The position numbers and the translations under genes were made by a program. DNA of 64,000 nt, from the NCBI RefSeq assembly GCF_027922005.1, contig NZ_BSEV01000014.1, forward strand, positions 1 to 64,000, written 5' to 3'. Shown here piece by piece: positions 1 to 64,000 of the stretch. Numbering within the stretch: the first letter of the stretch is position 1; every line of letters starts with the position of its first letter. The stretch comes from Streptosporangium carneum. GTDB taxonomy: Bacteria > Actinomycetota > Actinomycetes > Streptosporangiales > Streptosporangiaceae. The notes under the pieces were generated by a model. The model was not told the DNA's origin. It ran no database searches and was given only the letters and a program-made list of their open reading frames with translations.

Positions 1-269
1 TGAACGTGCGCACCGTCGGCAACGCCAAGGAGGCCACGTTCGACTTCGTGGCCAACTTCACCGGCACGCCGTCGCCGAGCCCCACGATCACCCCGACTCC
101 GACCTCCTCTCCGACCTCTCCCCCGGCGAGTCCCTGGAAGGCGGGCACCTACTACCGAGTGGGCGACCTGGTCACCTACAACGGTTCGACCTACCGGTGT
201 CTCGCGGCGCACACGGCCTACCCGGGCTGGGAGCCGCCGAACTACGACTTCCTGTGGGCGCGCGTCTGA
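1..269 (+). CDS. C-terminal tail of secreted protein with CBM5/12 chitin-binding module (5' partial)
   Basis: The reading frame enters from the left edge, so only the last 89 or so residues are visible. They comprise a short beta-rich stretch, a Pro/Thr/Ser linker (about residues 22-42) and a terminal domain with the CBM5/12 pattern: aromatic Tyr pair, GDLVTYNGSTYRC, a HTA segment, GWEP and a final LW. CBM5/12 modules bind chitin or cellulose and sit at the ends of secreted chitinases, lytic polysaccharide monooxygenases and other glycoside hydrolases. The catalytic domain lies outside the window, so the enzyme class cannot be stated. A hairpin terminator follows the stop. Confidence 0.8.
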   Translation, partial: NVRTVGNAKEATFDFVANFTGTPSPSPTITPTPTSSPTSPPASPWKAGTYYRVGDLVTYNGSTYRCLAAHTAYPGWEPPNYDFLWARV

Positions 270-313
270 CCTCGCTTGCTCCCCTGCCCGGCCCGCGCGC
301 CGGAAGCACGGAA

Positions 314-343
314 GACCCTGACCCGCCGACGTGGGTCAGGGTC
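314..343 (+). terminator. Rho-independent-type hairpin after the chitin-binding gene
   Basis: Perfect 11-bp inverted repeat (GACCCTGACCC at 314-324, complement at 333-343) with an 8-nt loop, 45 bp after the stop. No long T-run follows, as is usual in high-GC actinomycetes. Confidence 0.7.
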
Positions 344-548
344 CTTCGCCGACGGGTGCGAACCGGCGACATCCCGCTCGACATCCGGGTGAACGCGCGC
401 GAGGTCGTCCGGTGGCTGAAGGGACCGCTCGGCCTCGGGCAGACGCCCGTGTCGCGATCCCGTCGTGACGAGGCCTCCCCCTGAAGGAGGAAACACTGCA
501 ACCTTTCGCCCGACGAGTCGCGTTGGGAACGGGCGAGAGGAGATCACA

Positions 549-1067
549 TTGGATTCTCACGACGGCTTCCGCGAGTTCGTGCTCGCCCGCCAGCAGGCGT
601 TGATGCGGACCGCGTACCTGCTCACGGGAGACGCCCATCTCGCCGAGGACCTGCTGCAGAGCGTCCTGATCAAGGTCGTGGGGCAGTGGCCCAAGCTGTC
701 CAGGGGCGGCAATCCCGAGGCGTACACGCGCAAGGCGCTGGTCAACCAGTACATCTCGTGGAGGCGTCGGCCACGTCCCGAGTTGCCGAGCGCCGACCCG
801 CCCGAACACGGAGCCTCCTACGACGGGGCCGCACTCGACCGGATCCTGCTGCGGCAGGCCCTCGCCAAGTTGACGCCCAAGCAGCGCGCCGTGATCGTGC
901 TGCGATTCTGGGCGGACCTCACCGAGACCCAGACCGCCGAGGCACTCGGCTGCTCGGTCGGCACCGTCAAGAGCCAGGCCCATCACGCGCTGGCCCGCCT
1001 GCGTATGCTCGCGCCCGAGCTGGCGTACCTGCTGTCCGATTCCGAGATCGAGGAGGCGGCCCGATGA
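549..1067 (+). CDS. SigE-family sigma-70 (ECF-type) RNA polymerase sigma factor
   Basis: Encodes about 172 residues with sigma region 2 (FREFVLARQQALMRTAYLLT near the N-terminus) and region 4 (LTPKQRAVIVLRFWADLTE, then ALGCSVGTVKSQ as the DNA-binding helix-turn-helix). This is the actinobacterial SigE-like family (TIGR02983), about 170 residues long. I chose TTG 549 because AGGAGA lies 5 bases upstream and the length fits; an in-frame GTG at 465 would add 28 residues without family similarity. The stop overlaps the start of the next gene (ATGA), so sigma factor and membrane protein are translationally coupled. The partner probably acts as its sensor or antagonist. Confidence 0.85.
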   Translation: MDSHDGFREFVLARQQALMRTAYLLTGDAHLAEDLLQSVLIKVVGQWPKLSRGGNPEAYTRKALVNQYISWRRRPRPELPSADPPEHGASYDGAALDRILLRQALAKLTPKQRAVIVLRFWADLTETQTAEALGCSVGTVKSQAHHALARLRMLAPELAYLLSDSEIEEAAR

Positions 1068-2170
1068 CGAGGCTGCGTGAGGCGCTGGACGACATCGCCG
1101 GCGAAGCCCCAATGGTGAGCCTGCCCGACCTGGCGGACCTGGCCGTCGCGGGCCACCGGCGCAGGCGGCGCGTCACCACGGCACTGGCCGTCGTCGCGAC
1201 GGTCGTGGCGCTGGGCGCCGGGAGCGCGACCGTGGCGCTGACGGGATTGGGCGGCGACCACACGGCCGCGCCGCAGCGCGTGGACACGGTGCCCGACCTG
1301 CCCGAGGGCAGGGTGGGGCCGCTCAGCCACGCGTACCAGACAGGCTGCAAGGTCGACGAGCGGCGGCGACCCGACTGCAGCGCCACCGAGTGGCGGGTGG
1401 TCACCCGTACCGGCACGACCTACCGGGTTCCGCAGGCGCTCATCAGGAACGTCAAGGAGCGGCGCGTACCTGTCTCGATCAGCCGGGACGGGCGGATGCT
1501 CGCCTACTACAGCCGTCAGGCCCAGGCGCACGTGGTTCGCGACCTGACGAGCGGCTCCGTGGTGACCTCCCCCGTCACGGTGAAGGAGGAACGGATCGGC
1601 ACGGGCTCCATGCTCGTGGTCTCCGACGACGGCCGCTACGTGGTCTTCGACCCGCGTGAGGGGACCAAGGAGCCGGGGCTGCTGATCGACATGCGTACCG
1701 GGAAGACGGTGTCGATACCCGGTGAGTTCGAAGCGGTCAGTGTCAGAGGCGGTGTCGCCGAGCTGGTCCGGTACATCAAGACCGATCTGTGGCTGATGCC
1801 CGTCACCGGTGGAGGCACGCCGGTGCGTTTCGACGGCGTGTTCATCATGTTCAGCGAGCTCGCCCCGGACGGCCGCACGGTGGCCGCCTTCGAGATCCAG
1901 GGCGACGACGAGCGTGTGCTCACCCTTCTCGACGCCAGGACCGGGCGGACCCTGCGCAGGGTGATCACCCGCGGTCTGCCGAAGGACGGCGGTGTCCTCA
2001 ACACCGCCCTCTGGCTGAGCGGATCCGAGGTCACGCTCGTCTCCCAGGACAAGGGAGCCGTGCGCGCCTATGCGGTCAACGTCACCACCGGACAGGCCCG
2101 GCAGGTGGCCCGTTACTCCAACAAGCTCCCTGGGCTGACCTTGCCCGGGGCCGTGAGCAGCGGATACTAG
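1064..2170 (+). CDS. Membrane-anchored protein with extracytoplasmic beta-propeller-like domain, likely sigma-factor partner
   Basis: A 368-residue protein coupled to the sigma gene by ATGA overlap. It has a cytosolic N-terminal segment of about 45 residues ending in RRRRR, one transmembrane helix (about residues 48-70), then roughly 300 extracytoplasmic residues. The outer part has repeated SDDGRYVVF / SRDGRMLAYY / APDGRTVAAF motifs spaced like WD40/TolB-type blades. No HxxxCxxC zinc anti-sigma motif is visible in the N-terminal part. The arrangement is typical of partners of SigE-family factors in actinomycetes. A role as anti-sigma factor or sensor is inference from position. Confidence 0.7.
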   Translation: MTRLREALDDIAGEAPMVSLPDLADLAVAGHRRRRRVTTALAVVATVVALGAGSATVALTGLGGDHTAAPQRVDTVPDLPEGRVGPLSHAYQTGCKVDERRRPDCSATEWRVVTRTGTTYRVPQALIRNVKERRVPVSISRDGRMLAYYSRQAQAHVVRDLTSGSVVTSPVTVKEERIGTGSMLVVSDDGRYVVFDPREGTKEPGLLIDMRTGKTVSIPGEFEAVSVRGGVAELVRYIKTDLWLMPVTGGGTPVRFDGVFIMFSELAPDGRTVAAFEIQGDDERVLTLLDARTGRTLRRVITRGLPKDGGVLNTALWLSGSEVTLVSQDKGAVRAYAVNVTTGQARQVARYSNKLPGLTLPGAVSSGY

Positions 2171-2181
2171 GGGGCTGCCGG

Positions 2182-2199
2182 GCCGGTCCGGTGACCGGC
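2182..2199. terminator. Short hairpin between convergent genes
   Basis: GCCGGTC (2182-2188), 4-nt loop, GACCGGC (2193-2199), placed between the end of the sigma-partner gene and the end of the oppositely oriented slipin gene. It could stop transcription from either side. Confidence 0.45.
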
Positions 2200-2237
2200 G
2201 CTTGAGAGGCGCACCTGGCGGCGAGGCCGGGAACGGC

Positions 2238-3131
2238 CTACCGGCCGGCTTCCACGCCGTTGGGCGCGACCCTTTCACGGAGGTGAGCGTCCGGGGGGTG
2301 CTGGCCGGACGATGTCTGCAGGCCGCTGGGGAGCGCCGGGGCGGCCTGGTCGGCAGGCCGATCGGTCTCGGCGGGCGTCATCCGTTCCAGGAAGCGGAGC
2401 AGCTCGACGGGGAAGGGCAGCACAAGGGTGGAGTTCTTCTCCGCGGCGACTTCGACCACGGTCTGGAGCAGGCGCAGTTGCAGCGCGGCGGGCTGCACGG
2501 CCATCGTTCCCGCGGCCTGGGCCAGTTTCTGCGAGGCCTGCAGCTCGCCTTCGGCGGTGATGACTCGGGAGCGCCGTTCACGTTCCGCCTCGGCCTGCCG
2601 CGACATGGACCGCTTCATCGAGTCGGGCAGCACCACGTCCTTGATCTCGACGCGGTCGATGTGCACGCCCCAGCCCACGGCCGGGCTGTCGATCATCAGT
2701 TCCAGCCCCTGGTTGAGCCGCTCCCGGTTGGACAGCAGGTCGTCCAGATCGCTCTTGCCGATGATCGAACGCAGTGAGGCCAGCGCCACCTGGCGAATGG
2801 CGGCCTCGTAGTCCTGGACGTTGACGATCACCCGTACCGGGTCGACGACCCTGAAGTAGATGACGGCATCCACGCGGACCGTGACGTTGTCACGGGTGAT
2901 GGCGTCCTGGACGGGCACCGGCATGGTGACGATCTGCAAGTTGACCTTCTGCAGCCGGTCGGCGACCGGCACGATCAGAGCGAGCCCGGGACCTCGGAGC
3001 TCGCCCTGGACCCGGCCGAACCGGAAGACGACGCCCCGCTCGAACTGCCTGACGACCCGGACGCCGGTCCCCAGCCACATCGCGCCCAGCACCAAGACCG
3101 CGATCAGCGCGGAGAAGACGATGGTGATCAT
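2238..3131 (-). CDS. Slipin / SPFH (band 7) family membrane protein
   Basis: The 297-residue product has an N-terminal transmembrane helix (about residues 4-20: VFSALIAVLVLGAMWLG), then the band 7 domain with FERGVVFRFGRV, GPGLALIVPVADRL and TRDNVTVRVDAVIYF, followed by an Ala/Glu-rich helical stretch (RQAEAERERRSRVITAEGE) typical of slipins. Slipins form membrane-associated oligomers, often next to an NfeD protease-like partner, which is absent here. ATG 3131 was chosen because GGGAG lies 6 bases upstream and the hydrophobic helix starts directly; upstream in-frame sequence lacks family features. The C-terminal 35 residues are low-complexity and probably disordered. Confidence 0.85.
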   Translation of the reverse strand: MITIVFSALIAVLVLGAMWLGTGVRVVRQFERGVVFRFGRVQGELRGPGLALIVPVADRLQKVNLQIVTMPVPVQDAITRDNVTVRVDAVIYFRVVDPVRVIVNVQDYEAAIRQVALASLRSIIGKSDLDDLLSNRERLNQGLELMIDSPAVGWGVHIDRVEIKDVVLPDSMKRSMSRQAEAERERRSRVITAEGELQASQKLAQAAGTMAVQPAALQLRLLQTVVEVAAEKNSTLVLPFPVELLRFLERMTPAETDRPADQAAPALPSGLQTSSGQHPPDAHLRERVAPNGVEAGR

Positions 3132-3772
3132 TTCACACTCCCATGTCCCCCTCGATTCCGCCGTCCCAAAGGCCTCCTGGATCGATGACCGGTTCACCGG
3201 TCCCGCCTGCGGCGGGCGCGCCCGCCGCACTGGGGGCGGCGGCTGTGGCGTCCGGTCCCGTCGCAGGCCGGGCCGCCGACGGCTGACGCCGTCCCGGCGA
3301 CGCCGCGTCTCCCAGGTCAACGCGGCCGTCGCGGAGAACATCGGTGCGCCGGTCGGCGATCTCGCCGCCGGACAGGATCATCTGGGACGTCGAATCGAGT
3401 ACGGGCGAGATCGGGCGTACCCACCGGATCAGGTCGCACGACGCACGACGCGAAGGCCGTACGCCGCCGCAGGAGGAGCGCGCAAGACCCAGGTCCCCGA
3501 CCGGCGACCGGTATCGGATCTCGCGTGACGTCTCGCGTTCGCTGCCACTGGACACGGCACACCTCCTGGAGGCGCCTGTCCGCCGGGCGCAGTCTGGCTG
3601 CTTCGCCCATTCGAACACTTCTATCGTAGCGCGATGAAAAATATCCGATATGTACTTTTTGCCGAGCAAATCGAGCGGTCCTGCAGGGAACTCCCTTCGT
3701 CGCCCAGACGGCCGCCCCATCTTTGTCGGTGACTGCTGCGATCATGCCGCTCACACGATCAAAGGAGTGACG
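3132..3772. other. Intergenic region between divergent slipin and DUF6461 genes
   Basis: About 640 bp. Open frames occur in several phases but none shows a recognisable family, a good ribosome site or codon bias distinct from shadow frames. The AT-rich part near 3635-3665 is the likely promoter area. I see no RNA gene or strong repeat. Confidence 0.4.
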
Positions 3773-4387
3773 ATGACAGAGACCCTCGAAGAGTTCGCCT
3801 GGCTCTCCGGCCACGAGCCACTGGGCGAGATCTACTGTGTGTCCTTCGTCCGTGACCTCTCCCCGGAGGAGGTCCTCCGCCGCTTCGGCGTGGACGAGAG
3901 CACCATGGAGGAGGGAGTGGCGTTCGACGAGTTGGGCGAGCGCTCGGTGGAGACCATGAGGGACGACGCGGCCGGCTACATCGGCGCCGCGAAGGTCGGC
4001 GACTGGACCCTGGTCATCGAACCGGGGGGATGGCAGCTCGCCGTCGACCCCGACATATACGCCCCGGTCTCGCGGGGAATCGAGGTCGTGTCGGTCTGCC
4101 GTCATAACTACGCCTCGGACAGCTTCGCCTACATCGTCGACGGCGAACCGGTCGTCCACTTCGACCCGATGCGCCCCTACGATCGGTCGGGCAGCGATCC
4201 AGACCGTTTCGTCAAGGAGATGAGCGAGGTCGGACTGGACCCCGAACGCGACGTCGACGTCGACGACTCGCCCGTCGAATCGCCGATGGAGCGTTCGTTC
4301 GCCCTGGCGAGCAGGATCACCGGCCTTCCCTTCTCCCCAGAGATGCTGGAGCTGCGGTTCCTCGGCGCGGAGACCCTTGAGGACTGA
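3773..4387 (+). CDS. DUF6461-family protein
   Basis: An acidic cytosolic protein of 204 residues. ATG 3773 is preceded by AAAGGAG at 3761-3767. The sequence starts TETLEEFAWLS, has a VRDLSPEEVLRRFG segment (residues 24-37), a central GDWTLVIEPGGWQLA strand pair and a FDPMRPYDRSG loop. This layout matches the actinobacterial DUF6461 family, which is common in multi-copy paralogues near polymorphic-toxin or accessory loci; its function is unknown. It has no signal peptide or membrane segment. The assignment is by recalled family pattern, not a search. Confidence 0.75.
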   Translation: MTETLEEFAWLSGHEPLGEIYCVSFVRDLSPEEVLRRFGVDESTMEEGVAFDELGERSVETMRDDAAGYIGAAKVGDWTLVIEPGGWQLAVDPDIYAPVSRGIEVVSVCRHNYASDSFAYIVDGEPVVHFDPMRPYDRSGSDPDRFVKEMSEVGLDPERDVDVDDSPVESPMERSFALASRITGLPFSPEMLELRFLGAETLED

Positions 4388-4419
4388 TCGGCAGGTCCAC
4401 GCGGAGACCGGTCTGTCGG

Positions 4420-4548
4420 CGGGCTCAGGCGCTGACGGGCCAACAGCTCACGTACCTGTGGAACGTCGGCGCAGGGCTTGAGCCGTGCCAGGAGTACGTG
4501 GGCACGCTGGGCAGTGCGGTCGGCGGACAGGTCCAGCGTCCGGGAGGC
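4420..4548 (-). pseudogene. Possible remnant of the C-terminus of an XRE/TPR-type regulator
   Basis: On the minus strand this stretch reads TLDLSADRTAQRAHVLLARL and then ADVPQVRELLARQ, which resembles the last repeat of actinobacterial helix-turn-helix regulators with TPR tails. No N-terminal helix-turn-helix domain is present upstream in the same frame and no start or ribosome site fits. I read it as a decayed fragment. The rest of 4388-4817 holds nothing I recognise. Confidence 0.3.
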
Positions 4549-4817
4549 CGGCGCACCGCCTCCGGCTCGTTGGCGCCGGCCGTAACCGGTGGCCGGCATG
4601 CCGTGCGACGGGTCGCCCTGTCGGTGTACGCACGTGAGCACGGCCTGTCCGAGATCACCGCAGGGCGAATCTGGCCGAACCGGCGCGCTGCCCGGAGGAG
4701 ACCGGGCTGGAAAGCCGGTCCTGACGGCGCATCCCGACGAACCGGGATCGCGCCCCACAGCCGGGCATGGCGACATGGATCCGGAGAGACGGCGCGCCAC
4801 GCCTAAAAAACGGTCTT

Positions 4818-5288
4818 CTACTCCATTGAGGTGAGGGTCACCAGGACCAGTGATCCGGGGCTTGGCACCTGAGCTTCTATCTTCTGCGCGGCCCGCTGCT
4901 CCGGATAGATTCCCTCCCCGTTTCCCCACTTGCCGAGGAATGCCTCCAGCGTCTCCACGTTGGCGCGGGCGTTGAGAGCGGATGAGCTGAGTATGCCCAC
5001 TCCGTCAACGATCTCCGATCCCACGGAGCCCCACCCGGTGGCCTTGATCCGATCCATCTGCCTCCTGACAGCGGCATCCCCGTCACGCTCCCCCGTATCA
5101 ATCACCACGTATTCATACTCGTACTCCTCTCCCGTGTTCGAAAACTCCTCCGCGACCGCAATGATCTTTCCATCTTCGGCAATCGTGCGGCGAATATCGT
5201 CATCTAACCGCACAACAGATCCGGGAATTCTGCAGCCGGTCAAAAGGAGGAGACAGGAGAGGAGCACGATGATGCGACGGCGACCCAT
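4818..5288 (-). CDS. Predicted lipoprotein of unknown function
   Basis: Encodes 156 residues starting MGRRRIIVLLSC, followed by LLLLTGC, a clear lipobox with the modified Cys at residue 19. The mature part is acidic and has no domain I recognise; VIDTGERDGDAAVRRQMDRI and a C-terminal LVLVTLTSME are notable. ATG 5288 was chosen because it places a short charged n-region before the hydrophobic core; the longer frame from 5345 would bury the signal. GC content is lower than in the neighbours, which hints at accessory origin. It probably sits on the outer face of the cytoplasmic membrane. Confidence 0.65.
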   Translation of the reverse strand: MGRRRIIVLLSCLLLLTGCRIPGSVVRLDDDIRRTIAEDGKIIAVAEEFSNTGEEYEYEYVVIDTGERDGDAAVRRQMDRIKATGWGSVGSEIVDGVGILSSSALNARANVETLEAFLGKWGNGEGIYPEQRAAQKIEAQVPSPGSLVLVTLTSME

Positions 5289-5444
5289 CACACAAGTCAA
5301 ACATGAGAATTTGGTGATCCTGTGCGTGCCGTGCGTAGAAATCATGCAGGAGTCCCGTTCGGTTTCCCGAGGTCACCGCCGGCCCTTGCGTCCACCCGCA
5401 CGACTCCCAGACCGATCGCCCCTCCGCTGTCCCTCCGGGGGGCG

Positions 5445-5475
5445 ACGACAGGCGAGACGGACGACAGGCGAGACG
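5445..5475. repeat. Short 16-bp-period tandem duplication
   Basis: ACGACAGGCGAGACG occurs twice (5445-5459 and 5461-5475) in the non-coding stretch 5346-5572, which otherwise shows nothing I can name. Confidence 0.6.
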
Positions 5476-5572
5476 ATCGGAGCCGCTGGCTCAACCCACT
5501 ACGGTTGACTGTGTGAGTGGATCATCTCGGAGCCGGAGTTCCCGCCGGAGGCGGAACGGCTCATCGTGACGG

Positions 5573-6004
5573 ATGAGGGAATCGCTTGTGGACGCCGTCG
5601 AACTGGTGTGGGCGTTCATGGCACGCGCCGGCCACCTGTCACGGCATGTCGGAACCAGCATGTCGGATCAGACCGGTGGAGATGATCTCCTGGCTCTCCA
5701 TCGGGCCGTCATTCAAGGTCGTGCTCCCAGGGTCTGGCAGCTTCCCAGTGGTGTGCACTATCGCGTGCATGGGATCGGCTGTTGCATAACGACTGCTTTC
5801 CCTGAGCGGGCAGTCGTCGACGTCGACCTCAGCCCCCGGCTGGGAGTGCTCATCTTCGACGCCTGGAGGGTGGAGGTGTTCGCGAAGTCCGTCCGTCACG
5901 GGCGTCTGTCACGTGAAGCCTTCGTCTCCGCTCTGCGAGATCTGACCCACGAGGGATCCATCACGCCGATCGACCAGCAGCAGAATTGGTACGCCGTAGA
6001 GTGA
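5573..6004 (+). CDS. DUF6896-like small protein
   Basis: A 143-residue soluble protein. The central part (GVHYRVHGIGCCITTAFPE) followed by VVDVDLSPRLGVLIFDAWR resembles the DUF6896 family of actinobacteria, often found near toxin-immunity and other accessory genes. ATG 5573 has a weak ribosome site; GTG 5588 in the same frame is an alternative. It has no signal peptide or membrane helix. Function unknown. Confidence 0.6.
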   Translation: MRESLVDAVELVWAFMARAGHLSRHVGTSMSDQTGGDDLLALHRAVIQGRAPRVWQLPSGVHYRVHGIGCCITTAFPERAVVDVDLSPRLGVLIFDAWRVEVFAKSVRHGRLSREAFVSALRDLTHEGSITPIDQQQNWYAVE

Positions 6005-6117
6005 ACCGCGACCGGCGACCTGGACACCGCCGGGTGATCGCCGACGTGCGAACGCCGGGGCCGCCGGCGACAGGCCGACCAGCACCCCTGTCGCTTCGGC
6101 GAAAGCCCCGGCTGTTC

Positions 6118-6420
6118 TCACGATGCTGTCTTCGCACCGCTCTCGGTCATCGAGCAGGCGTGTGCGCCCAGACTGCCGTTCCAGGGGAAACCCCAGCCGC
6201 AGTGATAGGCGCCCGCCGCCACCCCTGACCTGACGGTGACCGTGAAGTCGACGTAGCCGGTGCCGCTGCAACTCCACGCGTTCAGCGCATAGCCGTCCTG
6301 CTCCTGCAGGCGTTCCCCGAACCAGCAGTCGAAAGAGCCGTCCGCGTGCGCGGGGGGCATTCCCAGAAACGGGGCGGCCAGAACCGCAGCAACGGCGAGG
6401 ATGAGTCCGGTTGGTTTCAC
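6118..6420 (-). CDS. Small secreted cysteine-containing protein
   Basis: A 100-residue product with a Sec signal peptide (Lys-Pro, a hydrophobic core LILAVAAVLAAPFLG and an AHA cleavage site near residue 26). The mature chain of about 74 residues has four Cys (FDCWFG, WSCSG, YHCGWG, HACSM), enough for two disulfides, plus a FTVTVRSG strand. GTG 6420 follows AGGGAGA with good spacing. It resembles small exported proteins of streptomycetes without known role. Expected location is extracellular. Confidence 0.65.
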   Translation of the reverse strand: MKPTGLILAVAAVLAAPFLGMPPAHADGSFDCWFGERLQEQDGYALNAWSCSGTGYVDFTVTVRSGVAAGAYHCGWGFPWNGSLGAHACSMTESGAKTAS

Positions 6421-6898
6421 AGTTCTCCCTCAGGCGCGCACACAGGCGCTTCCCCCCGAACGCTATGCAGCTAGCCCGCACCTGTCGACGGTGATATCTC
6501 ATCGGTTTCATGTGGATTTCTCCCACCGGCACTGCGCGGGCACCCGGCCGCTCATCAGACAAAACCGCTGGCGTTGAATTCCCCACAGGAGATCAGAAGG
6601 GTGCAGACGCGCTCCTGAAGATCCATGTCATCTCGTTGACAGTAGGGGCAACGGGATGGTGACGCAGGAGCAAGCCCGCCTTCCGGCGCACATCAGCCGG
6701 CAGCCGTTTCCCGGTCGCCGGAAGCCAGGAGGCACGGACGCGACCTGGTCCGCAGAAGCCGCTCCGCCGACTCCGCCCGGGACGCGAGACGGGACGATCA
6801 AGCTCCCCTCCACCACCTGGCGAACCCGGCGCGTGTCCTTCACCATCACCCCGGGGCCGCGCGCCCCGCCGAAGGCTGGACGAGTGGTCCCGAAGTCA
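6421..6898. other. Intergenic stretch without recognisable gene
   Basis: About 480 bp between the secreted-protein gene and the transposase remnant. Overlapping frames on both strands look like shadows, with no family match, no good ribosome site and no tRNA or strong hairpin that I can see. Confidence 0.35.
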
Positions 6899-7197
6899 TC
6901 AGTTGTCACAGGTGGTCAGCGAGCGGGTGACCGGTGCGCCGACCAGGTCGCCGTCCCAGATCTCAGCGGCCGTCGCAAGGTCACGCCGGGTCACTCGGAC
7001 GGCCACGCCCTCGAAGGCCCGCCCACCGTGTTGTTCCCGGCGAAACCGCCCTTTCAGAGGGTCGTCGACCGACTCGGCGCCCTGCTCGCTGAGATCCTTC
7101 TCAAACGGCTTGGCCGCGAAATTCACAGCGAGCTCTCGGATCAGCCGTCGATCTCCACGTAAAGTGTGATCAAGAGGGTCTTCGGTTCTGCCGTCAC
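6899..7197 (-). pseudogene. Internally deleted IS transposase (IS982-like)
   Basis: The frame starting at GTG 7197 reads TAEPKTLLITLYVEID and stops at 7141, matching the usual N-terminus of a common actinomycete transposase. In another frame the next bases read ESVDDPLKGRF, EQHGGRAFEGVAVRVTRR, AAEIW and VTRSLTTCDN, matching the C-terminal end of the same family. The middle, including the DDE core, is missing. The gene is therefore an internal-deletion relic of about 300 bp instead of roughly 850-900 bp. The family name is from recall; IS982 versus a close IS4-like group cannot be settled by eye. Confidence 0.65.
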
Positions 7198-7319
7198 ACA
7201 CGGATCCTGGACGCCCTCCGCACGCCCCGGCGACCGAACCGCAGGGCTATGTGTCGAGCGTGGTTGCGCTCGGCGGCACCGCGCAGCCATGCCATTGCAG
7301 GATCGAGTCCGGCGCCCAG

Positions 7320-8408
7320 ATGGAGGCGGCAGTGAAGTGCCCTGACATGTCGCGCGGCGCGCGCCTCACCGCCCATACCGCCGTCTCCACATCCCTGGCC
7401 CTGTGCAGTGATCGCGCACTGCACGAACTCGTGGACGCGGCCGTGCCGATCGGTTCCGGCATCGGCGGGAAGTCGGCCCTGCTGGAGGTCGCCGGAACCT
7501 CGGTCTTCGTGAAACGGGTGCCCCTCACCGATCCGGAGAGGCAGCCGGAGAACGCCCGGTCCACGGCGAACCTGTTCGCGCTGCCGGCCTTCTGCCAGTA
7601 CGGCATAGGCGGGCCGGGCTTCGGGGCCTGGCGGGAGCTCGCCGTGCACACCATGACGACGAACTGGGTGCTCGCGGGCGATCACGAGGGCTTCCCCCTG
7701 ATGTACCACTGGCGGGTGCTGCCGGACTCGGCGCCGTCCCTGCCCGAGGAACTGGCCGACGTGGAACGGGCCGTCGCCTACTGGGGAGGCGGATCGGAGG
7801 TGCGCCGCCGGATCGAGGCTCTCCAGCAGTCCTCAGCGAGCGTCGCGCTGTTCCTGGAGTACATCCCGCAGAACCTGCACGAGTGGCTGGGCACTCAGGT
7901 CGGAGTCGGCGACGGTGCCGCCAACCGGGCCTGCGCCATGGTGGAGAGGGATCTGAAGGCTGGAACCTCGTTCATGAACACCCGGGGGCTCCTGCACTTC
8001 GACGCCCATTTCGAGAACATCCTGACCGACGGCCGGCGCCTGTTCTTCGCGGACTACGGCCTTGCGATCTCGTCCCGATTCGAGCTGTCGCAGGCTGAGA
8101 CCGACTTCTTCGACCGGCATCGGACCTACGACAGCTGTTATACCGTCACGTATCTGGTGAACTGGCTGGTCACCGCCCTGTACGGACATCGGGGAGAGGA
8201 GCGCGACGCGCTGGTGCGCGCGTGCGCCGGGGGCGAGCGCCTCACGGGAATCCCGGAGGCGGCTGCGGCGATCCTCGCCCAGCACGCGCCACTCGCCGTG
8301 GTGATGTCGGACTTCTATCGCAAACTCCAACGGGAGAGCAGGGAGACCCCCTATCCGCTTGAGGAGATCCTCCTGGTCGGCGGGATGCACGGTTCGGCCG
8401 TCGGCTGA
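7320..8408 (+). CDS. Protein-kinase-fold protein (putative Ser/Thr kinase-like)
   Basis: Encodes 362 residues from ATG 7320 (alternative ATG 7347). It has a Gly-containing N-lobe loop (IGSGIGGKSALLEV), a likely ATP-binding Lys in SVFVKRVPL, a catalytic loop LLHFDAHFENIL (His about residue 226) and a metal-binding loop FADYGLA, where Tyr replaces the Phe of DFG. The C-lobe has no membrane helix. It matches stand-alone kinase-like proteins of actinomycetes whose substrates are unknown. It lies just outside the distal att copy of the integrated element, so it belongs to the chromosomal flank or to an older insertion. Confidence 0.7.
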   Translation: MEAAVKCPDMSRGARLTAHTAVSTSLALCSDRALHELVDAAVPIGSGIGGKSALLEVAGTSVFVKRVPLTDPERQPENARSTANLFALPAFCQYGIGGPGFGAWRELAVHTMTTNWVLAGDHEGFPLMYHWRVLPDSAPSLPEELADVERAVAYWGGGSEVRRRIEALQQSSASVALFLEYIPQNLHEWLGTQVGVGDGAANRACAMVERDLKAGTSFMNTRGLLHFDAHFENILTDGRRLFFADYGLAISSRFELSQAETDFFDRHRTYDSCYTVTYLVNWLVTALYGHRGEERDALVRACAGGERLTGIPEAAAAILAQHAPLAVVMSDFYRKLQRESRETPYPLEEILLVGGMHGSAVG

Positions 8409-8490
8409 CGTCCCCTTGGCCACCACTCGAACATGGATCGGCTGCCCTGTGTCGGCCTCCGACAGGGCTGAGGACACACCGATGGCACGA

Positions 8491-8576
8491 CGCCCCGTTC
8501 CGAAGATCGGAAACGGGGCGTTCTGGCCGGTGGGCATACTGGGTCCGAACCAGTGACATCTCGCTTGTAAGGCGAG
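8491..8576. repeat. Distal attachment-site copy: 3' half of tRNA-Val plus its terminator
   Basis: Bases 8521-8576 repeat the end of the tRNA-Val gene at 18281-18355, from the anticodon arm to the CCA end. Bases 8546-8576 are identical over 31 bp to 18300-18330, covering the anticodon stem-loop and T-arm. The acceptor part carries small changes (one base missing, two substitutions). A copy of the tRNA terminator hairpin precedes it (8491-8520). Beyond 8576 the D-arm and 5' acceptor strand are absent, so it is not a functional tRNA. This is the expected footprint of tRNA-targeted integration. Confidence 0.85.
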
Positions 8577-8832
8577 ATCAGCAGGCCCATGACCAGCGGC
8601 TATACCCCGTCCGACCTGCGGTTCTCATCCACGGAGATCCATCGATGTCCACGCTTGTCCGTCGCCGTTGTCACCCAGATTGACACCCACCTTTGAGCTA
8701 TCGGGCCATGGTTCGGCGAACTTGGGCACTGCTGCGAGGTCTGCTGTGTCCGTAGGGAGGCGCTCCCGCTCGGGTGGCGTCGCGCTGCTCACGGCAACAG
8801 AACGAGTTCACGCCGGCCCTCTGAAAGTCGGA

Positions 8833-9103
8833 CGCGCGCGCCAGGGCGCGGAGGCCGCCGGTCACGGCCACGACCGACATCACCCTGCTGACAAGGCTTA
8901 TCAGGGGGCGGTAGCCGAGACGGTAATCACTCGCTGCATGGGGAAGAACAAGCCCGGCTCACAGGAGCGGGCCAACCGGTCCCACGCCAAGCTCCGCAGA
9001 CTCGGTGAGTCGGCGCATCCTCCGAAACCACGGTGCAGGGCCAAGCAAGGCCGGACACCTGATCAAGGCCGTCGCCGTATTTCAAAACCACCGATCCACT
9101 TGA
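8833..9103 (+). pseudogene. C-terminal remnant of an IS5-type DDE transposase
   Basis: One frame reads HHPADKAYQGAVAETVITRC, then GKNKPGSQERANRSHAKLR and RLGES, a close match to the C-terminal part of actinomycete IS5-group transposases (usual form ADKAYQGAG...GKNKP.SQK.ANRAHAKLR). The frame is then lost, and RILRNHGAGPSKAGHLIKAV with a stop at 9101-9103 continues in another frame, matching the usual RILR...KAGQLAKAI ending. The N-terminal two thirds are absent. Bases 8577-8832 hold no gene that I can support. Confidence 0.7.
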
Positions 9104-9114
9104 AGACGAAAAGG

Positions 9115-9690
9115 TCAGTGCAGTCCGCCCTGGAACGCGCGCTCCATCAAATGCCAGAACGACCGGAGGCGAATACCCCCGGATTCGAACAGCGTATCGA
9201 GATACCACGCCTCCCACTCGCCACCGTCGGTGATGACGTGCGGATTGAGCAGGTAGACGTGACCCTCGACATCCTCAGAGATCTGCAGGGTGTGCGGAAT
9301 ATGCTCTACGAGTTCGAAGTCGTTCGGGTCCTGCGGCGCGTCGTAGTCGAAGGAATACCCGATGGGCGACTCCGGTGCCGGGGCGTCCAGGGGAGCGCCC
9401 CACCGGTGTGCGAGATGCGGGGCGACGTCGCGAGTCCAGCCGACATCGGCTATCGGCAGCAGGTGAAGGCTGGTGAAGGACTGTTGGTCCCAGCCGTTGC
9501 TCACCAGAAGAAACTCTCGATAACTGGGGGGCAGAAGCCGGCCCAGACGCTGCTCCTGCCGACGGATCTCGGCTTCGTCGACAGGAGCCATTCCCAGCCA
9601 ATCTGGCTCATCCGTGGACATGTACGGCCCCGCATAGGCGGCACGGAGACGATCAGCCCATGGATGACGGGAAGCGCCGGGGGGATTCAT
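9115..9690 (-). CDS. SMI1/KNR4 (SUKH) family protein, likely immunity protein
   Basis: A 191-residue acidic protein. The segment IRRQEQRLGRLLPPSYREFL, VSNGW and later LLPIADVGWTRD is the signature N-terminal part of SMI1/KNR4 proteins, with a C-terminal ESPIGYSFDYDAPQDPNDFELVEH-like strand region continuing the fold (residues about 108-131). SUKH proteins are known immunity proteins for polymorphic toxins, including nucleases. The gene directly follows a broken NucA/NucB nuclease gene on the same strand (95 bp gap), so a toxin-immunity pair is likely. The start at 9690 has a weak AGGTG site. Confidence 0.8.
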   Translation of the reverse strand: MNPPGASRHPWADRLRAAYAGPYMSTDEPDWLGMAPVDEAEIRRQEQRLGRLLPPSYREFLLVSNGWDQQSFTSLHLLPIADVGWTRDVAPHLAHRWGAPLDAPAPESPIGYSFDYDAPQDPNDFELVEHIPHTLQISEDVEGHVYLLNPHVITDGGEWEAWYLDTLFESGGIRLRSFWHLMERAFQGGLH

Positions 9691-9785
9691 GGGCGCACCT
9701 TACCCTTGCGGGCAAGCATGCGTCGCCCGGCAGCTCGGTGAACGGGGAGAGGGCCGGCAGGAGCCCTCTCCCGCTCAACTGGCGA

Positions 9786-10400
9786 CTAAGGGATGATCGG
9801 CACCCAGAGCTGATCGTCCGCACCGACCCGATAGTGTGCGTAGAACGATCGCAGCACATGGTCGCGGTCTACGTTCTGCTTGTGATTCAGCGTACGCAAC
9901 AAGAAGTGCCCCTTGGCGTTCGCGGCTCCTTGCACCGTGCCGGCAAAAGGATACTCGTCGCACGAATTTCCGATACCCGCAGTAATGCCGCCGCCCGGCC
10001 AGGTCTTATATTTTTCCGGCATGCAGTACTTGCAGTAGTTCGTACCGACGGTATTCGGTCACAACCGCTCGTAGGTGGTCCCGGCGTCCAGCACCAGGTC
10101 TCGCTTGGAGAAGTAATGACGGTTCACATCGGTTTCCGTCTCCGATTCAGTGCGCACCAGAGGATCGCTTTCCTCCTGGACCCAGGAGCCCGGAGTACCC
10201 TTGCGTTTTCCGTTCTCCGGCAGCCTTGCGGGCGGCTCGGTTGGATTTTCCCAGTCATGCCCGTCTCGAAGTGGTGGGAACGTGGCCGCGTTCGTATCCG
10301 GATTCAGCGCATCCCCAATATGGTCGACGATCTCGGGGAACAACGTGTCCTTACTCCTCGACATCACGAAGACCCGGCTGGCCGAGTAGTTGACACATCC
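9786..10400 (-). pseudogene. NucA/NucB-type DNase (polymorphic toxin C-terminus), interrupted by a stop
   Basis: One continuous frame reads CVNYSASRVFVMSRSKD at the left of the protein, then RHYFSKRDLVLDAG...YERL, TGA (10059-10061), and continues NTVGTNYCKYCMPEKY, GIGNSCDEYPFAGTVQGAA and ends DDQLWVPIIP. CDEYPFA is the hallmark of actinobacterial NucA/NucB nuclease domains. The stop sits where family members usually have a Cys, so a TGC or TGT to TGA change is likely. The 5' part, which would carry signal and delivery domains, is missing; homology ends near 10400 at the junction with the following plus-strand gene. The toxin is probably inactive. Confidence 0.7.
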
Positions 10401-10501
10401 TCCGACATTTGGTGCGTCTGGCCTGGGCCCTGCGGGGTCTGGGTCTGAAGGTCTCGGTGAAGCTTCCGCAGGGGCAAGCACCGGATCCGGGAGATGGCGC
10501 G

Positions 10502-10930
10502 GTGAGGGCCGTGACGCTGGGCGTCGTCGACCTGCCGGGAGTCGAACAGTCCGTCTCTGCTGCCCGGCAGTACGTGGCGGAACTGCTCACGAACGCGGGT
10601 CACACGGAGGTCGAGGATGCGGTCTTGCTGGTGAGTGAGGTCGTGACGAACGCCGTGGTGCACCCCTGTTCGGGTAGGCCGGGCGGCGTGGTGACGGTGG
10701 AAGTCACCGATACCGGTCGGCACATGGTCTGTGTCGAGGTGATCGACGATGGCTCGCCGAGCGTGCCCGTTCCGCGTCTCCCTGAGGAAGACGAAGACGC
10801 CTTGGCGCTGGGCGGGCGTGGGCTGTGGCTGGTCGATGCGATCGCCGAGAGCTGGGGTGTACGCCAGGTGGAAAAGGGCCGGGTGGCAGTCTGGATGCAC
10901 ATCTCCACCTCAGCGAAGCCCGGCGAGTAG
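10502..10930 (+). CDS. ATP-binding protein (HATPase_c_2, RsbW/anti-sigma-like)
   Basis: A 142-residue histidine-kinase-type ATPase domain without receiver or dimerisation parts. It has VEDAVLLVSEVVTNAVVH (N-box), VEVIDDGSP (G1 box) and LGGRGLWLVDAIAESWG (G2 box), as in RsbW/SpoIIAB-like anti-sigma kinases that are abundant in streptomycetes. GTG 10502 gives the usual compact length; the frame is open upstream to 10409 with sequence (ALRGLGLKVSVKLPQG) that looks like the tail of a different gene. Its partner is not visible. Confidence 0.7.
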   Translation: MRAVTLGVVDLPGVEQSVSAARQYVAELLTNAGHTEVEDAVLLVSEVVTNAVVHPCSGRPGGVVTVEVTDTGRHMVCVEVIDDGSPSVPVPRLPEEDEDALALGGRGLWLVDAIAESWGVRQVEKGRVAVWMHISTSAKPGE

Positions 10931-11210
10931 CCGTGATGACGGTGGTCCGGATCGAGTGACGGCGGTCGGCGGCTTCTTCGGCGCTGGAGTACGGCCATTG
11001 GGGCGGGCTGGGGGTTTTCGTGCTCACCGAGGGCCGCGACTTCACCGGGTGCCGGGTCTGAAGGGGTGGTGTGTGCGGCGGTCCGGGTGTGATTTCAGCC
11101 TGGACCACCACACTGGTGTCACCCAAAGGAGCAGCCACCATCTGCAACTTTATTATTACACAGAGTCATGTGACGATGGGACGTCGGTAACTCCTCACCA
11201 AAGGAGCATC

Positions 11211-11354
11211 ATGAGCACCATGCCGCACCAGTCCGCCCCGGTCGAGCGCACCCTCACCGGAACCGCCACAAGCGACACCGACGGCATTGCCTCGTCAATC
11301 TGGGGGGACGTCAACTACAAAGGCATCCCCTTCGCGGGTGACGACGACAACTGA
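11211..11354 (+). CDS. 47-residue cysteine-free peptide, possible RiPP-like precursor
   Basis: ATG 11211 has a very strong site (AAAGGAG, spacing 6). The product begins MSTMPHQSAPVERTLTG, has a Ser/Thr/Asp-rich middle and a distinct C-terminus WGDVNYKGIPFAGDDDN. There is no signal peptide and no Cys. The length, leader-like N-terminus and compact aromatic/Lys/Asp C-terminus resemble precursors of ribosomal peptides such as lasso or graspetide types, but no modifying enzyme remains nearby, where an IS481 relic has landed. Function unknown. The upstream 280 bp (10931-11210) contain only a second AAAGGAGCA-like motif near 11117. Confidence 0.55.
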   Translation: MSTMPHQSAPVERTLTGTATSDTDGIASSIWGDVNYKGIPFAGDDDN

Positions 11355-11513
11355 TCGTCTGCCGTGAATCCGGTCCCGTCGTTCTTTGGAGGAGCGGCGG
11401 GGCCGTCGCATGCCTGAAGGCGGCGGCGCGTACTCGGTGCGGCGAGCGAGCGTTGGCCGCGACGGGCGGCGTGGTCTGCCCGTCCGCGCTGGACGGCGCG
11501 GAGCGCTGCCGCC

Positions 11514-11539
11514 TTGAACCAGTGAAGAAACTCTGGGCC
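11514..11539. repeat. 26-bp repeat shared with the junction at 14365-14390
   Basis: The stretch reads TTGAACCAGTGAAGAAACTC then TGGGCC; the copy at 14365-14390 differs at three positions. In the second copy it is fused to the tRNA-Val 3' end, so this may be an attP-arm or IS-end relic. Confidence 0.5.
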
Positions 11540-11617
11540 ATCCAGGGCCGACGATCGTGTCAGGTTTCGGGACCCCCGCGACAGACCGCCCTCAGGACCT
11601 GTGTGACACTCCGCCGA

Positions 11618-13063
11618 GTGCTGGCGGAGTTGAGCGTGATCGAGCAGCGGTACCAAGCCGTGCTGCAGGTGTCATCCGGAGCGAGCGTCACCGAGGTCGC
11701 CCGGCGGTTCGGAGTCTGCCGTCAAACGGTGCACCGGTGACTGAGCCGCTACCGCGCCCAGGGCCTGGACGGGCTGGCCGACCGCTCGTCGCGCCCGCGC
11801 ACATCCCCGGCCCGGACCCCGGCCGCGGTGGAGGCGCTGATCTGCGAGCTGCGGCGCACCCACCCCGCTGGGGCGCCCGCCGACTGGTGTGGGAGCTGAC
11901 CCGCCGCACCTGCCCCGGCCCGGTGCCCTCCCGGGCCACGGTGCACCGGGTACTGATCCGCCACGGCCTGGTGCAGCCCGTCTCCCGGCGCCGACGGCGC
12001 GAGGACTACACCCGCTGGCAGCGCAGCGAACCGATGCAGCTGTGGCAGATGGACATCGTCGGCGGGATCATGCTGGCCGACGGCACCGAATGCAAGATCG
12101 TCACCGGGGTGGACGACCACTCCCGCTACTGCGTGACCGCCACCGTCGTAACGCGCCCCACCGGCCGGGCCGTGTGCCTGGCCCTGGCCGACGCACTGGG
12201 CCGCCACGGCATCCCCGATGAGCTGCTGGGAGACAGAAGCGGACTCAGACAGCGCTGCCGAGCCGGTGGCGGTGGCACCGGTGCCGGTCGAGGAAGCCGG
12301 GCCGGGGTGATGCCAGTGAACGGGATCGATCCGGTGGACCTGGCGGTGGAGTTCACGCGGGTGGTGCCGGCCTCGGGCAACCTGACCGTCTGCGGGCAGC
12401 AGTTCTGGCTGGGCACCCACCGGGCCGGTCTGACGCTCACACTGCGGGCCGATACCGGCACCGTCGAGCTGCTGGCCGCCGGGGTGAGGATCAAGAAGGT
12501 GCCGTCTCGGCTCACCGTCCGGCATCTGCGGCAGCTGATCTCCGAGGGCGGCACCCGCATCCAGCCCTTCCCAGCACCGGCCCGTCCCGGTGTCGGTGGG
12601 GCGGTCGAGGTGGAGCGGACCGTCAACGCCTCCGGCGTGGTCTCCCTCGGCGGCCGGGCATGCCCGGTCGGCTCGCCGTTCGCCGGGCGTCGGGCGTCGG
12701 CTGACCGTTCGGCCGGAGGGCGCCGTGCTGCATCTGAGCGACGGGTCCACGCTGCTGCGCAGCCTGCCCAACCCGCTCACCGAAGCCGAGACGGCCCGTC
12801 TACGGGATGCGCGCCCTGCCGGGCCCGCGCCCCGGTCGGCCGCTGAACCGGTGCGGGTGCAGCGGCGGGTCGGCAGCCGCGGCTGGATCGCCGTCGCCGG
12901 GCAGCGTATCGGCGTCGGCATCGGTCATGCCGGAGCGACCGTGACCGTCGAGGAGGCCGACGGGACCTTCCTCATCACTTGCACCGGTCAGGTCGTCGCC
13001 GAGGTCGCCCGCACCACCGGCAAGCCGATCGCCCGGTTCAAGGTCCGCAAGCCCCAGCACTGA
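11618..13063 (+). pseudogene. Decayed IS481-family transposase
   Basis: Starts LAELSVIEQRYQAVLQV with the helix-turn-helix SVTEVARRFGVCRQTVHR, then TGA at 11738 in place of the conserved Trp. After this come LSRYRAQGLDGLADRSSRP, a one-base loss near 11867, and the integrase core WQMDIVGGIMLADG / TGVDDHSRYCV. After GIPDEL the catalytic middle is deleted and the frame jumps to the C-terminal repeat domain (VVPASGNLTVCGQQFWLG, EVERTVNASGVVSL), then shifts again to RRLTVRPEGAVLHLSDG and a final IARFKVRKPQH. At least one nonsense change, one deletion and two frameshifts make it inactive. TGTCAGGTTTCGGGA at 11560 may be the left end. Confidence 0.85.
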
Positions 13064-13127
13064 CCGGAAGTCACCCCCGGGCGCGCCGAGATGCCTGCGG
13101 AACCGTGAACGCGACCGCAGTGCGCTG

Positions 13128-13697
13128 CTACAGCCCGGCGGGGTGCGCCGACAGCCAGTCCGTGTGGCGGTCCTTCAGGACGTCACGCTCGTGGGCGGTG
13201 GGGGCAATGACGTCGGCTCCACCGTCGTAGGGGTGGTAGAGCCATCGGAGATCCAAAGGAGCGATGATCGCGTAGCTGATCTCGTCATCGGCCACGGCCC
13301 GCAGCAGTGGATCCAAGATCCGCCGGTCATGCGAGGTCGTGCTGACATGGAGCCTCAGCGGGATCACGAAGAACGAACGGTCATCGGGCTCGATCGTCAA
13401 CCATGGAACGGCACCCGGATGACGCGGATCGGGTGAGACCCTCCCCCGCGCGTCCTCGAAGTATCCGGCGATCACATAGAGGCCCTCCTCCGACCCGAGC
13501 TCGGCGAGCACCCGGTGATGACGATCCAGGATGATCTCGTACTCGTCTTCGGTCTCGGCATACCGCTTGGACTCGGGAAGACTGTGGAAACGGACCCAGC
13601 GGTCGGCGTGCCGGTCGCGCAGTTCATAGGCGATCGGGCTTCCGCCCCACCGCGTTCGCCACGCAGCGGTGAGCGACTCCACCTCGTCGTCCGTCAC
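13128..13697 (-). CDS. DUF3885 domain protein
   Basis: Encodes 189 residues. The motif order (SPIAYELRDRHADRWVRFHS, LPESKRYA, EYEIILDRHHRVLAEL) is that of DUF3885 proteins, which are small cytosolic proteins of unknown role in Gram-positive bacteria, often near toxin-immunity loci. GTG 13697 (MTDDEVESL...) follows GGGGA with good spacing and matches the usual N-terminus; ATGs at 13709 and 13703 are alternatives. The gene appears intact despite lying among pseudogenes. Confidence 0.75.
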   Translation of the reverse strand: MTDDEVESLTAAWRTRWGGSPIAYELRDRHADRWVRFHSLPESKRYAETEDEYEIILDRHHRVLAELGSEEGLYVIAGYFEDARGRVSPDPRHPGAVPWLTIEPDDRSFFVIPLRLHVSTTSHDRRILDPLLRAVADDEISYAIIAPLDLRWLYHPYDGGADVIAPTAHERDVLKDRHTDWLSAHPAGL

Positions 13698-13861
13698 GAT
13701 CATCCCCATCTGAAAAGCAGCGGTGGCCGACCGTATTCTCAACCGCAGAAGAACGATAGATCATCTAGCCGGAGTGTCACCCGCCTCCTGCCAGATTTGT
13801 CGCGGAGGTCCTGAGCCCTGACACAGGGCCGACGATCGGCAAAGGCGTATCCGATGCCGTG

Positions 13862-14254
13862 TCAAACGTCTGGAAGGTCTTCTCCGGGAGGAATGACCTT
13901 GTCGGCGAGTTCAGCGGTGTCGACCAGCCCTGTCTCGTCCACCGTGATGGGTGTGGCCCGGCCGTTGGAGGTGATCAGCCAGTCCAGGACGGGCTCGGTC
14001 AGGGGAGCGCCGCCTTCGTCGTTCCAGTGAACATGCCATCCTCCGCCGGGTAGTGCGGAGACAACCCGGTTGGCCTGCTCTAGATGGGAGAAGTCCGAGT
14101 AGTCGGTGACAGGGCGTAGGACACCTCGTTGGGGGTTGACCACCAGCGCGGTTCCGGTCTTGGGATCCCATGCCTCGACGTCGCGCATTCGCCCGATCTC
14201 GGTGTCAGTCCCTGTGAAAACCGCTGTCCAGCCGGTCGCGTTGAAATATCGCAT
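13862..14254 (-). CDS. Hypothetical protein, possible immunity protein
   Basis: About 130 residues (MRYFNATGWTAVF, then DVEAWDPKTGTALVVNPQRG and a C-terminal GGWHVHWNDEGGAPLTEPVL). It is soluble and acidic with no recognised domain. The size, Trp/Gly-rich strands and location resemble immunity-type proteins of polymorphic toxin systems, but that is inference. The start is uncertain (ATG 14254 or 14263). Its promoter end is separated from the partial att copy at 14312 by 57 bp. Confidence 0.5.
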   Translation of the reverse strand: MRYFNATGWTAVFTGTDTEIGRMRDVEAWDPKTGTALVVNPQRGVLRPVTDYSDFSHLEQANRVVSALPGGGWHVHWNDEGGAPLTEPVLDWLITSNGRATPITVDETGLVDTAELADKVIPPGEDLPDV

Positions 14255-14311
14255 GCAGATCATCTTTGCTGGGCGGCATCTGTTTCGGGACTCGATATGG
14301 CGAGGGAACAG

Positions 14312-14374
14312 CCCCCGTTCCGAAGATCGGAAACGGGGCGTTCTGGCTGGTGGGCACTACTGGGTTCAACCAGT
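14312..14374. repeat. Second, partial att copy (tRNA-Val 3' end and terminator)
   Basis: The terminator hairpin (14312-14340) is identical to the one at 8492-8520. It is followed by the CCA, acceptor strand and most of the T-arm of tRNA-Val, identical to 18275-18300 except that one G of the T-loop is missing. Identity to the tRNA stops after AACCAGT (14374), giving way to sequence shared with 11521-11539. It is shorter than the distal copy, which extends through the anticodon arm. Confidence 0.7.
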
Positions 14375-14392
14375 AAAGAAACTCTGAGCCCG

Positions 14393-15235
14393 TCATATAC
14401 GGAGTGCTGAGAGCCCTCTGGGTTCAGCTGAGTTGTAATCACTGACGGCTGCGGTCTCGAATCGATCCCCGGGAGCCTCGATTTCGGTGAATTCCAGTGG
14501 TCGGCCGTGTTGGCTGAGCATGACCCTCCGGACGATCAACAGCGGTGTGCCGATCGGTTCCATGCCGAGGTCTTCATAGGTTTCGCCGTAGGGCATCTGG
14601 GTGTGCACGGAGGTGGTCCAGCGCAGGGGGCCGTGTTCACGTTCCAGGTGGGCGTAGTAGTTCTCAGGCTCGACATGGGGTTCGATCTCCCGATCTGCCC
14701 CTTCTCCGGTGACGGTGGCAACGAGCTCGGCCAGGACGTACGAGCACAGATGGATGCGGGCGCGGGTCTTGGTGTGCTGCCAATAGGCGTAGCGGTAGGC
14801 GACCATGCGTCCTCGCCGTACGGCCAAGACGTCAGCTCTGTCGCCTTCGGCGGTCATGAACAGGGCCGAATTGGGAATGACGCCATTCTGTGCGCGCTCG
14901 GCTTCGCTGGGGACGGTGATGTGTTCCCAGTGCTGCTTGGCGGGGTCGTAGGCCGGGCTGAGCAGGTCCTCGTGCTCCGGCCATCCTGTCAGGATCATGC
15001 GGCGGTCGGGGGCCGGACGGACGAAGGTGCCCCGGCCGTGGGCGACGGTGAGCAGTCCTTCCCCGGCGAGCTGGGCGATGGCCTTGCGGATGGTGGGGCG
15101 CGAGGTGGCGTACTCAGCCGCGAGGAACGCTTCTCCCGGAAGTGCCTGGCCTGGTTGGTAGTGGTCCTGCAACACGTCGGAGCGTAAGAGGTCGGCGATG
15201 ATTCGCCAGCGGGCGGCGCCCTTGTCATCGGTCAT
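14393..15235 (-). CDS. GntR/HutC-type transcriptional regulator (KorSA-like)
   Basis: The 280-residue product has an N-terminal winged helix (RWRIIADLLRSDVL, then AAEYATSRPTIRKAIAQLAG) and a C-terminal UTRA ligand domain ending ETAAVSDYNSAE. ATG 15235 follows AAGGAG with 8-base spacing. It is divergent from the rep-xis-int genes, with two copies of a 14-bp motif in between. In pSAM2 the GntR regulator KorSA represses the replication/transfer activator; a similar repressor role is likely by position. Its 3' end lies within 20 bp of the partial att copy. Confidence 0.8.
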   Translation of the reverse strand: MTDDKGAARWRIIADLLRSDVLQDHYQPGQALPGEAFLAAEYATSRPTIRKAIAQLAGEGLLTVAHGRGTFVRPAPDRRMILTGWPEHEDLLSPAYDPAKQHWEHITVPSEAERAQNGVIPNSALFMTAEGDRADVLAVRRGRMVAYRYAYWQHTKTRARIHLCSYVLAELVATVTGEGADREIEPHVEPENYYAHLEREHGPLRWTTSVHTQMPYGETYEDLGMEPIGTPLLIVRRVMLSQHGRPLEFTEIEAPGDRFETAAVSDYNSAEPRGLSALRI

Positions 15236-15274
15236 GCCGAGTTCTCCTTCTTCCACGTTTGTTCTTTACAAGAG

Positions 15275-15327
15275 GTAGCACGTGTTGTCTACCATGTCCA
15301 CATGGGCCAAGACGTAGCACGTGTTGT
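15275..15327. promoter_or_regulatory. Pair of direct repeats, probable GntR operator
   Basis: GTAGCACGTGTTGT occurs exactly at 15275-15288 and 15314-15327, 39 bp apart (close to four helical turns). Each continues into CTAC or AGTAC, giving an imperfect palindrome. They lie between the divergent regulator and rep starts, the expected place for autoregulation and repression of replication and excision genes. Confidence 0.65.
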
Positions 15328-15360
15328 AGTACCTGTCGGGAGCGAGCGAAGGAGGGCGTC

Positions 15361-16860
15361 ATGAACCACAAGGAGGAACCGCAGCACCGCATCACCGACC
15401 AGCAGCCGGAATGGCTGGTCGATCTCACACGGGTGATCAACGATCCGGGCTACGGCCGGTGGCGCTCCATGGTCACCGCGACCGGTGGGTGTGCTCATCC
15501 GGTGCACCTGGCGGGCGAATCGCTGATCGTCAACGCGACCAGCGGTGAGGTGCTGCACGGCTACCGCACGACGGATGAGCCGTCCGGGCATCTACTGGTG
15601 GCCTGTGGCAACCGGCGGGCCTCGGTGTGCCCGGCCTGCTCGGAGGTCTACCGGGCCGATACCTTCCAGCTCATCCGAGCGGGCCTGTCCGGCGGTAAGG
15701 GCGTTCCGCAGGAGGTGAGCGCCCATCCTCGGGCGTTCGTCACCCTGACCGCTCCCTCGTTCGGGCCGGTGCACACGCGGCGGGAGAAGAACGGGACGGT
15801 ACGGGCCTGCCGTCCCCGGAATCACGACAAGGTCTGTGAGCACGGGCGTCCGGTCGGCTGCCATGCTCGCCACGAGCTGGGAGACAAACGGCTCGGGCAA
15901 CCCATCTGCGGTGACTGTTACGACTACGTGGGCGCGGTGCTCTGGCAGGCTCACGCGGGCGCCCTGTGGCACCGCTTCACCTTGGAGGTGCGGCGCCCCC
16001 TGGCCAGTGAGGCGGGGCTGAGCCGCCGGGAGTTCGCCAAGCGGGTCCGGGTGTCGTTCGCCAAGGTCGCCGAGTACCAGCGGCGGGGCCTGGTCCACTT
16101 CCACGCCGTCGTCAGGCTCGACGGTCCGGGCGGCGGGAGTGAGATCCCTCCGGACTGGGCTGATCACGACCTGCTCAGCCGGGCGATCCCTCCGGCGGTC
16201 CGGCGGGTCACGGTCGCCTCTCCCCCGAGTGATCTCGGCCGGTGGGATCTGGCGTGGGGTGATCAGCTCGACATCCGGCCCATCCTGCTCGACCAAAGTG
16301 CCAACGGGTTGAGCGAGCGGGCGGTGGCCGGTTACATCGCCAAGTACGCGACGAAGGGTGCCGAAGCCTCCGGTACGGTCGATCACCGGCTGTCGTGTCC
16401 GGCCTGCGGCGGCCGGGGGCGGTTGAGCCTGATGGCGTCCTGCGGGCGCTGCCACGGAACGGGCTTGAAGCCGGGGCTGCACCTGGACGCGCTCCCGGTC
16501 ACCGAGCACGCGCGACGGATGATCCGTACCTGCTGGGAGCTGGGTGCGCGCTCGGAGTACAGGGCTCTTCGTCTCCGGCCTTGGGCGCACATGCTGGGGT
16601 TTCGGGGCCACTTCTCCACGAAGTCCCGCCGCTACTCCACCACCCTGGGCGATCTCCGGCAGGTGCGCGCGACACACCGGGCCACCGAAGCACGCGAACG
16701 GCACGGCCTTCCTCCGCTCGGCGACGAGACGACCCTCATTCTCGGTCACTGGCGGTTCGCCGGGTCGGGTTACTCCCCCGGCGAGGTGATCAAGGCCGAG
16801 CACATCCGCCAGAAGGTCGCCACCGCTCGGAAGATCGCCACCGAGCGGGAGGACGGATGA
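15361..16860 (+). CDS. repSA: RepSA-like replication initiator of integrative element
   Basis: Encodes 499 residues from ATG 15361, preceded by GAAGGAGGG. Visible are two zinc-type Cys clusters (VCPACSEVY; CPACGGRGRLSLMASCGRCHG), the metal-binding HUH-type motif LVHFHAVVRLDG (about residues 237-248) and a candidate catalytic Tyr region GYIAKYATK about 85 residues later. This is the AICE replication initiator family of pSAM2 RepSA, which drives rolling-circle-like replication after excision. The stop overlaps the excisionase start (ATGA). Confidence 0.85.
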   Translation: MNHKEEPQHRITDQQPEWLVDLTRVINDPGYGRWRSMVTATGGCAHPVHLAGESLIVNATSGEVLHGYRTTDEPSGHLLVACGNRRASVCPACSEVYRADTFQLIRAGLSGGKGVPQEVSAHPRAFVTLTAPSFGPVHTRREKNGTVRACRPRNHDKVCEHGRPVGCHARHELGDKRLGQPICGDCYDYVGAVLWQAHAGALWHRFTLEVRRPLASEAGLSRREFAKRVRVSFAKVAEYQRRGLVHFHAVVRLDGPGGGSEIPPDWADHDLLSRAIPPAVRRVTVASPPSDLGRWDLAWGDQLDIRPILLDQSANGLSERAVAGYIAKYATKGAEASGTVDHRLSCPACGGRGRLSLMASCGRCHGTGLKPGLHLDALPVTEHARRMIRTCWELGARSEYRALRLRPWAHMLGFRGHFSTKSRRYSTTLGDLRQVRATHRATEARERHGLPPLGDETTLILGHWRFAGSGYSPGEVIKAEHIRQKVATARKIATEREDG

Positions 16861-17063
16861 CAGCACCCGGACCGCCCGGCGAACGGCGGCTCTACCGCAT
16901 ATGCGACGCCATGCACCTGCTCAGCATGAGCCGCAGCGTGATCTACGAGCAGATCAGGGCGGGCCGTCTGCGCTCCGTCACCCAGGGCCGTACCCGGCTG
17001 ATCCCGGCCTCGGCCATCTCCGACTACGTCGCACTACTCGAACGGGAAACAAGGGCATCATGA
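16857..17063 (+). CDS. xis: Excisionase (MerR-like helix-turn-helix, Xis)
   Basis: A 68-residue protein with LYRICDAMHLLSMSRSVIYE and IRAGRLRSVTQGRTRLIP, the helix-turn-helix and wing of the DNA-binding excisionase family (TIGR01764). It overlaps the replication gene at its start and the integrase gene at its end, so the three are co-translated. It would direct the integrase toward excision. Confidence 0.85.
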   Translation: MTAPGPPGERRLYRICDAMHLLSMSRSVIYEQIRAGRLRSVTQGRTRLIPASAISDYVALLERETRAS

Positions 17064-18236
17064 CCGCACGACGCAGCAGGGGTGACGGTGGCCTGCACTG
17101 GGACGAGGCTCGGGAGCGCTGGATCGCCTCGGTGACGGTCGGCTACACCCCGGCGGGCAAGCGCATCGTGAAGAAGGCCAGCGGCAGGACCAAGACGGAG
17201 GCGAAGGACAAGCTCAAGGAGATCATCAGGGACTACGACGACGGGCTGGCCATCGCACCGGCCAACTACACCGTCACCGATGCCGTGAGGTACTGGCTCC
17301 AGCACGGTCTGGCCGGACGGTCGGCCACCACGGTGACGATGTACACCACGTTCGCCGACAAGCACGTGATCCCGACGCTGGGTGCCCGCAAGCTGCGTGA
17401 CCTATCGGTGGAGGACGTCGACCGGTGGCTGGCGGGCAAGAGGAGTGAGCTGAGCACGCGGTCCCTCAAGCTGATCCACGGCATCCTCAACCGGTCGGTG
17501 AGGAGCGCCATGCGTCGCGACAAGGTGAAGCGGAACGTCGTGGACCTCTGCGAGATCCCCGAGGGACGTGAGGGCCGTACCTCCAAGGCACTCACGCTCG
17601 CACAGGCCAGCGCCATCGTCGCCCTGGCGGAGAGAGCCAACGCGCGGATGCGGGCGTACATCGTGCTCTCGCTGCTGATCGGTGCCCGTACCGAGGAGTT
17701 GCGCGCGCTCCTGTGGTCGCATGTCGTCGCGTTCGACGGGGAGCGCGGGGCGTGGTCTCCGGTGGCCGATGCGGGGTGGGAGCACGAGGAGTTCGCGATC
17801 TACGTCTGGCGGTCGGTGCGGCAGAAGGGAGACACCAAGACCGTCAAGTCGCGCCGTTCCCTCAAGCTCCCCCGGCGGTGCGTCGAGGCGCTGCGAATGC
17901 TCCGGGAGGAACAGGAGAAGGCGGGCGGGAGGCTCGCCGACACGGAGGGTCTCGGTCTTCCCCACCTCGAAGGGAACCCCCATGAGTGCGAGCAATGTCC
18001 GGCGGGAGATGCGGAAGATCATCGAGAAGGCGGGGCTTCGGGGCACCGACTGGACTCCCCGCGAGATGCGGCACAGCTTCGTCTCGCTGCCGTCGGACTC
18101 GGGCGTCCCCATCGAGGACATCTCACGCCGCGCCGGGCACCGGAACACGGTGCTCACGGAGACCGTCTACAGGAAGCAGATCCGCCCCGTGCTCATGCAG
18201 GGCGCTGAGGCGATGGATGAGATCTTCAAGAGTTAG
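17060..18236 (+). pseudogene. int: Tyrosine integrase split by +1 frameshift
   Basis: The frame from ATG 17060 encodes an AP2-like DNA-binding N-terminus (DGGLHWDEARERWIASVTVG), a SAM-like core-binding domain and the first catalytic Arg (LIGARTEELRAL). Near 17951-17957 the sequence CTCGGTC appears to carry one extra G; the family sequence VFPTSKGTPMSASNVRR resumes in the next frame and runs through the catalytic RHSF, GHR and TVYRKQ (Tyr nucleophile) to a stop at 18234-18236. The first frame instead continues with unrelated sequence to 18208. Lacking the second catalytic half, the product should not recombine. A sequencing error is the alternative. Confidence 0.8.
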
Positions 18237-18244
18237 TCACCCAC

Positions 18245-18272
18245 ACCCCGTTCCGCAGATCAGGAACGGGGT
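18245..18272. terminator. Hairpin between integrase and tRNA-Val
   Basis: Perfect 10-bp stem ACCCCGTTCC / GGAACGGGGT with an 8-nt loop, 8 bp beyond the CCA end of the tRNA and 8 bp after the integrase stop. It can serve both strands. Near-identical hairpins accompany the two other att copies. Confidence 0.75.
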
Positions 18273-18280
18273 GTTCTGGC

Positions 18281-18355
18281 TGGTGGGCACTACTGGGTTC
18301 GAACCAGTGACATCTCGCTTGTAAGGCGAGCGCTCTACCGCTGAGCTAAGCGCCC
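18281..18355 (-). tRNA. tRNA-Val (anticodon TAC)
   Basis: The minus strand folds as a full cloverleaf: 7-bp acceptor GGGCGCT with AGTGCCC, D-arm GCTC/GAGC, anticodon arm CTCGC-CTTACAA-GCGAG, T-arm ACTGG-TTCGAAC-CCAGT, discriminator A and encoded CCA. The anticodon is TAC. It is the integration target of the adjacent element and was kept intact by the element's own copy of the 3' half. Confidence 0.95.
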
Positions 18356-18387
18356 CTGTCATCCCGTCGTACAGACGAGATAACACC

Positions 18388-19335
18388 TTACGCCACCGGA
18401 GGGGACTTCAGCACATCAAGCGACCATGTGCTTCCCGCGTCCGGGTGCCCGGCGGCGCGCCAGCCCAGGAGGGCGGCGCCGAGCATGCCCGCGTTCACGC
18501 CCAGGGCGGCGGGGCGGATCGGGGGGGCCTCGCGGAAGGTCAGGCGTTTCTGGAGGCGTTCGGCCAGGGGGTCGGACAGCAGGTGGCCCGCCTCCGACAG
18601 GCCGCCGCCCAGGACGATCGCGGCGGGGTCCAGCAGGAGCGTGTAGGTGGCCAGGGCGAGGGAGAGCGCCTCGACGGCGTCGTTCCAGACTCCGGTGGCC
18701 ACGGGGTCGCCGGCGGCGGTCAGCGCGGCCACCTGCTCGGCCGTGGCGGGCGAGGAGGCCCTGGCGGAGTAGCGGCGGCTCACGGCTGAGGCGGAGGCGT
18801 AGGTCTCGAGACAGCCGATCTGGCCGCAGGCGCACGGCTCGCCGTCGGGGAAGACCGGGATGTGGCCGATCTCGCCGCCCCAGCCCGCGCTTCCGCCGTA
18901 CGGCTCGCCGTGCACGACCACGGCGCCCGCGATGCCGGTTCCGATGGGCAGGAACAGGAATTCGGAGATCTCGCGGCCCGCGCCGAGAACGCTCTCCGCG
19001 AGACCTCCGGTGCGCACGTCGTGTCCGAGCATGACCGGAACGTCCAGCGGGACGAGGTCCTCGGCGGGGACGTTGCGCCAGCCGATGTTGGCGGAGTAGA
19101 GCGCCGCCTCCGGCGTGACCAGTCCCGGAACGGCGAGGCCGACTCCGGCGGGGAGGCCGCCGCCCGCGGCGGCGAGGTCGTCGATGAAGGAGCGGATCGC
19201 CTGGACGACGGCCGCCGGTCCCCTCTCACGGGGAGTGTCACGGCGTCTGGTGAGAGCGATCTCTCCCGAGCGGGTGACGAGGCCTCCCTTCATGGCCGTG
19301 CCGCCGACGTCAAGGGCCACAACGAAGGAGCTCAT
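18388..19335 (-). CDS. ROK family sugar kinase
   Basis: Encodes 315 residues. The N-terminus FVVALDVGGTAMKGGLV is the phosphate-binding loop of the ASKHA fold; GHIPVFPDGEPCACGQIGCLE is the ROK zinc signature (His plus CxCGxxGCxE). No N-terminal helix-turn-helix is present, so it is an enzyme rather than a NagC/XylR-type repressor. ROK kinases phosphorylate glucose, N-acetylglucosamine or related sugars; the substrate cannot be told. ATG 19335 fits the family start. An inverted repeat upstream (19413-19445) may control it. Confidence 0.85.
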   Translation of the reverse strand: MSSFVVALDVGGTAMKGGLVTRSGEIALTRRRDTPRERGPAAVVQAIRSFIDDLAAAGGGLPAGVGLAVPGLVTPEAALYSANIGWRNVPAEDLVPLDVPVMLGHDVRTGGLAESVLGAGREISEFLFLPIGTGIAGAVVVHGEPYGGSAGWGGEIGHIPVFPDGEPCACGQIGCLETYASASAVSRRYSARASSPATAEQVAALTAAGDPVATGVWNDAVEALSLALATYTLLLDPAAIVLGGGLSEAGHLLSDPLAERLQKRLTFREAPPIRPAALGVNAGMLGAALLGWRAAGHPDAGSTWSLDVLKSPPVA

Positions 19336-19412
19336 GCACGCATCCAGCAGTTCGAAGGGAGGGGTCCGAGCCTGACCATAATGCATGGCGATAACACCAC
19401 ATCACCACAGAT

Positions 19413-19445
19413 GCCCATAAATGCGCTTAAAGCAGATTTATGAGC
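19413..19445. promoter_or_regulatory. Inverted repeat upstream of the ROK gene
   Basis: GCCCATAAAT (19413-19422) and ATTTATGAGC (19436-19445) pair at 9 of 10 positions around a 13-nt AT-rich spacer. AT-rich sequence is rare in this window, so an operator or promoter element is likely. It also lies directly after the upstream gene's stop and could act as terminator. Confidence 0.4.
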
Positions 19446-19446
19446 A

Positions 19447-19770
19447 CTAATGGACTCGGCCCAGGACTCGGTTCAACGCCGCCTCGACCTCGTCGGACAG
19501 CTCCTTCGACAGGCCGGGCGCGCCGGCCGCACACGCCCTCTCGTCCGCCCTGGCGGGGCGCACCGATCCACAGGAACGGCACTCGACCTCGCCGAGCCTG
19601 CAGATGAGCGACACGGAGCCGCACGAGGAGCACGTGTCGAGATCGAGGTCGTGCGTGCGCTGACAGTCCGGGCAGACGAGCACCTGGGTCTCCCCGCGCA
19701 CCCCGCGCTTCCACGGGCTGGCGCCGCGGATCGGGTCGGTCTGCCTGGCCCCGCAGGAGAAGCAGGGCAT
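19447..19770 (-). CDS. Small zinc-ribbon protein
   Basis: A 107-residue protein with four Cys pairs: CFSCG, CPDCQ, CSSCG and CRSCG, spaced as two zinc ribbons, followed by a short helical tail (LSDEVEAALNRVLG). ATG 19770 follows GGAGG closely. Similar proteins are widespread hypothetical proteins in actinobacteria. A nucleic-acid or protein binding role is plausible but unproven. Confidence 0.65.
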   Translation of the reverse strand: MPCFSCGARQTDPIRGASPWKRGVRGETQVLVCPDCQRTHDLDLDTCSSCGSVSLICRLGEVECRSCGSVRPARADERACAAGAPGLSKELSDEVEAALNRVLGRVH

Positions 19771-19828
19771 GATCGCCTCCGGAGGTCGCGGCCCGCGAAC
19801 GCCTCGTCGACGCCCGCGGGCCCACCGC

Positions 19829-20287
19829 TTAGGAAAGTTCGGCGAGCACCTTGAGGTACTCGGCGATGTCGCGCGCCTGAGGAATCGGGTTCACGACGCT
19901 CCAGCGGACCACGCCCTCGCCGTCGATGACGAAGGTGCCACGCGTCGCGACGCCCTTTGCCTCATCGAACACACCGTACGCCCGGGCGACCTGCCCGTGC
20001 GGCCAGAAGTCGGACAGGAGCGGGAAGGTGTAGCCCTCCTGGTCGGCCCAGGCGCGGTGGGTGAACATGGAGTCGACCGAGACAGTGATCACCTGGACGT
20101 CGTCGGGCGCCTTGGCGACGAACTCGTCGCGGATGGCACAGAGTTCGCCGTGGCAGACGCTGCTGAACGCGAGAGGGTAGAAGATCAGCACAATTTTTTT
20201 GCCCCGATGGTCCGAAAGCTTGACCGGGGTGCCGTGCTGGTCCTTCAGTTCGAAGTCCGGAGCCGCGAGGCCCACCTCTACCGTCAT
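19829..20287 (-). CDS. AhpE-like peroxiredoxin
   Basis: A 152-residue thioredoxin-fold protein. VGLAAPDFELKDQHG is the N-terminal peroxiredoxin motif and YPLAFSSVCHGELC holds the peroxidatic Cys in the AhpE/Bcp-type PxxFxxxC context; a second Cys follows four residues later. The later FWPHGQVARAYGVFDEAKG and TFVID segments complete the fold. It reduces hydroperoxides. ATG 20287 was preferred over 20305 because AAAGGAC precedes it and family members start near VEVG. Confidence 0.9.
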   Translation of the reverse strand: MTVEVGLAAPDFELKDQHGTPVKLSDHRGKKIVLIFYPLAFSSVCHGELCAIRDEFVAKAPDDVQVITVSVDSMFTHRAWADQEGYTFPLLSDFWPHGQVARAYGVFDEAKGVATRGTFVIDGEGVVRWSVVNPIPQARDIAEYLKVLAELS

Positions 20288-20328
20288 GTCCAAAGGTCCT
20301 TTCATGGGATGACCTGCAAGGTCATCAT

Positions 20329-20362
20329 CCTGCCGTACGGCTCGCCCGAGCCGTACGGCAGG
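20329..20362. terminator. Strong hairpin between DUF3052 and peroxiredoxin genes
   Basis: Sixteen-base arms (20329-20344 and 20347-20362, CCTGCCGTACGGCTCG and its complement) form a nearly perfect palindrome just after the DUF3052 stop on the minus strand. Confidence 0.8.
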
Positions 20363-20371
20363 GCGGAACCT

Positions 20372-20800
20372 TTACCGGCGCGCCCTGGGCGTGACCAGCC
20401 TCGTGCCCGACCAGTCGGGGGCAGCGCTGATGCTGCTCGTCTGCGAGAGACCCGCCGTCGTGGCGTCCTCCCCGATGTCACTGGGCTCCACGTGCCCCTC
20501 GCGGCCTGCCTTCGGAGTGAGCAGCCAGATCTGGCCGCCGTCACTCAGATTGGTCACCACACCGCTCAGGGCGTCGAACAGATCACCGTCACCGTCGCGC
20601 CACCACAGCAGCACGACGTCGACGACGTCCTCGAAGTCCTCATCGACCAGTTCGTTGCCGGTCAGCTCCTCGATGGAGTCGCGCAGATCGTCGTCGGCGT
20701 CCTCGTCCCAGCCGACCTCCTGCACCACCTGACCCGGCTTGAGGCCGAGTCGTTCGGCCAGGCCGCGTTCGCCCTGCGCCTGACCCGCGGTCGCGCTCAC
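20372..20800 (-). CDS. DUF3052 family protein
   Basis: Encodes 142 residues: LAERLGLKPGQVVQEVGWDE, DDDLRDSIEELTG, VDVVLLWWRDGDGDLFDAL, then NLSDGGQIWLLTPKAGREGHV. This is DUF3052, an actinobacteria-restricted protein that sits divergently next to aceE in many genomes; the function is not firmly known. GTG 20800 has an AGGAGGG site. The intergenic stretch 20801-20923 holds its promoter. Confidence 0.85.
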   Translation of the reverse strand: MSATAGQAQGERGLAERLGLKPGQVVQEVGWDEDADDDLRDSIEELTGNELVDEDFEDVVDVVLLWWRDGDGDLFDALSGVVTNLSDGGQIWLLTPKAGREGHVEPSDIGEDATTAGLSQTSSISAAPDWSGTRLVTPRARR

Positions 20801-20923
20801 GTTTGTCCCTCCTGCTTGGATGGCACCGCAGCTACACGGTGCTCAAAGTGCTTCGGCACAGTCCACACGCTGTGACCCTCGGTCGTCAACGGTCGCCACG
20901 GCAACGACTGGGCTACGTATGAA

Positions 20924-21331
20924 TTAGTCCGACAAAAATGACAAACGGACCTGGCGTTCCCGATTGTCGACGTTGAGATCCACCACGGCGATGGACTGCC
21001 AGGTGCCCAGTGCGAGCCGCCCGGCGAGGACCGGGACGGTGGCGTACGGTGGAACGAGGGCCGGCATGACATGCGACCGTCCATGCCCTCTGGATCCGTG
21101 CGCATGCCTCCACCTCTCGTCGGCGGGAAGCAGGTCTCCCAGCGCCGCGATCAGGTCGTCGTCGCTGCCCGAGCCGAGCTCGATCAGCGCGATCCCCGCG
21201 GTCGCGTGCGGCACGAAGACGTGCAGCAGCCCGTCGCCTCCACACGACCGGGCGAAGCTCTCGCACTCGGAGGTGATGTCGTGCACCCGCTCACGGGAGC
21301 CCGTCACCACCTCGATCATCTGAGATCTCAC
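20924..21331 (-). CDS. YjbQ/UPF0047 family protein
   Basis: About 135 residues. The conserved GLLHVFVPHATAGIALIE and, after a GHGRSHVMPAL segment, GTWQSIAVVDLNVDNRERQV define the YjbQ family, whose His residues form a metal/phosphate site; some members show thiamin-phosphate synthase activity. GTG 21331 and ATG 21319 are both possible starts. It lies between DUF3052 and the divergent aceE gene. Confidence 0.85.
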   Translation of the reverse strand: MRSQMIEVVTGSRERVHDITSECESFARSCGGDGLLHVFVPHATAGIALIELGSGSDDDLIAALGDLLPADERWRHAHGSRGHGRSHVMPALVPPYATVPVLAGRLALGTWQSIAVVDLNVDNRERQVRLSFLSD

Positions 21332-21736
21332 ATACCGATCCTACGATCCACGCTGAGCTGGGACGACGATCGAGGGCCGCGGACCCGCCCCGCCGACACG
21401 CCGGCCGCGCCGTACGGGCACGCGGGAACGGTCCCGGCGCCGCGTCGCCTTCTCACCGCCAGGGGCCGTTACCCCGCCGGCGCCCGCTTTCCCATTCCTC
21501 GAAAGACACCGCGGAGCGCTCTGGTTCACTCCGCCCCGAACCTCCTGAAAGACCCGAAGCCCATGTACCCTTTGGGGACAATTCGTCCTACCATCGGTGG
21601 TCTAGGCCACTTATGCACCCCTGCCAGCAGGGACTTCCTGGTTACCGGTCAGTAGAGATGCACTTTCCGGGGTAAGCGACCAGGATGGAAGACGACCTAC
21701 ACCAGACAAAAGTCCATCCTCGGAAGGCGAGACCCA

Positions 21737-24484
21737 GTGGCTTCCGGACGCCAGCGTTTCTCGGTCATCAGCGACGGCCTACCCAGCCAGCTCCCTGATG
21801 TCGACCCCAGCGAGACCCAGGAGTGGCTCGAGTCGCTCGACAACGTCATCAAGACGGAAGGTCGCACTCGGGCCCGTTATCTGATGCTTCGCCTACTGGA
21901 GCGGGCCCGCGAACACCAGGTCGGCGTTCCCGGCCTGCGCAGCACCGACTACATCAACACCATTCCCCCGGAACGGGAGCCGTGGTTCCCCGGCGACGAG
22001 TACGTCGAGCGACGGATCCGCGCGTACACCCGGTGGAACGCGGCCGTCATGGTGACGCGCGCCAACGCCCGCACCAACGTCGGCGGGCACATCGCCACCT
22101 ACGCCTCGGCCGCGTCGCTCTACGAGGTGGGCTTCAACCACTTCTTCCGCGGCAAGGACCACGGCGAGTCCGGCGACCAGGTCTTCATCCAGGGCCACGC
22201 GGCGCCGGGCATCTACGCCCGCGCGTTCCTCGAGGGCCGCCTCAACGAGGCGCAGCTCGACGCCTTCCGGCAGGAGCTGTCGCACGGTTTCAAGGGCCTG
22301 CCCTCCTACCCGCACCCGCGCCTGATGCCGGACTTCTGGGAGTTCCCCACGGTGTCCATGGGGCTCGGGCCGATCGGCGCGATCTACCAGGCCCGGTTCA
22401 ACCGCTACCTGCTGAACCGGAAGATCAAGGACACCAGCCGCAGCCACGTGTGGTGCTACCTCGGCGACGGCGAGATGGACGAGCCCGAGTCGCTCGGCGC
22501 GATCGGCCTGGCCGCCCGTGAGGAGCTGGACAACCTCACCTTCGTCATCAACTGCAACCTGCAGCGTCTCGACGGCCCCGTACGCGGCAACGGCAAGATC
22601 ATTCAGGAGCTCGAGTCCTACTTCAGGGGCGCGGGCTGGAATGTCATCAAGGTCGTGTGGGGCCGCGACTGGGACCCGCTGCTGGCCGCCGACGTCGACG
22701 GCGTCCTGGTCAACAAGATGAACACCGTCCCCGACGGCCAGTTCCAGACCTACTCCGTCGAGAGCGGCGAGTACATCCGCGAGGACTTCTTCGGCGGCGA
22801 CCCGCGCCTGCGCAAGATGGTCGAGCACCTTTCGGACGAGGACATCCGCAAGCTGTCGCGCGGCGGTCACGACTACCGCAAGGTCTACGCGGCCTACAAG
22901 GCGGCGCGCGAGCACGTCGGCCAGCCGACGGTCATCCTCGCCCAGACCATCAAGGGCTGGACCCTGGGCAAGGACTTCGAGGCGCGCAACGCGACGCACC
23001 AGATGAAGAAGATGTCCAAGGCCGACCTCAAGGAGTTCCGCGACCGGCTGTACCTCCCGATCCCGGACTCCGCGCTCGAGGGCGACCTGCCGCCCTACTT
23101 CCACCCGGGCGAGAACGACCCCGAGATCCAGTACATGAAGGAGCGCCGCGCGGCCCTGGGCGGTTTCCTGCCCAAGCGCGTGGTCCGCGCCAAGCCGATC
23201 ACCCTGCCGGGCGACGCGGCCTACGCCCAGCTCAAGAAGGGCTCCGGCAAGCAGAACGTCGCCACGACCATGGCGTTCGTCCGGCTGCTCAAGGACCTCA
23301 TGCGCGACAAGGAGATCGGCCACAGGTTCGTGCCGGTCATCCCGGACGAGGCGCGCACCTTCGGTCTCGACGCGATCTTCCCGACCGCCAAGATCTACTC
23401 GCCGCACGGCCAGACCTACGACGCCGTCGACCGCGAGCTGCTGCTGTCCTACAAGGAGTCGACCGAGGGTCAGATCCTGCACGAGGGCATCAGCGAGTCG
23501 GGCTCGATGGCCTCGACGATCGCCGTCGGCACGTCGTACGCCACGCACGGCGAGCACATGATCCCGGTCTACATCTTCTACTCGATGTTCGGCTGGCAGC
23601 GCACCGCCGACCAGATGTGGCAGCTCGCCGACCAGATGGGCCGGGGTTTCCTGCTGGGCGCCACCGCGGGCCGCACCACCCTGAACGGCGAGGGCCTGCA
23701 GCACGAGGACGGCCACACCCCGCTGACCGCCTCGACGAACCCGGCGGCGGTGTCCTACGACCCGTCGTGGGCCTTCGAGCTGGCGCACATCGTCAAGGAC
23801 GGCCTGCGGAGGATGTACGGCGAGCAGCCGGAGAACGTCTTCTACTACCTGACCGTCTACAACGAGCCGTACGCCCAGCCCGCCGAGCCCGCGGACCTGG
23901 ACGTGCAGGGCCTGCTCAAGGGCCTGTACCGCTTCGCCCCCGCTCCCGCGGTCGCCGGCCCCAGGGCCAACATCCTGGCCTCGGGCGTGGCCGGTCCCTG
24001 GGCCGTGGAGGCCCAGCGGATGCTGGCCGAGGAGTGGGGCGTCGCGGCCGAGGTCTGGTCGGCCACCTCCTGGACGGAGCTGCGCCGGGAGGCGCTGGCC
24101 GTCGAGGAGCACAACCTGCTCAACCCCGACTCCGAGCAGCGGGTGCCGTACGTCACCCGGGCGCTGTCGGCGGCCCAGGGGCCGTTCGTGGGCGTCAGCG
24201 ACTACATGCGCGCGGTGCAGGACCAGATCGCCCAGTGGGTTCCGGGTGAGTGGACCTCGCTCGGCACCGACGGCTTCGGCCTGTCGGACACCCGTTCCGC
24301 GCTTCGCCGCCACTTCCACGTGGACGCGGCCTCGATCACGCTGGCCGTGCTCACCCAGCTGGTCAGGCGCGGCGAGCTCGACGGGCGGGTGCTGAAGGAG
24401 GCCATCGCCAAGTACCACCTGAAGAACGGCGTCACCGAGGCCGGTGGCGTCGAGAGCAACGACACGCAGTCCATGGGACTGTGA
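21737..24484 (+). CDS. aceE: Pyruvate dehydrogenase E1 component, homodimeric type
   Basis: A full-length 915-residue protein. It has the N-terminal [13 protein letters not shown] and [20 protein letters not shown] segments, the thiamine-diphosphate motif [13 protein letters not shown]...NLTFVINCN (about residues 241-275) and the later transketolase-like domains ([37 protein letters not shown]). It decarboxylates pyruvate and passes the acetyl group to E2, feeding acetyl-CoA synthesis. GTG 21737 follows a GGAAGGCGAG site. The gene is monocistronic, with its own terminator at 24496-24529. No E2 or E3 genes are adjacent, as usual in actinomycetes. Confidence 0.97.
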
Positions 24485-24495
24485 GGTGATCACTG

Positions 24496-24529
24496 CCGGG
24501 CGGGTCCTTCTATGGAAGGCCTCGCCCGG
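24496..24529 (+). terminator. Terminator after aceE
   Basis: Interrupted stem: CCGGGCG (24496-24502) with CGCCCGG (24523-24529) and an inner CCTTC/GAAGG, starting 12 bp after the stop. Confidence 0.7.
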
Positions 24530-24580
24530 TTAGTGTGGAATCGCTTCCCCCGGCGAAGAATTCGATTCGAGGGGGGCTTC

Positions 24581-26167
24581 ATGCGAAGAATCCTGGCGGC
24601 CGTCACCGCGACGACGGTCCTTTCCACCGCTCTGGCCGCCTGCGGCAGCAGCAACGGACCCGGCGGGTACGGTGCCGTGGCTGACATCTCCGAGCCGAGT
24701 CCCCCGCCGACCCCGGCCACGCCGTCGAGCGTCGGCACGGCTCCGGGCACGGCCTCGCCCGGCCAGATCGCCTGGGGTCCGTGCACGGACATCAAACGCC
24801 CCGACGGGGCGACCCCTCGCCCCGACCCGAGGTTCCAGTGCGGGAGGCTCAGAGTCCCGCTCGACTACAACAGGCCGAACGGCGACACGCTGGACATGGC
24901 GGTGATCCGGATCCAGGCCACCGAGCCCGGCAGGCGGCTCGGCTCCCTGGTGTTCAACTTCGGCGGCCCCGGCGCGTCGGGCGTCGACACCATGGCCCAG
25001 TCCTACAAGATCTTCTCCAGTCTGAACACCCGGTACGACCTGGTCAGCTTCGACCCGCCCGGGGTCGAGCGCACCGCGGGCGTCAGGTGCGGCACGGACA
25101 GGGAGATGGACCGGTTCCTCTCCATGGACACCCAGGCCACCAACGCGGCCGAGCGGGCCGAGCAGGAAAAGACGATCAAGAACTTCGTCGAGGCCTGCAA
25201 GCGCACCTCGGGCAAGGTCCTGCCCTACGTCGGCACGGTCAACGCCGCCCGCGACATGGACCGGCTCCGCCAGGCGCTGGGCGACAAACAGCTCAACTAC
25301 TTCGGCATCTCGTACGGCACACAGCTCGGCGCCGTGTACGCGACCCAGTTCCCCAAGAAGGTGCACCGCTTCGCGCTGGACGGCCCGCTGGACCCGAGCG
25401 TCACGTTGGAGCAGCGTTCGCTGGCCCAGACGACCGCGTTCCAGAAGTCCTACGACGCCTTCCTGCAGGACTGCATCAAGGGGCCCGGCGAGTGCGAGGT
25501 GGGCGCCGACGCGTCCGTCGCGAACAAGAACGTCGAGACCTTCCTCAACGATCTCAGGATCAACCCGCTGCCGGTCGGCGACCGCAAGCTGACCCAGGGG
25601 CTGGCCGTGACCGGCGTCACCGCCGCGCTGTACTCGGACCTGACCTGGCCGCTGCTCGAGCAGGGGCTGAGCCGGGGCTTCAAGGGCGACGGCCGGATCC
25701 TGCTGTACCTGGCGGACGCCTACAACGCGCGCATGCCCGACGGGTCGTACGCGACCATCATGAGCAGCTTCCCGGCCATCACCTGCGTGGACACCTCGGA
25801 GCGGCCGAGCCGCAAGGAGCTGGCGAAGACCGAGGAGGCCTCCAAGAAGATCTCCCCGCTGTTCGGCGGCTCGGGGATGGGCGCCATCTGCTCGATGTGG
25901 CCGGTGCCCGGCAGCGACGAGGCCAGGAAGATAGACGCGACGGGCTCGGCCCCGATCCTGGTCATCGGGGGCACGGGCGACCCCGCCACGCCGTACGAGT
26001 GGGCGCCGAGGCTGACCGAACAGCTCAGAACAGGCGTGCTGGTCACCTACAAGGGTGAGGGCCACGGGGCCTACCTGTCCGGCGACTCGTGCGTCAAGAA
26101 GCTCACCGACGGCTACCTGCTCGACGGCAAGGTGCCGGCGAACGGCGCCGTCTGCCCGTCGTCGTGA
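24581..26167 (+). CDS. Secreted lipoprotein alpha/beta hydrolase, tripeptidyl aminopeptidase family
   Basis: Encodes 528 residues. The lipoprotein signal RRILAAVTATTVLSTALAAC ends with Cys at about residue 21. The hydrolase has the oxyanion region FNFGGPGASGVD, nucleophile elbow FGISYGTQLG (Ser about residue 245), Asp region GTGDPATPYEWA and catalytic His in GEGHGAY, with a C-terminal TAP-like domain. This matches the SlpD/SlpE-type tripeptidyl aminopeptidases (S33) of streptomycetes, which trim N-terminal tripeptides from exported proteins. ATG 24581 follows AGGGGGGC. Confidence 0.88.
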   Translation: MRRILAAVTATTVLSTALAACGSSNGPGGYGAVADISEPSPPPTPATPSSVGTAPGTASPGQIAWGPCTDIKRPDGATPRPDPRFQCGRLRVPLDYNRPNGDTLDMAVIRIQATEPGRRLGSLVFNFGGPGASGVDTMAQSYKIFSSLNTRYDLVSFDPPGVERTAGVRCGTDREMDRFLSMDTQATNAAERAEQEKTIKNFVEACKRTSGKVLPYVGTVNAARDMDRLRQALGDKQLNYFGISYGTQLGAVYATQFPKKVHRFALDGPLDPSVTLEQRSLAQTTAFQKSYDAFLQDCIKGPGECEVGADASVANKNVETFLNDLRINPLPVGDRKLTQGLAVTGVTAALYSDLTWPLLEQGLSRGFKGDGRILLYLADAYNARMPDGSYATIMSSFPAITCVDTSERPSRKELAKTEEASKKISPLFGGSGMGAICSMWPVPGSDEARKIDATGSAPILVIGGTGDPATPYEWAPRLTEQLRTGVLVTYKGEGHGAYLSGDSCVKKLTDGYLLDGKVPANGAVCPSS

Positions 26168-26179
26168 GCGGCTCGCGCG

Positions 26180-28015
26180 CTACCCGCAGTCTTCCAGGCG
26201 GGGCCGCCCGGTCTGGTGGCGGAAGGCGACCCCGCCGAAGTGGGCGTCGAGCAGCCGTTTCACGGTCTTGTCCGCGTACATGGACCTGATGGCCTCGTTG
26301 ACCGCCCTGCAGGCCACGGGGTCGCCCTTCCTGAGCGCCACGCCGTACCGCTCCGAGGTGAGTTGGAGCCCGGCGACCCTGAGTCCGGCCCCGCGCAGGC
26401 GGGCGCCGAACCCGGCGATCAGGAGGTCGTCGCCGGTCAGGGCGTCGGCGCTGCCCTCGGCCACCCTCGAGGCGCAGATCGAGGTGTCCTTCGCCTCGAG
26501 GGGGGTGAAGTCGATGCCCCTGTCGCGGATCATCGCGACGGTGAGCTGGCCCGACGTGAAGCAGATCGTCCTGCCGCGCAGGTCCTTCAGCTTCGAGATG
26601 CCCGAGCTCGCCCTGACGAGCACGTCGCGGTGGGCCACGTAGTACGGCCCGGCGAAGGCGACCCGCCCACGGTCCGCGGTGTCGATCGAGAGGTTGGCGA
26701 TCACCAGGTCGACCCTGCCCCGCGCGACGTCCGCCTCCCGGTCGTCGTAGCCGACCTCCACGAACCTGATCGCGTTCTGCCTGGCCCCCAGGGACTTCGC
26801 GACGTACTTGGCGACGTCGATCTCGAACCCGCGGGGCGGGTCGCCGAGAGAGACCCGGGGCAGCCCCTTGCGGTAGCCGATCCTGAGCACGCGCCCGGCC
26901 TTGATCCGGTCGAGCAGGGGCGAGCCCGTGGAGACCGTCGGGGTGGGGCTCGGCGTGGGAGTGGGCGTGGCGGCCGCCGTCGAGGGGAGCCCGGCGCCGC
27001 CGCTCGGCGTCAGGCCGAACTGAAGGACCACGAAGGCGGCGGCGGCAGCGCCGAGGAGCGCGAGCCCGCCGGTCACGGCCCTGCGGCGGCTGGCGGGCGT
27101 GCCCCCGCTCGCTCGCCCGTCCGCGTCCCTGTCGGGCCGGGTCAGGTCGACTGTTGCGGCCTGAACGCCTTCGGCCAGCACCTCCTCCGAGGCCTCGGCC
27201 TCGTCGGCGGGATGGCCGAGCAGGCGTCTGAGCACCTCGTCCGCGGTGGGCCTGCGAGCCTGGTCCTTGTTCAGGCACAGCCCGACGATCTCGCGCAGGC
27301 CTTCGGGGAGCGTGCTCAGGTCGGCTTCGTGGTTGATGACGCGGTTGAGCGTCGCCACGATCGTGTCCCCGCCGAAGGGGGCCTTCCCCGTCGCACTGAA
27401 GATCATGGTCGAGCCCCAGGCGAACACGTCCGCGGGCAGGCCGACGCTGTCGTCGGCGATCTGCTCGGGAGCCATGTAGGCGGGGGTGCCGACCGCGCGG
27501 GTGGTGATCGTCCCGCTCTCGTCGATGATCTTGGCGATGCCGAAGTCGACGACGCGGGGACCGTCCGCGTCGAGCAGGACGTTGTCCGGCTTGAAGTCCC
27601 GGTGCGCGATCCCCGCGTGGTGGATCGCCGTCAGCGCGGTGATCGTGCCGATCGCCAGCCGTTCGAGCTCCTCCCCGGCCAGCGGCCCCTCGCGCTCGAC
27701 GACGGCGCGCAGCGACGGCCCGTCGATCAGCTCGCTCGCGATGTACGGCGTCTCGCCGTCGAGGTCGGCGGCGAGCACCCTGGCCGTGCAGAAGGCCGCG
27801 ACCCTGCGGGCCGCGGCGAGCTCGCGCGCGAAGCGGGAACGCGCCTGGACCTCCCCGGTGAAGCGCACGTGCAGCAGCTTGATGGCCGCGCGTTCACCGC
27901 TCTCGGACTCGCCGAGGTAGACGACTCCCTGCCCGCCCTCCCCCAGCCTGCCTCTGAGCGTGTAGTCCCCCAACTGCGGCGGATCTCCCGGCCGCAGCGG
28001 TCTGATCTCCGGCAT
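26180..28015 (-). CDS. Receptor Ser/Thr protein kinase with extracellular type-3 solute-binding domain
   Basis: A 611-residue fusion. Residues about 10-270 form a Hanks-type kinase: LGEGGQGVVYLG (P-loop), AAIKLL (Lys), HRDFKPDNVLLD (catalytic loop), VVDFGIAKI and GTPAYMAPEQI (activation segment). After a linker there is one transmembrane helix (VTGGLALLGAAAAAFVVLQF) and a Thr/Pro spacer, then a C-terminal amino-acid-ABC-type binding domain (LRIGYRKGLPRVSLGDPP, GFEIDVAKYVAKSLGA, DLVIANLSIDTADRGRVAFA) ending in CxxxxxxxxxDCG-like tail residues. The outside domain probably senses a small solute and controls the inner kinase. ATG 28015 has GAGGGG upstream. Confidence 0.88.
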   Translation of the reverse strand: MPEIRPLRPGDPPQLGDYTLRGRLGEGGQGVVYLGESESGERAAIKLLHVRFTGEVQARSRFARELAAARRVAAFCTARVLAADLDGETPYIASELIDGPSLRAVVEREGPLAGEELERLAIGTITALTAIHHAGIAHRDFKPDNVLLDADGPRVVDFGIAKIIDESGTITTRAVGTPAYMAPEQIADDSVGLPADVFAWGSTMIFSATGKAPFGGDTIVATLNRVINHEADLSTLPEGLREIVGLCLNKDQARRPTADEVLRRLLGHPADEAEASEEVLAEGVQAATVDLTRPDRDADGRASGGTPASRRRAVTGGLALLGAAAAAFVVLQFGLTPSGGAGLPSTAAATPTPTPSPTPTVSTGSPLLDRIKAGRVLRIGYRKGLPRVSLGDPPRGFEIDVAKYVAKSLGARQNAIRFVEVGYDDREADVARGRVDLVIANLSIDTADRGRVAFAGPYYVAHRDVLVRASSGISKLKDLRGRTICFTSGQLTVAMIRDRGIDFTPLEAKDTSICASRVAEGSADALTGDDLLIAGFGARLRGAGLRVAGLQLTSERYGVALRKGDPVACRAVNEAIRSMYADKTVKRLLDAHFGGVAFRHQTGRPRLEDCG

Positions 28016-28172
28016 CGCCGACCCCTCGTGTACAGCCCCCTTGCGGAGATTACACATCCGACCAGTGGAGATCACCCCTTTTCCCAGAACCGCCGATCTG
28101 TTGTGACAAAGCGGTTCCCGGGCCCCGCCCGTCCTCGCCTCCCACCGCCGGAGGCCCCGGGACCGGCAGAAG

Positions 28173-28198
28173 GTTTGACAGTCTGCAAACTGTCAAAC
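28173..28198. promoter_or_regulatory. Palindromic operator of the ArsR-type gene
   Basis: GTTTGACAG (28173-28181), 8-nt spacer, CTGTCAAAC (28190-28198): a perfect inverted repeat containing TTGACA, 40 bp before the regulator's ATG. Autoregulation is the likely use. Confidence 0.65.
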
Positions 28199-28237
28199 AG
28201 CACGTTAGGATGGCCTCGTGAAAGTGCGGGTGAACTG

Positions 28238-28546
28238 ATGCGTGAACCCTGGCATCCCGCGGCGGATGACATCAAGCTGGCCGAGATCATGCACGCGCTG
28301 GCGGACCCGGTGCGGCTGGAGATCGTGGCCAGGCTCGCCGAGAGCGACGGCGAGAGCTGCGCGGACATAGGCAGCGGCATCGACGTGCACAAGTCCACGA
28401 TGTCGCACCACTACAGGGTCCTCCGCGAGGCCGGGGTCACGCTGACCGCCCTGGAGGGAAGGTCACGGCTGGTCAGGCTGCGCCGCGACGACCTGGACGC
28501 CCGTTTCCCCGGACTGCTCGACTCCGTGCTGAACGCGCTGCGCTGA
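28238..28546 (+). CDS. ArsR/SmtB-family transcriptional regulator
   Basis: A 102-residue winged-helix protein: LAEIMHALADPVRLEIVARL, then SGIDVHKSTMSHHYRVLREA as recognition helix, and a wing TALEGRSRLVRLR. No metal-binding CxC motif (ELCVCDL type) is visible; the corresponding segment is GESCADIG with one Cys, so a non-metal or redox cue is possible. The promoter has a perfect palindrome. It is divergent from the receptor kinase, though 220 bp apart. Confidence 0.8.
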   Translation: MREPWHPAADDIKLAEIMHALADPVRLEIVARLAESDGESCADIGSGIDVHKSTMSHHYRVLREAGVTLTALEGRSRLVRLRRDDLDARFPGLLDSVLNALR

Positions 28547-28548
28547 GG

Positions 28549-28572
28549 GGCCGGCGGCGCCCCGCGCCGGCC
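28549..28572. terminator. Hairpin between convergent ArsR and amidohydrolase genes
   Basis: GGCCGGCG (28549-28556) and CGCCGGCC (28565-28572) flank an 8-nt loop right after the regulator stop. Confidence 0.5.
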
Positions 28573-28612
28573 GTCCCGCGCGGGCGTCCGGGGGCGTGAG
28601 GACGCGCGCCGG

Positions 28613-29875
28613 TCACGACCCGACCGGGGCCGGGGTTCCCGCGGCCTCGGCGAGCCGTTCCGCGGAACGGGAGACGAGGTCGAGGGCCCGGCACGCGTCC
28701 GCGTGGACCAGGCGGCCCCTCCGTTTCACGACACGGCCCCCGACGATCACGGTGTCCACGTTGGCCGGGCCCGCCGCGGTCACCACGGCGCCGACCGGGT
28801 CGTGCACCGGCGCCAGGCCGAGGTCGCCCGAACGGAGCATGACGAGGTCGGCCTGCCTGCCCGGCCGCAGCGACCCGATCCGGTCGTCCATGCCGAGGAC
28901 GGCCGCCCCCTCGACGGTGGCCATCCGCAGCACCTCCGCCGCGGTGAGCTCCCCGCCCCGGCTCCGCTCCGCGGCGAACGCGGCGCGCATGACGGCGAAC
29001 ATGTCGCCGGGCGCGGCGGTCACCGTGTCGACGCCGAGCCCCGTCGTGATCCCGAACCGGCGGAACCTGCCGGTCTCCGGATGGCCGTGCCCCATCTGGC
29101 ACTCGACGGCCGGGGCGACGGAGGCGACGCCGCCGCTGTCGGCGACGAGCCTCATCGCCTCGTCGGTGAAGCCGTTGCCGTGCACGAACATCACGTCGGG
29201 CCCGAGGAGGCCGCCGCGGTGCAGCCACTCGACGGTCCCGGTCCCCGTCGCGTGCACGCTGATCTGGAGCCCGAGCTCCCGGGCCAGCAGCCAGTCGGCC
29301 TCGGCCGCCTCGGCGGGCCCGTAGACGGGCCCGAGCGCCGCCAGGGCCGGGGTCACGAGACGGGGCAGGCCGAGCGAGGCGACCCGCCGCACCTCGCTCT
29401 CCCCGCGGGAGGCGTCGCCCGCAGGGGCGTAGCCGAAGACGGCGCGGACGCCCGAGTCGCCCAGGGCTTCGATCGCCGCGTCGGTGTGGTCCGGGGTGAG
29501 CTGGATGTGCGACCAGTCGTAGACGGTGGTGATCCCGGCGTCGAGCGCCTCGATCGCGCCCCACAGGTTGGCCGCGTAGACGTCCTCCGCCCTGAAGGCG
29601 GGGGCGAACCCGCCCAGAACGAGGTCGAGGTAGCCCCCCAGGGTCGCGTCCGCCGCGACGGACCGCAGGACGCTCTGCCAGAGGTGCCGGTGCGTGTCCA
29701 CGAAGCCCGGCAGCACGATCAGCCCGGTCGCGTCGACGACCTCGTCGGCCTCGGCGGCCAGCTCCCGCCCCACGGCGGCGATGACCCCGTCCTCGACGAG
29801 GACATCCGCTCCCGGCAGGACACGCGGCCCGGGATCGGTGTCGATCACGGTGCCGCCGGTGACGAGCATGCGCAC
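28613..29875 (-). CDS. Amidohydrolase, Atz/Trz (cytosine deaminase-like) family
   Basis: Encodes 420 residues. The first metal motif is LPGFVDTHRHLWQS (HxH), followed by HATGTG, HGNGF and the late Asp in GLGVDTVTAAPGD; the composite beta domain frames the barrel at both ends (GADVLVEDGVIAAVG; VDTVIVGGRVVKRRGRL). Members hydrolyse or deaminate purine, pyrimidine or triazine-like rings. GTG 29875 was chosen over ATG 29869 for its spacing to GGGAG. The divergent MarR gene and shared palindrome suggest regulation by that protein. Confidence 0.85.
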   Translation of the reverse strand: MRMLVTGGTVIDTDPGPRVLPGADVLVEDGVIAAVGRELAAEADEVVDATGLIVLPGFVDTHRHLWQSVLRSVAADATLGGYLDLVLGGFAPAFRAEDVYAANLWGAIEALDAGITTVYDWSHIQLTPDHTDAAIEALGDSGVRAVFGYAPAGDASRGESEVRRVASLGLPRLVTPALAALGPVYGPAEAAEADWLLARELGLQISVHATGTGTVEWLHRGGLLGPDVMFVHGNGFTDEAMRLVADSGGVASVAPAVECQMGHGHPETGRFRRFGITTGLGVDTVTAAPGDMFAVMRAAFAAERSRGGELTAAEVLRMATVEGAAVLGMDDRIGSLRPGRQADLVMLRSGDLGLAPVHDPVGAVVTAAGPANVDTVIVGGRVVKRRGRLVHADACRALDLVSRSAERLAEAAGTPAPVGS

Positions 29876-29903
29876 GGAAAATCTCCCTGTCTCAAAAGCA
29901 ACT

Positions 29904-29919
29904 AAGAAAGCTTTCTTAA
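29904..29919. promoter_or_regulatory. Perfect 16-bp palindrome between amidohydrolase and MarR genes
   Basis: TAAGAAAGCTTTCTTA, an exact AT-rich palindrome in a high-GC context, placed 28 bp from the amidohydrolase start and 32 bp from the MarR start. The size and position fit a MarR dimer site controlling both genes. Confidence 0.75.
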
Positions 29920-29951
29920 AAGCTATCAAGGGTGAGGGCTATCCTCAATCC

Positions 29952-30485
29952 ATGGCACGGGAGGACACGGCGGGACGGGACCGCGTCGACGAGATGATGG
30001 AGGGCTGGCGGGCGGAGATGCCCGAGGCCGCCACCGTCCAGCTGGAGATCATCAAGCGTGCCGGACGGCTGAAGGCCCTCGTCGAGGAGGTCACGCAGTC
30101 CGTGCTCGGCGAGTACGGACTGACCTACGCCGAGTTCGACGTCCTGGCGACGTTGCGCAGGGCCGGGGCCCCCTACCGTCTCAAGCCGAGCCAGCTCGCC
30201 TCCCGCTCCTCGCTCACCACGGGAGGGACGAGCAACATCCTGCAGCGGCTCACCACCGCCGGACTCGTCGAGCGCGAACCCGACCCCGCCGACGGCCGCA
30301 GCTCCTGGGTGTGCCTGACGCAGCCGGGCGCCCGGCGGGCCGAGGAGCTCGCCGTGGCCACGACCGAGGCGCACGGGCGACTGCTCGCGAACGTGCCGGA
30401 GGGCACCGCGCGCGCCCTGGCCGACCTGCTGCGGGAGGTGCTGCTCACGCTCGGGGACCGGGCGGGCGGCCCCCGGCGCAGCTGA
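29952..30485 (+). CDS. MarR-family transcriptional regulator
   Basis: A 177-residue protein. The winged helix covers GLTYAEFDVLATLRRAG, LKPSQLASRSSLTTGGTSNI (recognition helix) and LVEREPDPADGRSSWVCLT (wing with the DxRS motif). It is divergent from the amidohydrolase with a perfect palindrome between them, so it probably represses that gene until a ring-compound or aromatic ligand binds. Confidence 0.88.
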   Translation: MAREDTAGRDRVDEMMEGWRAEMPEAATVQLEIIKRAGRLKALVEEVTQSVLGEYGLTYAEFDVLATLRRAGAPYRLKPSQLASRSSLTTGGTSNILQRLTTAGLVEREPDPADGRSSWVCLTQPGARRAEELAVATTEAHGRLLANVPEGTARALADLLREVLLTLGDRAGGPRRS

Positions 30486-30524
30486 CCCGCCGGGCCCCCG
30501 CTCAGCCGTGCGCCGCCGTCCGCT

Positions 30525-30902
30525 TCACCTCTCGCTCCGCGGGGCGAAGACGCCGAACAGGTTTCCCGAGATGTCGCGGATGTAGCCGAAGTCCGGGCCC
30601 GTGGGGTTGTCCAGCAGCTTGAACACGACCTCCCCGCCCGCGCGCTCCGCCCGCTCGCAGGTGGCCGCCACGTCGGCGACGGCGACGGTGAAGACGGCGT
30701 GGCCGGGGAAGGCGCCACCGGTCGCGAACAGGCCGCCCCTGAAGCCCTCAGCCCCCGGGTAGCCGATGAGCCGGTAGTCGGTGCCGCCCTTCGCCGACTC
30801 CGCGTCGGCGGCGAACGACCAGCCGAACAGCTCGCCGTAGAACTTCTCCGCTCCCTGCGGGTCGTCGGTGGCGACCTCGAACCAGGCGACGGTGTTGAGC
30901 AT
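30525..30902 (-). CDS. VOC (glyoxalase/bleomycin-resistance fold) family protein
   Basis: A 125-residue, two-module beta-alpha-beta-beta-beta protein: NTVAWFEVATDDPQGAEKFY, GELFGWSF, then FTVAVADVAATCERAERAGG and FGYIRDISGNLFGVF. ATG 30902 follows GAGGAGAG. It lies downstream of a WYL regulator on the same strand (76 bp), which probably controls it. The substrate is unknown. Confidence 0.85.
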   Translation of the reverse strand: MLNTVAWFEVATDDPQGAEKFYGELFGWSFAADAESAKGGTDYRLIGYPGAEGFRGGLFATGGAFPGHAVFTVAVADVAATCERAERAGGEVVFKLLDNPTGPDFGYIRDISGNLFGVFAPRSER

Positions 30903-30978
30903 CTGATCTCTCCTCGTGGAGGTTTTCTCGAACACCTCCACGATGGACCGGCTCGGCGACAGCCCTATGTCGGTGTTC

Positions 30979-31680
30979 TCATCCGAGATCGACATTCCAC
31001 AGGATCACGTCGGAGACGTCCGGGGAGAAGCGGTCAGGCGAATGCTCGGGCGAGGTCTCGTCCGTCTCCTCCGCCCTGCGGATGCGGTCGAGCCTGAAGA
31101 GCCGGGCGTCCTGCCTGAGCCTGCACATGCCCACGAGGTACCAGTGGCCGCCGCGACCGCCGACGAAGACCGTCGGCTCGACCTCGCGGACGGTCGTGCG
31201 CCCCTTGGAGTCCTCGTACTCGATCCGCAGCACACGCCGGCGCAGCAGAGCCTGCTCGATCACCTTCGAGGCCCGGGGGTACGGCTCGGCCTCGGCGACC
31301 AGGTGGATCCGCGCGGCGAGGTCCCTGGCCTTCGCCTCCTCCGGCGACGGCATCGCGGCCACCAGCTTGCGCAGCGCGCTGCGGGCGTGCGAGGCGAGGG
31401 GGCTGTCCTCGGCGCGGCCGAGCGCGACGGCGACCGCGACCGCCTCGGCCGGGGTGAAGTTGAGCGGAGGAAGCGACATGCTCTTGTCGAGGACGTAACC
31501 GCCACGCCTGCCGGGCTCGGCGTAGATCGGCACCCCGGACTGCTGGAGCGCGGCGATGTCGCGCTCGACGGTGCGCGTGCTCACCTCGAACCTCGCGGCG
31601 AGCTCCCTGGCTGGACGGGCCCTGGGCGAGACCGCGCGAAGCTCCTCGACCAGAGCGTAAAGCCGATCGGTACGGTTCAC
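30979..31680 (-). CDS. WYL-domain transcriptional regulator (YafY type)
   Basis: Encodes 233 residues from GTG 31680: a DeoR-like helix-turn-helix (TDRLYALVEELRAV, ARELAARFEVSTRTVERDIA) and a C-terminal WYL domain (VLRIEYEDSKGRTTVREVEP, GHWYLVGMCRLRQDARLFRLDRI). WYL proteins sense ligands or single-stranded nucleic acid. The longer open frame up to 31779 has no family match. The VOC gene downstream is the obvious target. Confidence 0.85.
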   Translation of the reverse strand: MNRTDRLYALVEELRAVSPRARPARELAARFEVSTRTVERDIAALQQSGVPIYAEPGRRGGYVLDKSMSLPPLNFTPAEAVAVAVALGRAEDSPLASHARSALRKLVAAMPSPEEAKARDLAARIHLVAEAEPYPRASKVIEQALLRRRVLRIEYEDSKGRTTVREVEPTVFVGGRGGHWYLVGMCRLRQDARLFRLDRIRRAEETDETSPEHSPDRFSPDVSDVILWNVDLG

Positions 31681-31795
31681 ACTTGTGACGTTACGCGCCG
31701 ATACCGACAGTCTCGAGGCGTGGCCGCCCCGGAGAAGCAGTTGAACAGACAAAACAGCATCGATACCCTGTGGCGACACATCTCATTGGAGCCCG

Positions 31796-32221
31796 ATGGC
31801 CGCAAGTCCGAAACACCCACTGGCTGCTGGACAGACCCTCCCCCGCAAGCCCTCCGACAAGCCTTCGGGTCCAAAGGCGTCGACGGTCATCACCCTCACC
31901 GGGATCGGCGTCGTCTCGGTGCTCCTCATCGGCTACTGCTCGGCGCAGGACGACTACGAGGAGGTCGGGGCCGACTGCGTCGACCTCAACAGCTACCAGC
32001 CTGACGGCTCGTACACGGTCGTCGACGACGATTACTGCGACGACTCCCCGAGCTACCACGGCTCCAACGGCGCCTACCGCTGGTACTACGGCGGCACGCG
32101 GTCGGGCAGCAGGATCGGGCAGGGCACCACGGTGCGGCCCTCCGACGTCCAGATCGTGACCCGCCAGGGCACGGTGATCCAGCGAGGCGGCTTCGGAAGC
32201 CGCTGGGGCGGCGGGAGCTGA
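31796..32221 (+). CDS. Membrane-anchored small protein, YgiB/YjfM-like position
   Basis: A 141-residue protein with a Lys/Pro-rich cytosolic start, one transmembrane segment (VITLTGIGVVSVLLIGYC, about residues 31-48) and an acidic, Tyr/Gly/Ser-rich outer part with paired Cys (DCVDLN, YCDDS). It precedes a YgiC-like ATP-grasp gene by 10 bp. In enterobacteria the DUF1190 lipoprotein YgiB/YjfM stands beside YgiC/YjfC in the same way, and the composition and Cys spacing here are similar, though homology is unproven. Confidence 0.6.
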   Translation: MAASPKHPLAAGQTLPRKPSDKPSGPKASTVITLTGIGVVSVLLIGYCSAQDDYEEVGADCVDLNSYQPDGSYTVVDDDYCDDSPSYHGSNGAYRWYYGGTRSGSRIGQGTTVRPSDVQIVTRQGTVIQRGGFGSRWGGGS

Positions 32222-32231
32222 CCCCCGGCAC

Positions 32232-33392
32232 ATGAGACGCGAGACCTCACTCCCCCGCCCTGGCTGGGAGAGCATCATCGAGGGCCAGGGCCTGGCCTAC
32301 CACCGCACCGCGCACCCCGAAGGCCTCAAGCGCCCCTACTGGGACGAGAGCGTGCAGTACGTCTTCTCCATGGACGAGGTGCTCCGCCTCGAGGAACAGG
32401 TGGAGGAGCTGCACCGGATGTGCCTGAGCGCCGTCGAGCACGTCGTCGAGCACGACCGCTACGCCGACTTCGCGGTGCCCGCGTGGGCGGCGCGGGAGAT
32501 CGCCGCGTCCTGGCGGCGGGGCGACCCCCACCTGTTCGGCCGATTCGACCTCCGCTACGACGGGACAGGCCCGGCCAAACTGCTGGAGTACAACGCCGAC
32601 ACCCCGACCAGCCTGCTGGAGAGCTCGGTCGTGCAGTGGTTCTGGCTGAGGGACCGCCACCCCGACGACGACCAGTGGAACTCCATCCACGAGAGGCTGA
32701 TCGACCGGTGGCGGCAGATGGCGGACCGCCTGCCGACCGGGCCCGCGCACTTCGCCTGGACCAGGATGGACGAGACCGGCGAGGAGGCGATGACGCTCGC
32801 CTACCTCCAGGAGACCGCCGAGCAGGCCGGGCTGAACACGGTCGCCGTGGCCATGGAGGACATCGGCTGGGACGGCCTCAACCTGCGCTTCGTCGACACC
32901 GAACGCCGGGTGATCCGCTCACTGTGCAAGCTGTACCCCTGGGAGTGGGCGATCGCCGACCCGTTCGGCGCGCACGCGGTGCGCCAGCAGATCTCCTCCA
33001 CCTGGATCGAGCCGCTGTGGAAGATGCTGCTGTCCAACAAGGCGCTGCTCGCGCTGCTCTGGGAGCTGTACCCCGGCCATCCGAACCTGCTGCCCGCCTA
33101 CCTCGACGGCCCCCGTGACATGTCCTCCTACATCGTCAAACCGCTGCTCGGCAGGGAGGGCGCGAGCATGCGGATCGTCACCCCCGGCGAACGCGTCGAG
33201 ACCGAGGGCGGCTACGGCGCCGAAGGTCACGTCTACCAGGAGTTCCTGGCCCTGCCCGTCTTCGACGGCTGGCGGCCCGTGCTCGGCGCGTGGGTCGTCC
33301 ACGACGAGGCGGCCGGGGTCGGCATCCGCGAGACCTCAGGGTTCATCACCGACGACACGTCGTCCTTCGTCCCGCACCGCATCGAGCTCTGA
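32232..33392 (+). CDS. Glutathionylspermidine synthase-like ATP-grasp protein (YgiC/YjfC family)
   Basis: A 386-residue protein with GLKRPYWDESVQYVFSMDEV at the N-terminus, FGRFDLRYDGTGPAKLLEYN and ADTPTSLLESS (substrate region), then the ATP-grasp part SSYIVKPLLGREGASMRIV and YQEFLALPVFDG. It corresponds to the C-terminal synthetase half of glutathionylspermidine synthase. Actinomycetes use mycothiol rather than glutathione, so its natural substrates are probably different. It is coupled to the upstream membrane protein and followed by a DUF350 gene. Confidence 0.88.
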   Translation: MRRETSLPRPGWESIIEGQGLAYHRTAHPEGLKRPYWDESVQYVFSMDEVLRLEEQVEELHRMCLSAVEHVVEHDRYADFAVPAWAAREIAASWRRGDPHLFGRFDLRYDGTGPAKLLEYNADTPTSLLESSVVQWFWLRDRHPDDDQWNSIHERLIDRWRQMADRLPTGPAHFAWTRMDETGEEAMTLAYLQETAEQAGLNTVAVAMEDIGWDGLNLRFVDTERRVIRSLCKLYPWEWAIADPFGAHAVRQQISSTWIEPLWKMLLSNKALLALLWELYPGHPNLLPAYLDGPRDMSSYIVKPLLGREGASMRIVTPGERVETEGGYGAEGHVYQEFLALPVFDGWRPVLGAWVVHDEAAGVGIRETSGFITDDTSSFVPHRIEL

Positions 33393-33412
33393 GCTCCGAA
33401 AAGAGAGCAGCC

Positions 33413-33883
33413 ATGACCCCCACTCCCCAGTCGCTCGTGATCGCCGACACGGTCTCACTCGCGGAGACCCTCGGCCGCGGCGCCCTGGCCATCGCCGCGT
33501 ACGCCGCGCTCGGCGTGATCCTGCTGATCATCGGCTTCTACGTGATCGACCTGGCCATCCCGGGCAAACTCAGCAAGCTGATCAAGGTCGACCGCAACCC
33601 GAACGCCACGATGCTCACCGGCTCAGGCCTGGCCGCCGTCGGACTGATCGTCGCGGCCTCCATCTGGTCCTCCGGCGGGGCGCTGCACGAGGGCCTGCTG
33701 GCGACCCTCGTCTTCGGCCTGGCCGGCATCGCCGTGCAGACGGTGGCGATGATCGTCTTCGACAGGGTCGCGGGGATCTCGGTCCGCGAGCTGGTCAAGG
33801 AGACCGACCTCCAGCCGGGCACGCGGCTGCTGGCGGTCACCCACGTGGTCATCGGCCTGATCACCGCGGTCGCCGTCATCTGA
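33413..33883 (+). CDS. DUF350 membrane protein (YjfL-like)
   Basis: A 156-residue integral membrane protein with four helices: AIAAYAALGVILLIIGFYVI, TGSGLAAVGLIVAASIW, LATLVFGLAGIAVQTVAMIV and LLAVTHVVIGLITAVAVI. The DUF350 duplicated two-helix pattern is clear. In E. coli yjfL lies in the same operon as yjfC. AAGAGAG precedes ATG 33413. A hairpin terminator follows at 33887-33905. Confidence 0.85.
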   Translation: MTPTPQSLVIADTVSLAETLGRGALAIAAYAALGVILLIIGFYVIDLAIPGKLSKLIKVDRNPNATMLTGSGLAAVGLIVAASIWSSGGALHEGLLATLVFGLAGIAVQTVAMIVFDRVAGISVRELVKETDLQPGTRLLAVTHVVIGLITAVAVI

Positions 33884-33886
33884 GCC

Positions 33887-33905
33887 GGGGCGCCCACGGC
33901 GCCCC
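33887..33905 (+). terminator. Hairpin after the DUF350 gene
   Basis: GGGGCGCC (33887-33894), 3-nt loop, GGCGCCCC (33898-33905), 3 bp after the stop. Confidence 0.6.
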
Positions 33906-34035
33906 CTCTGCCCCGGTCCGACCCCACCGGACCTCGCCGGACCTCGTCGTGGCCCGTCCGCCGCGAGGGCCCGCGACGTCTCCCCGTGGCGGGCGACGGC
34001 TGTCGCATCTCACGCGACCTGGCACTCTTAGTGAC

Positions 34036-35262
34036 GTGAGGGAGCGGAGCGAGCGAGCGAGCAGACACGGTGACGTCGCGGTCGAGGCCGGGGAACGGAG
34101 CATCGACTCCGACCGGGTGCGGCAGGACACCACGCGCAGGCTCGAACGGGCCATGGGCGCGCTGGGGACGGCCGCCATGGCCCGGATGGACGACCGGCTG
34201 ATGTGGTTCCGCGCCCTGTCCGCCGAGGACAGGTCCTGGGTCGGGCTGGTGGCCCAGGCCGGAATCGCCGCGTTCGTCGAGTGGTTCCAGCACGCGGGAG
34301 AGGGTCGTCCGACTCCCAGCATCGAGTTCTTCGGCACCGCCCCCAGGGAGCTGAAGCGGTCCATCTCGCTGCAGCAGACCGTGGACATCGTGCGGATCGT
34401 GGTCGAGGTCGTCGAGGCGCAGACCGGGGAGCTGGCCGCGCCCGGCGGGGAGGACCAGCTCCAGCAGGCGATGCTCCGCTACACCCGCGACGTCGCCTTC
34501 GCCGCCGCCCAGGTCTACGCGCGGGAGGCGGAGGCCCGCGGCGCGTGGGACGCGCGTCTGGAGGCGCTGATCGTGGACGCGCTGGTCAGGGGCGAGGTCG
34601 ACGACGGCCTGCACTCGTGGGCCGCCGCGCTCGGCTGGACCTCCTCCCCCATCGTGGTGCTCGCGGGGCAGACGCCCGACGACGACCCGCAGGCGGTGAT
34701 CGACGGGCTGCGCGACCGGGGCCGCAGGTCCGGGCTCGACATGCTCGCCGGGGTCCAGGGCGGGCGGCTGATCGTGATCGTGGGCGGCGCGGACAGCGTC
34801 GGCGCCGCGGCCAAGCACGTGGTGCCGCGCTTCGGCCCCGGCCCCATCGTGATCGGCCCCGAGGTGAACGACCTCCAGGCGGCGGCGAGCTCGGCGCGCG
34901 CGGCGATAGCCGGACTGCGGGCCGCCGCGGGCTGGCCTGACGCCCCCAGACCCGTCCACGCGGAGGACCTTCTCGCGGAGAGGGCCATCGACGGCGACAC
35001 CGACGCCAGGAACCAGCTGATCGAGAACGTCTACGTCCCGCTGACGGGCACGCCGCTCCTCGACACCCTCGCGACCTACCTGGAACAGGGCACGTCCCTC
35101 GAGGCCACGGCACGGTTGCTGTTCGTGCACCCGAACACGGTCCGGTACCGTCTGCGCAAGATCACCGAACTGACCGGCTACCAGCCGACCGAGGGCCGTT
35201 CGGCCTTCACCCTGCAGGTGGGGCTCATTCTCGGCCGCCTCTCCGAGACGGTCGCGACGTAG
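34036..35262 (+). CDS. fasR: PucR-type transcriptional regulator of fatty acid synthesis, FasR
   Basis: Encodes about 408 residues. The N-terminal part (AMARMDDRLMWFRALSAEDR, SWVGLVAQAGIAAFVEWFQH, GTAPRELKRSISLQQTVDIV) and the C-terminal PucR helix-turn-helix (TYLEQGTSLEATARLLFVHP, NTVRYRLRKITELTG) match FasR, which activates the fabD operon in Streptomyces and mycobacteria. It sits directly upstream of fabD with a palindrome in the gap. The start is uncertain: GTG 34036 has no clear ribosome site, and codons closer to residue 40 are possible. Confidence 0.88.
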   Translation: MRERSERASRHGDVAVEAGERSIDSDRVRQDTTRRLERAMGALGTAAMARMDDRLMWFRALSAEDRSWVGLVAQAGIAAFVEWFQHAGEGRPTPSIEFFGTAPRELKRSISLQQTVDIVRIVVEVVEAQTGELAAPGGEDQLQQAMLRYTRDVAFAAAQVYAREAEARGAWDARLEALIVDALVRGEVDDGLHSWAAALGWTSSPIVVLAGQTPDDDPQAVIDGLRDRGRRSGLDMLAGVQGGRLIVIVGGADSVGAAAKHVVPRFGPGPIVIGPEVNDLQAAASSARAAIAGLRAAAGWPDAPRPVHAEDLLAERAIDGDTDARNQLIENVYVPLTGTPLLDTLATYLEQGTSLEATARLLFVHPNTVRYRLRKITELTGYQPTEGRSAFTLQVGLILGRLSETVAT

Positions 35263-35293
35263 CCGCTCCCCCTTAACCTCCGCGAAACCCACG

Positions 35294-35310
35294 TTGTAGG
35301 ACACCTACAA
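35294..35310. promoter_or_regulatory. Palindrome in the fabD promoter, probable FasR site
   Basis: TTGTAGGACACCTACAA is a perfect 7-bp inverted repeat with 3-bp centre, between fasR and fabD. A further CTCCTACAGGG lies at about 35354. FasR is known to bind the fabD promoter in related genera; the exact site here is inference. Confidence 0.6.
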
Positions 35311-35379
35311 GATACTGAGCACAAAGTTCGTCAGGATCCCCAGCCGTGTAGTGAACTCCTACAGGGCAGGCTGGATTTC

Positions 35380-36276
35380 GTGCTCGTACTCGTCGCGCCG
35401 GGCCAAGGCGCCCAGACTCCAGGTTTCCTGACCCCGTGGCTAGAGTTGCCGGGTCTGGCGGACCGCCTGTCCGCGTGGTCCGACCTGGTCGGCCTCGACC
35501 TCGTCGCCTACGGAACGACCGCGGACGCGGACGAGATCCGTGACACGGCGGTGGCACAGCCCCTGCTCGTGGCCGCGGGCCTCGCCGTCGCCGAGGCCCT
35601 CGGGGCCTCCCCCGACGTCGTCGCCGGGCACAGCGTCGGCGAGCTGACCGCCGCCGCCCTGGCCGGGGTGCTGACCCCGGAGCAGGCTCTGACCCTCGTG
35701 CGGGAGCGCGGCCTGGCCATGGCCGAGGCCGCCGCGGTCACGGAGACCGGCATGCTCGTCGTCCTCGGCGGCGACGAGGAGGAAGTGCTCGCCACCATCG
35801 AGAAGCACGGTCTCACCCCCGCCAACATCAACGGCGCGGGACAGATCGTGGCCGGCGGCACCCTGGCGCAGCTGGAGGAGTTCAAGGCGGCTCCTCCCGC
35901 GCGGGCCAGGCTGATCGCGCTGTCGGTCGCGGGCGCCTTCCACACGGTGCACATGGCTCCCGCGGTCGACCGGCTGCGCGAGGCCGCCTCCGCCGTCACG
36001 CCCGCCGACCCGTCCGTCACGCTGCTGTCCAACGCCGACGGCGCGGCGGTCGCGGGCGGCGCCGAATTCGTCGACCGCCTGGTCAACCAGGTCGCCAACC
36101 CGGTCCGCTGGGACGCCTGCATGGCGACGATGGCCGACCTGGGGGTCACCACGATGATCGAGCTCACGCCGGGAGGCACGCTGACCGGTCTCGCCAAGCG
36201 CGCGCTGCGCGGGGTGAAGACCGTCGCGCTGAAGACCCCCGACGATCTGGACACTGCGCGGGAGGCGCTCAAGTGA
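35380..36276 (+). CDS. fabD: Malonyl-CoA:ACP transacylase
   Basis: A 298-residue enzyme. APGQGAQTPGFL is the N-terminal oxyanion motif, VAGHSVGELTAAALAG holds the nucleophile Ser85, and the catalytic His lies in GAFHTVHMAP. It loads malonyl groups from CoA to ACP for chain extension. GTG start at 35380. Its stop overlaps the fabH start (GTGA), giving translational coupling. First gene of the type II fatty acid operon. Confidence 0.96.
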   Translation: MLVLVAPGQGAQTPGFLTPWLELPGLADRLSAWSDLVGLDLVAYGTTADADEIRDTAVAQPLLVAAGLAVAEALGASPDVVAGHSVGELTAAALAGVLTPEQALTLVRERGLAMAEAAAVTETGMLVVLGGDEEEVLATIEKHGLTPANINGAGQIVAGGTLAQLEEFKAAPPARARLIALSVAGAFHTVHMAPAVDRLREAASAVTPADPSVTLLSNADGAAVAGGAEFVDRLVNQVANPVRWDACMATMADLGVTTMIELTPGGTLTGLAKRALRGVKTVALKTPDDLDTAREALK

Positions 36277-37229
36277 AGGTGCAGCAGGGCGCTCCCGGCG
36301 CGAGGATCCTGGCCTTCGGCCACTACCAGCCGTCCAACGTGGTCACCAACGACGACCTTTCGGCCACCATGGAGACCAACGACGAGTGGATCCAGAGCCG
36401 GGTCGGCATCAAGGAACGCCGGATCGCCCCTGCCACCGAGTCCGAGATCGACCTGGCCGTGCAGGCGGGCGGCAAGGCCGTCGCCGCCAGCGGCCTGGCG
36501 GTCTCCGACATCGACCTGGTGATCGTCGCCACCTGCACGCTCGAGACCCAGATCCCCAACGCCGCCGCCAGGGTCGCGACCCGCCTCGGCATCGACGCCC
36601 CGGGCGCGTTCGACGTGAACACCGCCTGCTCGGGCTTCTGCTACGCCCTGGCGGTCGCCAACGACGCCGTCCGCGCCGGTTCCGCCACCCACGTGCTGGT
36701 CGTCGGCACCGAGAAGCTCTCCCAGTGGATCGACTGGACCGACAGGGCCACTGCCGTGATCTTCGCCGACGGCGCGGGCGCGGCGGTCGTCGGCCCGTCG
36801 GACACCCCGGGGATCGGCCCGGTCGTGTGGGGCAGCGCGGGCGACAAGTCCGAGGCGATCATGATCAAGGATCGCGACTCCTTCCTGAGCCAGGAGGGCC
36901 AGACGGTGTTCCGCTGGGCCACCACGACGCTTCACCCGGTGGCCAGGGAGATCTGCGAGCGCGCCGGGGTCGACCCCGCCGACCTCGCGGCCTTCGTGCC
37001 CCACCAGGCCAACCTGCGCATCATCGAGGCCATCGCCCGCAAGATCGGCGCGGAGAACGCCGTCATCGCCAAGGACATCGTGCTTGCGGGCAACACCTCC
37101 GCGGCCTCGGTCCCGCTGGCCCTGTCCCGGATGATCGAACGCGGTGAGGTCCAGTCGGGCGGACTCGCCCTGCTGCTGGGCTTCGGCGCGGGCCTGACCT
37201 ACGCCGGTCAGGTCATCGAGATCCCCTAG
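36273..37229 (+). CDS. fabH: Beta-ketoacyl-ACP synthase III
   Basis: A 318-residue thiolase-fold enzyme. Catalytic triad: Cys119 in NTACSGFCYA, His244 in VPHQANLRI and Asn274 in LAGNTSAAS. It condenses an acyl-CoA primer with malonyl-ACP, so it sets starter-unit choice (branched primers in actinomycetes). GTG start overlapping the fabD stop. Confidence 0.97.
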   Translation: MKVQQGAPGARILAFGHYQPSNVVTNDDLSATMETNDEWIQSRVGIKERRIAPATESEIDLAVQAGGKAVAASGLAVSDIDLVIVATCTLETQIPNAAARVATRLGIDAPGAFDVNTACSGFCYALAVANDAVRAGSATHVLVVGTEKLSQWIDWTDRATAVIFADGAGAAVVGPSDTPGIGPVVWGSAGDKSEAIMIKDRDSFLSQEGQTVFRWATTTLHPVAREICERAGVDPADLAAFVPHQANLRIIEAIARKIGAENAVIAKDIVLAGNTSAASVPLALSRMIERGEVQSGGLALLLGFGAGLTYAGQVIEIP

Positions 37230-37232
37230 AAC

Positions 37233-37253
37233 TTGTACGGCTCCGCCGTACAA
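37233..37253 (+). terminator. Hairpin between fabH and acpP (attenuator or processing site)
   Basis: TTGTACGGC (37233-37241), 3-nt loop, GCCGTACAA (37245-37253), 3 bp after the fabH stop and inside the operon. It may partly stop transcription or stabilise the acpP message, which is usually needed in excess. Confidence 0.5.
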
Positions 37254-37301
37254 ACCTGAAGAACACCGAAATCACCACCCAATCCAAGGAGAACACTCGA
37301 C

Positions 37302-37541
37302 ATGGCCCTGACCGAGCAGGAGATCCTCGCGGGTATCGGCAAGATCATCAACGAGATCACCGGGATCCCGGCCTCCGAGGTCAGCCCGGAGAAGAGCTTC
37401 GTGGACGACCTCGACATCGACTCGCTGTCCATGGTCGAGATCGCCGTCGCCGCCCAGGACGAGTTCGGCGTGGAGATTCCCGACGAGCAGCTCAAGCACC
37501 TCAAGACCGTCAAGGACGTCATCAACTTCATCCAGAACTGA
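37302..37541 (+). CDS. acpP: Acyl carrier protein
   Basis: A 79-residue acidic four-helix protein. The phosphopantetheine attachment Ser is residue 41 in DDLDIDSLSMVEI. It carries the growing acyl chain for the fab enzymes around it. An AAGGAG site lies 11 bases before ATG 37302. Confidence 0.97.
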   Translation: MALTEQEILAGIGKIINEITGIPASEVSPEKSFVDDLDIDSLSMVEIAVAAQDEFGVEIPDEQLKHLKTVKDVINFIQN

Positions 37542-37596
37542 AAAGGCATCTGGGTACCAACCGGTTTTGACCCGCGATTCACAAGGAGCGCAGAAC

Positions 37597-38829
<1,233 letters not shown>

Positions 38830-38842
38830 CAGGGAGCCCGTG

Positions 38843-40264
38843 ATGACTGTGCTCGACAACAGGGTGGTGACCGACGCCTCCGAAAAGGAGGCTGCGGATC
38901 CCCGTGATCCTCAGGTGCGCCTCGCGGCCCTGCTCGACGAGGGCTCGGTCCGGCTGATCTTTCCCGTGGACCGCAGCGGCGTGCTGTCCGCGATGGGCCG
39001 CGTCGAGGGCGTGCCGGTCGTGGCGTTCGTCAGCGACGCCCGCGTCCAGGGCGGCGCCATGGGCAGCGAGGGCTGCGAGCACATCGTGCACGCCTACGAC
39101 GTCGCGGTCCGCGAGCGGGTCCCGGTCATCGGCGTGTGGCACTCCGGCGGCGCCAGGCTCGCCGAGGGCGTGGAGTCGCTGCACGCGGTCGGCCGCGTCT
39201 TCGCCGCGATGACCCGCGCCTCCGGCGTGATCCCGCAGCTGTCCGTCGTGGTCGGCCCCGCCGCCGGCGGCGCCGCCTACGGCCCCGCGCTGACCGACAT
39301 CGTGATCCTTGCCGACGAGGGCCGCATCTTCGTCACCGGCCCCGACGTGGTCCGCAGCGTCACCGGCGAGCAGATCGACATGGCCGCCCTCGGCGGGCCC
39401 GAGCCGCACAGCAAGCGCAGCGGCGTGGTCCACGTGGTCACCAAGACGGAGACCGACGCATATGTCCAGGCCCGGCGCCTGGCCGTGCTTCTCGGCCACC
39501 AGGGCCGGGTCCGCACCGAGGTGGAGGAGGTCGACTTCTCCGACCTGCTCCCCGAGAACGTCCGCCGCGCCTACGACGTGAAGCCTCTGGTCAAGGGGCT
39601 GCTCGACGAGCCCGGCGTCGAGCTGCACGCCAAGTGGGCTCCCAACATCGTCACCACCCTCGGCCGTCTCGGCGGCCGGACCGTCGGCGTGATCGCCAAC
39701 AACCCGATGCGCCTCGGCGGCTGCCTCGACTCCGCCTCCGCGGAGAAGGCCGCACGGTTCGTCCGCATGTGCGATGCCTTCGGAGTGCCGCTGGTCGTGC
39801 TGGTCGACGTCCCCGGCTACCTTCCGGGTGTCGGCCAGGAGCACGACGGCGTGGTCCGCCGCGGCGCCAAGCTCCTGCACGCCTTCGCCGAGGCCTCCGT
39901 GCCGCGGATCACCCTGGTGACCCGCAAGGCGTACGGCGGCGCCTACATCGCGATGAACTCCCGCTCGCTGGGCGCGACCAAGGTCTTCGGCTGGCCGACC
40001 ACCCAGATCGCGGTCATGGGCGCGGTCGCCGCGGTGCGCATCCTCAAGCGCCGTGAGCTGGCCGCCGCGCCGGAGGACGAGCGCGCGGCCCTGGAGGCCA
40101 AGCTCGCCGAGGAGCACGAGGTCCTCGCGGGCGGGCTCCAGCGAGCCGTCGAGCTCGGCGTGGTCGACGAGGTCATCAAGCCCGAGGAGACCCGCGGAGC
40201 GATCGCCAAGGTCCTGGCCCAGGCGACCCCGGCCCGCGGCGCCCACGGCAACATCCCGCTCTGA
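38843..40264 (+). CDS. accD: Acyl-CoA carboxylase carboxyltransferase beta subunit (AccD6-like)
   Basis: A 473-residue crotonase-fold carboxyltransferase with FVSDARVQGGAMGSEGCEHI, VVVGPAAGGAAYGPALTD and VDVPGYLPGVGQEHDGVVRR (biotin and acyl-CoA binding oxyanion loops). It ends the fab operon, as accD6 ends the FAS-II operon of mycobacteria, which supports an acetyl- or propionyl-CoA carboxylase role supplying malonyl-CoA. The alpha (biotin) subunit must be elsewhere. A strong terminator follows. Confidence 0.92.
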   Translation: MTVLDNRVVTDASEKEAADPRDPQVRLAALLDEGSVRLIFPVDRSGVLSAMGRVEGVPVVAFVSDARVQGGAMGSEGCEHIVHAYDVAVRERVPVIGVWHSGGARLAEGVESLHAVGRVFAAMTRASGVIPQLSVVVGPAAGGAAYGPALTDIVILADEGRIFVTGPDVVRSVTGEQIDMAALGGPEPHSKRSGVVHVVTKTETDAYVQARRLAVLLGHQGRVRTEVEEVDFSDLLPENVRRAYDVKPLVKGLLDEPGVELHAKWAPNIVTTLGRLGGRTVGVIANNPMRLGGCLDSASAEKAARFVRMCDAFGVPLVVLVDVPGYLPGVGQEHDGVVRRGAKLLHAFAEASVPRITLVTRKAYGGAYIAMNSRSLGATKVFGWPTTQIAVMGAVAAVRILKRRELAAAPEDERAALEAKLAEEHEVLAGGLQRAVELGVVDEVIKPEETRGAIAKVLAQATPARGAHGNIPL

Positions 40265-40283
40265 CGCCGCCGCACCTCTTCAT

Positions 40284-40317
40284 GACGCCCCCGTACGGTC
40301 CGCCGTACGGGGGCGTC
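40284..40317 (+). terminator. Terminator of the fab operon
   Basis: Fifteen-base perfect arms (GACGCCCCCGTACGG at 40284-40298 and complement at 40303-40317) with a 4-nt loop, 19 bp after accD. Confidence 0.85.
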
Positions 40318-40703
40318 GTGCTTCGCCACCCCTTCGGCAGGCCCGCTGGACTCGCCCTCACAACCACGACGCCGACGCGGCGGCCGGCCCGCCCGGGCCC
40401 CGACGCGTTGACCGCACTCCATCGAGCTCGCCTTCCAGAGCGCCGGCGCGGCGAGTGGCGGCACGGACCTGTTCGGCGCGGGTGAGCGACGTGCGGGCGG
40501 TGGACGCCGGCGGTTCCCTCACTTTCGGCGACGGCTTCTCAGCGTCGGCGCCTCAGCGCCGGCGCAGGCCGTAAGGGCGCGGCGACGTCACTCAGCGTAG
40601 TCGCCGCCCTCTGTCAGGGGCTCCGCCGCGACCGTCCGCGGTCCGCGTGCTCCGCCGTGCCCGGTGACGCGCGCGCCTCGTCACACGGCGGTCGCGCGCC
40701 TCG
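40318..40703. other. Intergenic region between fab operon and DUF3145
   Basis: About 385 bp at the convergent border of the fab operon and DUF3145. No credible gene. The right end contains a 21-bp direct repeat (40671-40691 and 40694-40714), whose second copy includes the DUF3145 stop codon. Confidence 0.5.
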
Positions 40704-40714
40704 TCACACGGCGG
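40671..40714. repeat. 21-bp direct repeat duplicating the 3' end of the DUF3145 gene
   Basis: GCGCGCCTCGTCACACGGCGG occurs at 40671-40691 and again at 40694-40714, period 23 bp. The second copy covers the last codons and stop of the minus-strand DUF3145 gene, so the first is a duplicated gene end. Confidence 0.8.
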
Positions 40715-41198
40715 CGTGCAGCCAGCGGACCGGGGCGCCCTCGCCCGCGTAGCGGAAGGACTCGAGCTCGGCGTCCCACTGCTTGCCGAGCATGCGGTCC
40801 AGCTCCTCCTCGAGCACCACCCTGCCCTGTCGCGCCATCAGCATGGCCGAGCGCAGCCGGTCCTCGGGGATGAGGATGTCTCCCGTGGCCCCGATCACCG
40901 CCGTGAACGCGCCGAGCGACGGGGTGTAGGCGTGGCGTGATCCGTCGGCGCCCGGTGAGGCGTCCTCCGTGATCTCGAAGCGGATCCGCTGCCAGCCCAT
41001 CAACGACGAGGTGATGGCCGCCGCGGTCCCCTGCCGGGCCTCCCACTCGGCCTGTGCGCGCACGTGACCGGGCGCGGCGGGCTGTGGAGTCCAGGTCAGG
41101 TCTACGGGCACGCCAAGGACACCTGCGACCGCCCATTCAATATGAGGGCACAGCGCAGGCTGAGCTGAGTGGACGTAAAGCACGCCACGAGCAGACAC
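40704..41198 (-). CDS. DUF3145 family protein
   Basis: A 164-residue cytosolic protein: GVLYVHSAQPALCPHIEWAV, then LTWTPQPAAPGHVRAQAEWE, SSLMGWQRIRFEITED and MLMARQGRVVLEEELDRMLG. DUF3145 is restricted to actinobacteria and typically lies beside the fab operon, as here. Function unknown. The GTG start at 41198 and the length match the family. Confidence 0.88.
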   Translation of the reverse strand: MSARGVLYVHSAQPALCPHIEWAVAGVLGVPVDLTWTPQPAAPGHVRAQAEWEARQGTAAAITSSLMGWQRIRFEITEDASPGADGSRHAYTPSLGAFTAVIGATGDILIPEDRLRSAMLMARQGRVVLEEELDRMLGKQWDAELESFRYAGEGAPVRWLHAAV

Positions 41199-41401
41199 CG
41201 GACCTCCCGTTTCGTACGAGGTGCGCCTTCCCCAACGGCCTCGCCAGGATGATCACAAGTGACTGAAGGAGAGACTACCGTCGGTTGTGACGCCGCACCA
41301 GTGGGGGGTCATACCGAGATGTTGCGACGCGAGGGCACGACTACGGCATCCTCTGAAAGGAAAACACCCATCGACCTGGTGATCAACCCCTGGAGTGCCG
41401 G

Positions 41402-42463
41402 ATGGACGCCGATATCGAACAGGTGGGGCCCGGCGCGGGAGCGCAGGCGCTGATCAGGCCCGGCCAGCTGCTCACCGACGCCTCAGGGGCCGCGGCCGCC
41501 GCCAGATGGACCATCGCCGTGGCCGAGGCGGACGGGATCTTCCGCGTGCGGCTCTCTCCGGGGGTCGACGTCTGCGACCTGGTGACCACGATGCGTGCCC
41601 AGGGTCACACCGCCTCCCCCAACCACGTCCTGGTGGGTCAGCCCCTCTTCTTCGGGGGCCCCGCCTCCCGCCCCTTCCCCGCCGACCCCGTCCCCGCCCC
41701 GCGGGCCGCCGGGTCCGGCGGGAGCACGGCGTCCGTGGCGGTCGCGGACACCGGCCTGGCCGCGCACCCCTGGTGGCACGAGCGTCCCTGGTTCGAGGAG
41801 CGACGGCACGAGGCGGCCGACCTGCCCGACTCGGACGGCGACGGCCTGATGGACCCCCAGGCCGGGCACGGGACGTTCGTCACCGGACTGGTCCTGCGAT
41901 CGGCCCCGGAGGCACAGGTGCGCCCGCTGCGGGTGCTGGACGGCCACGGCCTCGGGGACGAGGCGGGGTTGCTGCGCGTGCTGGGCAGGCTCAGGAACGA
42001 CCCACCGGACGTGCTCAACCTCTCCTTCGGCGGGCACACCTTCGACGACCGCCCCTCCCCGCTGGTCGAGGCCTCGCTGGCCGGGCTGGCGGGCACGGTC
42101 GTGGTGGCCTGCGCGGGCAACACGGCCTCGACGCGCCCGTTCTGGCCCGCCGCGCTGCCCGAGGTGGTCGCCGTGGGCGCGCTGGACACGACCGAGGCGG
42201 CCAGGGCGCCGTTCTCCGCGCACGGCCCGTGGGTGAACGCCTGCGCCAGGGGCGAATGGCTGACGAGCGCCTTCCTGCGCCACGGGGCCTTTCAGGGATA
42301 CGCCCGGTGGAGCGGGACCTCCTTCGCCGCGGCCGTGGTCAGCGGGGCGATCGCGGCGGCGACCGTCGAGCGGACCTCGAAGGAGGCCGCGGCGCACGTC
42401 CTCGATCCGTTGCGGACCCGGCAAATTCCCGATCTGGGGGTTGTCGTGCCCACGCCAAGGTAA
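41402..42463 (+). CDS. Subtilisin-like serine protease (S8), apparently cytosolic
   Basis: A 353-residue protein with the catalytic triad Asp116 (VAVADTGLAAH), His156 (GHGTFVTG) and Ser307 (SGTSFAAAVVSG); the oxyanion Asn lies in VACAGNTAS. An N-terminal region of about 100 residues could act as propeptide or recognition domain. No signal peptide or membrane anchor is visible, unlike mycosins and secreted subtilisins. It is followed after 61 bp by a sigma factor, a small protein and a CHAT protease, all on the same strand. Confidence 0.88.
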   Translation: MDADIEQVGPGAGAQALIRPGQLLTDASGAAAAARWTIAVAEADGIFRVRLSPGVDVCDLVTTMRAQGHTASPNHVLVGQPLFFGGPASRPFPADPVPAPRAAGSGGSTASVAVADTGLAAHPWWHERPWFEERRHEAADLPDSDGDGLMDPQAGHGTFVTGLVLRSAPEAQVRPLRVLDGHGLGDEAGLLRVLGRLRNDPPDVLNLSFGGHTFDDRPSPLVEASLAGLAGTVVVACAGNTASTRPFWPAALPEVVAVGALDTTEAARAPFSAHGPWVNACARGEWLTSAFLRHGAFQGYARWSGTSFAAAVVSGAIAAATVERTSKEAAAHVLDPLRTRQIPDLGVVVPTPR

Positions 42464-42524
42464 AGTCTCACCCAAAGTCTTCGCATGAACACCCAGAGTG
42501 TTCGACGTGGCCTCGGAGGCGCCG

Positions 42525-43097
42525 GTGAGTGACCAGCACACGATCGACGCCGCACTGGCAGGCGACCAGGCGGCGTGGGACGCGCTGGTCACCCGCTTCT
42601 CCGGCAGGCTCTGGTCGGCTGTTCGCGCCTACGGCCTGAGCGCGGCGGACGCGGCCGACGCGGTGCAGGGGACATGGCTGCGGCTGGTCGAGAACCTGCA
42701 CACCATCCGTGATCCGGAGCGGATCGGGGCGTGGCTGCTCACCACGGCCAGGCGCGAGGCCTCCCTTCTGAGCAGGCGCAACCGGGGCGAACGACTCATC
42801 GGGGACCCGGCGATCACCGAGCACTCCGACTCCGGCCCTCCGCGAACCGGAAACGTCCATCCCGATCCGGCGCTGGCCGTGCTCTCCGCCGACGAGGGCC
42901 GCCGGTTGTGGCGGACCGTCGAGACGATGCACGAGCCGTGCCGCTCGCTGCTCCTGCTGATGGCGACGGCGCCGGACGCGGGAGTCCACCAGCTGGCCGG
43001 ACGTCTGGGCATGCCCAGCGGCAGTTACGGCCCCACCCGGGGCCGCTGCCTGAACCGGCTACGCACCATGCTCACCGCCCAGGAGGCTCAACCGTGA
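42525..43097 (+). CDS. ECF-like RNA polymerase sigma factor of the S8/CHAT locus
   Basis: A 190-residue protein. Region 2 covers DQAAWDALVTRFSGRLWSAV, DAADAVQGTWLRLVEN and RIGAWLLTTARREA; region 4 covers LWRTVETMHEPCRSLLLLM and HQLAGRLGMPSGSYGPTRGR. GTG 42525 is preceded by GGAGG with 5-base spacing, better than the GTG at 42498. The stop overlaps the next start (GTGA). No typical transmembrane anti-sigma gene is adjacent; the next small protein or the CHAT protein may take that role. Confidence 0.85.
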   Translation: MSDQHTIDAALAGDQAAWDALVTRFSGRLWSAVRAYGLSAADAADAVQGTWLRLVENLHTIRDPERIGAWLLTTARREASLLSRRNRGERLIGDPAITEHSDSGPPRTGNVHPDPALAVLSADEGRRLWRTVETMHEPCRSLLLLMATAPDAGVHQLAGRLGMPSGSYGPTRGRCLNRLRTMLTAQEAQP

Positions 43098-43558
43098 CCC
43101 GACATCCCCCCGCGATCGACGACGAGTCCCTGGTCGCCGCGCTCCGCCTGGCGGCGGGCAGGGATCCCGTGCCCGCGCACGTCTCGGCCGCGGCGAGGGC
43201 GGTCTTCGGTCTGCGGGTTCCGGGCGCCTCGGCCGCCCTCCCCGTGGCGACGGCCGCCCCGCTGGGGGTCCGGTCCGCGGACGAGGCGCGGCTGTTGCGC
43301 TTCACCGCCGCCGAGCTCACGGTGGAGCTGGAGATCACCTCTGTGGACGGCCTGGTGGACCTGGCCGGGCAGGTGTCGCCTCTTCCCGAGACGGGCACGA
43401 CGGTCGAGGTGCGCACGCCGCACCTCACCCAGTCGCGTGAGGTCTCGGCGACGGGCCAGTTCGCCGTCACCGGACTGCCTCCCGGCTGGTTCAGCGTGGT
43501 GTGCAGACGGCCTGAGCACTGCCCGGTCGTCACGAGCTGGACCAGGATCCGTCCGTAG
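43094..43558 (+). CDS. Small beta-rich protein between sigma factor and CHAT protease
   Basis: A 154-residue soluble protein. The N-terminal helix (DDESLVAALRLAAGRDPVPAH) is followed by a domain with ELTVELEITSVDGLVDLAGQ and ATGQFAVTGLPPGWFSVVCR, a pattern of carboxypeptidase-regulatory-like (Ig-like) beta folds. It has no signal peptide. AGGAGG precedes GTG 43094. It is coupled to both neighbours: GTGA overlap in front, stop directly abutting the CHAT start. It could be an adaptor, protease substrate or anti-sigma factor; none is proven. Confidence 0.75.
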   Translation: MTRHPPAIDDESLVAALRLAAGRDPVPAHVSAAARAVFGLRVPGASAALPVATAAPLGVRSADEARLLRFTAAELTVELEITSVDGLVDLAGQVSPLPETGTTVEVRTPHLTQSREVSATGQFAVTGLPPGWFSVVCRRPEHCPVVTSWTRIRP

Positions 43559-46330
43559 GTGGTCTTCGACGACGCGGTCGCCACCGCGGAACGGGCGTTG
43601 GACCTGTCCGGCAGCGATCCCGCACGGGCCAGGGCCCTGGCCCGCGACGTGCTGCGCTCCGTGACCGCGGATCCGGCCAAGGCCACGACAGACCTCTCCA
43701 CGACGACCACGGAACAGCCCGAAGCACCGGCAGACCTCCCCACGACGACCACGACCGCGACAGACCTCCCCACGACGACCACGGAACAGACCGGAGCACC
43801 GGCAGACCTCCCTCCGGTGACCGCGGCCCTCACCAAAACCACAACAGACATCCTCACGACGGCCGCGGGGCACATCGGAGCGACGGGTCCCACCGCGGCG
43901 GGTCGTGCCGACGAGGCGGCGACGGTCGCCCACCGCGCGCTGGCGGTGGCCGCCAGGGAGCTGGGAGATCTGCCGCTGGCCGAGGAGCACCTGAACCTGG
44001 CCGTGAGCATCGCGCTTTCGGCGGGCCTGCGGCACAGGGCGGCGCAGGCCCGTCTCTCGCTGGTCCACGTCAGCACCGAGCTCGGCCATCCCTGGCGGGC
44101 CCTCGCCGTCGCCGAGGCCGCCGAACCCCATCTCGGCCCGGTCGAGGTGGCCAAGCTCGACGTGCACCGGGCCGTGGCGCTGGTCAGGCTCGGCCGCTAC
44201 GCCGAGGCCGTCGACCACTGCGACCGCGCGGCCGGTCTCCTGGAGGATGACACCAGGTTCCTGGCGGGGGCGATGCTCAACCGGGGGCTGGCCAGGGTCT
44301 TCCTCGGGGAGTTCGACACGGCGGAGAGCGATCTGGTCCGGTGCGCGGAGCTGGCCGGGAGCGCGGGCCTGGACCACCTGCTCGCGCTCGCCGAGGGGAA
44401 CCTGCCCTTCCTGGCCGCGCGGCGCGGGGACCTGCCCGCCGCGTTCGCCGCCTACCGGCGCGCGGAGAGCAGCCTGTTCGGCTACCCGGAGCGTCTGGCC
44501 ACGATGCGCTGCGATCTGGCCGAGGCGCTGATCTCGGCCCACCTGCCCGGCGAGGCGCGGGTGCTGCTCGACCTGGCGGTGCCCGAGCTGGCCGCCGCCG
44601 GCGCGGAGGTGGCCCTGGCCGAGGCTCGTCTCCTGCTCGCCAGGGCCGAACTGCGCACAGGCGACCCGCACCGCGCCCTGCGAAGCGCGGAGCGGGCCGC
44701 GGCGGGCCTCGCGGAGCAGGGACGCGCCGTCCTGGTGCCGCTCGCGACCGAGGTCCTCCTGCGGGCGCGGCTGGCACTCGGCCCGTGGAGCGGGGAACTG
44801 CTCGCCGAGACGCTGTCCTGCGCGGACGCCCTCGACGACGCGGGGCACCGGGAGGTGTCCGAGGCGCTCAGGCTCACCGCCGCCGAGGTCGCGCTCGAGA
44901 TGGGTGAGCGCGAGAGCGCGGACGACCAGCTCGCCCGCCTCGCCCGTGGCGGCCCGGGCGTGGTGTCCCGCCACGCGACGGCACTCGTGCGGGAGCTGGC
45001 GGGAGACAGGCGTGGAGCCTTCGCCGCGGTCAGAGCCGGGCTGGCCGAGGTCGGCGCCCGCGCGGCGGCGTTCGAGGACCCGAGGCTGCGCGCCCACGCG
45101 GTCAAGGCAGGCGAGCCGCTGGCCGGGTTCGGGCTCACCCTCGCCCTGCGGACAGGGCGGGCCGGGACGCTCCTGGCCTGGGCCGAGAGGTGGCGGGCGG
45201 TCGCGGGTGGCGCGGGGCGGCCGGTCGCCCCACGTGTGGACGAGCTCAGGGCGGCGCTCCGTGACACGGTCCTGGTGGAGTTCGCCCGCCACGGCGACGA
45301 GCTGGTCGCCGTGGCGGTCACCTCAGAACGCGTCACGCTTCGCCGTCTCGGCTCCTATGCCGCCGTCGCCGAGGCCACGGTCAGGCTCAGGTACGGCCTG
45401 CGCAGAGCCCATCTGCGTGACGGGAACGCCCCCGGCGTCGCCGAGGAGGCGGCGCTGGTCGAGCGGCTGCTGCTCGCTCCGCTGCGGAGCAGCGTCGGCG
45501 ACAGGGCATTGGTCGTCGTGCCGACCGGAGCGCTGCACACCCTGCCGTGGCCGGTCCTGCCGATGAACACCGACCGCCAGGTCTCCGTGGCCTCGGCCGC
45601 CGCCGCCTGGCTGGCCGGACGGCGGGCCGCGGGCGTGAGGACCGGAAGGGTCGTGGCGGTCGCGGGGCCGGGGTTGCGGTACGCGGGGGCGGAGGCGGAC
45701 ATGGTCGCGGGCTGCCATCCGGGAGCCGAGCGGGTCGTGGCGTCGCGCCCGGCGGTGATCTCGGCGCTGCGGCGGGCCGAGGTGGCGCATCTGGCGGCGC
45801 ACGGGACGTTCTGCCCGCGCAGCCCGATGCTTTCCGGCATCGACCTCGACGACGGCAGGCTGATGGCCTACGACCTGCCTCGGCTGCGCACGCCGCCGAG
45901 GCTGGTCGTGCTGTCGGCGTGTGAGGCGGGCATGGCGCACGCCCCCGCCGACGGGGCTCCGCTGGGTCTCGCGGGCGCCTTCCTGTCGCTGGGCACGCAG
46001 TGCGTGGTGGCCAGCCTGGTCCCCGTACGCGACGACGAGACCCTGACGCTCATGACGGCCTTCCACGAACTGCTGGCCTCCGGCTGCTCCCCCGCCCAGG
46101 CGCTCGCCACGGCGAGCGCGAAGACGGAGGTCGCCGGTTTCGTCTGCTTCGGGTACGGCGGCCGGCCCCTGAACCCGCCGACGCGGCCCGCGGATCCGCC
46201 GGTCCAGCCGTTGGAGCGGTCGGCGGGCGGGCCCGGACGGCTCGCGGACCGGCGGTGGCGGCCGGGAGGTCAGCCGGTGGCGACGGGTCGCGACGGGTCG
46301 GCCACCCAGTTGGACCAGGAGCCGACGTAG
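43559..46330 (+). CDS. TPR-CHAT (caspase-like) protease
   Basis: A 923-residue protein. A Thr/Glu/Pro low-complexity stretch (about residues 42-100) is followed by a long TPR-like helical array (for example AATVAHRALAVAARELGDLP, AEEHLNLAVSIALSAGL, HRAVALVRLGRYAEAVDH). The C-terminal CHAT domain has the dyad His748 (AHLAAHGTF) and Cys788 (LVVLSACEAGMAHAP), then GLAGAFLSLGTQCVVASL. CHAT proteases act in signalling and in defence (for example the Craspase TPR-CHAT). The last 60 bp overlap the oppositely oriented sulfurtransferase gene. The start is GTG directly after the previous stop. Confidence 0.9.
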   Translation: MVFDDAVATAERALDLSGSDPARARALARDVLRSVTADPAKATTDLSTTTTEQPEAPADLPTTTTTATDLPTTTTEQTGAPADLPPVTAALTKTTTDILTTAAGHIGATGPTAAGRADEAATVAHRALAVAARELGDLPLAEEHLNLAVSIALSAGLRHRAAQARLSLVHVSTELGHPWRALAVAEAAEPHLGPVEVAKLDVHRAVALVRLGRYAEAVDHCDRAAGLLEDDTRFLAGAMLNRGLARVFLGEFDTAESDLVRCAELAGSAGLDHLLALAEGNLPFLAARRGDLPAAFAAYRRAESSLFGYPERLATMRCDLAEALISAHLPGEARVLLDLAVPELAAAGAEVALAEARLLLARAELRTGDPHRALRSAERAAAGLAEQGRAVLVPLATEVLLRARLALGPWSGELLAETLSCADALDDAGHREVSEALRLTAAEVALEMGERESADDQLARLARGGPGVVSRHATALVRELAGDRRGAFAAVRAGLAEVGARAAAFEDPRLRAHAVKAGEPLAGFGLTLALRTGRAGTLLAWAERWRAVAGGAGRPVAPRVDELRAALRDTVLVEFARHGDELVAVAVTSERVTLRRLGSYAAVAEATVRLRYGLRRAHLRDGNAPGVAEEAALVERLLLAPLRSSVGDRALVVVPTGALHTLPWPVLPMNTDRQVSVASAAAAWLAGRRAAGVRTGRVVAVAGPGLRYAGAEADMVAGCHPGAERVVASRPAVISALRRAEVAHLAAHGTFCPRSPMLSGIDLDDGRLMAYDLPRLRTPPRLVVLSACEAGMAHAPADGAPLGLAGAFLSLGTQCVVASLVPVRDDETLTLMTAFHELLASGCSPAQALATASAKTEVAGFVCFGYGGRPLNPPTRPADPPVQPLERSAGGPGRLADRRWRPGGQPVATGRDGSATQLDQEPT
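43688..43811 (+). repeat. Minisatellite inside the CHAT gene
   Basis: A 52-bp unit occurs at 43688-43739 and 43760-43811 with three mismatches, plus a shorter middle copy of its ACGACGACCACG part. It encodes the repeated TTTTEQ/APADLP linker. The period is 72 bp, in frame. Confidence 0.75.
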
Positions 46331-47082
46331 AGCGCGGCCTGGATGCCCGCCACCTCGAGGGCGAGCACCTCGTGGGCCGCCGTCACGCCGGAGCCGCAGT
46401 AGGCGCCGACCCGCACACCGGGAACGGCTCCGAGGGTGTTGAACCGCTCGCGCAGAAAGTCGGGCAGGTGGAAGCGTCCGGCCGGATCGACGTTCTCGCC
46501 CGTGGGGGCGCTGACCGCGCCGGGGATGTGCCCGGCGACGGGGTCCACCTGCTCGACCTCCCCCCGGTACCGCTCCGCGGCGCGAGCGTCCAGGAGCACC
46601 CCGTCACCGGCGAGCTCCGCGGCCTGCTCCGCGTCGAGCACGGGCATCCCGCCGGGACGGGCGACGAAGTCGCCGGGCGCGGCGGCCTGGTCGCCCTCGG
46701 CGACGGGCAGATCCTCGGAGATCCACGCGCGCAGACCGCCGTCCAGGACCCGGACGTCGGGGTGGCCGAAGTGGCGCAGCGCCCACCAGGCGCGTGCGGC
46801 GGCAGTCGAGTCGGCCTCGTCGTAGACCACGACGGGGCGGGAGTCCGAGACGCCCAGGCGGCGCATGGCCTCCTGGAAGCGCTCCGCCGAGGGCAGCGGG
46901 TGACGCCCCGCCGCGCCCGCGGGGGCGGCGAGGTCGGCGTCCAGGTCGCAGAAGACGGCGCCGGGGACGTGCGCCTCGCGGTAGGACTCGATCCCGGGCG
47001 GGCCGCCCAGCTTCCAGCGCACGTCCAGGATCGTCGCCCCGGCCAGGCCGGACAGCTCGGACGGGGTGATCAGCGGGCTCAT
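46270..47082 (-). CDS. Sulfurtransferase (two-domain rhodanese)
   Basis: A 270-residue tandem rhodanese. The N-terminal inactive domain has ILDVRWKLGGPPG and YREAHVPGAVFCDLD; the C-terminal active domain has LLDARAAERYRG and the catalytic loop GAYCGSGVTAAH with Cys. CGSGVTA is typical of thiosulfate / 3-mercaptopyruvate sulfurtransferases. ATG 47082 has GGAGG upstream and overlaps the stop of the preceding phosphodiesterase gene. Its 3' end overlaps the convergent CHAT gene by 61 bp. Confidence 0.9.
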   Translation of the reverse strand: MSPLITPSELSGLAGATILDVRWKLGGPPGIESYREAHVPGAVFCDLDADLAAPAGAAGRHPLPSAERFQEAMRRLGVSDSRPVVVYDEADSTAAARAWWALRHFGHPDVRVLDGGLRAWISEDLPVAEGDQAAAPGDFVARPGGMPVLDAEQAAELAGDGVLLDARAAERYRGEVEQVDPVAGHIPGAVSAPTGENVDPAGRFHLPDFLRERFNTLGAVPGVRVGAYCGSGVTAAHEVLALEVAGIQAALYVGSWSNWVADPSRPVATG

Positions 47083-48311
47083 CGGGTGCTTACCTCCAGC
47101 AAGGGAACATGCTGCTCGGCGGCGGTCAGAGAACCGTGGGTGCCGACGAACGACGACTCGACCGGTTCGGCGACCGAGGCGACGATCGCGCAGTCGGTGT
47201 ACGGCACGGCGAGGACGTCTCCGATCCTGGGCAGCCATCCGGAGCGCACGCTCGGCCCGAACCAGCCGGACTCGACGGCCTCCTGCCGGGAGACGACCCA
47301 CGCCCTGCCCGCGAGGACGTCACGCCAGGCGTCGAGCACGGCCCCGGCCGCGCCCCGCTCCGCGTAGACGTGCCTGGCCCTGGTCTCGCCGCCGAGCAGG
47401 GCGACCCCCTCGCGCAGCGCGACGCCCGGCCCTGCGGGGTCGTCCACGTCGATCGACTCGGTGACGTTGACCATGCCGTGGTCGGCGGTGACGTACATGG
47501 CGGAGCCCGGCGGGAGGGTGTCCGCGAGGCGTTCGGCCAGCCGGTCGACGACGGCGAGCCGTTCGAGCCACTGCGGGGAGCCCCAGCCGAAACGGTGTCC
47601 TGCGGCGTCGAGGTCACCGTAGTAGACCGTCACATGGGAACGAGGCTCCGCCAGGGCCGCGCGCGCCCCCTCGACCCGGTCGTCGAGCGTGTCGGCGCCG
47701 ACGAAACCGACTCCCCGGTAGACGGCCCGGTTGAACGCCGTCGGCCCGAACGCGGACGGGGCGACGTAGCTCACCGGGATCCCCGCCGCGGCCGCGCGCT
47801 CGAAGACGGTGGGAGTCGGCTGCCACTCGTCGGGAGGCACCACCGGGCCCGTGGCGGTCCAGCGCAGGCAGTTGAGCAGATAGCCCGCGCCGGGCACGGC
47901 GAGTTGGTAGCCGAGCATGCCGTGCTCGCCCGGAGGCAGGCCGGTGCCCAGCGTGCCCAGGCTGGTGGCGGTGGTCGCGGGGAAACCCGCGGTGAGCACC
48001 CTGCCCTGCCTGGCGGACAGGAAGGGGGCCGTCTCCGGATGGGCGCGCAGCAGCTCGGCGCCCAGGCCGTCGACGATGAACAGCAGGACGCGCCCCGCGG
48101 GTTCGAGGCCCAGCGGGTTGCCGAACTCCGTCAGGCCGGTCTCCGCCCTTCCTGTTTCCGCTCCGTCGCTCGCCCGGCCCGCGCTCCCTGAGCCGGAGGC
48201 CCGCCCCGCGATCCCGGGGCTCGTGGTTCGCAGCCCCAGCGCGGCCAGGAGCGAGGACGACAGGTCGGCGAGCGAGGCGGTGCCGTACGCCGGGACCAGC
48301 GGGGCGGTCAT
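47079..48311 (-). CDS. Nucleotide pyrophosphatase/phosphodiesterase (alkaline phosphatase superfamily)
   Basis: Encodes 410 residues. LLFIVDGLGAELL provides the first metal Asp, GFPATTATSLGTLGTGL the nucleophile Thr, GDLDAAGHRFGW and TADHGMVNV the other metal ligands: the AP-superfamily phosphodiesterase pattern. No signal peptide is visible. It overlaps both neighbours (DUF5998 upstream, sulfurtransferase downstream), forming a three-gene operon conserved in actinomycetes. Confidence 0.87.
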   Translation of the reverse strand: MTAPLVPAYGTASLADLSSSLLAALGLRTTSPGIAGRASGSGSAGRASDGAETGRAETGLTEFGNPLGLEPAGRVLLFIVDGLGAELLRAHPETAPFLSARQGRVLTAGFPATTATSLGTLGTGLPPGEHGMLGYQLAVPGAGYLLNCLRWTATGPVVPPDEWQPTPTVFERAAAAGIPVSYVAPSAFGPTAFNRAVYRGVGFVGADTLDDRVEGARAALAEPRSHVTVYYGDLDAAGHRFGWGSPQWLERLAVVDRLAERLADTLPPGSAMYVTADHGMVNVTESIDVDDPAGPGVALREGVALLGGETRARHVYAERGAAGAVLDAWRDVLAGRAWVVSRQEAVESGWFGPSVRSGWLPRIGDVLAVPYTDCAIVASVAEPVESSFVGTHGSLTAAEQHVPLLEVSTR

Positions 48312-48898
48312 GAGGCGAAGCGGGCGGTTGCCTCAGACAGGGCCTTGGCGAAGGTCAGCACGTGGGAGACGGCCTCCGGCCCGTCGGCCGCCTCGCTCAC
48401 CCGCAGGGAGAGGTCGTCGGCCGTGATGGCACCGGTGTATCCGTGGTCCGCCTCGCAGTTCTCGTCGCCGCAGGTGGCGGGCTCCAGGTCGACGTGGGAG
48501 ATGGCGCCCCAGCCGATGGTGAGCGTGACCTCGGTCGGCGGGACGCCCGGCACGTACGAGGCGGGGTCGGGCACGACCCGGGTCACGGCGACCGACTGGA
48601 TCCTGCTCAGGCGCACCGCCTCCGTGGTCGTGGAGGCGTGCGAGACCGAGACCCCCTCGACGGGTGAGTGCTCGTCGGTGTGACAGACGAGCAGGCGGCT
48701 GGGGGTGAGCACCAGCACGGTGACGTGCCTGCGCACCTCCATGGCGGGGTCGAAGGTGGCCTCGTGGTGCACCACGTAGGCGCCCACCTGCTCCTTGCCC
48801 AGGGCGGATTCGACCGCGTCGGCGACCAGGTCGGGATAGTAGCCGCTGCGATCGATGGCGTCGCGCAGGCCGGCGGCCGAGAGTCGGGTTTCCCTCAT
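48308..48898 (-). CDS. DUF5998 family protein
   Basis: A 196-residue soluble protein: RDAIDRSGYYPDLVADAVES, VHHEATFDPAMEVRRHVTVL, LTPSRLLVCHTDEH and LTIGWGAISHVDLEPA with a CGDENCEADHGYTG Cys/His loop. It matches DUF5998, a family found next to this phosphodiesterase in actinobacteria. ATG 48898 was chosen by family start. First gene of the three-gene operon. Confidence 0.82.
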   Translation of the reverse strand: MRETRLSAAGLRDAIDRSGYYPDLVADAVESALGKEQVGAYVVHHEATFDPAMEVRRHVTVLVLTPSRLLVCHTDEHSPVEGVSVSHASTTTEAVRLSRIQSVAVTRVVPDPASYVPGVPPTEVTLTIGWGAISHVDLEPATCGDENCEADHGYTGAITADDLSLRVSEAADGPEAVSHVLTFAKALSEATARFAS

Positions 48899-49004
48899 GG
48901 GTCCATCCTGCCCTGTCCGGGGCAGCGGTTTCGCCTGGAGCGCTCGAGGTTCGGCCATCGGCGAAAAATGTTATCCCGACCGAATGCGACTCCTTTGGGG
49001 GCCG

Positions 49005-49014
49005 TAAGCGCTTA
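49005..49014. promoter_or_regulatory. AT-rich palindrome upstream of the DUF5998 operon
   Basis: TAAGCGCTTA is an exact 10-bp palindrome inside an unusually AT-rich stretch (48960-49045), the likely promoter/operator area for the minus-strand operon starting at 48898. Confidence 0.35.
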
Positions 49015-49076
49015 ATTCGAGATTTACCGTTAATTGTCATTGAGCAGTCAGCGGCGCGGCTTTTCCACTGACCGTC

Positions 49077-49095
49077 CGCCCGGCCGAGCCGGGCG
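49077..49095 (-). terminator. Hairpin after the acyltransferase gene
   Basis: CGCCCGGC (49077-49084), 3-nt loop, GCCGGGCG (49088-49095), 6 bp beyond the stop of the minus-strand gene. Confidence 0.6.
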
Positions 49096-49100
49096 TCCGC

Positions 49101-51743
49101 TCAGCCGAGGCGGCGTGGCCCCGCGTCGACCCTGGGACCCTGCGGGCTGCTCAGCACGGCGCGCGCCCCCAGCACGATCACCTCGGACTCCCCGACCAGC
49201 ACCGGGTCGAGGTCGAGCCTGGCCACCTCGGGAAGGTCGTCCGCCAGCCGCCCGACCCTGACCAGCAGATCCTCCAGCGCCTCGACCGCGACCGGCGGGT
49301 AGCCGTACCCGCCGAAGAGCAGCGGAGCCGCGCGCGGCGAGCTGACCAGCATCGCGGCGTCCTCGCGCGTCAGCGGCGCGAGCCGGTACACCTCGTCGCG
49401 CAGCAGGCGCGCGGTGACCTCGCCGAGCCCGAAGGAGACGACCGCGCCGAACGCCGAGTCCTCGATGACGCTGACCACGGTCGGCACGGCGGGCTGCGGA
49501 GCCATCCGCTGCACCGCGAGCACGGCGCCGGACCCCAGCTGCTCGGTCAGGCCCGCGAAGGCCTCACGCACTCCGTCAGGCCCGGAAAGGCCGAGCCTGA
49601 CCGTCCCCGCGCGCTTGGCCGCCTCGGGGTCGGCCGCCTTCAGCACGACCGGCCAGCCGAGCCGCTCCGCGGCCTCGACGGCCTCCTCGGGGGAACCGAC
49701 CACCTCCGCGGGCCACACGGTCAGCCCGTAGCAGGCCAGCAACTCCGAGGGGTCGAGCTCGATCCTGCTCTCCAGCCTGTCCTCCAGAGCGGCCCTGCCC
49801 AGTCTCGCCAGCACGATCCTCCGTGCGGCGGCGGTGTCGACGCCCTCGATCTCCTCCAGCACCCCTGCGGGCTGCTTCCTCCAGCGCGCGTGCCGTACGA
49901 CGTGGGCCAGCGCGCGGACCGCCTCCTCAGGGGCGGCGTACGACGGGATCGACCCCCGCTCGGGCGCCGCGCCCGTCCGCAGCCCGCGCGGCACGCCGAT
50001 CTTGCCCTCGAACGTGGCCAGCACCGGCTTGCCGCAGTCGCGCGAGACCCTCAGCAGCTCGGCCGCGACCTCGTCCGCCGGGCCCGGGATCGGCGGCATG
50101 TAGATGACGACCACCGCGTCGACGTCCTGGACCACCGAGCTCAGGGCCGCCCCGAACTCCGCGGCTCCCGCCCGCGCGCCGAGGTTGACCGGAGGCCTGG
50201 GATCGAGCCCCGCCCGCACGCAGGCGTCGACCGCCAGCAACGCCAGCGCGTCCGAGTTGCTGACCAGGCCGACCCTCGGCCCCGTGGGCAGCGGCTGGTA
50301 GGCCAGCAACTGCGCCACGTCGAACTGCTGGATCAGGTCCTCGACCCGGATCACCCCCGCCTGCTCGAACAGCGAGCTGAGCGCGGTGTCGGGCAGGCCG
50401 AGCACCGGCGCGGCGTGGCCCGTCGGCACGCCCTGGGTCGTGCCGCCGCTCTTGACCACCACGATCGGCTTGCGGCGGGAGATCCGCCGCGCGAGGCGGG
50501 CGAACTTGCGGGGGTTTCCCAGCGACTCCAGGTAGAGCAGGATCACATCGGTCCTGGGGTCCTCCTCCCAGTACTGCAGCAGGTCGTTGCCCGAGACGTC
50601 CGCGCGGTTGCCCGCGGAGACGAAGGAGGAGATGCCCATGCCACGCTGGGCGACCCGCTGCAGCAACGCGGTGCCCAGAGCGCCCGACTGGCTGAAGAAG
50701 CCCACCCTGCCCTGCCCCGGGATGGTCGCGGCCAGCGTGGCGTTAAGCCTGACCGAGGAGTCGGTGTTGGCGATCCCGAGACAGTTGGGGCCGACGACGC
50801 GCAGGCCGTACGCGCGGGCGATGCGGACCAGCTCGTCCTGCCTGGCCCGTCCCTCGGGACCGGTCTCGCCGAACCCCGAGGAGACCACGATCAGTCCGCG
50901 CACGCCCTTCTCCGCGCACTCCTTGACCACCTCGATCACCCCGTCCGCGGGCACGGCCAGCACCGCGAGGTCCACCTCGCCGTCGATGGCCGTCACGCTC
51001 GGGTAGGCGCGCACCCCCGCCACCGCCCGCGCCTCGCGGTGCACCGGGTAGACAGGTCCCGTGAAGTCGGCGGCGAGCAGGTTGCGCAGCACGGTCTGGC
51101 CGACGCCGCCCGGCTCCCTGCCCGCGCCGACGACCGCGACGGAGCCCGGCGACAGCAGCCGCTCGATCGAGCGGGACTCGGCCCTGTGCTCGCGGGAGGC
51201 CGTCACCTCCTGGGCGGTCTCGGTCGGGGTGAGGTCGAGCGTCATCCTGACCACACCGTCGGCGAACCGGCTCTGCGCGGTGTAGCCGACCTGTTTGAGC
51301 ACGGCCATCATCTTGCGGTTGGCGGGCAGCACGTCGGCGACGAACCGGGCGATGCCCCGCTCCCTGGCCGTCGCAGCCAGGTGTTCCAGCAGCACCGAGG
51401 CGACCCCGCGGCCCTGGTGGGCGTCCTCGACGAGGAAGGCCACCTCGGCCTCCCCCGGCTCGATCCGGTCGTAGCGGATCACCGCCACCATGTCGGCGCC
51501 GATCGTCGCGATCAGCGCGACGCGGTCCACGTAGTCGACGTTGGTGAACCGGGCGATCTCACGGTCGGACAGGCGGGGGTGAGGACCGAAGAAACGGAAG
51601 TAGATCGACTCCTCGGAGAGCCTGGAGTAGAAGGAACGCAACCGGTCGGCGTCGGCGGGCCTGATCGGGCGTACGTGGGCGGTGCCGCCGTCCGACAGGA
51701 CGACGTCCGCCTCCCAGTGAGCGGGATACTGAGCAGCCTCCAC
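49101..51743 (-). CDS. Protein lysine acetyltransferase: GNAT domain fused to acetate-CoA-ligase-like domains (Pat type)
   Basis: About 880 residues. N-terminal GNAT domain (HVRPIRPADADRLRSFYSRL, VAFLVEDAHQGRGVASVLLE for acetyl-CoA). Then CoA-binding Rossmann domain (SVAVVGAGREPGGVGQTVLR), succinyl-CoA-ligase-like domains (FFSQSGALGTALL) and a C-terminal ATP-grasp domain (ELLACYGLTVWPAEVVGSPE, WPVVLKAADPE). The order GNAT first, ligase after is seen in actinobacterial and some other Pat proteins that acetylate acyl-CoA synthetases. GTG 51743 gives the usual length; GTG 51770 is an alternative. Confidence 0.85.
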   Translation of the reverse strand: MEAAQYPAHWEADVVLSDGGTAHVRPIRPADADRLRSFYSRLSEESIYFRFFGPHPRLSDREIARFTNVDYVDRVALIATIGADMVAVIRYDRIEPGEAEVAFLVEDAHQGRGVASVLLEHLAATARERGIARFVADVLPANRKMMAVLKQVGYTAQSRFADGVVRMTLDLTPTETAQEVTASREHRAESRSIERLLSPGSVAVVGAGREPGGVGQTVLRNLLAADFTGPVYPVHREARAVAGVRAYPSVTAIDGEVDLAVLAVPADGVIEVVKECAEKGVRGLIVVSSGFGETGPEGRARQDELVRIARAYGLRVVGPNCLGIANTDSSVRLNATLAATIPGQGRVGFFSQSGALGTALLQRVAQRGMGISSFVSAGNRADVSGNDLLQYWEEDPRTDVILLYLESLGNPRKFARLARRISRRKPIVVVKSGGTTQGVPTGHAAPVLGLPDTALSSLFEQAGVIRVEDLIQQFDVAQLLAYQPLPTGPRVGLVSNSDALALLAVDACVRAGLDPRPPVNLGARAGAAEFGAALSSVVQDVDAVVVIYMPPIPGPADEVAAELLRVSRDCGKPVLATFEGKIGVPRGLRTGAAPERGSIPSYAAPEEAVRALAHVVRHARWRKQPAGVLEEIEGVDTAAARRIVLARLGRAALEDRLESRIELDPSELLACYGLTVWPAEVVGSPEEAVEAAERLGWPVVLKAADPEAAKRAGTVRLGLSGPDGVREAFAGLTEQLGSGAVLAVQRMAPQPAVPTVVSVIEDSAFGAVVSFGLGEVTARLLRDEVYRLAPLTREDAAMLVSSPRAAPLLFGGYGYPPVAVEALEDLLVRVGRLADDLPEVARLDLDPVLVGESEVIVLGARAVLSSPQGPRVDAGPRRLG

Positions 51744-51928
51744 AGTCCCGAGAGTAGACGTGAATCTCACATGCCAGACCAGCAGGGCAGGTTGGGACGG
51801 TTTCACGCAACGCTTGTGCATCGACTGTGGCGCGCTGTCCGGTCCGGACCCCATACGCTGGCCGGAAGCTGTTAAGTTTTTCGCGGCTAGAGGCACGTCA
51901 GCATCGAAGGCAGCAAGGTGGTGACATC

Positions 51929-52822
51929 ATGACGCGGGTGGTCGTGGTGGGCGATCTCATGACCGACGCGGTCGCGCGCGCCCGCTACCCATTGGCAAGA
52001 GCCAGCGACACACCGGCGATCGTCACCATGCACGGCGGCGGTTCGGGGGCCAACATCGCCTCCTGGCTCGCGGTCGAGGGCGCGGAGGTGGCCTTCATCG
52101 GACGCCGCGGCGCCGACATCACGGGGCGTAACCGCGACATGGAGCTGATGGGCTACGGCGTCGACGCCCGCCTCGTCATGGACCCCGAACGGCCGACCGG
52201 CACCTGCGTCGTGCTCGTCACGCACAAGGGCGAGCGCACCATGCTGTCCGACCCGGGGGCGAACGCTGCCCTGTCCCCGGAGGACCTGCCCCGCGACCTG
52301 TTCGCCCAGGGCGGCCACCTGCACCTGTCCGGCTACACCCTGATCAACGAGGGTTCCCGCGAAGCCGGCCTCGCCGCCCTGGAGATGGCCCGCCGCACCG
52401 GAATGTCCGTCTCGGTCGACTGCTCCTCATCCGCGCCCCTGGAGCGCACGGGGGCCGAGCCGTTCCTCGAGTGGACTCAGAACGCCAAGTTGCTGTTCGC
52501 CAACGCCGACCAGGCCAAGGTCCTGACAGGGCGCGACGACCCCGCGGCCGCCGCCAAAGTGCTGACCGCCTGGTTCCCCCAGGTCGTCGTCAAGCTCAAC
52601 GACGAGGGCGCGCTGTGGTACACCAACAGCCGCGCCGAGCCGGTCAAGGCTCCCGCGGAGGCCGTGGAGCGCGTGGTCGACGGCACCGGCGCCGGTGACG
52701 CCTTCACCGCGGGCTTCCTGCCCGCCTGGCTGGAGGGCAAGCCCCCGGCCGAGTCCCTCGCCTCCGGCTGCCGCCTGGCCGCCAGGGCCATCTCCCACCT
52801 GGGCGCCCGCCCCCGCCTCTGA
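51929..52822 (+). CDS. PfkB-family carbohydrate/nucleoside kinase
   Basis: A 297-residue ribokinase-fold enzyme with an N-terminal GDLMTDAVARA, HGGGSGANIASWLAVEGAEV (sugar site) and the C-terminal DGTGAGDAFTAGFL motif with catalytic Asp. It phosphorylates a sugar or nucleoside; the substrate is unknown. ATG 51929 has AAGGTGGTG upstream. Divergent from the acetyltransferase gene. Confidence 0.88.
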   Translation: MTRVVVVGDLMTDAVARARYPLARASDTPAIVTMHGGGSGANIASWLAVEGAEVAFIGRRGADITGRNRDMELMGYGVDARLVMDPERPTGTCVVLVTHKGERTMLSDPGANAALSPEDLPRDLFAQGGHLHLSGYTLINEGSREAGLAALEMARRTGMSVSVDCSSSAPLERTGAEPFLEWTQNAKLLFANADQAKVLTGRDDPAAAAKVLTAWFPQVVVKLNDEGALWYTNSRAEPVKAPAEAVERVVDGTGAGDAFTAGFLPAWLEGKPPAESLASGCRLAARAISHLGARPRL

Positions 52823-53279
52823 CCGCCGTTCCCCGCCCCGCTTTCACGACCAGGCCGCACCGCCTCACGCCGCTTTCACAACACCGCCGCCTCAAGCCCC
52901 TCAGCCAGCCTCGGCCAGCCACCCGGTTCCACAGCCCGCCGTACCACTCCTCCGCCCGCCCGCCGCACCGCCTCTCAGCCCGGCCGCCACTTCACCCGCC
53001 CGCCGTATCGCCTCCTACGGCCGGCCACGAGAGCGCCGACCGCCGCACGCCCTCCTGCCTCCATCCGGCGCTCCCCAGGCTCACCAGGCCGGTCACCGCG
53101 ACGCCCCGCTGCCGGCGGCCCTTCTGGGACGCCTGTCAGAGGTGGGGTGTCGCGACGCGTTCGTCGTGTCGGCGGTCTCTCCCCCACCGCCCCGATCCTC
53201 CGCACGCCGGTGCGGAGAGCGGCGACACGAACCTGACCGGCGCCGAGGAGCAACGCGGGCGGAAGGCCCCCGGCCAAGG
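52823..53279. other. Intergenic low-complexity stretch
   Basis: About 457 bp of C/G-rich sequence with recurring CCGCCGCACCGCCTC-like words. No gene, hairpin pair or RNA that I can support. It leads directly into the tandem repeats at 53280. Confidence 0.5.
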
Positions 53280-53620
53280 TCAGGAGATGACCGCCAAGGT
53301 GAGAGGCGGCACGACCGGAGGTAACCCTCGGTCGACGTCAGGAAGTGACTGCCAAGAGGAGAGGCGGCACGACCGGAGGTAACCCTCGGTCGAGGTCAGG
53401 AAGTGACCGCCAAGAGGAGAGATGGCATGGCCGAAGGCCCCGGCCAAGGGCAGAAGGCGACCGCCAAGAGGAGAGGCGGCACGACCAAAGGCCCTCGGCC
53501 AAGGTCAGGAGGCGACCGCCAAGGTGAGAGGCGGCACAACCGGAGGTAACCCTCGGCCGAGGTCAGGAAGTGACCGCCAAGGTGAGAGGCAGCACGGCCG
53601 GGGCTCCGGCGTGGCGGAGC
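53280..53620. repeat. Tandem array (about 58 bp x 6) derived from the 3' end of the RecQ-like gene
   Basis: Units begin near 53280, 53338, 53396, 53450, 53505 and 53563, each starting TCAGGAAGTGACCGCCAAG or a close variant. The last unit contains the actual end of the minus-strand helicase gene (the TCA is its stop). The other five are downstream copies of the last ~10 codons plus a GGAGGTAACCCTCGG-type spacer. Periods are 54-58 bp with few mismatches, so the duplication is fairly recent. Confidence 0.85.
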
Positions 53621-55647
53621 ATGGCCGCGGCGAGGGTCACCGTCCAGCCGGTGTCGAGGCGGTCGTCGACCAGCAGGACGGGGCCGCCCGCCTCCGCGAC
53701 GGCCGCGCTCAGCGCGGAGGGCATGGCGAGCGTGGCGCGGACGGCCTGGACGCGCTGGGCGCTGTTGAACTGGCGGCCCGGCGGGCCTGACCGGTAGCCC
53801 AGGTCGCCCAGGTAGGAAAGACGCCCGACCTGTGCCAGGCGCTCGGCCAGGCTCCGGACGAGCTGGGGACGGGTCGCGGAGGGAATCGCGACCACGGCGA
53901 CAGGACGCCGCTCCCACTCCCATGACGACAGCACACTGACCACGGCGGCGAAGACGTCGTCGGGGATCGGGCCGTCGGGAGCCCCCTCGGCGAGAAGGCC
54001 GCGCAGGCGGTTGCCCCAGCCGATGTCGGTCAGGCGGCCGAGGGCCCTGCCCGGCTCCGCGCCCAGCTCCGGCTTGATGCGGCCCCTGAGGTCGCTGAGC
54101 CCGGTCGGCCACTGCCTGCGCGCCTCGATCTCGACCCCGGGCCGCCGCAGGCTCTCGGCCGCACGCTCGACCGCCCGCGCCTCGACCTCGGGCGAGCGGT
54201 GCGCGCCCGTGCAGTTGTCGCAGCGCCCGCAGGCCGTGGCGGTCTCGTCGTCAAGGCGTCGGCGGAGGAACTCCTCTCGGCACCCCGTGGTGTCGAGGTA
54301 GTCGAGCATGGCCCGCTGCTCGGCCTCGCGTTCGGCCGCGACCCTGGCGTAACGGTCGGCGTCGTAGCTCCACTCCTCGCCGGTGGCCTCCCAGCCGCCC
54401 TTGACACGGCGCACGGCGCCGTCCACGTCGAGGACCTTGAGCATGGTCTCCAGCCTGTTGCGGCTGAGGTCGACCCGGTTCTCCAGGGCTGCCGTCGACA
54501 GCACGCCGCCCTCGTGCAGGGCGGTGAGGACCGTCCGCACCACCGGCTCGGGCGGGAAGGCCAGCGAGGCGAAGTAGGCCCAGATCTCGCGGTCCTCGGC
54601 GCCGGGCAGCAGGATCACCTCGGCGCGCTCGACCCCGCGCCCCGCTCTGCCGACCTGCTGGTAGTAGGCGACGGGCGACTGAGGGGCGCCCACGTGGACG
54701 ACGAACCCGAGGTCGGGTTTGTCGTATCCCATGCCCAGCGCGGACGTGGCGACCAACGCCTTGATCTTGTTGTCGAGCAGGGCCTGCTCGGCGGCGAGCC
54801 GTTCGGCCTGCTCGGTCTGCCCGGAGTAGGCGGCGACCTCGTGCCCCTGCTCACGCAGGTAGGAGGCGATCTCCTGGGCGGCGGCCACGGTGAGGGTGTA
54901 GACGATCCCCGAGCCCGGCAGCTCGTGGAGCGTCTGGGCGAGCCAGGCCAGGCGCTGCTCCGCGCCGCGCAGCCGTACGACGCTCAGATGGAGGCTCTCG
55001 CGCTCCAGCGCCCCGCGCAGGACGAGAGTGTCCTCTCCCATCTGCTCGGCGACGTCGTGGGTGACCCTGGCGTTGGCCGTCGCGGTGGTGGCCAGGATCG
55101 GCACCCCCTCGGGCAGCTCCTCGAACATGGTGCGCAGCCGCCGGTAGTCGGGGCGGAAGTCGTGACCCCAGTCGGAGATGCAGTGCGCCTCGTCGACCAC
55201 GACCAGGCCCGCGCTCTCGGCCAGCTCGGGCAGGACCTGGTCGCGGAACTCGGGGTTGTTGAGCCGCTCGGGGCTGACCAGGAGCACGTCGACCATGCCC
55301 TCGGCGACCTGACCGTAGACCTGCTCCCACTCCTCGGGGTTGGCCGAGTTGACCGTGACCGCGTGGATCCCGGCCCGCTCCGCGGCGGCGATCTGGTTGC
55401 GCATCAGGGCCAGCAGGGGCGACACGATGACGGTCGGCCCCTCGCCCAGCTCGCGCAGGAGCGCGGTGGCGATGAAGTAGACCGCTGACTTGCCCCAGCC
55501 GGTCCGCTGCACGACGAGCACCCGGCGACGGTCCATGACCAGCGCCTTGATGGCCGCCCACTGGTCCTCGCGCAGCCGGGCGTGCTCACCCGCCAGCGCC
55601 CGCAGCCGCTCCTCGGCCTCTTCTCGCAGCATCTGCTCTTCGCTCAC
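53563..55647 (-). CDS. RecQ-type ATP-dependent DNA helicase fused to phosphoribosyltransferase-like domain
   Basis: A 694-residue protein. Helicase motifs: QRTGWGKSAVYF (Walker A), VVVDEAHCISDWGHDFRPDY (DEAH and aromatic loop), LATTATANARV (III), YYQQVGRAGRG (VI); then RecQ zinc Cys (CREEF...CGRCDNC) and a winged-helix part. The C-terminal 200 residues form a PRTase-like domain with GGPVLLVDDRLDTGWTVTLA, the PRPP-binding signature, just before the end. This fusion is characteristic of actinobacteria. It probably acts in DNA repair; the PRTase role is unclear. The 3' end is copied in tandem downstream. Confidence 0.9.
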   Translation of the reverse strand: MSEEQMLREEAEERLRALAGEHARLREDQWAAIKALVMDRRRVLVVQRTGWGKSAVYFIATALLRELGEGPTVIVSPLLALMRNQIAAAERAGIHAVTVNSANPEEWEQVYGQVAEGMVDVLLVSPERLNNPEFRDQVLPELAESAGLVVVDEAHCISDWGHDFRPDYRRLRTMFEELPEGVPILATTATANARVTHDVAEQMGEDTLVLRGALERESLHLSVVRLRGAEQRLAWLAQTLHELPGSGIVYTLTVAAAQEIASYLREQGHEVAAYSGQTEQAERLAAEQALLDNKIKALVATSALGMGYDKPDLGFVVHVGAPQSPVAYYQQVGRAGRGVERAEVILLPGAEDREIWAYFASLAFPPEPVVRTVLTALHEGGVLSTAALENRVDLSRNRLETMLKVLDVDGAVRRVKGGWEATGEEWSYDADRYARVAAEREAEQRAMLDYLDTTGCREEFLRRRLDDETATACGRCDNCTGAHRSPEVEARAVERAAESLRRPGVEIEARRQWPTGLSDLRGRIKPELGAEPGRALGRLTDIGWGNRLRGLLAEGAPDGPIPDDVFAAVVSVLSSWEWERRPVAVVAIPSATRPQLVRSLAERLAQVGRLSYLGDLGYRSGPPGRQFNSAQRVQAVRATLAMPSALSAAVAEAGGPVLLVDDRLDTGWTVTLAAAMLRHAGAPAVLPLTLAVTS

Positions 55648-55989
55648 CGGTCATTGGTACCAGGTCCGGCCGACTGTTTCACTCCGGTCCGCCCGAACCC
55701 GGCGGGAACGCCCCCGCCCCGGTCCTCCCCGTCCCCGTGCCGGCGGAAAGCGCGGAGAGCCCGCGCCCTCCCGACCCGCCAGGCGCCCCCGTGGCCGATG
55801 GCCGAACCTTGGCCGAACCACCGGGCGGCCTTCGGCGTCGCACACGCACACCGGTGGCACAGTGCGGCGACCGGCCCCGGACCGGTGAGAAGGGGTGCGC
55901 CCCGGTCCCATGTCGATCGCTCACCCGCCGGACCGGAGCGCGCCGCGCGCCGACGTGGTGGCGGGGATCACCACGCCCGCGTCCTCACG
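55648..55989. other. Intergenic region upstream of the helicase gene
   Basis: About 340 bp between the divergently placed helicase start (55647) and the end of the methyltransferase gene. It should hold the helicase promoter. I see no further gene or clear motif. Confidence 0.45.
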
Positions 55990-56832
55990 TCATTCCTTGC
56001 GCGCGACCCCGCCGTAGGTCCACACCCGTGACAGCTGCGCCCGCGCCGCCCTCTCCTCCTCGTCGGGGTGCCACAGCGGCACCTGGACCAGCCCCGGCTC
56101 CAGCAGCGGCAGACCTCCGAACTGGGCGAGCACCTCGGCATGGGTCCGGGGCAGCAGCGTCATCCGCTGCCGGGCGGCGACGCCCGCCAGCGCGGCCGAG
56201 CGTTCCGGGCTGACGTCGCTCGCCATCTGCGAGATCGCCAGATGGCTGCCGGAGGCCAGCTCCCGCATGTAGCGGGCGAGGATTCCCGCGGGCCCCTCCT
56301 CGTCCGTGACGTTGTGCGTCACGGAGACGACGAGCAGCGCCACCGGTTCACGCAGGTCGAGCAGCCTGCCCCCCTGCGCCAGGACGTCGGCGGGCTCGCG
56401 CAGGTCGCCCTGGATCATGTGGACGTTGTGGCGCTTGGCGAGCTGCGCCCGGCCGTGGGTGACCACCACCGGATCGACGTCCACGTAGACGACGGCGGAG
56501 GCCTCTCCCGCGATCTCGTGCACGTTGGGGCTGGTCGGGAATCCGGTCCCGACGTCGAGGAACTGCCGCACCCCGAGCCCCGCCAGGTGACGCACCACGC
56601 GCACCAGGAAGCGCCGGTTGGCCAGGGCGATGTCCCTGACGTCCGGGGCGGCGGCCAGCCCCTGTTCCGCGGCCTGCCGGTCAGGGGCGAAGTTGTCCTT
56701 GCCGCCGAGGAGGTAGTCGTAGATCCGGGCGGGATGCGGGTGGCCCATCCCCAGGTTCGGTGTGAGGCTCCGGTTGCCGTCGGACACGGATCCTCCGTCG
56801 GGTCGAGAGGCGGAAGAGCGGGCTTTGATCAT
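55990..56832 (-). CDS. SAM-dependent methyltransferase (PF04672/DUF574 type)
   Basis: A 280-residue enzyme: HPARIYDYLLGGKDNFAPDR near the N-terminus, then the SAM-binding QFLDVGTGFPTSPNVHEIAG and VVYVDVDPVVVTHGRAQL, VHMIQGDLREP and a C-terminal GLPLLEPGLVQVPLWHPD. This family is hugely expanded in filamentous actinomycetes; substrates are mostly unknown. ATG 56832 follows GGGGGAA. Confidence 0.9.
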   Translation of the reverse strand: MIKARSSASRPDGGSVSDGNRSLTPNLGMGHPHPARIYDYLLGGKDNFAPDRQAAEQGLAAAPDVRDIALANRRFLVRVVRHLAGLGVRQFLDVGTGFPTSPNVHEIAGEASAVVYVDVDPVVVTHGRAQLAKRHNVHMIQGDLREPADVLAQGGRLLDLREPVALLVVSVTHNVTDEEGPAGILARYMRELASGSHLAISQMASDVSPERSAALAGVAARQRMTLLPRTHAEVLAQFGGLPLLEPGLVQVPLWHPDEEERAARAQLSRVWTYGGVARKE

Positions 56833-56999
56833 GTCGTTTCCCCCGCGGAGCGGCAACAGACGGCGAAAGCCGTACCGCATGGTGAAACACCCGCGCCCGG
56901 ACGATCCCCCTCACAGACGTCGGGCGTCCGGCGGAAATCCGGCCTCGGGCGGGGCCCGCCGCCGGTCAGCGGGCCTTCCTGGTTCCGCGTCGTGGTTTG

Positions 57000-57629
57000 A
57001 TGCATCTCACTATGGACGTCACAACGTGGTACCTCGAACAGACCTCGCGGTCCGACCTGCTCACCGCGAAGCCTCCTGCGATCGAGGTCGACATCGTGCG
57101 CGCCGAGGTGATCTCGCCGGAGTTCAGCCGGTTCCTGAACACGGCGGTCGGGGGCGACTGGCACTGGACGGACAGGCTGTCGTGGACCTGGCGGCAGTGG
57201 GCGAGCTGGCTGGAACGCGACGTGGAGACCTGGGTGGCCTACCATCGCGGCACTCCCGCGGGCTACGTCGAGTTCGTGCCCGGCGACGACGCGGCGGTCG
57301 AGATCACCTGTTTCGGCCTGATGCCCTGGGCGATCGGCAGGGGCATCGGCGGCCACCTCCTTGAGGTGGGCACGGCCCGCGCCTGGGACCTGGCGGAGCG
57401 CCACCCCGGCAGGGAGCCGACCCGGCGGGTGTGGCTGCACACCTGCTCCCTCGACAGCCCGGTCGCGCTCGCCAACTACCGGGCGCGGGGATTCCAGGTC
57501 TACGACACCAAGGTCAACGCCCCGGGGGACGAGTACGAGGGCCCCGCGCCCGGCCCGTGGCCGGGCGCGGGGCCGCGTTCGCTTCCCGGCTCCCCTCCCG
57601 TCCCCGGAGCCCCGGCGGATCCCGAGTAG
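57000..57629 (+). CDS. GNAT-family N-acetyltransferase
   Basis: About 209 residues. The core shows FSRFLNTAVGGDWHWTDRLS, VAYHRGTPAGYVEFVPGDDA, the acetyl-CoA loop ITCFGLMPWAIGRGIGGHLL and WLHTCSLDSPVALANYRARG with a following FQVYDT strand. The C-terminal 30 residues are Pro/Gly-rich. ATG 57000, TTG 56997 and ATG 57012 are possible starts with no decisive ribosome site. Divergent from the methyltransferase gene. Confidence 0.82.
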   Translation: MHLTMDVTTWYLEQTSRSDLLTAKPPAIEVDIVRAEVISPEFSRFLNTAVGGDWHWTDRLSWTWRQWASWLERDVETWVAYHRGTPAGYVEFVPGDDAAVEITCFGLMPWAIGRGIGGHLLEVGTARAWDLAERHPGREPTRRVWLHTCSLDSPVALANYRARGFQVYDTKVNAPGDEYEGPAPGPWPGAGPRSLPGSPPVPGAPADPE

Positions 57630-58006
57630 CCGATCCCGGGCGGAGCGGAGCGGGGCCGTCTCGGCGGCGAGCCGAGCGAGGACCGGGAAGTGTCGGGAGC
57701 GGTGAGTATGGTAACGAGTCCCTGCACGATGTACGGTCACGTCGATCGGGGTCGAGCCCGCAGGTGACCGGTCCCGCCACCACCGAGGAGGCGCCTTCAT
57801 GATCTCGCCCCCGCGCGTGGGCGGACGAGGCACGTCACCGCACACCACAGGACGCCGCCTCACCACAGGCGCGGGCCCCACCCACACCTGGCACGCAGGC
57901 CCGAGGCTCCCGCACCGGGCCGACGGCTACCGTTAAACCACGAAGACCAAAGGAGGATGCGCTTCTCCCTCGGCCAGAGAGCCGAGGCGCCCGCGCAGGA
58001 AAACAG
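57630..58006. other. Leader region of the parC-type gene
   Basis: 377 bp without a convincing gene. An AAAGGAGGATG at 57949-57959 mimics a ribosome site and start but leaves no proper spacing, and its frame only shadows the topoisomerase gene. The promoter of that gene is expected here. Confidence 0.4.
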
Positions 58007-60529
58007 ATGGCTCGACGGACGACCACACCCCCGACTGACGGTGACTTCGAGGAGCGGATCGTCGACATCGACGTCTCCGCCGAGATGCGCACCAGCTTCC
58101 TCGAATACGCCTACTCGGTCATCTATCAGCGCGCGCTGCCGGACGCCAGGGACGGCCTCAAGCCGGTTCAGCGCCGCATCCTCTACTCGATGAGCGAGAT
58201 GGGCCTGCGGCCCGACCGCGGACACGTGAAGTCGTCGCGGGTCGTCGGCGACGTGATGGGCAAGCTGCACCCGCACGGCGACACCGCCATCTACGACGCG
58301 CTGGTCCGCATGGCGCAGCCGTTCTCGATGCGGCTGCCGCTGGTCGACGGGCACGGCAACTTCGGCTCTCCCGACGACCTGCCCGCCGCGATGCGTTACA
58401 CCGAGGCCCGGCTGGCCGCCGCGGCCATGTCGATGGTGCAGTCGATCGACGAGGACACCGTCGACTTCAAGCCCAACTACGACGGCCAGGAGACCGAGCC
58501 GACGGTCATGCCCTCGGCCTTCCCGAACCTCCTGGTCAACGGCGCCACCGGCATCGCGGTCGGCATGGCGACCAACATGGCGCCGCACAACCTGGTCGAG
58601 GTCGTCGCGGCCGCCCGTCATCTGATCAAGAAGCCGGACGCCACGCTCGACGACCTGATGCGCTTCATACCGGGTCCCGACCTGCCGACCGGCGGCACGA
58701 TCATCGGCCTGGACGGCATCCGTGACGCGTACGCCAAGGGCCGCGGCACCTTCAGGATGCGCGCCAAGTGCGTCGTCGAGCAGGTCAGCCCCAGGCGCAA
58801 GGGCATCATCGTCACCGAGCTGCCCTTCAACGTCGGCCCCGAGCGGGTGGTCACCAAGATCAGGGAGCTGGTCACCGCCAAGAAGCTCCAGGGCATCTCC
58901 GACCTGAAGGACCTCAGCGACCGGCACAAGGGTCTGCGCCTGGTCATCGAGATCAAGAACGGCTTCATCCCCGAGGCCGTGCTGGAGGAGCTCTACCGGC
59001 TGACGCCGATGGAGGAGACCTTCGGCATCAACAACGTGGCGCTGGTCGACGGCCAGCCCTGCACCCTGGGCCTGCGCGAGCTGCTCCAGGTCTATGTCGA
59101 CCACCGCATCGACGTGATCCGGCGACGTTCCCTCCATCGCAGGCGCAAGCGCGAGGAGCGCTTGCACCTCGTCGAGGGCCTCCTGATCGCCCTGCTCGAC
59201 ATCGACCGGGTCATCCAGGTCATCCGTTCCTCCGACGACTCGGGCCAGGCCCGCGAGCGGCTGATCGAGGCCTTCGGGCTGTCGGACATCCAGGCCCACT
59301 ACATCCTGGACACCCCCCTGCGCCGCCTGACGCGGTTCGACAAGCTGGAGCTCGACAGGGAGAAGCAGACCCTCGAGGAGGAGATCGCCGAACTGACCGC
59401 GATCCTGTCCTCGGAGGACAAGCTCCGCAAGGTCGTCTCCGACGAGCTGGCCCAGGTCTCCAAGACCTTCGGCACGCCCCGCCGTACGGTCCTGCTGGAG
59501 TCCTCCGGCGTCGCCAGGAACGTCTCGGTGCCTCTGGAGGTCGCCGACGACCCGTGCCTGGTGCTGTTCTCCTCGACCGGCCTGCTGGCCCGCACGTCCG
59601 ACGCCTCCCCGCTGGCGGGCGACGGCGACCGTTCGGCTCACGACGTGCTGGTCTCCGTGGTGCGCAGCACCGTCAGGGGCGAGGTCGGCGTGGTCACCAA
59701 CCACGGCCGGATGATCCGGATCCAGGTGGTCGACCTGCCGACGCTGCCCCCGTCGGCCAATCCGCCGTCGCTGTCCGGCGGGCACCCCGTGTCCGAGTAC
59801 GTCACCCTGAACCCCGGCGAGGCGGTGGTCGGCATCGGCTCACTGGATCCCGAGGGGCCGGGCCTGGCGCTGGGAACCGCGCAGGGCGTGGTCAAGCGGG
59901 TCGTCCCCGACTACCCCGCCAACCGTGACGACTTCGAGGTCATCGGGCTCAAGGAGGGCGACACCGTGGTGGGGGCGGTCGAGCTGACCGCCGAGGACCA
60001 CGACCTCGTCTTCGTCACCTCCGACGCGCAGCTGCTGCGCTACCCCGCCTCCAACGTCCGTCCCCAGGGACGTCCCGCGGGCGGTATGGCGGGCATCCGC
60101 CTCGACGGCGCCGCCCAGGTGATCTGGTTCGGCGTGGTCGACCCGGCGCGTGAGTCCAGGGTCGTGACGATCGCGGGGTCCTCGACCGCGCTGCCCGGCA
60201 CCCAGGTCGGTGGCGCGAAGGTCTCCGACTACGCCGAGTACCCCGCGAAGGGTCGCGCTACGGGCGGCGTCCGGGTCCAGCGGTTCCTCAAGGGCGAAGA
60301 CGTGCTGCTGCTCGCCTGGGTGGGCCCCGGTCCGGCCCGCGCGGTCTCGAACGTCGGCAAGCCCGTCCCCCTCCCCGAGGAGCTCGGCCGTCGTGACGGG
60401 TCCGGCGTCCGCCTCACCCACACGGTCGCGGCCGTCGGCGGCGCACTCGGCGCGTCCGGAGACCTCGACGCGGACAACGGCTCCGGCGGTGGGGCCGACG
60501 TCGCGGAGCCGGCCTCCGAAGGAGAGTGA
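58007..60529 (+). CDS. parC: Type II topoisomerase subunit A, topoisomerase IV (ParC) type
   Basis: An 840-residue protein. [20 protein letters not shown] and [17 protein letters not shown] are the winged-helix region with Thr93 and Asp97 at the quinolone-determining positions; the nucleophile is Tyr131 in AMRYTEARL. The coiled-coil arm and a C-terminal beta-pinwheel follow, but no QRRGGRG GyrA box is visible, favouring the ParC assignment. It passes DNA strands together with the ATPase subunit encoded at 62738-64000 on the opposite strand. AGGA lies 7 bases before ATG 58007. A Gly/Asp/Ser tail ends the protein. Confidence 0.9.
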
Positions 60530-60546
60530 CCTCCCGCTTCCGAGGA

Positions 60547-60605
60547 AACCCCCGAGCCTCGGGGCCTCAGCTCCCCTCGAGCCAGGGCCCCGAGGCTCGG
60601 GGGTT
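60547..60605 (+). terminator. Long terminator hairpin after the parC-type gene
   Basis: Nineteen-base perfect arms (60547-60565 and 60587-60605, beginning AACCCCCGAGCCTCGGGGC) with a 21-nt loop, 17 bp after the stop. The strongest hairpin in this part. Confidence 0.88.
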
Positions 60606-60829
60606 CCTGTTCTCCGAGGCGCCGTAAAGCCCTCAGCGGCGATCTCAGGGCCTCTCATGCGGCTTCCAGGCCTCGCGCACGGGTTCCGCCCCGCCCTCGG
60701 CTTCGGGGTCCGGCTTCGGACGCGCGTCGCCCCTGGACCTGACACCGTCCTCGTGTCTCGCCTACGGGCTCGGAATTCCCCTCGGAGCGTCAGGCCTCGC
60801 TTCGGCTCAGAGCTCACACGCATCCCTCG

Positions 60830-60874
60830 GACACAGACCTCACAGCACTGCTCAGACACAGACCTCACAGCACT
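60830..60874. repeat. 20-bp direct repeat in intergenic sequence
   Basis: GACACAGACCTCACAGCACT is present at 60830-60849 and 60855-60874 (period 25 bp); looser relatives continue to about 60910. It lies between the terminator and the VOC gene (60606-60914), where I see no gene. Confidence 0.75.
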
Positions 60875-60914
60875 CCTCGGACGCGGGCCTCACACGCACT
60901 TCCGAACGCGGGCC

Positions 60915-61277
60915 TCAGACACAGAGGCAGAACGGATGCCCGGCCGGGTCGAGGAAGACCCGGAAGCTGTCGTCCTCGCTCGGCTGGTGCTCGTGCTTGA
61001 CCGCGCCCAGCGCGAGCACGGCGGCCTCCGCCTTCGCCAGGTCGTCCACGGTGAGGTCGAGGTGGAACTGCTGGGGCTTCTCCGGGTCGGGCCAGCGGGG
61101 CGGCTGGTAGTTCTCGGCCAGCTGGAAGCAGAGCCGTTCGGGGCGTCCGTCGGTGACCACGACCCAGTCGTCCTCCACGGAGGTCACCTCCCAGCCAAGC
61201 ACCGCGCTGTAGAAGTCAGCCAGAGCCCGCGGGTCCGCACAGTCGAGGACGACCGACCGCATGCGCGCGATTGCCAT
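60915..61277 (-). CDS. VOC (glyoxalase-like) family protein
   Basis: A 120-residue protein: RMRSVVLDCADPRALADFYS, AVLGWEVTSVEDDWVVVTDG, then QFHLDLTVDDLAKAEAAVLA and FRVFLDPAGHPFCLCV. Paired beta-alpha-beta3 modules of the glyoxalase/bleomycin-resistance superfamily; substrate unknown. ATG 61277 follows GGGAGG with 4-5-base spacing. Confidence 0.88.
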   Translation of the reverse strand: MAIARMRSVVLDCADPRALADFYSAVLGWEVTSVEDDWVVVTDGRPERLCFQLAENYQPPRWPDPEKPQQFHLDLTVDDLAKAEAAVLALGAVKHEHQPSEDDSFRVFLDPAGHPFCLCV

Positions 61278-61608
61278 GATTCCTCCCAGATAACACCGGT
61301 AACGGGATTATGAAGGTGTCGTCTGCCGTTCGGTAAACACGTGTCGGCGCCGGACAGGCGACTCCACGGAGCACGTGCCCCATGACGTCACCGCCACGCG
61401 TCTCACCCGCGTTTCTCCCACCCTCACACCCACCTCCGCCTCCGTGCTCACGGCCCCGCTTCCCGCCCTCGCGCCCCCGCCTCTCCTGGGCCCCGCCGGC
61501 GGGCACGGCCCCCGACTTCTCGCCTTCACGCCCCTCGCCCCTCAGCGCCCGCCCCTCGACTCCCTCCGGCGGACACGGACGCCCCGCGGGCGCGGCCGAG
61601 CCGCCCCC
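61278..61608. other. Intergenic C-rich stretch
   Basis: About 330 bp between two minus-strand genes, with the VOC promoter near 61290-61330 (AT-richer). The CCTCGCCC-like middle is low complexity. No gene or RNA seen. Confidence 0.4.
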
Positions 61609-61926
61609 TCAGGCGGGCGACGCCTGCAGCGCGAACCTGATCGCCATCAGCAGTTGCCAGGGCTCGCCGGACTCCCAGGAGCGGACGAGCCTGGCGACCT
61701 GGTCACCGGGCTGGAAGTCGTCGAACCCGTGCGGACCGAAACATCCGGCCTCCACGAGGACCTCCACGAGCGGGTCGTCGTCGCCGAGGGCCTCGGCGTA
61801 GGCCGCCGCGTCGAGCAGGGCGAGCGCCGAACGCGCGTTCCGACCGCCGTCGCGGGTCTCCACCCGGTCCAGCTTCCGCCTGGCCTGCGCGCGCAGGTAT
61901 GCCGCCAGGGATGCGATCCTGCCCAT
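61609..61926 (-). CDS. Small helical protein of unknown function
   Basis: A 105-residue protein: GRIASLAAYLRAQARRKLDR, SALALLDAAAYAEALGDDDP, GCFGPHGFDDFQPGDQVARL, WESGEPWQLLMAIRFAL. ATG 61926 has an excellent GGAGG site. It looks like a conserved actinomycete hypothetical protein; no domain recognised. Divergent from the carbonic anhydrase gene. Confidence 0.65.
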   Translation of the reverse strand: MGRIASLAAYLRAQARRKLDRVETRDGGRNARSALALLDAAAYAEALGDDDPLVEVLVEAGCFGPHGFDDFQPGDQVARLVRSWESGEPWQLLMAIRFALQASPA

Positions 61927-62050
61927 GACCCCCTCCAGATCTCCGGACTTTGCGTTACGACATCATCACCCATTGTGAGCAAAGATTGTGGGATCTTCCT
62001 GAAGTCGACCTGGAGGGTAGCCCCGGAAAGGTTTACGAAACGGGCATGCA

Positions 62051-62063
62051 GGATTATTAATCC
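62051..62063. promoter_or_regulatory. Palindrome upstream of the carbonic anhydrase gene
   Basis: GGATTATTAATCC, a perfect 6-bp inverted repeat around one base, 30 bp before GTG 62093. It may be an operator or part of an AT-rich promoter. Confidence 0.4.
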
Positions 62064-62092
62064 ATAGTTTCTGCCGACCGAAAGGGGTTTGC

Positions 62093-62587
62093 GTGGGTGC
62101 CTTCGACGACCTGCTGGCCGCCAACGAGGAGTTCTCCGCCACGTTCACCGATTCCGAGCTCACCGGCAGGGCAGCCCGCGGCCTGGCGGTTGTCACCTGC
62201 ATGGACTCCCGGATCGACCCGCTGGGGCTGTTCGGCCTGAAGGCCGGTGACGCGAAGATCCTGCGCAACGCGGGCGCCAGGGTGACCGACGACGTGCTGC
62301 GGACGCTCGTGCTCGCGGTCTACCTGCTGGGCGTGAACCGGGTGCTCGTCATGCCGCACACCGACTGCGGCATGTCGAAGGCCACCGACGACGACGTGCA
62401 CAGGCTCGCCGCCGAGCACGGCGTCGACACCCGGAGCCTGGAGTTCCACACCGTGCCCGACCAGAGCGCGGCGCTGCTCCACGACCTGACCCGGATCAGG
62501 ACGAGCCCGTTCCTGCCCGCCGGCCTCCCCATCGGAGGAGCCGTCTACGACGTGCGCACAGGAAAGATCACGCCCATCGAGGTGTGA
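62093..62587 (+). CDS. Beta-class carbonic anhydrase
   Basis: A 164-residue enzyme. Zinc ligands: Cys36 in VVTCMDSRIDP and the His/Cys pair in MPHTDCGMSK; the Asp-Arg dyad is in CMDSR. LRNAGARVTDDVLRTLVLAV completes the active-site fold. It interconverts carbon dioxide and bicarbonate, supplying the latter to carboxylases such as the acyl-CoA carboxylases. The GTG start has AAAGGGG upstream. Confidence 0.93.
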   Translation: MGAFDDLLAANEEFSATFTDSELTGRAARGLAVVTCMDSRIDPLGLFGLKAGDAKILRNAGARVTDDVLRTLVLAVYLLGVNRVLVMPHTDCGMSKATDDDVHRLAAEHGVDTRSLEFHTVPDQSAALLHDLTRIRTSPFLPAGLPIGGAVYDVRTGKITPIEV

Positions 62588-62737
62588 GCCCGTCGGCGCG
62601 CCGCGCCCGAGCCTCGGAGGCGCGGGTGCGGCCCGCCGCGACGGAGGAGTCGCCGAGGACGCCGGTACGGCCGGTCTCGCCCGTCGTGGCGCCCCTCCCG
62701 TCGACACGTGTCGGCGGGAGGACGCCCCGGCGCGCCC

Positions 62738-64000
62738 CTAGGCGTCGATGTGGTCGCGGTCGATGTCGGCCGCGCTGCCCACGATGAACTCCCTGCGCGG
62801 AGCCACGTCGCTGCCCATCAGGAGGTCGAAGATGCGCTCGGCCTCCTGGATGTCCTCGATCCTGACCCGGCGCAGGGTCCTGTGACGAGGCTCCATGGTG
62901 GTCTCCGCCAGCTGGTCGGCGTCCATCTCGCCCAGACCCTTGTAGCGCTGCACGGGGTCCTTCCAGCGCTTGTTTCGACGCTCCAGGTCCCGTAGGACCC
63001 GGTGCAGCTCGGCGTCGGAGTAGCAGTAGACGTACTTGTCCTGGCCGCGGCCGGGATTGGTGATCTCGATCCGGTGCAGCGGCGGGACCGCGGCGAAGAC
63101 CCGGCCCGCCTCGACCATCGGCTTCATGTAGCGGTGGAAGAGGGTGAGCAGCAGGCAGCGGATGTGCGCGCCGTCGACGTCGGCGTCGGCCATCAGGATG
63201 ACCTTGCCGTAACGGGCGGCCTCGATGTCGAAGGAGCGCCCCGAGCCCGCGCCGATGACCTGGATGATCGCGGCGCACTCGGCGTTCTTGAGCATGTCGG
63301 CGACGGACGCCTTCTGCACGTTCAGGATCTTGCCGCGGATCGGCAGCAGCGCCTGGAACTCCGAGTCACGGGCCGCGCGGGCGGTGCCCAGCGCCGAGTC
63401 TCCCTCGACGATGAACAGCTCGCTGCGGTCGACGTCGTCACTGCGGCAGTCGACCAGCTTGGCCGGGAGCGCCGAGTTCTCCAGGGCGGTCTTGCGTCGC
63501 TGGTTGTCGCGGTGCTCACGGGCCGCGATCCGGGCCTTGGCCGCCGCGACCATCTTCTCGAGCACCGCGCGCAGCTGCTGCTTGGCGCCGCGCGGCGGGT
63601 TGGTGAAGATCTCCCTGAGGTCGCGGGAGACGACGTGGGCGACGATCCGGGAGGCCGCCGAGGTGCCGAGGACCTCCTTGGTCTGCCCTTCGAACTGGGG
63701 CTCCGGCACCCGGACCGTGACGACCCCGGTGAGCCCCTCCAGGATGTCCTCCCGGGTGACCGGCGCGTCGCCGTTCTTCAGCAGACGGGTCTCACGGAGC
63801 AGTTCGTTCAGTGTGCGGACCAGGGCCCGCTCGAAACCGTTGACGTGGGTGCCGCCCTTGGGGGTGGCGATCACGTTGACGAACGACCTGACGGTGTTGT
63901 CGTAGCCCTTGCCCCAGCGCAGCGCGACGTCCACGGTGAGCTCGCGCTGCACCTGGGTGGGCGTCATGTGGCCCAGCTCGTCGAGGACGGGCACGGTCTC
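62738..64000 (-). CDS. parE: Type II topoisomerase subunit B, ParE/GyrB type (5' end outside window)
   Basis: The last 420 residues are visible, entering from the right edge. They include the transducer domain end (GGTHVNGFERALVRTLNELL), the TOPRIM domain (FIVEGDSALGTARAARDSEF, LMADADVDGAHIRCLLLTLF) and the C-terminal QRYKGLGEMDADQL motif. The ATPase domain lies beyond the window. Together with the parC-type gene it forms the second type II topoisomerase pair; the two genes are separated by about 2.2 kb and converge on the intervening genes, unlike the gyrB-gyrA operon. Confidence 0.93.
   Translation of the reverse strand, partial: ETVPVLDELGHMTPTQVQRELTVDVALRWGKGYDNTVRSFVNVIATPKGGTHVNGFERALVRTLNELLRETRLLKNGDAPVTREDILEGLTGVVTVRVPEPQFEGQTKEVLGTSAASRIVAHVVSRDLREIFTNPPRGAKQQLRAVLEKMVAAAKARIAAREHRDNQRRKTALENSALPAKLVDCRSDDVDRSELFIVEGDSALGTARAARDSEFQALLPIRGKILNVQKASVADMLKNAECAAIIQVIGAGSGRSFDIEAARYGKVILMADADVDGAHIRCLLLTLFHRYMKPMVEAGRVFAAVPPLHRIEITNPGRGQDKYVYCYSDAELHRVLRDLERRNKRWKDPVQRYKGLGEMDADQLAETTMEPRHRTLRRVRIEDIQEAERIFDLLMGSDVAPRREFIVGSAADIDRDHIDA

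What the first reader, a model, noticed from the sequence alone, without database searches (positions are those of the whole stretch)
41402..46330. Four-gene unit: cytosolic subtilisin, sigma factor, beta-rich protein and TPR-CHAT protease
Two proteases of different classes (Ser triad D116/H156/S307; caspase-like H748/C788) flank a sigma factor and a small soluble protein, with the last three genes overlapping or abutting. Neither protease shows an export signal. A proteolytic cascade that releases the sigma factor, for stress response or abortive defence, would explain the set. The locus sits beside core genes, so it is probably an ancestral system.
Basis: partly seen in the sequence, partly recalled or inferred. 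Interest (0 to 1): 0.8.

Follow-up and report, generated by a model that had tools for sequence, protein, structure and literature searches.

The report
Protease-controlled sigma-factor switch in actinobacteria
Four neighbouring genes, kept together across many actinobacteria, look like a switch in which a caspase-like protease would cut the inhibitor of a gene-control protein, a CRISPR-free cousin of a recently described immune switch.

Summary
The window (a Streptosporangium relative) encodes an S8 subtilisin, an ECF-like sigma factor, a 154-aa protein (SP) and a TPR-CHAT protease as one unit. Of 77 loci picked by an SP match, 71 have this sigma factor directly upstream, 62 CHAT, 54 S8, 51 all four; order varies (24 collinear, 14 with CHAT divergent). 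Readable catalytic residues are intact. The place is conserved in the window's family.

New: SP is most likely an anti-sigma factor. Deep homologues, also beside sigma and TPR-CHAT, have an anti-sigma-like N-terminus. By sequence the CHAT domain's nearest solved relatives are DdvA, a transmembrane anti-sigma factor, then the Craspase TPR-CHAT/Csx29 proteases, which cut a sigma inhibitor. SP has Arg at one loop position in 95 of 96 rows: a candidate cut site. Other lineages show an autoregulatory promoter, GTATCA-N16/17-CTC, absent from the window's lineage.

Reading: a protease-gated sigma switch, a CRISPR-free variant of CASP and DdvA-DdvS. Binding, cleavage, trigger and any defence role are unproven.

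The parts
41402..42463 (+). S8 subtilisin-like serine protease, 353 aa; triad D116/H156/S307, oxyanion N240; N-terminal ~85 aa propeptide-like (by eye); no signal peptide seen
   Evidence: D/H/N/S in 54 of 54 locus homologues
42498..43097 (+). ECF-like sigma factor (sigma-70 region 2; C-terminal GS-GPTR-RCL-LR segment read by eye as region 4); likelier start 42525
43094..43558 (+). SP, 154 aa, proposed soluble minimal anti-sigma factor: helices 11-20 and 32-38, flexible loop with R60, Ig/FN3-like beta-sandwich to 152
43271..43273 (+). codon of SP R60, proposed P1 residue of the scissile bond (inference)
   Evidence: R in 95 of 96 aligned rows; loop motif in 85 of 87
43559..46330 (+). TPR-CHAT protease, 923 aa; TPR solenoid about 113-549, CHAT about 562-868, dyad H748/C788; D825 possible S1 acidic residue (inference)
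41199..41401 (.). intergenic region between divergent DUF3145 (40707-41198, -) and S8; first ~130 nt highly conserved in the genus; presumably holds the operon promoter, but no GTATCA motif

Best explanation
A cytosolic protease-gated sigma switch. SP is a soluble, reduced anti-sigma factor: its two N-terminal helices (read as helices 1 and 4 of a class I anti-sigma domain) hold the sigma factor, and its beta-sandwich presents it to the TPR-CHAT protease. A signal read by the TPR solenoid activates CHAT, which cuts SP in the flexible loop after Arg60 and separates the sigma-binding helices from the beta-domain; S8 most likely finishes off the fragment or relays activation. Freed sigma then transcribes its operon and, in some lineages, a linked LuxR-type regulator. 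Shown by computation: gene set, intact catalytic residues, co-inheritance, anti-sigma-like homologues, the near-invariant Arg, the autoregulatory motif in other lineages. Inferred: SP-sigma binding, cleavage, its site, the order of the proteases, the signal.
For: SP goes with sigma: directly upstream in 71 of 77 loci; within about 1.5 kb in 22 of 22 loci of a deep-branching class, where the TPR-CHAT model also hits in 20 of 22. In that class the N-terminus matches anti-sigma models (NCBIfam antisigma 17 of 20, best 6.9e-7; zf-HC2 12 of 20 and RskA_N 5 of 20). hhalign ties window-type SP (res. 24-141) to it: probability 96.6%, E 6.5e-10. CHAT domain matches DdvA (1.1e-14) and Craspase TPR-CHAT (1.4e-8; chain named Csx29 1.6e-6). 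R60 in 95 of 96 rows in a loop of varying length. CHAT H 60 and C 59 of 62, the rest unreadable gaps. GTATCA in 24 of 72 operon upstream regions against 1.5 expected, with CTC at N16/17 in 21 of the 24, 12 of the 14 not read by eye beforehand.
Against: Window SP lacks helices 2-3 of a normal anti-sigma domain and on its own hits no anti-sigma model; the hhalign match is mostly beta-domain plus the helix-4 region. For the deep class the one member shown in full lies below the curated cut-offs, and the PDB hits of its N-terminus are not significant (RskA 0.075, DdvA 0.21, an unrelated MHC chain 0.6). No CHAT was found in the fetched stretch of 15 of 77 loci; S8 in only 4 of 22 deep-class loci, with short flanks. 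The window's lineage lacks the GTATCA promoter. R60 could be structural; all 87 loops hold at least one Arg, 2.3 on average, so the aligner may help. Csx29 cuts Csx30 in a small loop of its C-terminal domain (residues 427-429), not in the linker between the domains (PMC10028731 passages). No complex was modelled.
Confidence: 0.5

Rival explanations
1. SP is the anti-sigma factor, but the proteases are outputs: sigma is released by another signal (for example a ligand on the beta-sandwich) and induces S8 and perhaps CHAT, which attack other targets, as in regulated cell death or stress proteolysis.
For: In several lineages the GTATCA promoter lies directly before S8-sigma-SP, so S8 is a product of sigma activity. 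SIG-SP pairs occur without CHAT/S8 in the fetched stretch, e.g. L075, L078, L080, L085, L091.
Against: GTATCA lies upstream of CHAT on its own strand in 1 of 62 loci (L069). SP keeps the Arg loop. SP, S8 and CHAT genes without a module sigma in L101 suggest a direct SP-protease link.
Confidence: 0.25
2. S8, not CHAT, cuts SP (or CHAT activates the S8 zymogen, or the reverse), so the order of the two proteases differs from the best explanation.
For: [quoted passage not shown] triad kept in 54 of 54.
Against: S8 is found less often than CHAT: 54 against 62 of 77 loci, 4 against 20 of 22 in the deep class. Arg at P1 is unusual for subtilisins but known for separase-type proteases (recalled).
Confidence: 0.15
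3. An anti-phage or abortive-infection system, a CRISPR-free counterpart of CASP or of the DdvS-controlled island (can be true together with the best explanation).
For: CHAT relatives Csx29 and DdvA belong to sigma-linked defence systems; weak PADLOC BovA match for 17 of 27 CHAT domains. Kaur et al. predict immunity systems joining caspases, ECF sigma factors and TPR proteins (PMC8195603 passages).
Against: Fixed chromosomal locus beside fab genes and DUF3145 in the window's family; no PADLOC hit in 10 flanking proteins; SP in no phage record and no true plasmid record.
Confidence: 0.15

Closest known systems
CASP (Cas7-11-Csx29 with Csx30 and CASP-sigma; type III-E CRISPR)
   Same: TPR-CHAT protease, sigma inhibitor and ECF-like sigma in one locus; CHAT domain homologous (Craspase TPR-CHAT 1.4e-8, chain named Csx29 1.6e-6; Foldseek 8eey_B 1.3e-11)
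   Different: No CRISPR array seen at the locus; Csx29 NCBIfam score 12.6 against a cut-off of 300; SP is 154 aa, Csx30 about 565 (fragment numbering), and the two were not compared directly; adds S8
[quoted passage not shown] DdvS controls an antiphage island, PMC12288465 passage)
   Same: Closest solved relative of the CHAT domain by sequence (1.1e-14); one 991-aa DdvA chain holds CHAT and, recalled and hinted at by a weak hit to residues 7-33, an anti-sigma domain, so fuses what is split here
   Different: DdvA is transmembrane and a single chain; here anti-sigma and CHAT are separate proteins and S8 is added; the DdvA papers are not held
Class I anti-sigma factors (RskA, RseA, RsiW)
   Same: Deep-branching SP homologues have a matching N-terminal region; window SP keeps two helices that could be 1 and 4, those that contact sigma4 and sigma2 (PMC7406223 passages)
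   Different: No TM or zinc motif, helices 2-3 missing in the window form, a beta-sandwich attached
Predicted EACC2/caspase systems with ECF sigma factor and TPR protein (Kaur et al. 2021, PMC8195603 passages)
   Same: Idea of a caspase-type protease in one neighbourhood with an ECF sigma and a TPR protein
   Different: Other constant domains (EACC2, DUF1822); no SP-like anti-sigma, no S8 mentioned in the passages seen
Separase
   Same: Top Foldseek hit of the TPR-CHAT model (9hma, 4.5e-12); ctSPD Z 25.2, rmsd 3.5 over 300 residues
   Different: Bacterial, operon-borne; substrate unknown

Membership tests
CASP / type III-E CRISPR protease system | Csx29 family membership of the CHAT protein | tested here: not met
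   NF041237 12.6 bits, cut-off 300
CASP / type III-E CRISPR protease system | CRISPR array beside the locus | tested here: not met
   only tandem repeats without spacers and two-copy repeats in window 30000-60000 (repeats of 23 nt or more within 120 nt)
CASP / type III-E CRISPR protease system | Cas7-11 partner | not tested
   no search of the genome for Cas7-11 was made
CASP / type III-E CRISPR protease system | protease cuts the sigma inhibitor | not testable with these tools
   needs biochemistry
Class I anti-sigma factor (SP) | anti-sigma domain model match, window protein | tested here: not met
   no anti-sigma hit in Pfam or NCBIfam
Class I anti-sigma factor (SP) | anti-sigma domain in homologues at the same gene position | tested here: inconclusive
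   NF052375 17 of 20, best 6.9e-7; the member shown scores 23.3 against 100; zf-HC2 12 of 20
Class I anti-sigma factor (SP) | gene next to an ECF-like sigma | tested here: met
   71 of 77 loci; 22 of 22 in the deep class
Class I anti-sigma factor (SP) | binds and inhibits sigma | not testable with these tools
   needs pull-down and transcription assay
CHAT (clan CD) protease | CHAT domain above cut-off with His/Cys dyad | tested here: met
   114.8 bits against 24; H 60 and C 59 of 62, the rest gaps
Peptidase S8 | Asp/His/Ser triad and S8 model | tested here: met
   88.9 bits against 21.8; 54 of 54
ECF sigma factor | sigma2 and sigma4, no sigma3 | tested here: inconclusive
   sigma2 met; sigma4 only by eye in the window, sub-threshold Pfam region 4 in homologue L106
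Known anti-phage systems (PADLOC) | system-level match | tested here: inconclusive
   only weak BovA and subtilase component hits; none in 10 neighbours

The most novel reading that the evidence does not exclude
A widespread, chromosome-fixed, CRISPR-independent class of protease-gated sigma switches in actinobacteria: a separase-like TPR-CHAT cuts a minimal two-helix anti-sigma factor after one near-invariant Arg, with a cytosolic subtilisin as second protease. CASP (separate genes, RNA-guided) and DdvA (anti-sigma and CHAT in one chain) would be specialised relatives of this general CHAT/anti-sigma/sigma design.
Probability: 0.4. Interest if true: 0.8.

Novelty: new variant of a known kind. 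Interest (0 to 1): 0.62.

Why it matters
It would show that CHAT proteases acting on sigma-factor inhibitors are a general bacterial signalling design rather than a CRISPR oddity, give a likely function to a protein (SP) that no Pfam or NCBIfam model names above cut-off, and offer a directly testable cut site and promoter in culturable actinobacteria. It also places separase-like proteolysis in ordinary transcriptional control. In the library searched I saw no paper describing the four-gene set, but I saw only listings: 20 of 26, 18 of 18, 15 of 65, none of 0, 25 of 2,242. The ECF classification paper and both DdvA papers are not held, so earlier mention cannot be excluded.

Tried and rejected
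Considered and rejected: membership in Csx29/CASP; a mobile defence island (against this, CHAT also weakly matches, over 26% of its length, a 1.16-Mb Streptomyces plasmid record); a chance neighbourhood. PDB sequence search for SP: one hit up to E 1, ribosomal protein L3 at 0.83. SP fold: no Foldseek match at E 0.001 or better; its beta-sandwich aligns with many Ig/FN3-like and copper-binding folds (CrdA Z 9.4, rmsd 2.2, 89 residues), a common arrangement that names no function; the helices were barely tested there. The promoter pattern with 2 mismatches in the window: 6 matches, 7.9 expected. Neighbour clustering timed out and was redone with called genes. Sigma-SP complex modelling and coupling analysis were not done. 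Correlated distances between the four proteins (r 0.67-0.86) do not prove contact, as shared ancestry gives the same.

Row choices: one search lists 50 places outside the window; I fetched 40, leaving out six same-genus first copies (76-87% identical SP) and four weaker or second hits. One search lists 38 rows outside the window; I fetched 36, leaving out the weakest hit and one second copy. One search scored only 10 candidates per genome, so 35 of 396 is a lower bound. The neighbour models were built on the first 40 loci and the window. The promoter pattern was read by eye, so S8 hits are largely circular; the 6 regulator hits are not; ten regions already read were set aside for the 14 of 62 and 12 of 14 counts. 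The 12 genomes were chosen as holders of the module (G000, the window's own, has no match to the pattern). In one search one place appears twice (L106 = L132); L139 and L150, truncated, were dropped; one search drops nine same-genus rows. In one search flanks are mostly 1.5 kb, so the CHAT count rests largely on the TPR part of the model.
Full report
The four genes are present as described. On the + strand: S8 (41402-42463), sigma (42498-43097, likelier start GTG 42525 by eye), SP (43094-43558) and TPR-CHAT (43559-46330). Sigma and SP overlap by four bases and CHAT starts on the base after the SP stop. Pfam names S8, sigma-70 region 2 and TPR/CHAT; SP has only a sub-threshold CarboxypepD_reg hit. 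NCBIfam gives no family for SP and a Csx29 score of 12.6 against a cut-off of 300 for the CHAT protein.

Conservation. SP is found in 43 of 60 sampled genomes (own included) and, as a lower bound, 35 of 396 across the phylum (own included). I fetched 76 places and, with the window, counted neighbours in 77 loci chosen by SP: sigma directly upstream on the same strand in 71, CHAT in 62, S8 in 54, all four in 51. With the ten same-genus first-copy loci counted once the figures are 62, 53, 45 and 42 of 68. Orders: S8>sigma>SP>CHAT in 24, CHAT divergent from S8>sigma>SP in 14, sigma>SP>CHAT without S8 in 7. Some loci are cut by contig ends. The own genome holds only 2 CHAT and 19 S8 matches, so this is far from chance.

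Inheritance as a unit. Some same-genus genomes hold two modules. I compared two. In G005 the four proteins of the second copy are 33-36% identical to the first copy in the same genome, but 49-70% identical to the modules of another family; G010 gives the same picture (29-33% against 54-77%). The window's copy lies beside DUF3145, fatty-acid synthesis genes, a rhodanese and a CoA-ligase/acetyltransferase gene. A DUF3145 gene lies near SP in 22 of 77 loci and other flanking families in up to 21, or 12-14 after collapsing the genus. No SP match in 50,697 phage records; the only 'plasmid' record with SP is an 11.85-Mb Nonomuraea record, evidently a chromosome; CHAT hits that record and, over 26% of its length, a 1.16-Mb Streptomyces record. 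Sigma and S8 were not searched there. The named relatives found (21 loci) are Streptosporangium, Planomonospora, Planobispora, Nonomuraea, Microtetraspora and Thermoactinospora.

Catalysis and location. S8 Asp, His, Asn and Ser are present in 54 of 54; CHAT His in 60 and Cys in 59 of 62, the rest being gaps, at least partly from cut-off sequences. No N-terminal hydrophobic stretch was seen in S8 or CHAT; hydrophobic windows further in are common (13 of 54 S8, 44 of 62 CHAT) and lie in the enzyme domain in the window; 2 of 77 SP pass the threshold. CHAT D825 is Asp in 58 of 59 readable rows. In the alignments the corresponding stretch reads vrsNkT in Craspase TPR-CHAT and piPDlD in DdvA; that this Asp might form an S1 pocket for Arg, by analogy with separase, is recalled and inferred.

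SP as an anti-sigma factor. Window SP is predicted (AlphaFold2, mean pLDDT 78, 22 sequences) as two short helices, 11-20 and 32-38, a loop with pLDDT below 50 at 61-63, and an Ig/FN3-like sandwich. On its own it matches no anti-sigma model. Its deep homologues do: in one actinobacterial class, 18 of 39 genomes carry a longer form; sigma lies in 22 of 22 of these loci, the TPR-CHAT model hits in 20 and S8 in 4 of 22, within flanks of mostly 1.5 kb. The first ~80 residues match NCBIfam 'anti-sigma factor' in 17 of 20 members (best 6.9e-7), zf-HC2 in 12 and RskA_N in 5 of 20. The one member shown in full is below the curated cut-offs; scores of the others are not listed. The best PDB hits, RskA (0.075) and DdvA (0.21), are suggestive, not significant. 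hhalign joins the two SP forms over window residues 24-141 (96.6%, 6.5e-10). Class I anti-sigma domains contact sigma4 by helix 1 and sigma2 by helix 4, which is joined through a flexible linker (PMC7406223 passages); window SP looks like a form reduced to these two helices (inference).

The protease and its relatives. The TPR-CHAT model (mean pLDDT 79) matches separase, Csx29 and DdvA; in the second look Csx29 aligns at Z 28.1 but with rmsd 14-15, DdvA at Z 23.3, rmsd 7.0 over 590 residues, and the top of the list is shared with plain TPR proteins. A CHAT-domain profile hits DdvA at 1.1e-14, Craspase TPR-CHAT at 1.4e-8 and the chain named Csx29 at 1.6e-6. Csx29 cuts Csx30, a sigma inhibitor, when target RNA is bound (PMC10028731 passages). 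DdvS controls an antiphage island (PMC12288465 passage). So two relatives already join CHAT, anti-sigma and sigma functions.

Candidate cut site. In 96 SP rows position 60 is Arg in 95 (Gln in L103) although the loop around it varies (7-15 residues before, 3-16 after). The loop motif [VILMAT]R[GSATND] occurs in 85 of 87 loops against a mean of 35.8 and a maximum of 51 in 2000 shuffles. Position -1 is mostly V/L/I, +1 mostly S/G/A/T. A conserved Arg in an otherwise loose linker between the proposed sigma-binding helices and the sandwich is what a cut site would look like; a structural role is not excluded.

Promoter. In the divergent layout, TGTATCA-N14-GRSTC precedes S8. In 12 genomes chosen for holding the module the pattern has 27 matches in 11 genomes, against 5 for the reversed control: 11 before S8, 6 before a LuxR-type regulator with the start codon exactly 8 bases after the motif in all six, 10 elsewhere. 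More broadly GTATCA lies upstream of 24 of 72 operons (shuffle mean 1.5, maximum 7 in 300 shuffles; reverse strand 5), with CTC 16 or 17 bases on in 21 of the 24. Setting aside ten regions already read by eye, it is 14 of 62, and 12 of those 14 have the CTC. Upstream of CHAT on its own strand GTATCA occurs in 1 of 62. So in those lineages sigma very probably feeds its own operon but not CHAT directly. The window's lineage has no such motif, so its operon is driven differently.

Mechanism and verdict. The best reading is a cytosolic, protease-gated sigma switch. The anti-sigma role of SP is likely (about 0.8); cutting by CHAT at R60 is a specific but untested prediction (about 0.45); the role of S8 and the trigger are open. 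It works like CASP and DdvA-DdvS; it fails the CASP membership tests that were run, and membership with DdvA was not formally tested. A related idea, caspases beside ECF sigma factors and TPR proteins, has been predicted for other systems (PMC8195603 passages). Defence is possible, not shown.

Noticed in passing
41199-41330: About 130 nt of non-coding sequence between DUF3145 and S8 is highly conserved in the genus, by eye more than the start of S8; probably the DUF3145 promoter/leader.
   Followed up: partly
43674-43859: Imprecise 42/30-nt tandem repeats lie in the part of the CHAT gene that encodes a Thr/Pro-rich, low-confidence insertion (residues 38-111).
   Followed up: partly
53267-53607: Six head-to-tail copies of a 58-nt repeat; not examined further.
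   Followed up: no
L099, L101: Duplicated SP and CHAT genes, with S8 once in L099 and twice in L101; no module sigma was found in L101.
   Followed up: no
L045, L051, L056, L060, L067: Five loci without S8 in which the sigma's C-terminal GS-GPTR segment is degraded.
   Followed up: no
L152, L159, L161, L164, L165, L169: A LuxR-type regulator gene (GerE domain in the representative of L065) with the sigma promoter motif and its start codon exactly 8 nt downstream, suggesting leaderless mRNA and a small regulon.
   Followed up: partly
L078, L080, L085, L091: Sigma-SP pairs without CHAT or S8 in the fetched stretch, in a similar gene setting by eye.
   Followed up: no
L093:7643-8134: An SP gene convergent with a divergent sigma factor rather than downstream of the usual partner.
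   Followed up: no
L097, upstream of the called S8 start: In-frame sequence reads like a Tat signal (RRRILALSALAAAAPFG, translated by eye), so S8 may be exported in that lineage.
   Followed up: no
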